Assembly (NCBI GenBank): GCA_903851045.1
Contig: CAINNF010000017.1
Coordinates: 1 to 34,352 of the forward strand
From: Candidatus Adlerbacteria bacterium
GTDB lineage: Bacteria > Patescibacteriota > Minisyncoccia > Phycocordibacterales > SBAW01
Reading direction: 5' to 3'
DNA: 34,352 bases
Each line of letters begins with the position of its first letter. Within the stretch, counting starts at the first letter, position 1. Position numbers and translations under genes: made by a program. Under the pieces are notes generated by a model. It saw nothing but the letters and a program-made list of their open reading frames with translations. It did not search any database and was not told where the DNA came from. Shown one piece after another: positions 1 through 34,352 of the stretch.

Positions 1-1
1 C

Positions 2-145
2 TACCGTGTCCAGGTGTCCTCCACCGACCAGGCAGGGAACACCGAGACCCTACCCGTGCGCACCATCGTGACCCCCCAGCAGAGCGAGTCGATCATCGAC
101 ATCATCTTCAAGAACTTCTCGACGACGTTCGATTTTATCAAGTAG
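2..145 (+). CDS. C-terminal end of a surface protein with Ig/FN3-like domain (partial)
   Basis: The reading frame is open from the first bases and ends at TAG 143-145, giving 47 residues. It begins YRVQVSSTDQAGNTE, which resembles the last strands of bacterial Ig-like or fibronectin-III-like repeats (Y.V.V.ATD.AGN). A short Ser/Ile/Phe-rich tail follows. The 5' part lies outside the window, so the full architecture is unknown. It is probably an extracellular or envelope protein. It is followed 29 bp later by the permease gene, whose own promoter sits in the gap, so the two need not be co-transcribed. The repeat type is inferred from this short motif only. Confidence 0.6.
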   Translation, partial: YRVQVSSTDQAGNTETLPVRTIVTPQQSESIIDIIFKNFSTTFDFIK

Positions 146-155
146 AAAAAAGTCC

Positions 156-164
156 TGCTATACT
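156..164 (+). promoter_or_regulatory. Extended -10 promoter of the permease gene
   Basis: TGC followed by TATACT (159-164) is an extended -10 element. It ends 10 nt before the ATG at 175, so transcription should begin within a few bases of the start codon. No convincing -35 or Shine-Dalgarno sequence is seen. Confidence 0.5.
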
Positions 165-174
165 CACGTAAGGT

Positions 175-1389
175 ATGGATAAACATAAATTACTTATCGG
201 GGAGATGTTTCGGCTGTCGTTACGTAACTTTCGTATCAAGCCGGTGCGCTCGGTTCTGACAATACTCGGTATGTCGGTCGGGTTTGGTGTCGTGCTCTTC
301 TTGGTGTCGCTCGGCTATGGGTTGCAGTATATTTTGATCGGTAATCTGGTGACGACCCAAGACTCGCTGGTGACCATGCAGGCGGCATATCCAAGCGAAG
401 CGAACCTAACGTTCTTCAACAAAGATATCGCCCTGCTGCGGGCTTTGCCGAATGTTGCAGAAGTCGTTCCGGTCGCGGACTTCTCTGGTGAAGTGACTCA
501 GGCAGACGTAGCGCACCCGGCGTTGGTCTCGATGAAGATCGTCGATCCGGCCTATTTTCGACTGGCGGGGGTCGCGCCCACATTCGGAAGCGTGTTTTCT
601 ACGTCCTCACTTGGCGTCGTGGTGACGAGCCAGACGTTGACGCTTATGGGGCTTCCGACAACGACAGCGGCGCTCGCGATTCCGGTCGCCTTCTCCATTG
701 AATACGAGAACACGCTGTTGGGTACGACGACGCTTACGCACTCGACGCAGAACGTACCGATCCTTGGCGTTATCTCTGACGATACGCAAGCGCCTTTGTT
801 GGTACTGCCGCCTGCGGCGGTGGTAGTCGCGCCATCGTTCTATCAATCGGTGTTGGTAAAAGCCGACAGTGTCGACACGGTCGAGAAAGTACGGAACGAG
901 TTGAACGACCGCGGACTTATCGTCTCGGCACGCATCGACCTTGTGAACCAAGCTCGGCAGATCACGAACATCATCACTATCGTGCTCGGCGTCTTCGGGA
1001 TCACCGCGCTCGTGGTCTCGGCCATCGGCATGCTGAATACGATGATTGTGGCATTCATGGAGCGCACGTACGAGGTGGGGGTATTGAAGTCGCTCGGTGC
1101 GACCGATGTGGATGTTCGCAACTTGTTCTTGCTCGAGTCGGCGATTATGGGATTCTTCGGTGGTGCCGGCGGTGTCGCGATCGGCTATCTTGCGGGACAA
1201 GGTATCAATTTCGGTTTGAACGTGCTCGCTTCGAGGCTCGGTGGTAAACCGTTCACCTTGTTCATTACACCCCTATGGTTCATTGGCCTAACAATAGGTT
1301 TGTCGGTTATCATCGGTGTCATATCGGGCGCATGGCCGGCGTATCGCGCATCGAAACTGTCCGCCAAAGAAGCGTTCCTGCAACGCTAG
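175..1389 (+). CDS. FtsX/MacB-type ABC transporter permease
   Basis: A 404-residue inner-membrane protein of the MacB/LolC/FtsX permease family. One N-terminal membrane segment (about residues 27-50, after the typical RSVLTILGMSVG) is followed by a long extracytoplasmic domain (about 55-260). Three C-terminal membrane segments (about 265-400) surround the family sequence ERTYEVGVLKSLGA, the coupling region that contacts the ATPase. Such permeases work with a MacB/LolD-type ATPase to move or extract lipids, peptides or proteins at the envelope without forming a classical channel. No ATPase is next to it here: upstream is an Ig-like protein tail and downstream is transketolase. The partner must therefore be elsewhere or further upstream. 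The substrate cannot be told. Confidence 0.88.
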   Translation: MDKHKLLIGEMFRLSLRNFRIKPVRSVLTILGMSVGFGVVLFLVSLGYGLQYILIGNLVTTQDSLVTMQAAYPSEANLTFFNKDIALLRALPNVAEVVPVADFSGEVTQADVAHPALVSMKIVDPAYFRLAGVAPTFGSVFSTSSLGVVVTSQTLTLMGLPTTTAALAIPVAFSIEYENTLLGTTTLTHSTQNVPILGVISDDTQAPLLVLPPAAVVVAPSFYQSVLVKADSVDTVEKVRNELNDRGLIVSARIDLVNQARQITNIITIVLGVFGITALVVSAIGMLNTMIVAFMERTYEVGVLKSLGATDVDVRNLFLLESAIMGFFGGAGGVAIGYLAGQGINFGLNVLASRLGGKPFTLFITPLWFIGLTIGLSVIIGVISGAWPAYRASKLSAKEAFLQR

Positions 1390-1395
1390 GAGTCG

Positions 1396-1404
1396 TGGTA
1401 CACT
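1396..1404 (+). promoter_or_regulatory. Extended -10 promoter of the transketolase operon (leaderless)
   Basis: TGG then TACACT (1399-1404) ends 6 nt before ATG 1411. Transcription would start at about the A of the start codon. No Shine-Dalgarno sequence is present. Confidence 0.6.
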
Positions 1405-1410
1405 TTTTGT

Positions 1411-2268
1411 ATGAGTATCACTGATGCACAAGTTCGAGAGATTGAGTCTCGTGCGGTACGGATCCGTGAGACCATCATCGAAATGTTGGTCGCTGCAGGT
1501 AGTGGGCACACGGCAGGCCCCATGGGACTCGCAGACATATTTGCGACGCTGTATTTTCATGTGCTCTCGCATGACCCGAAGAACCCAGACTGGAAAGAGC
1601 GGGACCGTCTCATCCTTTCTAACGGACATACCGTACCGGTGCGCTACGCTGCGATGGCGCATGCGGGTTATTTCCCGGTCGCGGAGTGTCTCACGCTGCG
1701 CAAGTTCGGCTCACGACTCCAGGGGCACCCAGAGCGGCTACGTTTGCCGGGTCTCGAGACGACCTCAGGACCACTCGGGTCTGGGCTTGGTCAGGCGGCG
1801 GGGATTGCGATTGGTGCACGGATGGATAGCAAGAAGTTTCGCACCTACTGTGTGCTCTCCGATGGGGAACATGACGCGGGTAATATCTGGGAGTCCGCGA
1901 TGTTCGCAGGCAATCAAAAACTACACAACCTCACTGCTATCGTCGACAGGAATAATATCCAGATCAATGGTATGACCGAGAATGTGATGCCGCTGGAACC
2001 TATACGCGCGAAGTGGGAGGCGTTCAACTGGCATGTCATCGAGGTGGACGGCCACAACATCCGCGAACTGGTGGACGCCTGCGAAGAGGCTGAGGCTATC
2101 GTAGAGAAGCCGACGGTCATCATCGCACACACGATACCGGGCAAGGGAGTCAAAGAGATCGAATTCGACTTCAATTGGCACGGCAAACCACCGACCGCAG
2201 CCGAGGCAGAGACATTCTTGAAGGAACTTCGCACGGTGCAAAGTACGATAACCAACAAAAATACATAA
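1411..2268 (+). CDS. Transketolase, N-terminal (thiamine-diphosphate-binding) subunit
   Basis: A 285-residue protein equal to the first third of classical transketolase. GHTAGPMG (32-39) matches the N-terminal active-site loop. The diphosphate/metal-binding motif is complete: DGE at 151-153 and NN at 181-182, about 30 residues apart. The enzyme moves two-carbon units between ketoses and aldoses in the non-oxidative pentose phosphate pathway. The split form needs the C-terminal subunit, encoded 1 bp downstream, to complete the active site. Split transketolases are common in CPR bacteria, archaea and some other bacteria. With the aldolase at 7018 and the PfkB kinase at 3438 it fits a sugar-phosphate economy that makes ribose 5-phosphate. 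Confidence 0.93.
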   Translation: MSITDAQVREIESRAVRIRETIIEMLVAAGSGHTAGPMGLADIFATLYFHVLSHDPKNPDWKERDRLILSNGHTVPVRYAAMAHAGYFPVAECLTLRKFGSRLQGHPERLRLPGLETTSGPLGSGLGQAAGIAIGARMDSKKFRTYCVLSDGEHDAGNIWESAMFAGNQKLHNLTAIVDRNNIQINGMTENVMPLEPIRAKWEAFNWHVIEVDGHNIRELVDACEEAEAIVEKPTVIIAHTIPGKGVKEIEFDFNWHGKPPTAAEAETFLKELRTVQSTITNKNT

Positions 2269-2269
2269 T

Positions 2270-3256
2270 ATGGTAGCCCCCACTGCACGATTACAAGCAG
2301 ACCTTTTTGGATCGAAGGATGCAAAGCCGACCCGAGACGGGTTTGGTGATGCGCTTATGGAACTTGGTGAGACGAACAAGGATGTGGTGGTGCTGTGTGC
2401 CGACTTGGCAGAGTCGACGCGCGTATTGCCGTTCAAGGAAAAATATCCGGAGCGATATATCGAGATCGGTGTCGCGGAGCAGAATTTGGCGACCGTGGCG
2501 TCTGGGTTGGCGAACTATGGCAAGGTCCCGTTCATCGCGTCATATGCGACTTTCTCGCCGGGGCGCAACAACGAACAGATCCGTACGACCATCTCTCTCA
2601 ACGATGTGCCCGTGAAGATCGCCGGTATGCACGCGGGCGTCTCGGTCGGGCCCGACGGCGCGACACACCAAGCACTCGAGGACATCGCGCTTATGCGTGT
2701 ACAGCCGAACATGACAGTCGTGTCGCCGTGTGATGTTGAGGAGGCTCGTAAGGCGACGCTCGCCGCCGCGGCGACCGGCAAGCCGATATACTTGCGCTTG
2801 AGTCGCGAGAAGACGGCGGTCATGACGACGAAAGAGTCGCCGTTCGAGATAGGGAAGGCACAGCTTATGTGGCTTGCTGAAAAGCCTCGGGTGACAATCT
2901 TCGCGACGGGACCGGTGCTGTACAACGCGCTCCTCGCCGCCAAGCACCTTGACGGAGAGCTCGCGGTCTCGGTCATCAATATCCACACCATCAAACCACT
3001 CGACACGAAGGCGGTCGTTGCGGCGGCAAAGAGTACCGGCGCGGTCGTCACGGTCGAGGAGCATCAGGTCGCCGGAGGGTTGGGGAGTGCGATAGCTGAA
3101 GTGTTGGCCGAGCGATGTCCGGTGCCGATCGAGTTCGTCGGTGTGCGCGACCAGTTCGGACAGTCGGGGACGATGCTCGAACTGTTCGAGCACTACGGTC
3201 TTGGCGTCAAACATATCGTGCAAGCGATCAAAAAGGTCGATGCGCGTCGCGTGTAA
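2270..3256 (+). CDS. Transketolase, C-terminal (pyrimidine-binding) subunit
   Basis: A 328-residue protein equal to the Pyr and C-terminal domains of transketolase. The Pyr domain (about 20-190) carries the conserved cofactor-contacting stretch RYIEIGVAEQNLATVASGLA, whose Glu activates the thiamine aminopyrimidine. The C-terminal domain (about 205-320) contains TGAVVTVEEHQVAGGLGSA, the usual motif of this fold. The start lies 1 bp after the stop of the N-terminal subunit, so the two are co-transcribed and probably translationally coupled. The stop codon overlaps the start of a small membrane-protein gene (TAATG at 3254-3258). The protein pairs with the upstream subunit to make one functional transketolase. 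Confidence 0.93.
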   Translation: MVAPTARLQADLFGSKDAKPTRDGFGDALMELGETNKDVVVLCADLAESTRVLPFKEKYPERYIEIGVAEQNLATVASGLANYGKVPFIASYATFSPGRNNEQIRTTISLNDVPVKIAGMHAGVSVGPDGATHQALEDIALMRVQPNMTVVSPCDVEEARKATLAAAATGKPIYLRLSREKTAVMTTKESPFEIGKAQLMWLAEKPRVTIFATGPVLYNALLAAKHLDGELAVSVINIHTIKPLDTKAVVAAAKSTGAVVTVEEHQVAGGLGSAIAEVLAERCPVPIEFVGVRDQFGQSGTMLELFEHYGLGVKHIVQAIKKVDARRV

Positions 3257-3441
3257 TGTCCGCTATGTTATTACGCGGGCAAGCACGGTATCTCCACGAG
3301 AACATAAACTCGTTTCTTGCGCTCGTGTTCATAAGCTCATATTTGCTCGCTATCGGGCTCGTACTATGGCATGCATTCTATAATACGAACCCGCTTGCAG
3401 ACGTACTCGCACAGTACATGGTCGCTAACTCTTTATACTAG
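3256..3441 (+). CDS. Small single-span membrane protein coupled to transketolase
   Basis: A 61-residue frame starts at the ATG that overlaps the transketolase stop (TAATG), which implies translational coupling. It has a short basic N-terminus (MSAMLLRGQARYLHEN), then one strongly hydrophobic helix (about residues 19-41) and a short tail ending NSLY. I recognise no family. The start is chosen for the overlap; longer in-frame versions would run inside the transketolase gene. The 3' end shares a CTAG with the stop of the convergent kinase gene (3438-3441). It could be a small membrane peptide expressed with the operon. A translated but non-functional frame cannot be excluded. Confidence 0.55.
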   Translation: MSAMLLRGQARYLHENINSFLALVFISSYLLAIGLVLWHAFYNTNPLADVLAQYMVANSLY

Positions 3442-4433
3442 AGTGCATGTAATCTGTATTCTGCGGGCGCGTTCTGTAAGTGCTCTTCCAGTTTTTCTCG
3501 TGACAGAAGGCCTTTTTGTGCACCGACTTCCTGCACGACCGACATCGAGTTGATGGGGCCCCATAGCAGGGCTTCTTCCAGCGGCTTGCCGAGCGCAAGT
3601 GCCGCGGTCACGCTCGAAGCGAACGCATCGCCGGCACCCGTGCGCTCCAGTGGTGGCTTGGAGTCTGGGTAGAGTGGGACAAGGTAATACTTTCCCTCGG
3701 CACTTTTGGCGTATGCACCTTTGCGGTCATCGGTAATAACGACGTTCTTAGGGCCAAGCTTTTGGAGTTCGTCCAAGAGTAGGTGTCTGTCATCAGTCGG
3801 CTCAAGCTTTAAAATGCGCTCTGACTCTTCTTTGTTAACGACGAACAGGTCAGTCCTTTCATAGATACCCTTGAGCGCCTCGACGCCGAGCTTCATCTGG
3901 AAGGTGCCTGGCTGGAAGGCGATCTTGGTGTCGGGGAACTGCTGGAGCCACTCGATAAGTCGTTGATGATACGGCTCGGAGTTGGCCGCAAGCGACGAGA
4001 GATATACCCACTTCGGCGCATCGGATACTTCGGGTACGGTGTAGGAGAACTCCTCGTGCTTCACGAGGATGGTGCGCTCGGTTTCGTACCAGAGTACGAA
4101 GTGATGGTTGGTCTTCTTACCATCCTCGGTCACCATCAAGTCGGTGCTGACACCCTCGTCGACAAGCGTCTCCAGACATCGTGTACCTTCAAGGTCGTTG
4201 CCAATGTACGCGCGTAGCGCAGTGTTGAGTCCGAGTCGAGCCGCAGAGACGGCAGCGTTGGCCGAATTGCCGACCGCATACACCGGCACCTCGTACTCGT
4301 AGGGGATCTTGTCGCCCCAGCGCATACAGATCTCACACGAGGCATTATTGATATTGCAGTGGACGCTTGCCTCATGCAGTCGGATAAAAGGCTCAGTCAC
4401 AATATCGCCGATGGCGAGGAAATCTATGCTCAT
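3438..4433 (-). CDS. PfkB/ribokinase-family carbohydrate or nucleoside kinase
   Basis: About 331 residues with the full PfkB fold. The N-terminal glycine-rich strand begins MSIDFLAIGDIV. Substrate-loop regions lie about 55-150. The C-terminal signature RTGAGDAFASS holds the anion-hole GAGD and catalytic Asp. The enzyme phosphorylates a sugar or nucleoside with ATP in the cytoplasm; the substrate cannot be read from sequence, and adenosine, fructose or ribose are all possible. Two starts are available, 4439 and 4433. I choose 4433 because a TATACT box (4440-4445, minus) ends 6 nt before it, the spacing seen at other core genes here. The 3' end overlaps the convergent small gene by a shared CTAG. 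Confidence 0.88.
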   Translation of the reverse strand: MSIDFLAIGDIVTEPFIRLHEASVHCNINNASCEICMRWGDKIPYEYEVPVYAVGNSANAAVSAARLGLNTALRAYIGNDLEGTRCLETLVDEGVSTDLMVTEDGKKTNHHFVLWYETERTILVKHEEFSYTVPEVSDAPKWVYLSSLAANSEPYHQRLIEWLQQFPDTKIAFQPGTFQMKLGVEALKGIYERTDLFVVNKEESERILKLEPTDDRHLLLDELQKLGPKNVVITDDRKGAYAKSAEGKYYLVPLYPDSKPPLERTGAGDAFASSVTAALALGKPLEEALLWGPINSMSVVQEVGAQKGLLSREKLEEHLQNAPAEYRLHAL

Positions 4434-4439
4434 GAGCAT

Positions 4440-4445
4440 AGTATA
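4440..4445 (-). promoter_or_regulatory. -10 box of the PfkB kinase gene (leaderless)
   Basis: On the minus strand TATACT occupies 4445-4440 and ends 6 nt before ATG 4433. The arrangement supports the inner of two possible start codons and a leaderless transcript. Confidence 0.45.
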
Positions 4446-4504
4446 GTGTATGTACGCCTTGTGTTATACACACCCCACGCCCGCTTGCCCCCACACGGTG
4501 GGGA

Positions 4505-4513
4505 TGCGATACT
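4505..4513 (+). promoter_or_regulatory. Extended -10 promoter of the beta-helix protein gene (leaderless)
   Basis: TGC then GATACT (4508-4513) ends exactly 7 nt before ATG 4521. It also decides the start: the frame is open for 54 codons further upstream, into the divergent kinase gene, but the promoter and the signal peptide both point to 4521. Confidence 0.55.
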
Positions 4514-4520
4514 ACCCACC

Positions 4521-6971
4521 ATGCACCACAAGTCATTGCTGGCATTTGCCGCTATCCTTTTCTTACTATCCACCCCTGCATACACTTTCGCATCCACCAT
4601 CACCCACACACTCACCAAAGGTAGTAGTGGCGCTGACGTCCTCGCACTCCAGCAGTTCCTCGTCACCCAAGGCTATCTCACCACCACACCAAACGGTACG
4701 TACGGCCCTGCCACCACCAAGGCGGTCACAACACTTCAGAAAGCCAACAAACTCCAGCCAACCGGCTCCGTCGGTCCCAAAACACTCGCGCTCATCCAGA
4801 AGCTCACGACGACGGTCGCAGCAACGACCGGTGTGCCTGCCACTCTCGCCACCACCGCACCAACGGCTCCGACTGGTCTCGTGACAGAAGATGAACTGCA
4901 CCAAGCACTCTACGGTGCCACCTCTACCATGGCAGGCGGCGGACTCTGGGGCGCTATCGCTGCTTCACAGAAGATTAACAATCTCCAGGGCGTCACCATC
5001 TCTGGCGCCCAGGTGAACGGTATCTCAGGACTCCAGGCTTCAGACATTCCTGCACTGCCATACTTACCATCGAATTATCTGTCTGGCGGTATCGACATCT
5101 CAAGCTCCACCGTGACTGCGACGGGCGCAACGACGGCGAGGACTTTGGCAGCACAGGCGGCAGACGTGGTGAATGTGAAGAACTTTGGAGCGAAGTGTGA
5201 TGGGGTCACTGATGATACGGCGGCTATCCAGGCAGCTATCAATGCTGGGGCGGGGAAGGCTCTTGTATACGTGCCGCCAGGCACCAATTGGTGTATGGTG
5301 TCGGGTCTTTCGGTGCCGTCGAATAGTCACATTACGATTGATGGCAAGATAAAGCTGAGTAACAATGCCAACGCCACTGTTATAAATATCGCTACTTTTG
5401 CGAGTTATGTCACTATCGACGGAACTGGTATTATCGACGGGAATCGTGCGAATAATACCGGAGGTGGACTGAGTGGCGGCGTAGCGTCCTTGGCATCGTC
5501 ATACATATATGTTCGCAATCTTACCATCCAAAATACCAAGAACTGGCCGGTGAACATTGTGACCACGACACACTGCTCCCTCGATAACCTCTACCTTTTG
5601 AACGGTCATAATTCTGTTGAGTTCGCTGCAGGTAGTAACGACTGTTGGGCGCGCAAGCTCTATATCTACAACAACGACGATGAGGCTTTTGCGTTCTATG
5701 GCGGCGTGTACAACAGTGGCATAAGCGACAGTATCATCACAACTGGTGGAGCAGATGGAATCTCGGTGCTCAATGACAGCGCTCAATCCGCTCCAAGCCA
5801 CGATATTGTTATCTCCAACAACATTGTGACGGGTATGAGTATCGCTGGCATCGGTTTGGCTCAAGGTATCGGTGCTGCAGGAACTTCCACAAACATAGTA
5901 ATCGATGGCAATAGACTGTATGGCAATGGCTTGGGCGGGAACGGGTTTGGAGGCGTGAAGGTTAATGGTGCAAATTATGTTACCGTTTCGAACAATTTAA
6001 TCGGCAAGGATGGAAACTCTGCCGTTGAGGCGGCCGGAGTATACCTACTCAATAGCAACTACGTCAAAATTATCGGAAACTCCATCTACGATGAAGGCCA
6101 GGGTGGTACTCTCGGGACGGGGATACATATTACGGGGACCTCCTACGTCCAGATAGACTCAAATTCTATTTGGGATGACCAGGGCACAAAGACGATGGCC
6201 TATGGTCTGGATGGTACATTCGGTTCTAACTCCACCGTCGTGAATAACTATATTTCCGGAACTGTCGGGGGAAATAGTGTAACTCTAGCTACGGATACGT
6301 ACTTCAGTTCATTGGCGAAGCAGGTGCTCACCACTACGACCCTAGGGACCCCCGTAGCTTGGATGACGGGACAACCTACCGGTACTCCAACTAACACTAC
6401 CGGTGGGGCTCAGTTGGTATATGATACTACCCACAAGGCTGTCTGGGTCTACAATCTAGCCTCGTCTAAATGGGATCTTGTCGGTGCTCAAATAGTCGGT
6501 GGTACTTTGGTAAACTCTCTCCAACCAACAGCATCTCTTACTACAGGTAGTCCAGTGATTGTGCAGCCTGCTGGGTCCGATAGTAATGGCCCTTTGACGG
6601 TTCGAGCACTTGGTACTGGCACAACAACGGTTGGCAGTAGTGGCGCTGCTGGGTCGGCTGTGCTCTCAGCTGGCGCTCTCATCGACAACAGTGGCGTCCG
6701 CCAGTCGCTCGGTGCCACCTACACTGTCCCAGCTAACACCTCCCTCGTACGATTCACCCAAGGCACCACCGTGAGCGCATCCACCATCACCTTACCGACA
6801 GCTATAGCGGACGGGCAGTCAATACAGTTTGTAAACTATGCGGGAGCAGTCACTTCGCTTACCTTCTCACCGTCTGTTAACGGTTGGACAAACACATCGA
6901 CATTCAATGCGTACAGTGGCATACGTGTGCGTTGGGATGCGACCGCGAGCGCTTGGTATCGGGAGGAGTAG
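4521..6971 (+). CDS. Exported PG-binding / right-handed beta-helix (tailspike-like) protein
   Basis: An 816-residue secreted protein. A signal peptide comes first (MHHKSLLAFAAILFLLSTPA, cleavage near residue 25). A PG_binding_1 domain follows (about 29-90; GSSGADVLALQQFL, YGPATTKAV), a fold that holds peptidoglycan. After a linker, VKNFGAKCDGVTDDTAAIQ (from about 219) is the classic entry of the pectate-lyase-3/tailspike fold. It is followed by 400 residues of irregular repeats rich in Asn, Gly, Ser and Ile, typical of parallel beta-helix rungs. The last 180 residues resemble phage tail-fibre or collar-type C-terminal regions (PANTSLVRFTQGTTVSASTI). It is probably a cell-wall-attached glycan-binding or glycan-cleaving protein. 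Catalytic residues cannot be assigned by eye. Confidence 0.82.
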   Translation: MHHKSLLAFAAILFLLSTPAYTFASTITHTLTKGSSGADVLALQQFLVTQGYLTTTPNGTYGPATTKAVTTLQKANKLQPTGSVGPKTLALIQKLTTTVAATTGVPATLATTAPTAPTGLVTEDELHQALYGATSTMAGGGLWGAIAASQKINNLQGVTISGAQVNGISGLQASDIPALPYLPSNYLSGGIDISSSTVTATGATTARTLAAQAADVVNVKNFGAKCDGVTDDTAAIQAAINAGAGKALVYVPPGTNWCMVSGLSVPSNSHITIDGKIKLSNNANATVINIATFASYVTIDGTGIIDGNRANNTGGGLSGGVASLASSYIYVRNLTIQNTKNWPVNIVTTTHCSLDNLYLLNGHNSVEFAAGSNDCWARKLYIYNNDDEAFAFYGGVYNSGISDSIITTGGADGISVLNDSAQSAPSHDIVISNNIVTGMSIAGIGLAQGIGAAGTSTNIVIDGNRLYGNGLGGNGFGGVKVNGANYVTVSNNLIGKDGNSAVEAAGVYLLNSNYVKIIGNSIYDEGQGGTLGTGIHITGTSYVQIDSNSIWDDQGTKTMAYGLDGTFGSNSTVVNNYISGTVGGNSVTLATDTYFSSLAKQVLTTTTLGTPVAWMTGQPTGTPTNTTGGAQLVYDTTHKAVWVYNLASSKWDLVGAQIVGGTLVNSLQPTASLTTGSPVIVQPAGSDSNGPLTVRALGTGTTTVGSSGAAGSAVLSAGALIDNSGVRQSLGATYTVPANTSLVRFTQGTTVSASTITLPTAIADGQSIQFVNYAGAVTSLTFSPSVNGWTNTSTFNAYSGIRVRWDATASAWYREE

Positions 6972-6978
6972 GGTGTGT

Positions 6979-7000
6979 GAATCTCTAGAGCCAGAGATTC
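6979..7000. other. Short perfect hairpin between the beta-helix gene and aldolase
   Basis: GAATCTCT (6979-6986) and AGAGATTC (6993-7000) pair perfectly around a 6-nt loop. No T-tract follows, so a terminator role is weak. It overlaps the expected -35 side of the aldolase promoter and could be an operator. Confidence 0.35.
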
Positions 7001-7002
7001 TC

Positions 7003-7011
7003 TGATATACT
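7003..7011 (+). promoter_or_regulatory. Extended -10 promoter of the aldolase gene (leaderless)
   Basis: TGA then TATACT (7006-7011) ends 6 nt before ATG 7018. There is no room for a Shine-Dalgarno sequence on the predicted transcript. Confidence 0.65.
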
Positions 7012-7017
7012 AGCCCC

Positions 7018-7875
7018 ATGCAAACACTTCGAGAAACAATCTGGGAATTTAAAAATAGTGGCCGAGGACTTGGACACTTTAATATCTCAGACTCTAACCA
7101 GCTCCACGCGGTCGTGGGTGCGGCCAAGGAGGCGAACTTGCCTGTGGTGGTCGGACTCTCCGAAGGCGAGCGAGACTTCTTCCCGCTCGCGCAGGTGCGA
7201 GCGCTCATCGACCTCTACCAGTTACAAGGTGTGCAGGTATACTTGAATGCCGACCATACCTACTCCATCGAGCGCGTGCGCGAGGCGATAGACGCAGGTG
7301 TCGACTCGGTGGTTGTCGACGGGGCGAAACTCGCCTTCGATGACAACGTGGCACTACTCAAAGCGGGGATTGCCTATGCACGTGCGAGCGGACGAGAGGT
7401 GCTGATGGAAGGAGAGATCGGCTACATCGGTACGTCTTCGAATGTGATAGATACGTTGCCTGAGGGTGCGGCTATTACCGAAGAGATGATGACGAAGCCA
7501 GAAGAGTTGCAAAAGTTGGTCGCGGAGTCGGGGATCGACCTTGCGGCACCGGCAGTGGGTAATATCCACGGTATCGTCACCAGCGGCCAGCCGAAGCTCT
7601 CTATCACCCGCATCGCCGCTCTGGCGAAGGCGGTCGATGTACCCCTAGTACTCCACGGTGGTTCGGGCTCGCCGGACGAGGAATTTGTTGAGGCTATTCA
7701 TGCAGGGATCGCCATGATCCACATCAACACCGACCTTCGCGTCATATATAAGGAAGAGCTTACGAAGGCGCTGGCGAGCGCCAAGGAGGTCGCGCCGTAC
7801 AAATTCATCACTCCCGCCGTCACAGCCATGCAGGCCTACGTGGCGCAGAAGATTCGCCTCTTTGCAGGGCAGTAG
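7018..7875 (+). CDS. fba: Class II fructose-bisphosphate aldolase
   Basis: A 285-residue (beta/alpha)8 aldolase of the zinc-dependent class II family. It interconverts fructose 1,6-bisphosphate with dihydroxyacetone phosphate and glyceraldehyde 3-phosphate. The catalytic Asp and zinc His are in NADH (D79, H80). Further metal-site residues are in EGEIG (about 131-135), H184 in GNIHG and H213 in LHGGSGS, which also forms the phosphate site. Length is normal for the short bacterial type, near the GatY/KbaY/FbaA branch, so tagatose-bisphosphate specificity cannot be excluded by eye. It is transcribed alone from its own promoter. With the transketolase and sugar kinase upstream it forms the window's carbon-metabolism set. 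Confidence 0.92.
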   Translation: MQTLRETIWEFKNSGRGLGHFNISDSNQLHAVVGAAKEANLPVVVGLSEGERDFFPLAQVRALIDLYQLQGVQVYLNADHTYSIERVREAIDAGVDSVVVDGAKLAFDDNVALLKAGIAYARASGREVLMEGEIGYIGTSSNVIDTLPEGAAITEEMMTKPEELQKLVAESGIDLAAPAVGNIHGIVTSGQPKLSITRIAALAKAVDVPLVLHGGSGSPDEEFVEAIHAGIAMIHINTDLRVIYKEELTKALASAKEVAPYKFITPAVTAMQAYVAQKIRLFAGQ

Positions 7876-7919
7876 AAGGTTCCCGCATGAGAGAGCTTGC
7901 GCGTAATGCATTTTTTGGG

Positions 7920-7925
7920 TATATT
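7920..7925 (+). promoter_or_regulatory. -10 box of the bL25 gene (leaderless)
   Basis: TATATT (7920-7925) ends 8 nt before ATG 7934; no Shine-Dalgarno sequence is seen. Confidence 0.5.
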
Positions 7926-7933
7926 GCGACAGT

Positions 7934-8569
7934 ATGGAATTAACGATAGAAAAGCGAGATATTGCCACCAACCCCAACACGCTTCGACGCGCGGGGAAGG
8001 TTCCTGCGGTCATCTATGGTCGCAGCCAGGAGTCGACCCCGATTACGCTTGACCGTAAGGTCTTCGAGAAGCTTTTCCGCGCAGCGGGGGAGTCAACGGT
8101 TATCACGCTCAAGGGTCTTGGAGCAGATAAGGACGCGCTTATCAACGAGGTGACGGTACATCCGGTCACGGGCGTTGCGCTTCATGCTGATTTTTATGTG
8201 ATTCAGAAGGGCCAGACGGTCACCGTCTCGGTGCCGCTGGAGTTCGAGGGCGTCTCGCCAGCAGTGAAGGACCTCGGCGCCACCTTGGTCAAGGTTATGC
8301 ACGAACTCGAAATCGAGTGCGAACCGAAGGATCTTCCACAGCATATCGTCGTCGATATCTCCACCCTCAAGCGGCTTGATGACAAGATCGAAGTCAAAGA
8401 CCTCAAGCTTCCTGCGAGCGCCAAGGTGAGTGTCGACCTCGACGAGGCGGTCGCGCTCGTCACCATGGCCGAAGAGGAGCCGCTGGAGTCCGCCCCGATG
8501 GATCTTTCTGCGATCGAAACCTCGGTCGAGCGCGGTAAGAAGGAAGAAGCCGCCGAGCCGGAAGAATAA
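7934..8569 (+). CDS. rplY: Large-subunit ribosomal protein bL25 (CTC family)
   Basis: A 211-residue protein of the long, two-domain bL25/CTC type that binds 5S rRNA. The N-terminal 5S-binding domain (about 1-90) starts ELTIEKRDIATNPNTLRRAGKVPAVIYG, here quoted in part: the RRAGKVPAVIYG segment is the family signature. The C-terminal TL5-like beta domain spans about 95-185. A Glu-rich acidic tail (about 180-211) is common in CTC proteins. The gene stands alone between its own leaderless-type promoter and a hairpin terminator 11 bp after its stop. Confidence 0.92.
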   Translation: MELTIEKRDIATNPNTLRRAGKVPAVIYGRSQESTPITLDRKVFEKLFRAAGESTVITLKGLGADKDALINEVTVHPVTGVALHADFYVIQKGQTVTVSVPLEFEGVSPAVKDLGATLVKVMHELEIECEPKDLPQHIVVDISTLKRLDDKIEVKDLKLPASAKVSVDLDEAVALVTMAEEEPLESAPMDLSAIETSVERGKKEEAAEPEE

Positions 8570-8579
8570 ACAAACCAAC

Positions 8580-8604
8580 ATCGCCCACCGGGGCGATTTT
8601 GTTT
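8580..8604 (+). terminator. Rho-independent terminator after the bL25 gene
   Basis: ATCGCCC (8580-8586) pairs with GGGCGAT (8591-8597) around ACCG and runs into TTTTGTTT. Confidence 0.75.
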
Positions 8605-8612
8605 GATACAAT
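8604..8612 (+). promoter_or_regulatory. Extended -10 promoter of the murein hydrolase gene (leaderless)
   Basis: TGA then TACAAT (8607-8612) ends 6 nt before ATG 8619. It begins inside the T-tract of the upstream terminator. Confidence 0.6.
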
Positions 8613-8618
8613 AGACGC

Positions 8619-10022
8619 ATGGGTAAACGACTTGGGCAGATATGCGCTGCCGCCTGTATCTTCTTACTGTCCACCTCCTCGGTCGTCTCGACCGTGCGGG
8701 CGCAAAGCACCGACTCGAGCTATTTACCGAGCGGAGTGACTATGACATCGACGGATACTGTGCGAGCGAAGCTCCAGGCGCAGCTCAAAGATCTGGAGAC
8801 ACAGATCGCGCAGCAGCAAGCGATCCTCGACCAGACGAAGGGTCAAGATGTCTCGCTGCAACGCGATATCAAGATCCTCAGCGCACAGATCCAGCAGGCC
8901 AAACTGCAGATCCAGGCGCGAGATATCGCCATGCAACAATTGAACGGGAATATCTCTCAGAAGGAGAGCACTATCTCCGACCTTACCCAACAACTCACGA
9001 GTGAGCTCGAGTCTTTGGGTGCGATCCTGCGTGAGAAGGACCAGCTCGATACGACGTCGCTCGTGGTGGTCGCGCTTTCCTCGATGAGCTTGTCCGATTT
9101 TTTTGCGGACCTCGACTCGTTCGACCAGGTGGACGCGCGGCTGCAAGATTCGTTCACCGCTATCAGTAATACGAAGACGATCACGCAGCAACAGCGAGAT
9201 GACCTACAGGCCCAGTTCGACCACGAAGCGGCATTGCGCCAGGCGCAACAACTGCAACAGCAACAAACAGCGTCCCAACAAACGCAAAAGCAAAAATTAT
9301 TGGTCGACACCAAAGGTCAAGAGAAGATGTACCAGACGTATATCTCACAGAACCAAAAGACAGCCGCCCAGATACGCGCGGCCCTCTTCCAGCTCACTGG
9401 CAGCGCCGCCATTCCCTTCGGCACCGCGCTCGATTACGCCAACGAAGCACAGAAGAAGACCGGTATCCGTCCCGCGTTCCTGCTGGGTATCATCACCGAA
9501 GAGAGTAATCTGGGTCAGAACGTCGGCAAGGGGACGTGGCAGGTCGATATGAACCCGACTCGCGACGCGCCGATCTATAAGGCGATAACGGCGAGCCTTG
9601 GGTTGGATGCGAACGCGATGCCCGTCTCGAGAAAGCAGTCGTACGGGTGGGGTGGCGCGATGGGACCTGCACAGTTCATCCCCTCGACGTGGGCCATGTA
9701 CGCAGGATATGTCAAACCCGACTATCATTACGACCAGTCCAAGGACCGGATAGGGAAGTTGACCGGGAACATGCCGCCGAACCCATGGAACCCCGAGGAC
9801 GCGTTCATGGCATCCGCGCTTCTATTGACGGATGATGGCGCAGATGCTCAAACGACGTCCGCTGAGTTTCGTGCGGCGATGTGCTATCTTACCGGTTGTG
9901 GCAATGTCAATGACCCCAACCTACAGTTCTACGGCAACCAGGTCGCGGACTATGCGAAGAACTACCAGTGTCAGATCTACATCATCGAGGGCAAGCCACT
10001 GACTCCAGAATGTAATTACTAA
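8619..10022 (+). CDS. Exported coiled-coil lytic transglycosylase (MltB-like)
   Basis: A 467-residue secreted murein hydrolase. It has a signal peptide with cleavage after VRAQ (about residue 29). A long Gln/Lys/Leu-rich coiled coil follows (about 47-255), like those of EnvC, PcsB and NlpC/P60-associated regulators. The C-terminal domain is of the lytic-transglycosylase type: [10 protein letters not shown] supplies the catalytic Glu (294 or 295) and [19 protein letters not shown] is the SLT_2/MltB signature. It cleaves the glycan backbone of peptidoglycan to 1,6-anhydro products. The coiled coil probably localises or autoinhibits it, as in division-site hydrolases. Four Cys near the C-terminus could make disulfides. 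Confidence 0.88.
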
Positions 10023-10058
10023 CGTCGATACCGTCTTGCCAAAATGGACGGAGTGCCG

Positions 10059-10064
10059 TATATT
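10059..10064 (+). promoter_or_regulatory. -10 box of rpmE (leaderless)
   Basis: TATATT (10059-10064) ends 7 nt before ATG 10072. It supports 10072 rather than an in-frame ATG at 10036. Confidence 0.5.
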
Positions 10065-10071
10065 GAACGGC

Positions 10072-10332
10072 ATGAAAACGGATACCCACCCAACCTATTT
10101 CCCCGAGGCGAAGGTCACGTGCGCGTGCGGGCGTACCTTTACGGTAGGCTCCACAAAGGAGGCTCTGTCGGTCGAAATTTGCTCCGCCTGCCATCCTTTC
10201 TATACGGGTAACGAGAAGCTCATGGATGTCGCCGGTCGTGTCGAGAAGTTCAAGGCTCGCACCGCCTTCGCCAAAGCTTCGTCGGCCACGCGTGCTGCTG
10301 CCGTCACTCCGAAGGCTAAGAAGGCTAAATAA
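10072..10332 (+). CDS. rpmE: Large-subunit ribosomal protein bL31, zinc-binding type
   Basis: An 86-residue bL31. The zinc-ribbon cysteines are present: C-A-C near residue 17 and C-S-A-C-H near residue 40, so this is the C+ form. The family hallmark HPFYTG follows. The start at 10072 gives the normal N-terminus ([15 protein letters not shown]) and sits 7 nt after a -10 box; an ATG 12 codons upstream would add non-family residues. The tail after about residue 62 ([14 protein letters not shown] then a Lys-rich end) is extra to the family and looks like a degenerate copy of the in-frame palindromic element seen in gyrB. The protein bridges 23S and 5S rRNA and the small subunit. Confidence 0.93.
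10261..10287. repeat. Degenerate copy of an in-frame palindromic element in rpmE
   Basis: Bases follow the layout of the gyrB palindrome: CCGCC, three bases, a GCC/AGC inner pair, three bases, then CGGC. It encodes AFAKASSA, close to the ASAKATAG of gyrB. One arm has decayed. Confidence 0.4.
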
Positions 10333-10344
10333 CGTGCGGTAAGA

Positions 10345-10450
10345 CGCTGAAGAAAATCCTTCTGCAAAGGTCCTCGGTTCTCCTCGCTCGCCGACACCGC
10401 CCAGTCGGCAAGGCGAGGCCAGACCATTTGCACTAGCATTTTCTTCAGCG
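10345..10450. repeat. 106-nt nested inverted repeat (MITE-like or structured leader) before prfA
   Basis: The outer arms CGCTGAAGAAAAT (10345-10357) and ATTTTCTTCAGCG (10438-10450) are perfect 13-bp inverted repeats. Inside, TGCAAAGGTC pairs with GACCATTTGCA (one bulge), then CCTCGC with GCGAGG and GCCGAC with GTCGGC. Nearly the whole interval folds into one hairpin. No T-tract follows directly. It fills most of the 130-bp gap between rpmE and prfA. It could be a miniature palindromic element or an RNA leader controlling RF1. Confidence 0.7.
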
Positions 10451-10462
10451 CTTTTCTCCATC

Positions 10463-11428
<966 letters not shown>

Positions 11429-11451
11429 CAGTTGCATTTGAAGAGCTGACA

Positions 11452-11460
11452 TGGTACTGT
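11452..11460 (+). promoter_or_regulatory. Candidate extended -10 promoter of rpsB
   Basis: TGG then TACTGT (11455-11460) lies 16 nt before ATG 11477, longer than at most core genes here; an AT-rich TCTATATAT stretch abuts the start codon and is an alternative. Confidence 0.35.
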
Positions 11461-11476
11461 CTTGAAGTCTATATAT

Positions 11477-12208
11477 ATGGAAAAACAAGCATTAATTGAG
11501 AAGCTTTTTTCTGTTGGAGCGCACTTTGGCTATAGTCCATCGCGCCGCCACCCATCAGTTGCTCCCTATGTCTTTGGTGTCAAAGGCGGTACGGAGCTGA
11601 TCGACCTTGAGCAGGCTTCCGAGCTGATGCTCGAGGCAGAAACATTTATACAATCGCTCGCAGCCCAGCGGAAGGTCGTCCTCTTCGTCGGTGGTAAGGC
11701 CGAGGCTCGTGACATCGTCACCCGCGCAGCGCAGCGTGTCGATCAACCGTTCGTCGCAAGCCGTTGGATCGGAGGCACACTTACCAACTTTTCTGAGATC
11801 AAGAAACGCGTTGGACGACTTACCGAACTTTCGACCATGCGCGAGAAGGGAGAGCTCGCGAAGTTCACGAAGCACGAACGTCTTCTTATCGATCGCGAGA
11901 TCACCGACCTTGAGGCGATGTTCGGCGGACTTCGTGGCATGAGCAAACTTCCTGACGCGCTTGTCGTCGTCGATCCGCGCCAAGAGGCTGGCGCGGTCAA
12001 AGAGGCGCAGCTCCTCAGCATCCCTGTCGTGGCGATACTCAACACCGACTGCGATACAACAGGGGTGTCATATCCGATTCCCGCGAACGATGCGTCGATC
12101 CAAAGCATCACGTTCATACTGGGAGAAATAGCGAACGTTTATGAGAAGAATCTCGGTACTCCGGTACCAGTAGGTTCCGCGCAGGCGGAAGTCGCCGCAG
12201 CGAACTAG
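11477..12208 (+). CDS. rpsB: Small-subunit ribosomal protein uS2
   Basis: A 243-residue uS2. Family features are GAHFGYSPSRRHPSVAPYVF near the N-terminus, IIDLEQ-like ELIDLEQ, the coiled-coil arm around residues 100-150, and DALVVVDPRQE with PVVAILNTDCD toward the C-terminus. An in-frame TTG at 11462 would add five residues; ATG 11477 matches the usual distance to the first family motif. The gene order rpsB-tsf is the common bacterial one. The protein binds between the head and body of the 30S subunit and recruits S1 in many bacteria. The C-terminus ends in a short Ala-rich tail. Confidence 0.94.
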   Translation: MEKQALIEKLFSVGAHFGYSPSRRHPSVAPYVFGVKGGTELIDLEQASELMLEAETFIQSLAAQRKVVLFVGGKAEARDIVTRAAQRVDQPFVASRWIGGTLTNFSEIKKRVGRLTELSTMREKGELAKFTKHERLLIDREITDLEAMFGGLRGMSKLPDALVVVDPRQEAGAVKEAQLLSIPVVAILNTDCDTTGVSYPIPANDASIQSITFILGEIANVYEKNLGTPVPVGSAQAEVAAAN

Positions 12209-12218
12209 ATTTATTTAG

Positions 12219-12227
12219 TGTTATAAT
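12219..12227 (+). promoter_or_regulatory. Extended -10 promoter of tsf
   Basis: TGT then TATAAT (12222-12227), a full extended -10 consensus, begins 10 bp after the rpsB stop and ends 12 nt before ATG 12240, allowing only a leader of about 6 nt. Confidence 0.6.
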
Positions 12228-12239
12228 CCATACGAAACC

Positions 12240-12698
12240 ATGGCTGTATCAGCAGAACTAGTCAAGCAGTTACGCGACTCGACCGGTGTGTCTGTGATGG
12301 AGTGCAAGAAGGCACTTGAAGAGGCACAGGGTGACATGACCAAAGCGGTCGAGATCCTTAAACGACGCTCGCTCTCCGCTGTAGCGAAGAAGTCCGACCG
12401 CGAACTTGGCGCTGGTGCGGTGTCAGCATACATCCACAACGCGCACCAGGTCGGCGCGCTCGTACTTCTTTCGTGCGAGACCGATTTCGTATCGAAGAAC
12501 GACGAATTCGTCGGTATCGCACACGATGTCGCCATGCATATCGCGGCTATGCGTCCCGAGAACCTCGAGACTCTCCTTGGGCAGCCTTTCATCAAAGACT
12601 CCGGAAAGACCATACAGGACCTATTGTCGGCAGCGACGCAAAAGTTTGGTGAGCGTATCGAGATCACCGAAATAAGCTGTTTTTCGGTCGCTCAGTAG
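12240..12698 (+). CDS. tsf: Elongation factor Ts, short form
   Basis: A 152-residue EF-Ts. The N-terminal UBA-like domain (about 4-45) shows VKQLRDSTGVSVMECKKALEE, quoted as LRDSTGVSVMECKKAL, and the EF-Tu-contacting core shows CETDFVSKNDEF (about 79-90), the family's second signature. It is roughly half the length of the E. coli protein and lacks the second core subdomain and coiled coil, like the short Thermus-type forms. It catalyses GDP release from EF-Tu. It follows rpsB but has its own strong extended -10 promoter. The stop is 15 bp before the next start, with the next gene's -10 box in between. Confidence 0.93.
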   Translation: MAVSAELVKQLRDSTGVSVMECKKALEEAQGDMTKAVEILKRRSLSAVAKKSDRELGAGAVSAYIHNAHQVGALVLLSCETDFVSKNDEFVGIAHDVAMHIAAMRPENLETLLGQPFIKDSGKTIQDLLSAATQKFGERIEITEISCFSVAQ

Positions 12699-12700
12699 GG

Positions 12701-12706
12701 TACAAT
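12701..12706 (+). promoter_or_regulatory. -10 box of the small membrane-protein gene (leaderless)
   Basis: TACAAT starts 3 bp after the tsf stop and ends 7 nt before ATG 12714. Confidence 0.5.
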
Positions 12707-12713
12707 AGAGGTT

Positions 12714-13130
12714 ATGGTAACCTTCTTCACCAGTACGCTCATGCTTTCCTGTGTAGGTCTCATGTTGCTTATTGGTCTCAAGCGATATGAATTGACCACG
12801 GGACGGGTCGTCGGTATGCGTGTTCGTCCTCCCGTGAGTCGCTTTTTTCAAACGGTTTCTCTGTGGGTGGAACGCATATTGCCGGCCATCGTCCGTATGT
12901 ATGGCAAGCTCATCACTCGCGCGTTCCTTCGTTCGATATACCTCGTAAGCGCACACGCGCTGGTACGTGTCGAAGAGTGGCTTGAACGCCTGCTCCACGC
13001 GCTTCGGCACACGACCGATGTGCGGCGTGGTATGGGCGAAGCGAGCGCCTTCTTGCGCGAGGTCTCGGAACATAAGCGTAAGCTACTCCGTGCGCAGGGA
13101 ACGACCTCGAACACCCGTCATAAGGAATAG
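12714..13130 (+). CDS. Membrane-anchored basic protein of unknown function
   Basis: A 138-residue protein with one N-terminal membrane helix (about residues 4-23, FFTSTLMLSCVGLMLLIGL). A basic, helical cytoplasmic region follows, with Leu/Val/Arg patterns that suggest amphipathic or coiled-coil helices (about 40-125). I recognise no domain. The codon style, the leaderless-type promoter and the position between tsf and tRNA-Thr suggest a resident gene of this lineage rather than a recent arrival. The stop is followed by the tRNA gene after 37 bp. Possible roles (ribosome or envelope association) are speculation from context only. Confidence 0.7.
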   Translation: MVTFFTSTLMLSCVGLMLLIGLKRYELTTGRVVGMRVRPPVSRFFQTVSLWVERILPAIVRMYGKLITRAFLRSIYLVSAHALVRVEEWLERLLHALRHTTDVRRGMGEASAFLREVSEHKRKLLRAQGTTSNTRHKE

Positions 13131-13153
13131 TTTTACAGCGCGCGTTTTTTCGA

Positions 13154-13159
13154 TATAGT
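13154..13159 (+). promoter_or_regulatory. -10 box of the tRNA-Thr gene
   Basis: TATAGT ends 8 nt before the first base of the mature tRNA (13168), leaving a 5' leader of at most a few bases. Confidence 0.5.
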
Positions 13160-13167
13160 GAACGAAC

Positions 13168-13240
13168 GCCACCTTAGCTCAGTCGGTAGAGCAACGCTTT
13201 TGTAAAGCGAAGGTCCCCAGTTCGAATCTGGGAGGTGGCT
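13168..13240 (+). tRNA. tRNA-Thr (anticodon UGU)
   Basis: A full cloverleaf can be drawn. Acceptor GCCACCT pairs with AGGTGGC. The D arm is GCTC..GAGC with loop AGTCGGTA. The anticodon loop TTTGTAA gives anticodon TGT, reading ACA and wobble Thr codons. The T arm has TTCGAAT in its loop. The discriminator base is T, and CCA is not encoded (TCAC follows), so the 3' end must be added by a nucleotidyltransferase. The discriminator T fits the UGGA bulge of the T-box leader of thrS at 30164-30177. Confidence 0.95.
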
Positions 13241-13248
13241 CACGGTAG

Positions 13249-13932
13249 TTAGAACCCTTTGGTCGATGTGGTCGCGGTAGAGGTGGCGAGGAGCGTCTTG
13301 AGCTCCGGGATAAGCGTTTGCATCTGGTCGAGCGACTTGAAACCATAGATCGGCTCGCGACTGTTGATGATGAGCGCCGGTAGCTGCCCTTGGAGGTTCT
13401 GGAGCGAGATTAGTGTGCGTAGGGCCGATAGGTTAAGGTTGTAGTCGAACGAGTAGACCCGTAGTCCCGGATACTGTTGACGCAGATACGTCAACACATC
13501 GCCCTCGTGGGCACAGTCGGGACAATTGCCCGTGTTGGAGTAGAAGTACAAGATATAGACCGGTTTCAAATCACATTTTTTAGAGACCTGCTCCATCAAA
13601 AGATAGTCTTTGATCTCGAGGAGCGAATAGCGCTCTTTGAGCTGGATAACTTCCGCGTTCGTCGCACCAAGATTATCCTCGGCGACCGACAGGCGACTCG
13701 CAAGCGAGTTGAGCTCCGAGGAGAGTATTGGGTTCGCGGAGATGGTCTTGCAGTCGAGATTGTTCAAGAGCTCATACTGTGTCTCGGAGGAAAGGATGTC
13801 GACCGAGACACTGTCTTCGGCTGCACGGATGTCCGCGACACGCTGGTCATCGATGCGTGCGGCGATATAGAACGCCGTCCCGAAGATGGCGACCGTTATG
13901 AAGAACGCGATGAAGTATCTTTTCCATGCCAT
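13249..13932 (-). CDS. Membrane-anchored thioredoxin-fold protein with CPDC motif
   Basis: A 227-residue protein with an N-terminal membrane anchor (about 7-25) and an extracytoplasmic helical/coiled region (about 30-115). The C-terminal thioredoxin-like domain has the redox pair CPDC (137-140) after LYFYSNTGN and a cis-Pro candidate in QLPALII. It probably acts in disulfide exchange or reduction outside the cytoplasm; the exact role is not clear. It starts 22 bp after the stop of the glycosyltransferase gene and has no promoter or Shine-Dalgarno sequence of its own, so the two form an operon. Its 3' end lies 8 bp from tRNA-Thr on the opposite strand, with no obvious terminator between. Confidence 0.82.
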   Translation of the reverse strand: MAWKRYFIAFFITVAIFGTAFYIAARIDDQRVADIRAAEDSVSVDILSSETQYELLNNLDCKTISANPILSSELNSLASRLSVAEDNLGATNAEVIQLKERYSLLEIKDYLLMEQVSKKCDLKPVYILYFYSNTGNCPDCAHEGDVLTYLRQQYPGLRVYSFDYNLNLSALRTLISLQNLQGQLPALIINSREPIYGFKSLDQMQTLIPELKTLLATSTATTSTKGF

Positions 13933-13954
13933 AGTAGTGGGTGTTTGTTATTGA

Positions 13955-15187
13955 TTAGCGCCAAGCACTCTCCTTCGCGCGCACAGCGCCCCAGAGCGCG
14001 CGCACGAGCCAGAACGGGGCAACGAGTCCGAAGAGGAGGATGTATGATGCGTACGACTTAAGGGTGAGCCGTGTCTGGGCGATCTGTCCGCCGATGAGTA
14101 TGGCGACCAGTGTCATGCATAAGGTGAACACGATAAGGAACGTCATCATACTCGTATCGAGATAGAACCACTCCGGGCGTATCTGTGGCACGTGCGGGGG
14201 GATACGTGTGGCATACAAGTCAAGCCCTCGATTAACGAGAGAGTAGAGAAAATGAAATAAAGTATACGAAGCGGCGTATATGCCCGCAAAGAACGCGATG
14301 AGCCCGAACGGCAGAACGAGCATGCCAAAGTGTCCGAACCGCGGATTGAAATACATGTATCTATAATCGAACGAGTTCTGGAGGAAGCCCTGGGACCAAC
14401 GGGTACGCTGTTTGACGAGTGCTCGGAACGTCTTTGGGGCGGTGGTATACACAAAGGCGGTATGCGCGTTCACGATCTTCAGTCCGTGCGCGTGCATGCG
14501 AAAGGCTATCTCCATGTCCTCGGTGTTGTGCGCGTGGCGGAAGATGCCGATCTTCTCGAACGCGGCGCGCTTGTACATGGAGAAGGGTCCCGGGAGCACG
14601 TTCACAGCGCTCAGGTTGTCGAACATCTTTTTGTAGAAGATGCCGAAGGTGTATTCGACCGACTGCATGAGCTCCAGCACGGTGTGTGGTTTGAACACCT
14701 TCATAGCGGGCGTGATAGCCATGATCTCGGGGTCGCTCTCGAATCGCTTGATCATCTCCATCAGACCATCTTGGGCGACGAACGAATCAGCATCCAAACA
14801 TCCGAGCAGCTCGCTCGTTGAGTGTTCGATACCGAAGTTAAGCGCGGTGTACTTACCGCCATTCTCTTTATGAAAATATTTCACCTGCGGGTGTTCAGCC
14901 GCGTAGCGTTCTGCTATTGCGCGCGTCCCATCCTTCGATCCGTCGTCGATTACCATGATCTCGAGTTTGTCCTTGGGGTAGTCCAGGGCAAGTAGCGACT
15001 CGATGGTTCGTCCTATCGTCTTCTCCTCGTTCCAGCAGGGCACGAGCATCGAAACAGTGGGGAAGTGCTTTGGCAAGGTCACCGACTTGGGGGTGGGCCG
15101 TTTCTCGAGGAAGGATATGAGCAAAAAGACCTCAAAATAGAGGGCGATAAATAGACACATGTAGACGCCAAGCGCCCCAATATCCAT
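13955..15187 (-). CDS. Membrane GT2 glycosyltransferase (BcsA/IcaA/NodC-like)
   Basis: A 410-residue processive-type family 2 glycosyltransferase. An N-terminal membrane helix (about 5-27) is followed by the GT-A domain with all key residues: DDGSKDGT (81-88), DAD (132-134), the ED of NTEDME (223-224) and QRTRW (260-264), the QxxRW acceptor motif of polysaccharide synthases. Four C-terminal hydrophobic segments complete the membrane channel region (about 280-400). It should polymerise a beta-linked polysaccharide from a UDP-sugar and pass it through the membrane; cellulose, poly-GlcNAc or hyaluronan-like products are possible. The start at 15187 is 7 nt after TATAAT of the shared palindromic promoter; a GTG two codons upstream is less likely. 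The thioredoxin-fold gene follows. Confidence 0.88.
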   Translation of the reverse strand: MDIGALGVYMCLFIALYFEVFLLISFLEKRPTPKSVTLPKHFPTVSMLVPCWNEEKTIGRTIESLLALDYPKDKLEIMVIDDGSKDGTRAIAERYAAEHPQVKYFHKENGGKYTALNFGIEHSTSELLGCLDADSFVAQDGLMEMIKRFESDPEIMAITPAMKVFKPHTVLELMQSVEYTFGIFYKKMFDNLSAVNVLPGPFSMYKRAAFEKIGIFRHAHNTEDMEIAFRMHAHGLKIVNAHTAFVYTTAPKTFRALVKQRTRWSQGFLQNSFDYRYMYFNPRFGHFGMLVLPFGLIAFFAGIYAASYTLFHFLYSLVNRGLDLYATRIPPHVPQIRPEWFYLDTSMMTFLIVFTLCMTLVAILIGGQIAQTRLTLKSYASYILLFGLVAPFWLVRALWGAVRAKESAWR

Positions 15188-15193
15188 AAACAC

Positions 15194-15210
15194 GATTATA
15201 CCGTATAATC
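15194..15210. promoter_or_regulatory. Palindromic bidirectional -10 promoter of the GT2 gene and pheS
   Basis: GATTATAC (15194-15201), a central C, and GTATAATC (15203-15210) form a perfect palindrome carrying TATAAT on both strands. On the plus strand the box (15204-15209) ends 7 nt before ATG 15217 of pheS. On the minus strand it ends (15195) 7 nt before ATG 15187 of the glycosyltransferase. Both transcripts would be leaderless, and only one polymerase could use the site at a time. Confidence 0.75.
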
Positions 15211-15216
15211 AGGAAT

Positions 15217-15996
15217 ATGGAAAGCAAAAACACGCCCGCCGTGGACGGTCAACCCCACGCTACCCCAAAAGGCCATTTGCACCCCATGAGCGTCGCTATG
15301 CGCGACATTGCGGCTATATTTGGGAATCAGGGGTTTGGGATCGCCTATGGCCCCGAGCTTGAGGACGAGTTTCACAACTTCGATGCCCTCCGTGTGGCTG
15401 GCGACCATCCTGCACGAGACATGCAAGACACCTTTTGGACTCAGGAAAAGCCGCCGCGCGTGCCGCGCACCCACTGCACCTCTGTTACTGTGCGCGAACT
15501 CGAGCGGATGGCGAAAGAAGGACTTACTGAGTTGCGAATGATTAATCCAGGCAAGGTCTTCCGCAATGAGGCGACCGATGCGACACACGAAGCACAGTTT
15601 TACCAGCTCGACGGTTTTGCAGTTGGACCAGTAGGAACCGTGACACTCGCGCACCTTAAGGGGGTATGGACACGGTTCTATCAAGAATATATTGGACCCA
15701 ATGCAAAAATTCGTTTTCGCCCAAGTTACTTTCCGTTCACGGAGCCATCGGTCGAAGTCGACTTGTGGTTCGAAGCTCCAGGCAAGGAGGGGCGATGGTT
15801 GGAAATGTTTGGCGCTGGTATGTTGCACCCCGGAGTACTTGAGAACGCAGGACTTGACCCGAAGAAAGTAGCAGGTTTCGCATGGGGAGGGGGCTTAGAG
15901 CGTCTCATTATGGTGAAATACGGCGTACCTGATGTACGCTTTTTCCACAACGGTGACATACGATTCGTCTACGCTTTTGATGAAAAACAAATATGA
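15217..15996 (+). CDS. pheS: Phenylalanyl-tRNA synthetase alpha subunit, short form
   Basis: A 259-residue class II synthetase catalytic subunit. It lacks the N-terminal coiled coil that binds tRNA in longer forms (E. coli is about 327 residues). Family motifs are present: GHLHPMS near the N-terminus, RTHCTSVTVR in the place of the usual RTHTSPVQ-type motif 2 with changed residues, FRNEATDATHEAQFYQLDG, and GAGMLHPGVLENAG with GFAWGGGLERLIM as motif 3. It activates Phe with ATP and transfers it to tRNA-Phe in the cytoplasm as an alpha2beta2 enzyme with PheT. The stop overlaps the pheT start (ATGA, 15993-15996), giving translational coupling. Confidence 0.93.
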   Translation: MESKNTPAVDGQPHATPKGHLHPMSVAMRDIAAIFGNQGFGIAYGPELEDEFHNFDALRVAGDHPARDMQDTFWTQEKPPRVPRTHCTSVTVRELERMAKEGLTELRMINPGKVFRNEATDATHEAQFYQLDGFAVGPVGTVTLAHLKGVWTRFYQEYIGPNAKIRFRPSYFPFTEPSVEVDLWFEAPGKEGRWLEMFGAGMLHPGVLENAGLDPKKVAGFAWGGGLERLIMVKYGVPDVRFFHNGDIRFVYAFDEKQI

Positions 15997-17852
15997 AAGT
16001 CTCGCGCGCATGGCTACAAAATTATTTTGCTACAGAATTGCCCGATGGGCAGATTCTTGCTGACGCCTTTACGTTCCACTCGTTTGAAGTCGAAGAGCAG
16101 ACTGGTAACTTACTCGACCTGAAGGTACTCCCGGATAGGGCTGGGTACGCACTTTCGCATCGCGGCGTCGCCTATGAGCTCGCGGCAGCACTCGATGTGC
16201 CGATGAAAAAAGATCCACTACGAGAAACGCTGCCCAACTGGCCACAGTCAAACATGCTGTCGGTCGAAGTTGAAGATCCGAAAAAGTGTCTACGCTATAT
16301 CGGTGCGGTAGTGCGTGGTGTGACGGTGGGGTCCTCGCCTACGTGGCTCAAAGAGGCACTTGAGTCCGTTGGTCAACGCTCGATAAACAATGTCGTCGAC
16401 GCAACAAACTATGTGATGCTCAACATTGGTCAGCCACTGCACGCATTCGATGCGAGCAAGCTTGTTCAAAAGAACGAGATATACACGATTGGGGTACAAG
16501 AGGTGGAAGAACATAAGGTGTCTGATAAAAAGACCGGGATTCCGTTCACAGCGCTCGGAGGTGAAGACGGCTATCTATTGCCAGAAGGAACGCTCGTAAT
16601 CACCGATAAAAATAATGGTGATAAAATTCTTGGAGTCGCAGGTATTAAAGGGGGAGTCGTTGCAGAAGTTACGCCACACACAACGGACCTAATCATTGAA
16701 GCGGCGAATTTTGAAGGTACTAGTGTTCGTCGCACGGCGCAGAGGCTCAAATTGTTTACTGACGCGTCTGCTCGTTTTCAAAACCGACCATCGCCCGAAC
16801 TCGCCGCGTACGGTATGCGCGACGTGCTTGCACTCATCCAACAGGTGGCTGGAGGAGAAGTGGAAGGGGTTGTCGATATCTATCCTAACCCTACACAGAA
16901 TCTTCCGGTCTCCGTTACCACACAAAAAGTGAACGAACTTCTCGGCTCGTCGTTTTCGAGTGACGAAATAGGTACTGCGTTCAAGCGTCTCTCTCTGTCG
17001 ACAAAAATCAGCAACGATACGTTTACCGTGACTCCGCCGTTCGAGCGAATCGACCTCCTCATTCCAGAAGATCTGATAGAAGAAGTCGGTCGTATTCTTG
17101 GCTATGACCGCTTGCCGCCCGCACAGCTGCCGCCGCTTGCTGGTACGCCAGACCAAGCACGCTTTCGTGGTATTGAGCGCATGAAGGATCAACTGGTCGA
17201 GCAGGGCTTCACAGAAGTTTCAACACAATCGTTCGCCAAGAAAGGAGACATCGTGCTCGCTAACCCGCTTGATACAAAGAGGCCAGCGTTGCGCATCTCA
17301 TTGCAGGAAAATCTTGATGAGGCACTTGCTCAGGCGCAACATTATGCGCTCTTAGTGCTACCGCCAGGAGAGAAGCCGAAATTATTCGAAGTTGGTTCGG
17401 TTTTCCCAAAGGAAGGTGAACATGTCGAATTGCGTATGACCGAAGCGCCGAAAGCGTGGGGGAAAGATTTTCCAACTTTTGACAATCTGTCGAAGGCGAA
17501 TATGGAGGAATACGGCAATGGATACGAGCCAAAGCACTACACGCTCGCGCCATTCAAGCCTTTTTCTCTATATCCGTACATCGTGCGCGATGTTGCCCTG
17601 TGGGTACCACAGGGTACTGAGCCTGTCAAAGTGCTAAACCTCATTCGCGGTGAAGCAGGAGAGCTGTGTATCAAGATCTCCCTGTTCGATAAGTTCGAAA
17701 AAGCGGCGAAGGATGGTGTTCCAGCCAAGACCTCGCTCGCGTTTCGTCTCATCTTTCAGTCGTTCGAGCGAACACTCACCGACGACGACGCCAACACTGC
17801 GATGGAGAAGGCCTATGCAAAACTAAAATCCGAAGGATTTGAGATCAGATAA
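15993..17852 (+). CDS. pheT: Phenylalanyl-tRNA synthetase beta subunit without EMAP-like domain
   Basis: A 619-residue beta subunit, well short of the about 790 of E. coli. After the N-terminal motif (KVSRAWLQNYFA) the sequence goes within 50 residues to LDLKVLPDRAGYALSHRGVA, so the EMAP/OB tRNA-binding insertion is absent. B1, B3/B4 editing-type, B5 and catalytic-like domains follow, and the C-terminal FDX-ACB tRNA-binding domain occupies about 525-619. The ATGA overlap with pheS couples translation. The last codons (KSEGFEIR plus stop) recur in the downstream DNA at 18633 and 20015, which makes this 3' end a likely integration target. The A-rich tract after the stop also serves as the T-tract of an opposing terminator. 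Confidence 0.93.
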   Translation: MKVSRAWLQNYFATELPDGQILADAFTFHSFEVEEQTGNLLDLKVLPDRAGYALSHRGVAYELAAALDVPMKKDPLRETLPNWPQSNMLSVEVEDPKKCLRYIGAVVRGVTVGSSPTWLKEALESVGQRSINNVVDATNYVMLNIGQPLHAFDASKLVQKNEIYTIGVQEVEEHKVSDKKTGIPFTALGGEDGYLLPEGTLVITDKNNGDKILGVAGIKGGVVAEVTPHTTDLIIEAANFEGTSVRRTAQRLKLFTDASARFQNRPSPELAAYGMRDVLALIQQVAGGEVEGVVDIYPNPTQNLPVSVTTQKVNELLGSSFSSDEIGTAFKRLSLSTKISNDTFTVTPPFERIDLLIPEDLIEEVGRILGYDRLPPAQLPPLAGTPDQARFRGIERMKDQLVEQGFTEVSTQSFAKKGDIVLANPLDTKRPALRISLQENLDEALAQAQHYALLVLPPGEKPKLFEVGSVFPKEGEHVELRMTEAPKAWGKDFPTFDNLSKANMEEYGNGYEPKHYTLAPFKPFSLYPYIVRDVALWVPQGTEPVKVLNLIRGEAGELCIKISLFDKFEKAAKDGVPAKTSLAFRLIFQSFERTLTDDDANTAMEKAYAKLKSEGFEIR

Positions 17853-17860
17853 AAAAGAAA
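17825..17860 (+). repeat. Gene-tail repeat, copy 1 (pheT 3' end)
   Basis: These 36 bases encode KSEGFEIR and the pheT stop, followed by AAAAGAAA. Copies with the same reading frame and stop lie at 18633-18664 and 20015-20050. Copy 1 differs from copy 3 at four positions, all synonymous (GGA/GGG, ATC/ATT, AGA/CGG). This is the functional copy and the probable attachment site. Confidence 0.8.
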
Positions 17861-17861
17861 T

Positions 17862-17891
17862 CCCGCGCCGCCGAGGGTGTCGGGGCGCGGG
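17862..17891 (-). terminator. Terminator of cassette gene 1 (minus strand)
   Basis: CCCGCGCC (17862-17869) pairs with GGCGCGGG (17884-17891). On the minus strand the stem is followed by ATTTCTTTTTT, the complement of the A-rich end of the pheT tail repeat. Confidence 0.7.
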
Positions 17892-17925
17892 GCAGGATTC
17901 GTTGTGCAGATTGGGTGCTTTATGA

Positions 17926-18330
17926 CTAGAGGAGCGACCAGCGCTTGGTCCGCCGTTTGAATCTCACCACCCTGTTTTTGCGGAGGACTCTTTTGGGAAG
18001 TCCCTGCACCTTTGGGGAGTTGTAGGCTCCAAGCAATCCGATCATCTGTTCGACCAGTGCAGGGTCACTCGTGTCCCTATTCCTGGCAAACGCGCGCAGC
18101 TCTTTCACCGTATCGAACGGGTCCAGGAGGATCCGGTGAGCGACTTCTCCGTGGTTTCCGGTCACTGGTGCGAGTATTAGTGCGACTTCCGCATTCATGT
18201 GGTGCTGGGCAGATAGTCCCTCGGTAATTAATTCGACGACTTTCCTAACCGCCGCACGATCGTCCGCGGTCACTTGGTCTTTGGGTTTTTTTAATGCCAA
18301 CATCGCGTCAACATAGGGGTTGTTGGTCAT
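17926..18330 (-). CDS. Cassette gene 1: small basic protein of unknown function
   Basis: A 134-residue soluble protein. The N-terminal two thirds look helical (KPKDQVTADDRAAVRKVVEL); the C-terminus is strongly basic (residues about 112-131 rich in Arg and Lys), so nucleic-acid binding is possible. I recognise no family. The start at 18330 is chosen for AAGGA 9 nt upstream (in GCAACACAAGGA, a leader also seen before the gene at 19875); a longer frame to 18453 would run into the shared promoter. It reads toward pheT and ends at a terminator abutting the pheT stop. Promoter TTGACC/TATTTT (18425-18453) gives a leader of about 90 nt. Confidence 0.65.
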   Translation of the reverse strand: MTNNPYVDAMLALKKPKDQVTADDRAAVRKVVELITEGLSAQHHMNAEVALILAPVTGNHGEVAHRILLDPFDTVKELRAFARNRDTSDPALVEQMIGLLGAYNSPKVQGLPKRVLRKNRVVRFKRRTKRWSLL

Positions 18331-18424
18331 GTCACTTGTCCTTGTGTTGCATGCATAGCCACGCAAAGTACGACGCGGCCGAGAGTTGGTGAAGAGATCA
18401 AAGAGCCCGGTTCTCTCTGAGATC

Positions 18425-18453
18425 AAAATACATTCAACCTTGTCGTTGGTCAA
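18425..18453 (-). promoter_or_regulatory. Promoter of cassette gene 1
   Basis: On the minus strand TTGACC (18453-18448), 17-bp spacer, TATTTT (18430-18425). The same promoter occurs at 19379-19407. Confidence 0.55.
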
Positions 18454-18466
18454 GATAGAAGAAAAA

Positions 18467-18490
18467 AGCGCCGCCTGGGGTGGCGACGCT
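18467..18490 (-). terminator. Backbone terminator, copy A
   Basis: AGCGCCGCC and GGCGACGCT (one central mismatch) form the stem; the minus-strand product ends in TTTTTTC. It is identical to 19421-19444. Confidence 0.75.
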
Positions 18491-18501
18491 CGGTATGTCG
18501 G

Positions 18502-18590
18502 TCAGGCCGCGACCGCCTGAGGTTCTGCTTTGTACTTGGTGAGATATGCTCCAGAGACGTGCCCCACTTGCGTCTCTTCGTAGACTCTTT
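18502..18590 (-). pseudogene. Truncated relic of the cassette backbone gene
   Basis: On the minus strand this encodes VYEETQVGHVSGAYLTKYKA and then EPQAVAA with a TGA stop. It matches VYEETRA and SGAYLTKYKTEPQATAA of the intact gene at 19456-19875, with the middle about 35 residues deleted in frame. A stop codon and no start lie upstream, although the TTGACA of the former promoter survives near 18596. It shows that cassette 1 once carried the same backbone gene as cassette 2. Confidence 0.7.
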
Positions 18591-18632
18591 GAGTGTGTCA
18601 ATCGCTTCGAAAACGGTTTATACCTGACTAAC

Positions 18633-18664
18633 ATCCGAAGGGTATGAGATTCGGTAAAAGAAAA
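18633..18664 (+). repeat. Gene-tail repeat, copy 2 (displaced pheT 3' end)
   Basis: It encodes SEGYEIR and TAA in the pheT frame (one replacement, Phe to Tyr), then AAGAAAA. There is no gene body upstream of it; it is a detached gene end between two cassettes. Confidence 0.8.
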
Positions 18665-18688
18665 GGTCCTGGCGTGTTTTCCAGAACC
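18665..18688 (-). terminator. Terminator of cassette gene 2 (minus strand)
   Basis: GGTCCTGG (18665-18672) and CCAGAACC (18681-18688) pair with one G.U. The minus-strand product continues into TTTTCTTTT, part of the tail repeat. Confidence 0.6.
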
Positions 18689-18727
18689 CTCATGTTCACG
18701 ATGTTGCCTCACGACGCTCCACATATA

Positions 18728-19318
18728 TTATCGGTACGTCAGGCGTGTCAACAGTAGTAATAGCCACCCGAGCGGGCTGTAGTTAAAGAACACCCAACAA
18801 ACATCTTTGAGTTTGTGTTGCAGTGTTTCCGCGTACTCCTTGTCCGATTGATAGTATGCGTGCCGCGTCATCCTGTTGGTCTCTCCGGCGCACACGATGC
18901 ACGACATTATAAACGTAGTGAGTGCTGCAATGACTATGACTCTGTGTGCCAACCCAGTATCTAGTCCGAGATGTGGATATTCCCAATATGCCACACAGAT
19001 GATAATTACTAGTGCTTGGGCGTAGGTCAGCCATAAGCAACCGAAGATTTTCCACCACGTTATTCCTGTGGGACCTTCCTTATATGCCACTGTCTTCCTC
19101 CTGTCTGTCATTTTTTTTTGCATACAGAGCCACGTAAGGTATGACGAGGTCAGACCGCAGCCCACTGCGACACTGGCGAACAACGTCATGCTTTGCGAGG
19201 TGTTCAGAGAGATGCTCAGCACGATTGGTAGTATCCCGAGCGCGCATACGCCAGCGAACATAATCAAAAAGATCCCCGACCACAAACCCGCCCAGATTAG
19301 TGTCAGCGACATCACCAC
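18728..19318 (-). CDS. Cassette gene 2: polytopic membrane protein of unknown function
   Basis: About 196 residues with four or five hydrophobic segments (near 5-30, 33-60, 90-115, 125-145 and the C-terminal end) separated by short basic loops. I recognise no family. A GTG at 19318 lies 8 nt after GGAGG and follows a leader hairpin (19336-19362), the same order of hairpin, ribosome-binding site and start seen at other accessory genes here. ATG 19333, five codons upstream, overlaps that GGAGG and is the alternative start. Promoter TTGACC/TATTTT at 19379-19407. The protein sits where cassette 1 has its soluble basic protein, so this is the variable slot of the cassette. Confidence 0.65.
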   Translation of the reverse strand: MVMSLTLIWAGLWSGIFLIMFAGVCALGILPIVLSISLNTSQSMTLFASVAVGCGLTSSYLTWLCMQKKMTDRRKTVAYKEGPTGITWWKIFGCLWLTYAQALVIIICVAYWEYPHLGLDTGLAHRVIVIAALTTFIMSCIVCAGETNRMTRHAYYQSDKEYAETLQHKLKDVCWVFFNYSPLGWLLLLLTRLTYR

Positions 19319-19335
19319 GATTGTGTCCTCCATGA

Positions 19336-19362
19336 AAGCTCTTGGAAGCGGTCAAAGAGCTT
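19336..19362 (-). promoter_or_regulatory. Leader hairpin of cassette gene 2
   Basis: AAGCTCTT (19336-19343) and AAGAGCTT (19355-19362) pair perfectly around 11 nt, just upstream of the GGAGG site. Confidence 0.5.
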
Positions 19363-19378
19363 GGTTCCTCTAAAAATC

Positions 19379-19407
19379 AAAATACATTTAACCTTATCGT
19401 TGGTCAA
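19379..19407 (-). promoter_or_regulatory. Promoter of cassette gene 2
   Basis: Minus strand: TTGACC (19407-19402), 17-bp spacer, TATTTT (19384-19379). Confidence 0.55.
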
Positions 19408-19420
19408 GATAGAAGAAAAA

Positions 19421-19444
19421 AGCGCCGCCTGGGGTGGCGACGCT
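19421..19444 (-). terminator. Backbone terminator, copy B
   Basis: AGCGCCGCC (19421-19429) and GGCGACGCT (19436-19444) with one mismatch, then a minus-strand TTTTTTC tract. It ends the backbone gene 11 bp after its stop. Confidence 0.78.
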
Positions 19445-19455
19445 CGGTGTATTGG

Positions 19456-19875
19456 TCAGGCTGCGGTCGCCTGCGGCTCTGTTTTGTACTTGGTGAGATA
19501 TGCTCCAGACACGATCTCTGCATGGAGCTTGCGAAGAGATTCAAGATTGGGTGCCTTGATTCGGATGACTCGGACTGGCCCACCATCGAAACTGTTTCGA
19601 ATACTGAAAGCAAGGCGAGCTAGTCGCATGGTAGGAATCCTCCCACTCTTCCAAACCATGTCCTTTGCGGCATGATTGGCTCGCGTCTCTTCGTACACGA
19701 CGAAGCTAAACGGCACACATTGGTCTGGAATCAAAACCTCCCTCGTTGGATCTTGAAGGTCGGCTTCGGCACAGGCGAATGTATACCGAGTTTCCTTCGC
19801 AATCTTGAATCCTTGCCGATGCAGGACATTTGTTTGGCCTATATCGAGAAATCCGACTGAGTATTTGATCAACAT
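19456..19875 (-). CDS. Cassette backbone gene: unknown 139-residue protein
   Basis: A soluble 139-residue protein with mixed alpha/beta composition, no signal peptide and no membrane segment. I recognise no domain. The start at 19875 is supported by AAGGAG 8 nt upstream in the leader GCAACACAAGGAG, nearly the same as before the gene at 18330. The promoter TTGACA/TATCTT (17-bp spacer, 19937-19965) is flanked by an 8-bp inverted repeat (TTCACCTC and GAGGTGAA), a possible operator. A truncated version survives in cassette 1, so this is the constant gene of the cassette pair. It could have a role in cassette maintenance or movement, but it has no recombinase motif and this is only a guess from its constancy. 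Confidence 0.68.
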   Translation of the reverse strand: MLIKYSVGFLDIGQTNVLHRQGFKIAKETRYTFACAEADLQDPTREVLIPDQCVPFSFVVYEETRANHAAKDMVWKSGRIPTMRLARLAFSIRNSFDGGPVRVIRIKAPNLESLRKLHAEIVSGAYLTKYKTEPQATAA

Positions 19876-19936
19876 TAAGGCGACTCCTTGTGTTGCGCCC
19901 TCGAGTTCACCTCAAAGAGCATGTTTCGCCACAAGC

Positions 19937-19965
19937 AAGATACGTCTAAAAGTTATGTGTGTCAA
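19937..19965 (-). promoter_or_regulatory. Promoter of the backbone gene with flanking inverted repeat
   Basis: Minus strand TTGACA (19965-19960), 17-bp spacer, TATCTT (19942-19937). TTCACCTC lies on the upstream side and GAGGTGAA just downstream, a perfect 8-bp inverted repeat around the promoter. Confidence 0.6.
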
Positions 19966-20014
19966 TCGCAGCGAGGTGAATTCTCACTCTAAACGCAAAC
20001 AGTGTACACCATAT

Positions 20015-20050
20015 AAAATCCGAAGGGTTTGAGATTCGGTAAAAAAGAAA
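20015..20050 (+). repeat. Gene-tail repeat, copy 3 (displaced pheT 3' end)
   Basis: It encodes KSEGFEIR and TAA, then AAAAGAAA, with 32 of 36 bases matching the functional pheT end. All four differences are synonymous. Confidence 0.85.
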
Positions 20051-20056
20051 GGACTC

Positions 20057-20077
20057 CGAATGCAAATCATGCATTCG
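20057..20077 (-). terminator. Terminator of the pentapeptide-repeat gene (minus strand)
   Basis: CGAATGCA and TGCATTCG are perfect 8-bp arms around AATCA; on the minus strand a short spacer and CTTTCTTTTTT follow, again supplied by the tail repeat. Confidence 0.65.
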
Positions 20078-20109
20078 AAGCCCTTGTGCGCCGACGAGAT
20101 TGTCAGCGA

Positions 20110-20451
20110 CTAATCGCTGTGCATCTTCTCGACCGCCGCGGCAATCGCCTCGGCTATGTTGACGGTGGCGGTGCTATGGTCGGGGAGTGCAACAGTCACC
20201 GTTGCGCCAGCAAACCGGCAGCTGTCCGTAAATTTCGCATTCCTGAAATCGCAGCCTGCGAAAGTTGCGCCTCCGAAATTGCAATCGTTGTTGAAGTTGC
20301 TTCGGCCAAAACTGACGTTGCTAAACTTTGTATCACAGGGGAAGTAGCTGTTATGAACAATGCCGCCATTGCCACTGCCGTCCGCGGCGGTAACGGTGAG
20401 AACGTAGGGCACCGAGGGAATCTGGAGATCGAAACGCGCCCAATTATCCAT
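20110..20451 (-). CDS. Small pentapeptide-repeat-like protein
   Basis: A 113-residue protein. Residues about 35-75 follow the pentapeptide-repeat rhythm with a Phe or other bulky residue every fifth position (KFSNVSFGRSNFNNDCNF, then FAGCDFRNAKF), which should fold as a short right-handed quadrilateral helix. A C-terminal region with AIAAAVEKMH follows. The start at 20451 is set by AGGAGG 6 nt upstream. A leader hairpin (20473-20492) precedes the site. It lies next to gyrB and diverges from it. Some pentapeptide proteins mimic DNA and bind gyrase (Qnr, MfpA), but this one is short and the link is context only. It is probably a third, partly eroded member of the pheT-tail array. Confidence 0.65.
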   Translation of the reverse strand: MDNWARFDLQIPSVPYVLTVTAADGSGNGGIVHNSYFPCDTKFSNVSFGRSNFNNDCNFGGATFAGCDFRNAKFTDSCRFAGATVTVALPDHSTATVNIAEAIAAAVEKMHSD

Positions 20452-20472
20452 GATTATCCTCCTAGAACTCAT

Positions 20473-20492
20473 CTCGGCCGCCAGTGGCCGAG
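20473..20492 (-). promoter_or_regulatory. Leader hairpin of the pentapeptide-repeat gene
   Basis: CTCGGCC and GGCCGAG are perfect 7-bp arms with a 6-nt loop, 12 bp upstream of AGGAGG on the transcript. Confidence 0.5.
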
Positions 20493-20554
20493 GATGGCGA
20501 TACGATACTATACTGAGATAGTAAGTCAATAGGGTAGAACGAATTGAAATGCGG

Positions 20555-20584
20555 TATACTGAGCCCACTAGCCCCATAGGGCTA
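20555..20584 (+). promoter_or_regulatory. gyrB promoter -10 box and leader hairpin
   Basis: TATACT (20555-20560) is followed by a leader of about 27 nt. It contains TAGCCC (20569-20574) and GGGCTA (20579-20584), a 6-bp stem with loop CATA, just before ATG 20594. gyrB therefore differs from the leaderless core genes. No Shine-Dalgarno sequence is evident. Confidence 0.5.
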
Positions 20585-20593
20585 TCTTGATGT

Positions 20594-22747
20594 ATGGCAG
20601 ACGATAAGACAAAAAAAACGAAGAGTAATCCCGCCTCCGCTAAAGCTACGGCGGGCGCGTATGATGCTTCATCTATTACGGTGCTTGAGGGGCTCGAGGC
20701 GGTGCGTCGTCGCCCGGGTATGTACATCGGCACCACGGGTGTCGATGGTCTCCATCACTTGGTGTGGGAAATCTTCGATAACTCACGCGACGAGGCGATG
20801 GGTGGCTTTGCGGACGATATCGAAGTCGTGCTTCTTCCTGGAACTGAAAAAGGTAGTACTATCGTTCGTGTCGCCGACAACGGCCGCGGTATCCCGGTCG
20901 ATGTCCATAAGCAGACCAAGGTCTCGGCTCTGGAGACCATCATGACCACGCTCCACGCCGGCGGTAAGTTCGGTGGCGAGGGCTACAAGGTTTCCGGCGG
21001 TTTGCACGGCGTGGGCTCCTCGGTCGTGAACGCACTCTCGACGTTCCTTCGTGCCGAGGTACATCGCGACGGTGGTGTGCATATGCAAGACTACGTCATC
21101 GGCAAGAAGAAGAGTCCGGTCAAGAAGATCGGCACAAGCAAGCTCCACGGTACCGTCATCTCCTTTACGCCAGACGAAACCATCTTCAACACGGTCGAGT
21201 TCGACTTCGACAAGATTGTCTCACACTTGCGCGAGCAGGCATACTTGGTGAAGGGCTTGCGCATCACCATCATCGACGCGCGCGAGACGAAAGTGAAGAT
21301 CCCAGAGGCGGGCAAGGTGTTCTATATCCGTGACCTGCTCCATGACTCACCATCGCAGACGTTCTACTTCGAGGGTGGCCTGCGCTCGCTCATCTCCTTC
21401 CATAACCGCTACCAGAAGCCGGTGCACAAGAACATCTTCTATATAGAGAAAGAATTCATCCCGCCAGGTGGCACGGAGAAGGACTCTATCGATGTGGAGA
21501 TCGCGCTGCAGTATGTCGATGACATCACCTCACGCGTCTTCCCGTTCGCCAACAATATCTACAACAACGAAGGTGGCACCCATGTGACCGGCTTCCGCAC
21601 CGCGCTCACACGCACTGTCAATGCCTACGCGCGCAAAGCGAACGCGCTGAAGGAGAGCGAAGAGAACTTCACTGGCGACGACGTGCTTGAAGGTCTCACC
21701 GCGGTCGTTTCGGTCAAGTTGCGCGAGATCCAGTTCGAGGGTCAGACGAAGGGGAAGCTCGGCTCTGTCGAAGCGCGCGGCGCGGTGGATGCTATCTTTG
21801 CCGACACCTTCTCGACCTTCCTCGAAGAGAATCCTGACGACGCACGCGCGATAGTGTCGAAGTCTATCCTCGCGCTCAAAGCACGCAAGGCCGCGAAGGC
21901 GGCGAAGGACTCGGTGCTACGCAAAGGCGCGCTCGAAGGGTTTGGTCTGCCCGGCAAGCTCGCCGACTGTCAGAGTAAGGAGGCGTCAGAGTCAGAGGTA
22001 TTCATCGTAGAGGGAGATTCGGCAGGCGGTTCGGCCAAGCAAGGTCGCGACCGCAAGACCCAAGCGATACTGCCGCTGCGCGGGAAAATTCTCAACGTCG
22101 AGCGCGCGCGCCTGGACAAGATGCTCGCGTCACAAGAGATCAAATATCTCATTCTCGCGCTCGGTACTGCTATCGGCGACATCTTCGATATTTCCAAACT
22201 GCGCTATCATAAAATAATCATAGCGACCGATGCCGACGTCGATGGTGCGCACATCCGCACGCTTTTGCTGACGCTTTTCTTCCGTCACTTCCGCCCCGTT
22301 ATCGAAGGTGGCTTCCTTTACATCGCGCAGCCGCCGCTCTACAAGATCAAGCGCGGCAAGGAGATTATGTACGCATACTCCGACGAAGAGAAGATCCAAT
22401 TCCTCGGGCCCGACGCCGCAGACGCCGTTGAGGGCGAGCCCGAACCCGCCGACGCTGAAGCTTTGGCGGGCGAGGGAAGTACTGAAGAGGGCGAAGAAGC
22501 CGCCTCAGCCAAGGCTACGAGTGGCCGCGGGAAGATTCACATCCAGCGTTACAAAGGTCTTGGAGAAATGAACCCCGAGGAGTTGTGGGAGACGACGATG
22601 GATCCGGCCAACCGCGTGCTTAAGCAGGTGACCGTCGATGATGCAGCTGACGCCGACCGCGTCTTTGACATTCTCATGGGCGAGGATGTCTCATCCCGTA
22701 AGTCGTTCATTCAGTCGAACGCAAAACTTGCAAACCTTGATATCTAG
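20594..22747 (+). CDS. gyrB: DNA gyrase subunit B
   Basis: A 717-residue type IIA topoisomerase ATPase subunit. The GHKL ATPase domain shows RRRPGMYIG, DNSRDEAMGG, DNGRGIPVD and GGLHGVGSSVVNAL. The transducer follows. The TOPRIM domain shows IVEGDSAGGSAKQGRDRKTQA and DADVDGAHI with PLRGKILNVERA. The C-terminal IQRYKGLGEMNPEELWETTM segment binds GyrA. With GyrA it introduces negative supercoils using ATP. Two insertions carry a 26-bp palindromic element in frame: ASAKATAG after residue 12, and an acidic stretch near residues 615-655 just before IQRYKGLG. The stop shares CTAG with the convergent gene (22744-22747). Confidence 0.95.
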   Translation: MADDKTKKTKSNPASAKATAGAYDASSITVLEGLEAVRRRPGMYIGTTGVDGLHHLVWEIFDNSRDEAMGGFADDIEVVLLPGTEKGSTIVRVADNGRGIPVDVHKQTKVSALETIMTTLHAGGKFGGEGYKVSGGLHGVGSSVVNALSTFLRAEVHRDGGVHMQDYVIGKKKSPVKKIGTSKLHGTVISFTPDETIFNTVEFDFDKIVSHLREQAYLVKGLRITIIDARETKVKIPEAGKVFYIRDLLHDSPSQTFYFEGGLRSLISFHNRYQKPVHKNIFYIEKEFIPPGGTEKDSIDVEIALQYVDDITSRVFPFANNIYNNEGGTHVTGFRTALTRTVNAYARKANALKESEENFTGDDVLEGLTAVVSVKLREIQFEGQTKGKLGSVEARGAVDAIFADTFSTFLEENPDDARAIVSKSILALKARKAAKAAKDSVLRKGALEGFGLPGKLADCQSKEASESEVFIVEGDSAGGSAKQGRDRKTQAILPLRGKILNVERARLDKMLASQEIKYLILALGTAIGDIFDISKLRYHKIIIATDADVDGAHIRTLLLTLFFRHFRPVIEGGFLYIAQPPLYKIKRGKEIMYAYSDEEKIQFLGPDAADAVEGEPEPADAEALAGEGSTEEGEEAASAKATSGRGKIHIQRYKGLGEMNPEELWETTMDPANRVLKQVTVDDAADADRVFDILMGEDVSSRKSFIQSNAKLANLDI
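20630..20655. repeat. In-frame palindromic element in gyrB, N-terminal copy
   Basis: CCCGCC and GGCGGG arms enclose, three bases in, GCT-AA-AGC. It encodes PASAKATAG in the unstructured N-terminal tail. The same 26-base layout recurs at 22445-22470. Confidence 0.7.
22445..22470. repeat. In-frame palindromic element in gyrB, C-terminal copy
   Basis: CCCGCC, three bases, GCT-GA-AGC, three bases, GGCGGG: the same length and layout as 20630-20655. It encodes PADAEALAG within an acidic linker. Confidence 0.7.
22500..22525. repeat. Degenerate third copy of the palindromic element in gyrB
   Basis: CCGCC, three bases, GCC-AA-GGC, then a decayed right arm; it encodes ASAKATSG, one residue from the N-terminal copy. 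Confidence 0.5.
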
Positions 22748-23670
22748 CGAGCGTTCACCGTCACCGAGAACGTGTTGAGGTTCGTTGTGTCGTATCGGCT
22801 GTAAGCGTCACAGTAGTACGGGTTCGCACAGGAGGTCGCCGGAATGTTGAATCCAAGGGTATATACGATCTCGTCGCCCGGATACATTTTTTGCTGTGCA
22901 TGTGAGAGGAACGTATATGTCGGGTTCGTCGGAAGTACCGCGCTAAACGTCCATCCAGCGGGTGCCAGGTTGGTGCCGATGTTTTGTATAGAGAATCGTG
23001 CGACATAGCGACCATCGATCGTTGGTGTGATCGAGATGACATGTACCACGAGCGCAGCTGATCCATAGAGGTTACTGGTGTGGCCGGATGCGGTGTAGGT
23101 GGTCGTGGGGTAAGCGGCCGTAGCGGATCGTGCCGTCGTTTGGGTCGCGGTTGCCGCTTGCGCCGCAGAGTTCACCGTCACGGACTTCGAGGTGGACGAT
23201 GCGGTGATCGTGCCGTCCACGAGTCGATTCGCGATGATAGAGAATGAGGTCGTCACCGAACCTTTGGTATGGAGCACCGGTATCAGCTGCATCGTCTTGG
23301 TCGCGTTCGTAAAGTTGAACGGCGTGTTGCATGGCACGATCTGCATCTGGCCGGTCGGTACAGGTGCCGCGAAGGTGAGTCCCGTCGCGCAGGCGTAGGA
23401 AATAGCGTAGCCGTAGTTCCCACTACCGTTCGTGTGGATCCACGACAGTGTGAATGGTTGGTCCGAGGTCACGCTGTCCGGAGCGGTCACCGCGACCTTC
23501 TCGGTCGAACTGGTGAAGAAGGAGGAAGGAGACGCATTAAACCCGAAATTGGCGAAAAAACCTGGGAGGCCGATCACGAGTTGGATAATACCCCAGGCGC
23601 CGAGCACCAAGATGGCGATAAGGCCGATGACGGCGATCGCGCGAAGGAGTGAATCTTTGAATCCTGTCAT
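22744..23670 (-). CDS. Exported Ig-like/CARDB-like envelope protein
   Basis: A 308-residue protein with one N-terminal membrane helix (about residues 10-33, AIAVIGLIAILVLGAWGIIQ) and an extracellular region. A first beta-rich domain (about 50-165) starts with APDSVTSDQPFTLSW, an Ig-like pattern, with paired Cys. A Thr/Ala-rich linker follows. The second beta domain (about 205-308) resembles CARDB-type domains (ISITPTIDGRYVARFSIQNIG). No enzyme motif is seen. The start at 23670 lies 7 nt after TACCCT with TGA before it, so the transcript looks leaderless. It diverges from the sortase gene. It has no obvious LPXTG-like signal and is membrane-anchored rather than a sortase substrate. Confidence 0.75.
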   Translation of the reverse strand: MTGFKDSLLRAIAVIGLIAILVLGAWGIIQLVIGLPGFFANFGFNASPSSFFTSSTEKVAVTAPDSVTSDQPFTLSWIHTNGSGNYGYAISYACATGLTFAAPVPTGQMQIVPCNTPFNFTNATKTMQLIPVLHTKGSVTTSFSIIANRLVDGTITASSTSKSVTVNSAAQAATATQTTARSATAAYPTTTYTASGHTSNLYGSAALVVHVISITPTIDGRYVARFSIQNIGTNLAPAGWTFSAVLPTNPTYTFLSHAQQKMYPGDEIVYTLGFNIPATSCANPYYCDAYSRYDTTNLNTFSVTVNAR

Positions 23671-23677
23671 GTATGGT

Positions 23678-23686
23678 AGGGTATCA
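23678..23686 (-). promoter_or_regulatory. Extended -10 promoter of the Ig-like protein gene (leaderless)
   Basis: Minus strand: TGA then TACCCT (23683-23678), ending 7 nt before ATG 23670. Confidence 0.5.
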
Positions 23687-23759
23687 CGAATGACATGGCT
23701 TGTCAACACTGCGGTGAACATGCTACTGTACCCATATCTCCTCTTACGAGAGCTGTAGT

Positions 23760-24485
23760 ATGGCACAAAAGAAAGGAGTACTGAGCGACATGGAAGGGAA
23801 GAGCGGCGCGTTCGCGGTCGTATTCCTTATCTTGTTCGGTATCACGTTCGGCTTCTTGACCCTTGTGGGTGCGACGCCTGATGCGCCCGGGACCACGAAA
23901 AACTCCGACCTTGCGCTGAACGGCAACGACGCCACCACGAGCGATTCACACGTCCCGACGCAAGGAACGCCGACACAAAACGCTCCGACGCAAGATACTC
24001 GAACCACGACGGCCCACACGGGGACGACCGTTCCTGCGACCATCGACGGACAACTGCCGACCCGTATCGTCGTGAGTAAGATCGGGTTGTCGGTCATCAT
24101 CTCCAACCCAAGCTCCGCCGACGTGAACGTGCTTGATGATGCGCTGTCGAAGGGGGCCGTGCGATACCCGACGTCGGGCCTACTGGGCCACAATGGGACC
24201 GTGCTTTTGTTCGGTCATTCGAGCTATCTGCCCATTGTGCACAACCAGGCCTACAAGAGCTTCGATGGTATTCAAGACCTCAAAACAGGGGACATTATCA
24301 GTGTTTTTTCAGGGAACACCGAATATCGTTTCAGCGTCACCGGGGTCAAGGTCGCTAACGCGAACAACGACATCGTCTCCCTCCCTGCGGACGCACAACA
24401 CCTCACGCTCGTGACCTGCGACTCGTTCGCCACCAAGAGCGACCGCTATGTCGTCACCGCTGACCTGGTGGGGCAGGATCAGTGA
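23760..24485 (+). CDS. Sortase-family transpeptidase
   Basis: A 241-residue membrane-anchored sortase. A short cytoplasmic N-terminus, one membrane helix (about 17-37) and a Thr/Pro-rich linker (about 40-95) lead to the catalytic domain (about 100-241). The triad is present: His153 in LLFGHSS, Cys220 in LTLVTCDSF and Arg229 in SDRYVV. Sortases cut a C-terminal sorting signal of exported proteins and join them to the wall or to each other. The class is not certain; the domain order and TLxTC-type sequence resemble classes D to F. A possible substrate with PYTG before its membrane helix is encoded at 26638. An extended -10 (TGC then TACTGT, 23724-23729) may drive it. Confidence 0.9.
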   Translation: MAQKKGVLSDMEGKSGAFAVVFLILFGITFGFLTLVGATPDAPGTTKNSDLALNGNDATTSDSHVPTQGTPTQNAPTQDTRTTTAHTGTTVPATIDGQLPTRIVVSKIGLSVIISNPSSADVNVLDDALSKGAVRYPTSGLLGHNGTVLLFGHSSYLPIVHNQAYKSFDGIQDLKTGDIISVFSGNTEYRFSVTGVKVANANNDIVSLPADAQHLTLVTCDSFATKSDRYVVTADLVGQDQ

Positions 24486-24505
24486 TACGCGACCAACCGC
24501 AGCGC

Positions 24506-24534
24506 TTGACATAAGTCAATTTTAAGTATATAAT
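24506..24534 (+). promoter_or_regulatory. Consensus sigma-70-type promoter of the lipoprotein gene cluster
   Basis: TTGACA (24506-24511), 17-bp spacer, TATAAT (24529-24534): a perfect consensus, unlike the -35-less promoters of the core genes. The leader begins near 24541. Confidence 0.8.
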
Positions 24535-24544
24535 TCAATAAGAA

Positions 24545-24583
24545 TCCCGCAAGGGAGCTCTTACACAAGCGCCCTAGGAGGGG
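24545..24583 (+). promoter_or_regulatory. Leader with GNRA hairpin and strong ribosome-binding site
   Basis: TCCC-GCAA-GGGA (24545-24556) is a hairpin with a GNRA tetraloop. GCCC and GGGC then flank TAGGAG, so the AGGAGG site (24576-24581) may be partly hidden in a weak second hairpin. Confidence 0.5.
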
Positions 24584-24590
24584 CATGAAA

Positions 24591-25016
24591 ATGACACAAA
24601 TGTTGAGGGCTATCCTGCTCCTCCCGCTTTTGGTTTTGGCGGGGTGTGCGGGAGTCAGCGTGAACTTTCACGCTCGTATCGATTTGACTGCCAACGCCGC
24701 AGTTGCGCAGCCTGTGATGAAGGCGCATCGTCCTGTGCGGGTTCACTATGCCCAGCAACCGCAGCGCTCTCCTGAAGAGGAAGTGGCTGTGGTCAAGGGT
24801 GCAATGGGCGAGGCGCTTGGACCTGCCCCCTCTGATGGCAGTTATGCAGGCCAACATATCGTGCCTGACGGAGGCTCGATACCTGCTGATTGTCAGCAGA
24901 CTGCCCATGAACACCGAGAGGTGGATGGTATTGGCTGGGAGTTCGTGCGGTGTAGGAGTGGGGGCACTTCGTCCTCTACTCAGCAACCCCCACTAACGTC
25001 CTTCTGGGGATCTTGA
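24591..25016 (+). CDS. Small lipoprotein of unknown function
   Basis: About 141 residues. A lipoprotein signal peptide ends in the lipobox LVLAGC, so the mature protein begins at Cys and is probably lipid-anchored. The mature part is hydrophilic with no recognised domain; two Cys (in PADCQQT and VRCRSG) may pair. ATG 24591 is 9 nt after AGGAGG; ATG 24585, two codons upstream, is the alternative. It opens a run of three exported-protein genes with strong ribosome-binding sites, a full-consensus promoter and leader hairpins. That style differs from the core genes, which suggests acquisition. A hairpin follows the stop. Confidence 0.65.
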   Translation: MTQMLRAILLLPLLVLAGCAGVSVNFHARIDLTANAAVAQPVMKAHRPVRVHYAQQPQRSPEEEVAVVKGAMGEALGPAPSDGSYAGQHIVPDGGSIPADCQQTAHEHREVDGIGWEFVRCRSGGTSSSTQQPPLTSFWGS

Positions 25017-25022
25017 GTGGGT

Positions 25023-25048
25023 GGCAGAGCAGGTAACACTGCTCTGCC
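25023..25048. other. Strong hairpin after the first lipoprotein gene
   Basis: GGCAGAGCA and TGCTCTGCC are perfect 9-bp arms with an 8-nt loop, 7 bp after the stop. There is no T-tract, so it may be a processing or stability element, or a weak terminator. Confidence 0.5.
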
Positions 25049-25109
25049 CACCACATATTTCACACATTGTGAGAACATATGCGCCTATCGATCCGGTAGT
25101 CGAATATGT

Positions 25110-25164
25110 CTTCGCAACAATCTGCGAAGCAGATGTTCTGTAACAATTCCCGCCACGTGCGGGA
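25110..25164 (+). promoter_or_regulatory. Two leader hairpins before the second lipoprotein gene
   Basis: CTTCGCA/TGCGAAG (25110-25129) and TCCCGC/GCGGGA around CACGT (25148-25164). GAGG then lies 6 nt before ATG 25183. The 166-bp intergenic region (25017-25182) is otherwise without a gene. Confidence 0.5.
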
Positions 25165-25182
25165 CAACACATGAGGTAAGCA

Positions 25183-25914
25183 ATGCGACACTATTTGTCT
25201 ATCGTCTTGCTCGCGCTGCTTGCAGCGTGTGCAGGGCCGCAAGGTCCGTCTGGTCCGTCTACTGCGCAGCAGCAGATGAACTATAGCGGACCAACGTGCC
25301 GACCCGGCGAGGTAGTCTATAACTCGCCAGCGATTCTTCCCATTGCCATCACGGCGGTGCGGGAGACGTTGGCTGTCATGAACGAAATTGGCCGGCGTCA
25401 CCGCGGGATTGGGGATAAGCCCCGGGCGGACCAGATCGCGATTATGTCGGCAACGACCGATTGGATCGCACAGGCGGCATATGCGGGTCAGATCGAGACC
25501 TTCGAAGGACACGCATACGCTCGCATTCGGATCCACTGGGTGCATCCGCTTCCGTCACAACTTCCATACTTCGGTGGGGACAATATCTGCCGCGGCATGG
25601 CGCAAGTGACCAAGATTGCGGACGGAGTCTACCAAGTACAAATTCCGCTTGATGGCGGAGAGTGGAAAGGTCGAGTCGGTTTGGCGGTTCCGCGAGCGGC
25701 GTTCATCACCGACCACCAACGTGCGTGGGTCTGCGTGGGGATCACAGGTGGGTACCATCTCGCCTACCAGCCTCCGCTCCGGGAAGGTCCATACAAAGAT
25801 GAACCTGACCTGGTGTGTGGATTGCCCGACCCAGATGGTGGTAAGACACTTCTTGGGGTCAACGCTTGGACAGCCAAGCACGCCATGTACTCGTTCGTGG
25901 TCGCCCAAAAATAG
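25183..25914 (+). CDS. Lipoprotein of unknown function
   Basis: A 243-residue exported lipoprotein with lipobox LLAAC (Cys near residue 16) and a Gly/Pro/Ser-rich start to the mature chain. The mature part looks like a mixed alpha/beta domain with repeated Trp/Tyr and several Cys; no family is recognised. GAGG lies 6 nt upstream of the ATG. The next gene follows after 9 bp with its own AGGAGG, so these two are an operon. A perfect hairpin with a 6-bp stem precedes the ribosome-binding site. The cluster could encode envelope components of an acquired system; nothing in the sequence names it. Confidence 0.68.
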   Translation: MRHYLSIVLLALLAACAGPQGPSGPSTAQQQMNYSGPTCRPGEVVYNSPAILPIAITAVRETLAVMNEIGRRHRGIGDKPRADQIAIMSATTDWIAQAAYAGQIETFEGHAYARIRIHWVHPLPSQLPYFGGDNICRGMAQVTKIADGVYQVQIPLDGGEWKGRVGLAVPRAAFITDHQRAWVCVGITGGYHLAYQPPLREGPYKDEPDLVCGLPDPDGGKTLLGVNAWTAKHAMYSFVVAQK

Positions 25915-25923
25915 GAGGAAGGT

Positions 25924-26475
25924 ATGCGACGCAGAATGCTTCTAACTGGTTTTGCTGCCGTTGCGTTTACCGCGGCATTGCCACGGGAAGCGTTAGCGAC
26001 AGCCGACTTCGAGTGGCTGCACCCAGGTGGTGACCCAGCGAACGTCAACGGTGCCAGTCCTGAAGATGTAAAGGCAGCACTGCGCACGTTGAATCAAGAT
26101 GGGTTCATTCCTGCTTGGGCGGTAGCCGAACTAAAAGGGGAAATCGATCGAGAACGCTTTTTCTTAGATCAGATTCCTGATACTAACGACTACTTTATTC
26201 ACCGCATGCTCTTTGGTCACGAAGGATTAAAAGTAGCAAGGAACGTGCGGGCACGGACGAAGCACCTTGGATGGAGCGGCAAGACACGGGACGTCCGCGT
26301 GTACGTCGCTGGTCAGCCAGGAGACCGGTACTACCTGATTCTGCCTAAGGTGTGCGGGAATCTGGCAGTACGGCGGGTGCAGTACGGCCGCTGTGTTCCA
26401 GACGAACGACTCTGCGACGCGCGTTGCGCGGCCGACCAGGCCGAACTGCAGGCGCGCCAGTATCATCCCCAATAA
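25924..26475 (+). CDS. Exported protein of unknown function (cluster gene 3)
   Basis: A 183-residue protein with a signal peptide that starts MRRRMLLTGFAAVAF and ends near ALPREALA (twin Arg is present but the consensus is not a clear Tat motif). The mature chain contains a helical region with EDVKAALRTLNQDGF and a C-terminal beta-rich part with RYYLILPKVCGNLAV and several Cys (CGN, GRC, CDARC), which may form disulfides. I recognise no family. AGGAGG sits 5 nt before the ATG, within the 9 bp after the previous stop. Transcription of the cluster probably ends in the two inverted repeats that follow (26501-26569). Confidence 0.66.
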   Translation: MRRRMLLTGFAAVAFTAALPREALATADFEWLHPGGDPANVNGASPEDVKAALRTLNQDGFIPAWAVAELKGEIDRERFFLDQIPDTNDYFIHRMLFGHEGLKVARNVRARTKHLGWSGKTRDVRVYVAGQPGDRYYLILPKVCGNLAVRRVQYGRCVPDERLCDARCAADQAELQARQYHPQ

Positions 26476-26500
26476 CTGCAACGAACACCTTATTACACTC

Positions 26501-26569
26501 GGTCGGGACGCCAATATCACGGCTCCCGACCTCTTCTTAAGCGCCGACCAGAACTCGACTTTTAAGAAG
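26501..26569. other. Two inverted repeats between the lipoprotein cluster and the surface-protein gene
   Basis: GGTCGGGA/TCCCGACC (26501-26531) and CTTCTTAA/TTAAGAAG (26533-26569) are each perfect 8-bp arms. No long T-tract follows. They may end the cluster transcript or mark its border. Confidence 0.45.
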
Positions 26570-26578
26570 GGAAGTAGC

Positions 26579-26607
26579 TTGACAATGATTGTTAAAGGTG
26601 ATACAAT
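26579..26607 (+). promoter_or_regulatory. Promoter of the Thr/Ser/Tyr-rich surface protein
   Basis: TTGACA (26579-26584), 17-bp spacer, TACAAT (26602-26607) with TGA just before it. The leader of about 25 nt carries AAGGAG (26620-26625). Confidence 0.75.
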
Positions 26608-26637
26608 CTTCCCATTACTAAGGAGTTACAAGGATAT

Positions 26638-28182
26638 ATGAAAAACATTAAGTCAATAATCTTCGGTGTCAGTACAGTCTTTTTTGCCATTACTATGGTC
26701 GTGACCGCTCCCGTGGCGCATGCGCAGTGGGACGGTAGTGGCCTGGATGGTGGTGTGTCTGATGGTGGCGGATGCTGCAGTACTGACACGACCGCGACAT
26801 ATACCGATTATGCGTACCCGACGTATACGAGTTCCGCACCTACCTACACTGACTATGCGTATCCTAGTACCTACTCCACGCCTGCATACTACGGTGGGAC
26901 TTCGAGTTACTCGACTCCTTCGTACTATAGCTCTTCGCCGTCGTACTATTCGTCCTCGTCGACCGTTACCCCGACCCCTGTCGTGGTGACGCCGAGCAAG
27001 ACGACCACGACGACCTACTCGCCGTATACGAGTTCGGTCGCGACGTACTCCCCGTACACCAGCTCCTCGTCTTCGGTATCAAAGAACAACGGCAATTCCT
27101 GCACCGACCCGAACAGCTGTTCGACGACCAGTACGACCAGTACGACTAATACCACTTCAACCAATACGCACGACAACGGCAACTCCTGTACAACGCCGGG
27201 CAGTTGCTCGACCACGACCTCGACCTACTCACCATACACGAGTTCGACGTACTCTCCATACACCAACACCACCAACACCACCAACACGACGAACACGAGT
27301 ACGCACGATAACGGCAATACGTCCAACAGCGGCAATTCCTGCACCACGCCGGGCAGTTGCAGCACGAGCACCTACAGTCCGTATACATACACCAGCTCTA
27401 CCTACTCTCCGTACACGAACACCACGAGTTCGTATGACAACGGTAACACGACGAACAGTGGTAACTCTTGCACCACGCCGGGGAGCTGCTCGACGACGAA
27501 CACGACGACCTATACCGACAGTCACAACATCGTCGACAGCTACAACACGAACATCAGTAGTCCGGTGACGATCAATAACTCTACACCAGCGGCGAGCCAG
27601 ACGCAGATCACCTTCAGTAACCCTGCACCACAGCCGATCACTTACACCTATACGAGTCCAACACCGGTCGTATACCAGAATCAGCAATATCAGCAGTACC
27701 AACAGGCTTACTACCAACAGCCAGCACCCGTTGTCCAGCCAGTCTACTACACGACATCCCAGCAACAGCAGCAGGTGATGGTGCAGCAGCAGCAACAGCC
27801 GATCTTCTACCAAACATCACAAGTGGCGGTGCAGTCGGTCGTTCCGGCTGCGGTCGCACAGGCGACGGCACCGTATGTGACACTGTCCGAAGCGCCGTAC
27901 ACAGGACTCGACCTTGGTCCGTTCGGGACGGTCATCTACTGGAGCTTCCTAGTGCTCGCATGTATGCTCATGACCTACCTCTTGGTGGTGAAGCGCGTAC
28001 AGATACGGTTCGTGCAGTATCTCAAGCGCGTACTCTTCGGTGAGGATGCTTCTCAGTCGAACGAAGTATCGACGACTCGCCCGGTATCGGCAGCTGTTCT
28101 CCAGCCTGCGGTCGTTCAGATCGCATCGCACGCGACGGATCGTATCGATGACTTCATCATGCTGCAGATCCAGCGCGCGTAA
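26638..28182 (+). CDS. Repetitive Thr/Ser/Tyr-rich surface protein with C-terminal membrane segment
   Basis: A 514-residue exported protein. The signal peptide ends near APVAHAQ (about residue 30). Residues about 45-300 are low-complexity Thr/Ser/Tyr/Pro/Asn with two repeated units: TYSPYTSS-like (at least seven copies) and NGNSCTTPGSCSTT-like (four copies, each with two Cys spaced six apart). A Gln/Tyr-rich stretch (about 340-395) follows. Near the C-terminus APYTGLDLGPFG precedes a membrane helix (about 428-450) and a cytoplasmic tail of some 60 residues. The extracellular part is probably fibrous, perhaps glycosylated and disulfide-linked. PYTG resembles a sortase signal, but the long tail is unusual for one. 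It could be a fibre or adhesin. Confidence 0.78.
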   Translation: MKNIKSIIFGVSTVFFAITMVVTAPVAHAQWDGSGLDGGVSDGGGCCSTDTTATYTDYAYPTYTSSAPTYTDYAYPSTYSTPAYYGGTSSYSTPSYYSSSPSYYSSSSTVTPTPVVVTPSKTTTTTYSPYTSSVATYSPYTSSSSSVSKNNGNSCTDPNSCSTTSTTSTTNTTSTNTHDNGNSCTTPGSCSTTTSTYSPYTSSTYSPYTNTTNTTNTTNTSTHDNGNTSNSGNSCTTPGSCSTSTYSPYTYTSSTYSPYTNTTSSYDNGNTTNSGNSCTTPGSCSTTNTTTYTDSHNIVDSYNTNISSPVTINNSTPAASQTQITFSNPAPQPITYTYTSPTPVVYQNQQYQQYQQAYYQQPAPVVQPVYYTTSQQQQQVMVQQQQQPIFYQTSQVAVQSVVPAAVAQATAPYVTLSEAPYTGLDLGPFGTVIYWSFLVLACMLMTYLLVVKRVQIRFVQYLKRVLFGEDASQSNEVSTTRPVSAAVLQPAVVQIASHATDRIDDFIMLQIQRA

Positions 28183-28202
28183 ACACGACATCTATTCGAA
28201 AC

Positions 28203-28235
28203 AAAAAACTCCCGCCATATTGGTGGGAGTTTTTT
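28203..28235. terminator. Bidirectional terminator between the surface-protein gene and thrS
   Basis: ACTCCCGCCA (28208-28217) and TGGTGGGAGT (28221-28230) pair with one G.U. Six A precede the stem and six T follow, so it serves both convergent genes. Confidence 0.85.
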
Positions 28236-28274
28236 GTATAAGCTACCACTCGAACAGTGTGTAAAGAAGGGTCC

Positions 28275-30044
28275 TTAGCTTCTGTTTCGAATCTCTTCAG
28301 TGAGCTTGGAGATGATGGCGTCGATCGCGAGTTGGCCGATCTTTCCTTTGGTGTCCGGTTGTCGTGCCGCCACATCGCGGCTCTCGAGTGTCGCGGTACT
28401 GGTCGCTACTTCTTGGTCGCCGATCACGAGTGTGTAGGGGATCTTTTCCATCTTCGCGGCGCGGATCTTCTTGCCGAGCGACTCGGACGAGAGGTCGACC
28501 TCGACGCGGACACCTGCTGTTTTCAATTGGTCATACACTTGTGAGGCAAATGCGTGGTGCGCGTCGGCGATGGGGAGGATGCGAACTTGCTCGGGCGCGA
28601 GCCACAGTGGGAGGACGCCGCCGAGGTGTTCGAGCATCACTGCGAGGAATCGCTCGATCGAACCCATGACCGCGCAGTGGATCATGACGATGCGCTCCTT
28701 CTCACCCTTTTCGTTATTGCAGGTGAGGTCGAACCGCTCTGGCTGATTCATGTCGAGTTGGATGGTCGCGACTTGGTGGTTGCGGCCCATGGAGTCGGTC
28801 GCCATGAAGTCGAGCTTCGGGCCATACATCGCAGCTTCGCCGGGCGCTTCAAAATAGTCAGCACCGCGCTCCTTCGCTATCGCGCGCAGCGCATCCTCTG
28901 CTTGTTGCCACACCTCGGGCGTGCCGAGATATTTTTCGAACTCACTTGGCTCGTGGAAAGAGAGTCGTACGCGGAGCGTGAAGCCAAACGTGCTGTAGAA
29001 GCTATCGACGATGTCCCAAATGTGGAAGAATTCTTCTTGCACCTGCGACTGGCGGCAGAAGACATGACTGTCGTCTTGAGTGATAGAGAGGACACGTGTG
29101 AGACCGCCGAGTTCCCCGGACTGCTCGTCGCGATATACCACCGTCGTCTCAGCATAGCGCTGCGGCATCTCGCGGTAACTGTGCGGCTTGCGCGCAAAGA
29201 TCTGGGTATGGTGTGGACAGTTCATCGGTTTGAGCGCGTACTCGTGGTCTTCGCGTGTTTTGATGCGAAAGAGTTCGTCGGCGAATTTCGCCCAATGCCC
29301 CGATGTTTCGTAGAGATTCTTCTTCGTGATATGAGGGATAGTGACACGCTGATACCCATGCTTGGCGCGCAGCTCCCACACGTAGCGGTCGAGCTCGTGA
29401 CGCACCAATGTACCGCGCGGCGTCCAGAGTGGGAGACCAGAACCAACAAGTTCTGAAAAAGTGAACAGGTCGAGCTCTTGGCCGATCTTGCGGTGGTCAC
29501 GCTTGCGCGCCTCTTCGCGCTGTAGTAGGTAGTCGTCGAGCTCCTTTTTGGTCGCGAACGCAAGACCATAGATGCGAGTGAGCATCGGATTCTTTTCGTC
29601 ACCGCGCCAGTAGGCGCCCGCGACGCGGTCGAGCTTGAAGGAGTCCGGTGCGATCTCCTTGCTCGGATGCTCGCAGTGTCCACCGCGGCAGAGATCGGTG
29701 AAATTACCGCATGTGTAGAAGGTGATAAGCTCGCCGGACTGCTCGATGTCTTGAATGAGTTCGAGTTTATATACATTGTCCTTAAAATATGCACGCGCCT
29801 CGGTAGCGGTGACGACCTTGTGGGTGAACACGTCCCACGAGGGGAGCAGTGTACGCATCTTTTCCTCGATCTTTGCAAGCGCCTCGTCGCCCGATGGTTT
29901 GGTCGCGCCGAAGTCGAAGTCATAGTAAAAACCGTTCTCGACAGAAGGGCCGATGGTCGGCAAAGCGGCAGGGTAGACCTCACGCACAACTGCCGCAAGC
30001 AGGTGGGCGAGCGTGTGGCGCGTATGTTCGAGTGATGCTGACAT
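28275..30044 (-). CDS. thrS: Threonyl-tRNA synthetase without TGS domain
   Basis: A 589-residue class II synthetase. It begins directly with the editing domain: HTLAH (10-14) and CRGGHCEHP carry the editing-site His and Cys residues. The about 60-residue N-terminal TGS domain of E. coli ThrS is missing. The catalytic core has MNCPHH and the class II motifs (YRDEQSGELGGLTRV; VMGSIERFLAVMLEH), and a C-terminal anticodon-binding domain ends the protein (about 490-589). It charges tRNA-Thr and clears Ser-tRNA-Thr. The start at 30044 gives this family N-terminus; an upstream in-frame extension would read into the leader terminator. A T-box leader precedes it. Confidence 0.94.
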   Translation of the reverse strand: MSASLEHTRHTLAHLLAAVVREVYPAALPTIGPSVENGFYYDFDFGATKPSGDEALAKIEEKMRTLLPSWDVFTHKVVTATEARAYFKDNVYKLELIQDIEQSGELITFYTCGNFTDLCRGGHCEHPSKEIAPDSFKLDRVAGAYWRGDEKNPMLTRIYGLAFATKKELDDYLLQREEARKRDHRKIGQELDLFTFSELVGSGLPLWTPRGTLVRHELDRYVWELRAKHGYQRVTIPHITKKNLYETSGHWAKFADELFRIKTREDHEYALKPMNCPHHTQIFARKPHSYREMPQRYAETTVVYRDEQSGELGGLTRVLSITQDDSHVFCRQSQVQEEFFHIWDIVDSFYSTFGFTLRVRLSFHEPSEFEKYLGTPEVWQQAEDALRAIAKERGADYFEAPGEAAMYGPKLDFMATDSMGRNHQVATIQLDMNQPERFDLTCNNEKGEKERIVMIHCAVMGSIERFLAVMLEHLGGVLPLWLAPEQVRILPIADAHHAFASQVYDQLKTAGVRVEVDLSSESLGKKIRAAKMEKIPYTLVIGDQEVATSTATLESRDVAARQPDTKGKIGQLAIDAIISKLTEEIRNRS

Positions 30045-30059
30045 AGAGAGATAGAATAG

Positions 30060-30302
30060 TTTATAAATAAAAACGCCCGAGCGAACGCGCGAGCACGAGG
30101 CTCGACGCACTCACTAGGACGATTTACCCTGAGCGCAGTCGAAGGGTCGACTGACTTGTGGTACCGTGGTTCCACCTAGTTTTCCCATCCGCCAACTGGC
30201 GGAGTTGGAGCCGGGACACTTGTTGGTTCAGATTAGGCCCGATGGGCTTGGATTCCCAAACTCGCTTGGTGGGCGAGTCAATCTCTGAATACCTGCATGG
30301 TA
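30060..30302 (-). promoter_or_regulatory. T-box riboswitch leader of thrS
   Basis: On the minus strand AGGTGGAACCACGG (30177-30164) matches the T-box consensus (GGTGGNACCRCG). Its bulge TGGA would pair with the UCCA end of the tRNA-Thr encoded at 13168, whose discriminator base is T. Upstream, TTCAG..ATT pairs with AATCTGAA as a stem I base, and a Thr codon ACC follows as the likely specifier. TCCGCC/GGCGGA (30188-30203) fits stem III. Downstream a GC-rich hairpin ends in TTTTT (30074-30070). Uncharged tRNA-Thr should favour read-through into thrS. Assignment by eye; no covariance model was run. Confidence 0.8.
30126..30147. repeat. Dispersed-type palindrome in the thrS leader
   Basis: ACCCTGAGCGCAGTCGAAGGGT is an imperfect palindrome (ACCCT and AGGGT ends, listed here as arms 30126-30130 and 30143-30147). 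Its CTGAGCGCAGTCGAAGG type recurs in many bacterial genomes. It sits between the T-box motif and the terminator. Confidence 0.4.
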
Positions 30303-30325
30303 GCGTGAGCACTAGGTATAGTCAA
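30297..30325 (-). promoter_or_regulatory. Promoter of thrS
   Basis: Minus strand TTGACT (30325-30320), 17-bp spacer, TACCAT (30302-30297), placing the transcript start near 30290, at the foot of T-box stem I. Confidence 0.5.
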
Positions 30326-30353
30326 CACGCCCCACTTGTAGAAAAAAAGAAAA

Positions 30354-30384
30354 GTCCCCCGCCGACTCTGGGTCGGCGGGGGAC
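30354..30384 (-). terminator. Strong terminator of the small two-gene operon
   Basis: GTCCCCCGCCGAC and GTCGGCGGGGGAC are perfect 13-bp arms around TCTGG; the minus-strand product ends TTTTCTTTTTTTC. It insulates thrS from upstream transcription. Confidence 0.88.
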
Positions 30385-30389
30385 ATGGG

Positions 30390-30608
30390 TTAGAAAAGGG
30401 GACGGTAGGAAATCTGCCAATCGAGCTGGCGCGGATCTGCTACAAGACCAAGGTGCCCCATGTTACGAAGATTGCGTGCTTCGCGAAGCTTCTCCACCGC
30501 CATGCGAAAGATTTCATTCAATGAGCGTCCGCTCCGTCTGCTTATTTCGACGAGCAAGTCGTAGAGTGGCCTGTCCAAATGAAGAGTGAGCGCGATGTCT
30601 GGCCCCAT
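30390..30608 (-). CDS. Small ribbon-helix-helix (CopG/Arc-like) protein
   Basis: A 72-residue protein. ALTLHLDRPLYDLLVEISRR then SGRSLNEIFRMAVEKLREA reads as the beta-strand, helix, turn, helix of the ribbon-helix-helix fold, with SGRSLNE at the turn. Such proteins dimerise and bind DNA, often as antitoxins or autorepressors. A C-terminal tail (NMGHLGLVADPRQLDWQISY) could contact a partner. The start at 30608 is set by AGGAG 7 nt upstream. It begins 10 bp after the stop of the 110-residue gene, so the two are an operon of toxin-antitoxin size, though the partner shows no toxin motif. Confidence 0.75.
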   Translation of the reverse strand: MGPDIALTLHLDRPLYDLLVEISRRSGRSLNEIFRMAVEKLREARNLRNMGHLGLVADPRQLDWQISYRPLF

Positions 30609-30618
30609 TGGTGTTCTC

Positions 30619-30951
30619 CTACGCAACAGCCGCACGAAGTCGTCGCATCTCATCGAGCAGGAAGAAATATGCGGGGGCGATAATGAACTTCCTACTGACC
30701 AGCCGCTCACACAGTGTGTCGGCCCCATACTGACCATTCTTTTCACGGTAGAGCCGCCTGCAACGTTCGAGATCTTCCACCGATGTTTCGGCTATGAGCT
30801 CTTGGCCGCGCGCGTACCGTGCATCACAGTCTTGTTCGATCCTGGTAAGTTCTGCTTGGTAGGTTGGCTTATGGTCCGCATCGTTGCCGTCAATCGCACG
30901 CGTCTGGGCATCATCGATGAACTTCTTGAGTTCCCACGGTCGTTCAGTCAT
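30619..30951 (-). CDS. Small unknown protein in an operon with the RHH gene
   Basis: A 110-residue, mostly helical, charged protein. No domain is recognised. GGGAG lies 10-14 nt upstream of the ATG. It precedes the ribbon-helix-helix gene by 10 bp in the same direction, which is a typical toxin-antitoxin layout (toxin or partner first, DNA-binding protein second) but proves nothing. It lies just outside the displaced dnaE gene tail (30983-31015) and may be an older cassette at the same site. Codon and signal style match the other accessory genes. Confidence 0.6.
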   Translation of the reverse strand: MTERPWELKKFIDDAQTRAIDGNDADHKPTYQAELTRIEQDCDARYARGQELIAETSVEDLERCRRLYREKNGQYGADTLCERLVSRKFIIAPAYFFLLDEMRRLRAAVA

Positions 30952-30982
30952 AGCACTTTTCTCCCTTACTGCCGTAAATACC

Positions 30983-31015
30983 TTACAACGCTCTTAGCGC
31001 ATCCGCAACGATGAG
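30983..31015 (-). repeat. Gene-tail repeat, displaced dnaE 3' end
   Basis: On the minus strand the codons read L-I-V-A-D-A-L-R-A-L then TAA. The functional dnaE ends L-S-I-V-A-D-A-L-K-A-L then TAA (32237-32202). Twenty-five of the last 30 bases match; differences are synonymous except Lys/Arg. A 20-bp core (30994-31013) has one mismatch. It is a detached dnaE tail about 1.2 kb from the gene. Confidence 0.82.
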
Positions 31016-31087
31016 TAGGTGCTTTCACAGGAGTCTATACACACGAACAACCTTGTGGTATGGTTTTTGACGGACATGGTGTCCGCA

Positions 31088-31146
31088 GGCCTTCGGGCCG
31101 TTCCCTCGGGAAGCGGGGGCTTCGGCCCCCAGACAAGGAGTTTGCC
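31088..31146 (+). promoter_or_regulatory. Leader with three tetraloop hairpins and ribosome-binding site
   Basis: GGCC-TTCG-GGCC (31088-31099), TTCC-CTCG-GGAA (31101-31112) and GGGGGC-TTCG-GCCCCC (31115-31130) are three successive perfect hairpins. AAGGAG (31135-31140) then lies 6 nt before ATG 31147. Confidence 0.65.
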
Positions 31147-32142
31147 ATGACGACCGTTGATCTCTCTGGCTATGGTGCGCAAGATGCTATGGATTATGCC
31201 GCGGCGCGGCGTAGGTTCGAGCGGAAGGCGCGTTTTCAAGACGATTCTAGCGCTTTGGATGTGCTGAGATACCTTGTTCTTGTCCTCGACGATGTTACTG
31301 TGGGCACGCTCGATCAAGACAATACTGCGCTTGGACAAACCGCGACAGAGCTACTCGAATTGGTACGTCGCCGTAGTGAATCTGGTCGAGTGTTTCCGCA
31401 GTGCAGGAACCTCCTGTGGCGTATCATTATCGACTGTTGGCTCACGGCGATCGCGGGTAGCGATGAAGAGAAGCGTCTCGCGGTATACCTGGTCGGCATG
31501 CCCGTGACGTCGCTGAAGAATGGTGACGTAGAACAACTCTTGCGTGACCGGATTGCGGTGCACTACCCTGGCGATCATCACGCCGAGTATCTTGCTAAAA
31601 AATGCTTCGCTTTTCTTGAGGCGGTTTCTCCTCTGACTCGGGGTGAGACGTACCATGCAATTGTGATGTGTGTTGCTAACAGGGCAGTGTCTCGCATAAG
31701 TTCGCTGCTGTTGTGTGGGATGGGTGGTACGTTCGGCCCTCTGCACGAATGCCGCGATGGGACCGCCGTTGGGCTCGTGCTTGAGTACCTCCAGGAGGGG
31801 GCCATCGGTCAACTCATCTCAACGGCCAAAGCAGCGCGAGTGCCGGTACCTGCGTTCTATGAACTTGGTGTGGAGTGGCGATACGGGGTACCGAATGTCA
31901 CCTTGTTTGGGGTGAGGGAAGTGACGTACCTGTGGCGCATTTCCATTGCGGACGGTGCAAGCCTCTCGACTATCGCATCGGATGTGGAATCAGCTGCGCG
32001 TCGTGCGCACGAAATCCTCTCTCAGTGGAAGGAGCGGCGAATCACACTACAGATCGCACCTCTCGGTATCACTATCAATCTGGTTGTGTACTGGGAGAAT
32101 CGCGACTTTGATTCGAAGTCGTCTGTGAGGATTGACGTCTAA
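31147..32142 (+). CDS. Cargo of the dnaE-tail cassette: unknown 331-residue protein
   Basis: A soluble 331-residue protein with no signal peptide and no membrane segment. The N-terminal 230 residues are mainly helical (VTVGTLDQDNTALGQTATEL; then LTRGETYHAIVMCVANRAVS); the last 100 are more beta-rich, ending WENRDFDSKSSVRIDV. I recognise no family and no catalytic motif. ATG 31147 is chosen for AAGGAG 6 nt upstream and the leader hairpins just before. It converges on dnaE and ends at a terminator 3-30 bp before the dnaE stop. As cargo of a cassette behind a replication gene it could serve defence or host interaction, but nothing in the sequence shows that. Confidence 0.7.
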   Translation: MTTVDLSGYGAQDAMDYAAARRRFERKARFQDDSSALDVLRYLVLVLDDVTVGTLDQDNTALGQTATELLELVRRRSESGRVFPQCRNLLWRIIIDCWLTAIAGSDEEKRLAVYLVGMPVTSLKNGDVEQLLRDRIAVHYPGDHHAEYLAKKCFAFLEAVSPLTRGETYHAIVMCVANRAVSRISSLLLCGMGGTFGPLHECRDGTAVGLVLEYLQEGAIGQLISTAKAARVPVPAFYELGVEWRYGVPNVTLFGVREVTYLWRISIADGASLSTIASDVESAARRAHEILSQWKERRITLQIAPLGITINLVVYWENRDFDSKSSVRIDV

Positions 32143-32172
32143 TCATAGCGACTTTCTTCCTGTTTCTCCAAG

Positions 32173-32203
32173 ACTCCCATCGGCAACGGTGGGAGTTATT
32201 TTT
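32173..32203 (+). terminator. Terminator of the dnaE-cassette gene
   Basis: ACTCCCA (32173-32179) and TGGGAGT (32190-32196) with a 10-nt loop, followed by TTATTTTT that runs into the dnaE stop region. Confidence 0.7.
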
Positions 32204-34352
32204 ATAGCGCCTTTAGCGCATCCGCGACGATGGAGAGTTCGCCGTTGCGGCTGTTTAATTTGCCTTTGATCGCTATGCAGGATTCGGGTTGGATGATGTC
32301 TTTGTGTTCGGTGTAGCTCTTGGGGAAGATGACCGCCTCTATCGAGCCGTCGAAGTCGGCGAGTTTGATGAACGCCATCTGGTCGCCCTTGCGGGTCAGG
32401 ATGACGCGCACGTCCTCTATCATGCCACCGGTGATGGTCACCATGCCGGGCTTCACTTTATCTTTCAGCTGACCGAGCGTCATGGTACGCTTGGACAGCA
32501 GGTCTTTGAACTTATCGAGCGGATGGCCCGAGACGTACAATCCAAGAAGCTCCTTCTCCCACAGCAGACGCTGCTCCATCGTGACCTCGGCCGCTTCGGG
32601 GAGTTTAAGTTCGGCGGGGCCTTCGTCGACGCTTGCGAAGAGCGAGTCTTGGGACGAGTCCTTGTTCGCATCACGCGTGTACTGCAGCAGGAGATCCATC
32701 GCTGCAAGCATCTGACCGCGCCCGTTGTCGGAGCGGGTCGGGTCGCCGAGCGAGTCGAGCGCGCCGCACTCGATGAGCGACTCGAGACCTTTTTTGTTGA
32801 GCGTCGTAGCTGCCACTCGAGTGAGAAAGTCGGCGAGCGACGTGAAGCGCCCGTTCGCTTTGCGCTCCGCGATGATAGCATCCGCGACGCCGACGCCGAA
32901 GTTCTTGATCGAGTAGAGGCCGAAGCGGATAGCTTGGGTGTGGACGACCGCGGGTGGCGGTGCTTCCTTTGTGAACTTCGCCTTTTTTTCCTCGGCAAGT
33001 TGTTTTGCTATCAGTGCGGCTCGGTCGTCTTGGTCCGGCGCAGCCGCAACAGGAAGTTCCTGAACAAAATAGTCTGGCCCGCCTGGCTGGCCTCCAGCCT
33101 GGACGGGAGACCCGAGGACTTTTTGGGAGGGAACTTCCTGTTGCGGCTGTGCGCTCTGTTCGAGTGGTACTACCGCGAAGTCACCGCAACTTTCGTTGAT
33201 ATCGGGCGCGAGGATCTGGATCTTCATGCGCTTACATTCCGTGACCATGATGGAGATCGTGTCGATGTTGCCCGACTCGGCGGTGAGCACCGCGGTCATG
33301 TATTCGACAGGGAAGTTTGCTTTAAGGTACGCGGTCTGATAGGCGACGCGCCCATAACTTGCGGAGTGTGCCTTGTTGAATCCGTACGCGGCGAACGGCT
33401 CGATCCACGCCCACACCTGCTGCGCCTTCTTCAGCGACCATTTCGAATGTTCGACACAGCCGTTGATGAACTTGTCCTTCTGCTTCGCCATCTCCTCGGG
33501 GATCTTCTTACCGACGGCCTTGCGGAACTTGTCGACCTCGCCCCAGGTATAGCCCGCGATCTGGTTGGCGATGATGAGCATGTCGTCTTGATACACGAGC
33601 GTGCCGTAGGTCTGCTTCAAAATTGGTTCGAGCGCTGGGTCGAGGTAGGAGATAAGGCTGGCGTCATGCTTGCGCTTGATGTAGTCGGGGATGAATTGCA
33701 TCGGGCCCGGGCGGTAGAGCGCCACCATAGCGTTGATGTCGTGGATGGTCGATGGTCGCAGCTCCACCAGCCACTTGGTCATGCCCGCGCCGTTGAGTTG
33801 GAAGGTGCCTTCGGTCTCGCCGCGTGCGAGCATTGCGAACGTCTTTCTATCATCGAGCGGAATGTCTTCGATATCGACTGTGATGCCGTGAATTTTTTCC
33901 ACGAGTGCGACCGCGCTCGCGAGGATGGTGAGGTTGCGGATACCGAGAAAGTCGAACTTGGTCAGTCCCACCCCGTCTTCACCGACGGAGTACATGTCGT
34001 ACTGCGTGATGATCTTGCCGCCTTTGGGGTCGAGCTGGAGTGGCGCATATTCGACGAGCGGTCGGGGAGCGATGACGACGCCCGCCGCGTGCACGCCGAC
34101 GTGGCGCGCGCAGCCTTCGATCTTCATCCCGAGGTCGATGATTTCTTTTGTCTCGTCTTCGCTGTCGTACATTTTCTTGAGCTCAGGATTCTCCTCGAGC
34201 GCACGTTCGAGCGTCATCGGGAATCCTTGCGAACCGAAGGGGATCTCCTTCGCGATATGGTCGCCGATGCCGTAGGGGTAGCGAAGCGCGCGCGCGACGT
34301 CGCGGACGACGCCGCGCGCGAGCATGGTACCGAAGGTCCCTATCTGGGCGAC
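32202..34352 (-). CDS. dnaE: DNA polymerase III alpha subunit (C-terminal 716 residues, partial)
   Basis: The frame runs off the window end, so the PHP domain and first catalytic Asp pair are missing. It opens VAQIGTFGTMLARGVVRDVA, a polymerase palm/fingers motif of bacterial replicases. The third catalytic Asp is in LTKFDFLGIRNLT. MVALYRPGPM and AYGFNKAHSASYG are fingers motifs. The tandem helix-hairpin-helix region (AIRFGLYSIKNFGVG; LADFLTRV) and the OB fold (VTITGGMIEDVRVILTRKGD to the end) follow. It synthesises DNA at the replication fork. About 60 extra residues between DFAVVP and AIRFGLY include a 105-bp palindromic element in frame. The last codons recur at 30983. Confidence 0.95.
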   Translation of the reverse strand, partial: VAQIGTFGTMLARGVVRDVARALRYPYGIGDHIAKEIPFGSQGFPMTLERALEENPELKKMYDSEDETKEIIDLGMKIEGCARHVGVHAAGVVIAPRPLVEYAPLQLDPKGGKIITQYDMYSVGEDGVGLTKFDFLGIRNLTILASAVALVEKIHGITVDIEDIPLDDRKTFAMLARGETEGTFQLNGAGMTKWLVELRPSTIHDINAMVALYRPGPMQFIPDYIKRKHDASLISYLDPALEPILKQTYGTLVYQDDMLIIANQIAGYTWGEVDKFRKAVGKKIPEEMAKQKDKFINGCVEHSKWSLKKAQQVWAWIEPFAAYGFNKAHSASYGRVAYQTAYLKANFPVEYMTAVLTAESGNIDTISIMVTECKRMKIQILAPDINESCGDFAVVPLEQSAQPQQEVPSQKVLGSPVQAGGQPGGPDYFVQELPVAAAPDQDDRAALIAKQLAEEKKAKFTKEAPPPAVVHTQAIRFGLYSIKNFGVGVADAIIAERKANGRFTSLADFLTRVAATTLNKKGLESLIECGALDSLGDPTRSDNGRGQMLAAMDLLLQYTRDANKDSSQDSLFASVDEGPAELKLPEAAEVTMEQRLLWEKELLGLYVSGHPLDKFKDLLSKRTMTLGQLKDKVKPGMVTITGGMIEDVRVILTRKGDQMAFIKLADFDGSIEAVIFPKSYTEHKDIIQPESCIAIKGKLNSRNGELSIVADALKAL
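33043..33147. repeat. 105-bp nested inverted repeat inserted in frame in dnaE
   Basis: GCCGCAACAGGAAGTTCC (33043-33060) and its exact complement (33130-33147) are 18-bp perfect terminal inverted repeats. Inside, further arms pair (GTC..GAC, CCCG..CGGG, GGCTGG..CCAGCC). The length is 35 codons exactly, and both sides read through. It encodes the unusual stretch VPSQKVLGSPVQAGGQPGGP within a surface linker of DnaE. It resembles a miniature palindromic element of the MITE or Rickettsia-palindrome kind. Confidence 0.8.

Follow-up and report, generated by a model that had tools for sequence, protein, structure and literature searches.

In the window, a stretch of 34,352 nucleotides from a Candidatus Adlerbacteria genome, the 3′ end of pheT is present three times and encloses two small cassettes, and tail duplications of the same form lie behind other genes of this genome and of its relatives. 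The arrays combine a tail-cargo-tail structure, recurrence, empty sites in relatives, a synonymous bias between the copies, native-like distal copies, toxin-antitoxin (TA) cargo and the lack of recombinases inside them. Our preferred explanation, to which we give about even chances, is that small cassettes were captured at the 3′ ends of essential genes by serial single crossover, probably through short-homology recombination in a competent lineage. Patescibacteria are streamlined, yet they keep acquiring genes. The scars, about 30 nt long and lying behind pheT, secY, rplB, dnaE, gyrB and other genes, would amount to a fossil record of gene entry that shows where an insertion took place, in which order the events came and which tail is foreign, and they suggest a testable rule of insertion, namely short tail homology. 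Entry behind essential genes also bears on how foreign genes are taken up without breaking compact operons.

The last 29–31 nt or so of pheT lie in three in-register stretches (17824-17860, 18629-18665 and 20014-20050), which confirmed the triplication described in the original prediction. Copies 1 and 3 differ at the four nucleotides reported there, all synonymous (GGA/GGG, ATC/ATT, AGA/CGG); copy 2, credited with one conservative replacement, differs in two residues (TSEGYEIR versus KSEGFEIR), K to T at the edge of the copy and F to Y. A genome-wide pattern search (1.25 Mb, 3 mismatches) matched only copies 1 and 3 and nothing elsewhere, copy 2 being above that mismatch limit. Measured from copy to copy, the inserts are 805 bp and 1385 bp, in agreement with the two tandem cassettes of about 0.8 and 1.4 kb that had been proposed; every gene in them is read from the minus strand, towards pheT, and none could be assigned to a recombinase, as anticipated, or to any other known family. 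A 169-nt block, 86–88% identical, is common to both inserts and marks them as related; it spans the left gene's promoter together with the terminator and 3′ end of gene X, a gene that survives in insert 1 only in decayed form. Gene B is present in 1 of the 41 genomes of the family, this one. The 70 nt past the pheT stop have a predicted fold of −29.4 kcal/mol. By regional BLAST pheT itself is chimeric, with residues 1–500 Kaiserbacteria-like and residues 500–619 native-like. The features are collected in Table 1.

Table 1. Features of the pheT and dnaE arrays in the window.
Feature	Positions	Strand	Basis
pheT (PheRS beta), host gene	15993..17852	+	Pfam B3_4, B5, FDX-ACB; regional BLAST
pheT tail copy 1, working 3′ end; right half CAGATAA foreign-looking	17824..17852	+	
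Hairpin/terminator directly after copy 1	17861..17894	.	fold
Gene A, 134 aa orphan facing pheT	17926..18330	-	without family match
169-nt block, first copy: gene A promoter, terminator and 3′ end of decayed X′	18391..18559	-	
pheT tail copy 2 (TSEGYEIR*), scar ending insert 1	18629..18657	+	
Gene B terminator	18662..18691	-	
Gene B, 201 aa orphan, probably membrane protein	18728..19333	-	
169-nt block, second copy: gene B promoter, gene X terminator and 3′ end	19345..19513	-	
Gene X, 139 aa orphan; decayed counterpart in insert 1	19456..19875	-	
pheT tail copy 3, putative displaced native tail	20014..20042	+	18-nt identity to G005, G016 tails
Terminator of pentapeptide gene	20049..20085	-	
Pentapeptide-repeat gene; orthologue after single pheT tail in G005	20110..20472	-	
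gyrB, conserved neighbour on right	20594..22747	+	synteny, Pfam
dnaE tail copy 2 (IVADALRAL*), native-like scar	30983..31013	-	
360-aa orphan between two dnaE tails, facing dnaE	31060..32142	+	
dnaE tail copy 1, working	32202..32232	-	
dnaE (Pol III alpha) 3′ part, second host gene	32202..34352	-	Pfam

Twelve tail pairs were found at nine genes in six genomes: pheT, secY, rplB, dnaE, Mur ligase, truB, rpsG, a NUDIX-like gene and gyrB. A system specific to pheT was thus rejected, since other genes carry the same scar. The search for detached tails of other housekeeping genes, suggested in the original prediction, was productive: tail scans of the same genome detected scars at dnaE, secY (two extra copies, one of them decayed), rplB and Mur ligase. 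Among the relatives, scars were located at rplB in G005, pheT in G012, rpsG and the NUDIX-like gene in G016 and truB in G006, and a gyrB tail scar was found in a Kaiserbacterium. The copies begin abruptly 18–66 nt before the stop, mostly 27–45, and the units measure 0.06–1.4 kb, have their own promoters and are mostly oriented opposite to the host gene. Their cargo is either a hairpin alone (pheT of G012; gyrB in L167, a perfect palindrome) or small genes, HicAB and PemK/MazF-like toxins among them. Hairpins follow most tails; their sequences differ and they look like ordinary terminators. No motif common to the nine gene tails was visible by eye, and a scan for duplications of 5′ heads gave none that was convincing. 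Several candidate scars were discarded: L152 (internal repeats of one gene), L208, L209 and L261 (repetitive or antisense frames), L106 and L122 (long exact repeats) and, as doubtful, L262 (a 25-nt palindromic match).

The synteny of pheT and gyrB is conserved, and 17 of the 31 relatives have the empty sites that had been anticipated there, with gaps of at most 129 nt. At secY the next gene lies 1–80 nt away in 11 relatives, and in two Adlerbacteria the rplB-rpsS gap is 70–107 nt. The sites are therefore variable and the repeat is gene-specific, not a fixed arrangement or a dispersed sequence. Both G005 and G016 have a single pheT tail that matches the distal copy 3 at 18/18 nt. In G005 the same pentapeptide gene and gyrB stand behind it, which points to copy 1 as the incoming tail. 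Over pheT, rplB, secY and dnaE, comparing the copies of this genome, the distal copy matches the relatives at 13 of the 16 differing positions (one-sided sign test, about 0.01); judging from these sequences, the distal copy is native-like and the working copy looks foreign. In G012 the flanks of the pheT insert, when joined at the shared GAGATC, give the tail of G034. As in a Campbell insertion, the insert lies between two copies of a shared sequence and its flanks rejoin to an empty site. It was also considered that copy 3 might be part of a promoter; this fits the sequence left of the scar and leaves its codons unexplained, and it was set aside. No circular cassette was seen, nor an empty-site genome of the same species or a cassette donor. 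Most pheT-gyrB inserts of the relatives are without a second tail, which counts against capture, and degenerate tails in those other inserts did not rise above background.

According to the capture model, a small DNA molecule would bring an orthologous tail of about 30 nt or more and a hairpin, often with a small gene, and would recombine once with the resident tail. The product would read host gene, foreign tail, cargo and old tail, so that a foreign ending makes the gene whole again and its former ending is left over as the scar; repeated capture would stack the cassettes, as at pheT and secY, twice each. We infer that a circular or re-circularised molecule entered by a single crossover of the Campbell type, and that short-homology recombination between relatives, probably of the RecA/competence type, was the driving process rather than a site-specific integrase. 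It is known that single crossover of an end-degraded, re-circularised molecule duplicates the homologous end (PMC3240628), and that conservation of the com genes extends across the CPR phyla, with ComEC serving for transformation in Saccharibacteria (PMC10633639). The only hint of competence in our own sequence is a metallo-beta-lactamase domain compatible with the ComEC C-terminus. In favour of capture, pheS-pheT itself shows homologous exchange across lineages by regional BLAST. Campbell insertion through short homology shares with our arrays the tail-insert-tail order, the hybrid tails and the restored gene, but the laboratory cases duplicate 109–950 bp (PMC3240628) and here it is 18–66 nt between diverged sequences.

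Homology of about 30 nt with 10–15% mismatch is a poor substrate for RecA, and this counts against the capture model. So does the absence of convincing 5′-head duplications, which a purely homologous process might produce as well, though selection could remove such heads. The scars are also short and fairly narrow in length, without the longer duplications that homology predicts, which hints at a dedicated mechanism. We consider it possible, well short of even chances, that Paceibacteria have a dedicated cassette system in which copied tails of essential genes would act as interchangeable, self-restoring addresses, and TA and orphan genes would move between species with neither an integrase of their own nor a site-specific one; homology of about 30 nt, and not a motif, would then be the address.

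The original prediction had read the arrays by analogy with integrative elements. The part of it that stood is insertion at the 3′ end of a housekeeping gene, the arriving tail making that gene complete again; the classical site-specific element with one att site did not, given nine genes without a visible motif, about one distant tyrosine recombinase and no viral carriers. The genome search for a tyrosine recombinase that had been proposed found one, away from the arrays, and none lies near them; it was assigned to Phage_integrase and to no finer subfamily. Such an enzyme is present in 39 of 41 genomes, nearly always exactly one, scar-bearing or not. Among about 110 locus records, some duplicated between two sets, no integrase-bearing element was recognised at the pheT site. 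A phage or plasmid source for the pheT tail was discarded, as a degenerate-pattern search of IMG/VR gave two chance matches, one inside an unrelated coding frame and the other between genes of a seeming tailed phage; the secY and rplB tails had no match in viral contigs. Gene X was rejected as a mobility gene: it has no family match and occurs neither in 396 other genomes of the order nor in viral contigs.

The main rival, in our opinion rather doubtful, is that a sequence-tolerant recombinase acting in trans (the cell's own tyrosine enzyme, a large serine one or an unknown one) inserts circular cassettes devoid of recombinase, the copied tail serving as att and perhaps being read as a structure together with the following hairpin. 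The short, narrow scar lengths, the hairpin-only inserts, the restriction to 3′ ends and the resemblance of the TA cargo to integron arrays would all fit, as would the resolvase-family genes, 8 in this genome and 12 in G016. Serine recombinases were nevertheless rejected as the agent since the scar-bearing G012 has no resolvase-family gene. Against a recombinase in general, the nine tails are unrelated and share no visible motif, and the tyrosine recombinase occurs regardless of scars and never within arrays. In integrons, too, very small cassettes bearing TA pairs and orphan genes are stacked; here, in contrast, a second tyrosine recombinase was not found, no obvious attC was seen, there is no single platform, and the units have promoters of their own and mostly run against the host gene. 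CIMEs and the tandem accretion of ICE/IME remnants at a gene 3′ end have been described in streptococci, and they share with our arrays the gene-end direct repeats, the restored gene, the lack of recombination genes and the stacking of units. CIMEs derive, however, from ICE/IME with a single-site integrase, while here nine unrelated genes are involved and no element with a cognate integrase was found. In a literature search, no published description of the tail-cassette-tail layout was found.

Homology-facilitated illegitimate recombination, that is, one-ended homologous recombination of transforming linear DNA whose donor end is attached by an illegitimate joint a little inside the end of the resident gene, appears unlikely. 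Known from Acinetobacter and Streptococcus pneumoniae, it also traps foreign DNA at the border of a homologous segment, and it accounts for the many targets, the foreign working tail, the native scar and the cargo behind the same genes in relatives. Its known product is an insertion with a deletion of about 1 kb (PMC3240628), whereas the resident tail is here duplicated, and random joints should yield scars of every length.

Duplication of the host's own tail, by transposon-like target-site insertion or slippage with later divergence, seems to us very improbable. Direct repeats do flank the inserts, and the shared 169-nt block means that part of the pheT array may be a tandem duplication with the left gene replaced. 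An unselected copy, however, should gather nonsynonymous changes, and the codon changes between tail copies were 34 synonymous to 8 nonsynonymous (neutral expectation 23% synonymous; p = 3e-15). This bias indicates that both copies evolved as real gene ends, in support of what had been claimed for pheT. Copy 3 of pheT, unselected, kept the tail of its clade, and there is no transposase. A transposon-type target duplication would be identical and of fixed length, while these copies diverged synonymously and span 18–66 nt.

Assembly artefact or chance repeats, conceivable because nearly all the genomes are metagenome-assembled, have a negligible probability, as the scars occur in independent genomes from different projects, the tail copies lie within long contigs and the upstream control scans yielded almost nothing, with no hit at pheT. 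In the random control, 13 of 4729 tail/downstream pairs came up to the threshold, apparently because retrieved stretches overlapped.

The genome of the window (1.25 Mb in 25 contigs, 96% complete) belongs to the Adlerbacteria/Kaiserbacteria branch of Patescibacteria, in which its relatives have 0.5-0.9 Mb. Between its pheT and gyrB, two further copies of the last ~29-31 nt of pheT were found, in register, on the same strand and with abrupt left ends. The original prediction of a pheT tail present three times around two inserts was confirmed, and we extended it to other genes. In insert 1, between copies 1 and 2, gene A is accompanied by a decayed gene X; in insert 2, between copies 2 and 3, gene X is intact and accompanied by gene B, and a pentapeptide gene is located behind copy 3. 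All these genes are oriented towards pheT, and terminator-like hairpins follow. Considering that a 169-nt block is common to both inserts, these are relatives with different left genes. The family search gave no match for genes A, B and X; gene B had no other occurrence among 41 genomes of the family, gene X none among 397 genomes of the order, and gene A no match within the pheT loci compared at locus level.

A scan for any gene whose last codons reappear downstream was carried out over ~0.74 Mb of this genome (59%, in slightly overlapping stretches) and ~2 Mb of relatives. The layout, an extra tail copy or scar, is general beyond pheT, as listed below. The names dnaE, secY, Mur ligase, pheT and gyrB are based on Pfam, while rplB, rpsS, truB, rpsG, NUDIX and thrS were read from the sequences by us.

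Genes with downstream tail copies and related features (own, genome of the window; G and L handles, genomes and locus records of relatives)
Feature	Position	Tail copy	Remarks
pheS-pheT (own)	15217-17852		chimeric region
pheT (own)	15993-17852	17824-17852 (copy 1, working end); 18629-18657 (copy 2); 20014-20042 (copy 3)	adjoins gyrB in gene order
gyrB (own)	20594-22747		neighbour of pheT
dnaE (own)	right end of window, 32202	ends at 30983	360-aa gene between, facing dnaE
dnaE insertion (own)	about 32930-33170		~70 residues
secY (own)		529 nt downstream	HicB and HicA between
secY (own), third copy		1504	decayed
rplB (own)		662 nt downstream	within ribosomal operon, before rpsS
Mur ligase (own)		787 nt downstream
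rplB (G005)		present	similarity extends into terminator
rpsG (G016)		present	HicA toxin and probable HicB between
NUDIX-like gene (G016)		present	PemK/MazF-like toxin between
truB (G006)		present
gyrB (L167, Kaiserbacteria-type genome)		present	insert is a perfect palindrome alone

The scars are 18-66 nt long, mostly 27-45, and longer ones were detectable by the scan. A control scan upstream of the same genes gave almost only paralogues and repetitive frames, and comparable duplications of gene starts were not found in a search for them. On the minus strand of L314, ~100 nt ahead of the second tail of rplB in G005, a stretch ending in DTSVYSRVLTSAEIQSLFAAGRSARI and a stop resembles the C-terminus of a LamG-type gene, possibly another detached gene end.

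In 12 tail pairs the codon changes were 34 synonymous versus 8 nonsynonymous, the neutral expectation being 23% synonymous (p = 3e-15). By this excess, the two tails of each pair have evolved in separate lineages, each as a genuine gene end. The own pheT, rplB, secY and dnaE copies differ at 16 positions, and at 13 of these, counted by eye, the distal copy agrees with G016/G005. G005 has one pheT tail, its last 18 nt identical to copy 3, and behind it come the same pentapeptide gene and gyrB; the tail of G016 is the same. Since these match copy 3, this copy is the displaced native end, and the working copy 1 the odd one. The earlier proposal that integration took place at the 3' ends of genes, with a foreign tail restoring them, is supported. 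An independent case is the pheT scar of the relative G012, in which a 40-nt hairpin separates the real tail from a second one; its flanks, joined at the common GAGATC, give AAAGGGTTCGAGATCAGATAA, the tail of G034.

gyrB follows pheT in 31 relatives, with gaps of 129 nt or less in 17 and of 224-2302 nt in 14, most of the latter holding small genes, mostly on the opposite strand, which makes this site a hotspot. Among ~110 pheT locus records (two partly overlapping sets), a second tail is still recognisable only in the own genome and G012. Most inserts at this hotspot thus have no recognisable scar, which limits the reading: their scars may have been lost by decay, or these inserts may have another origin. 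The gaps of L040, L043, L049 and L066 hold recurrent small, probably secreted proteins with a common CxSACxL-like motif, as a tandem pair in L043. Variable sites were also seen elsewhere: secY lies 1-80 nt from the next gene in 11 relatives, and the own array lies within ~2.8 kb before adenylate kinase. rplB and rpsS lie 70-107 nt apart in the emptiest Adlerbacteria, and in others the distance is several hundred or even over 1000 nt; the first rplB cargo is common to G005 and G016, and the contents behind it differ.

If a circle that carries a tail crossed over once with the resident tail, the result would be host gene, foreign tail, cargo and native tail, matching the observed order. An end-degraded, re-circularised molecule is known to duplicate its homologous end by a single crossover, while classical homology-facilitated illegitimate recombination (HFIR) deletes ~1 kb of resident DNA (PMC3240628); the scars fit the former, not the latter. 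Competence genes are conserved in CPR phyla, and Saccharibacteria are transformed via ComEC (PMC10633639); in the own genome only a metallo-beta-lactamase-domain protein compatible with the ComEC C-terminus was seen. The single crossover does not explain why scars are so short and vary so little in length, nor why they occur at 3' ends alone; the restriction to these ends may reflect selection, as an essential gene stays intact only with a restored 3' end. Several observations speak against a site-specific integrase: the nine tails are unrelated, genomes with and without scars alike have one tyrosine recombinase, and G012 has a scar but no resolvase-family gene. The reading as a classical integrative element is not supported.

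Resolvase-family genes, mostly long frames resembling large serine recombinases, are very uneven across the family (8 in the own genome, 12 in G016, none in G012, G014, G034 and others).

We file the arrays as recombination-made tail duplications with stacked cassettes. Their layout is similar to that of CIMEs (ICE/IME-derived elements without recombination genes), but they are set apart from CIMEs, integrons and HFIR products because the arrays lack some of the features that define these classes, and others stayed ambiguous. No description of such arrays at many genes was found in an incomplete literature collection, and we know of none.

Homologous recombination between lineages is directly visible at pheS-pheT. 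The nearest relatives of the own pheS and pheT 1-500 are Kaiserbacteria-type loci such as L093 (pheS 78%; pheT regions 61-78%). The closest match of the pheT C-terminal domain, in contrast, is G016 (71%), that of gyrB is G005 (80%), and the glycosyltransferase upstream has its closest match in Adlerbacteria. Being Kaiserbacteria-like up to residue 500 and Adlerbacteria-like in the C-terminal domain and both flanks, pheT is a chimera of a cross-lineage recombination with its breakpoint near that residue. In six relatives (G004, G008, G015, G033, G042 and G046) the pheT match covers only the C-terminal anticodon-binding domain, in short frames mostly of 380-400 aa; these genomes may possess another kind of PheRS. 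The insertion in the own dnaE is absent in relatives and seems like a dispersed coding repeat, with similar short stretches (53-77% over 22-43 aa) present elsewhere in this genome, in different frames in assembly parts C7, C9, C12 and C18.
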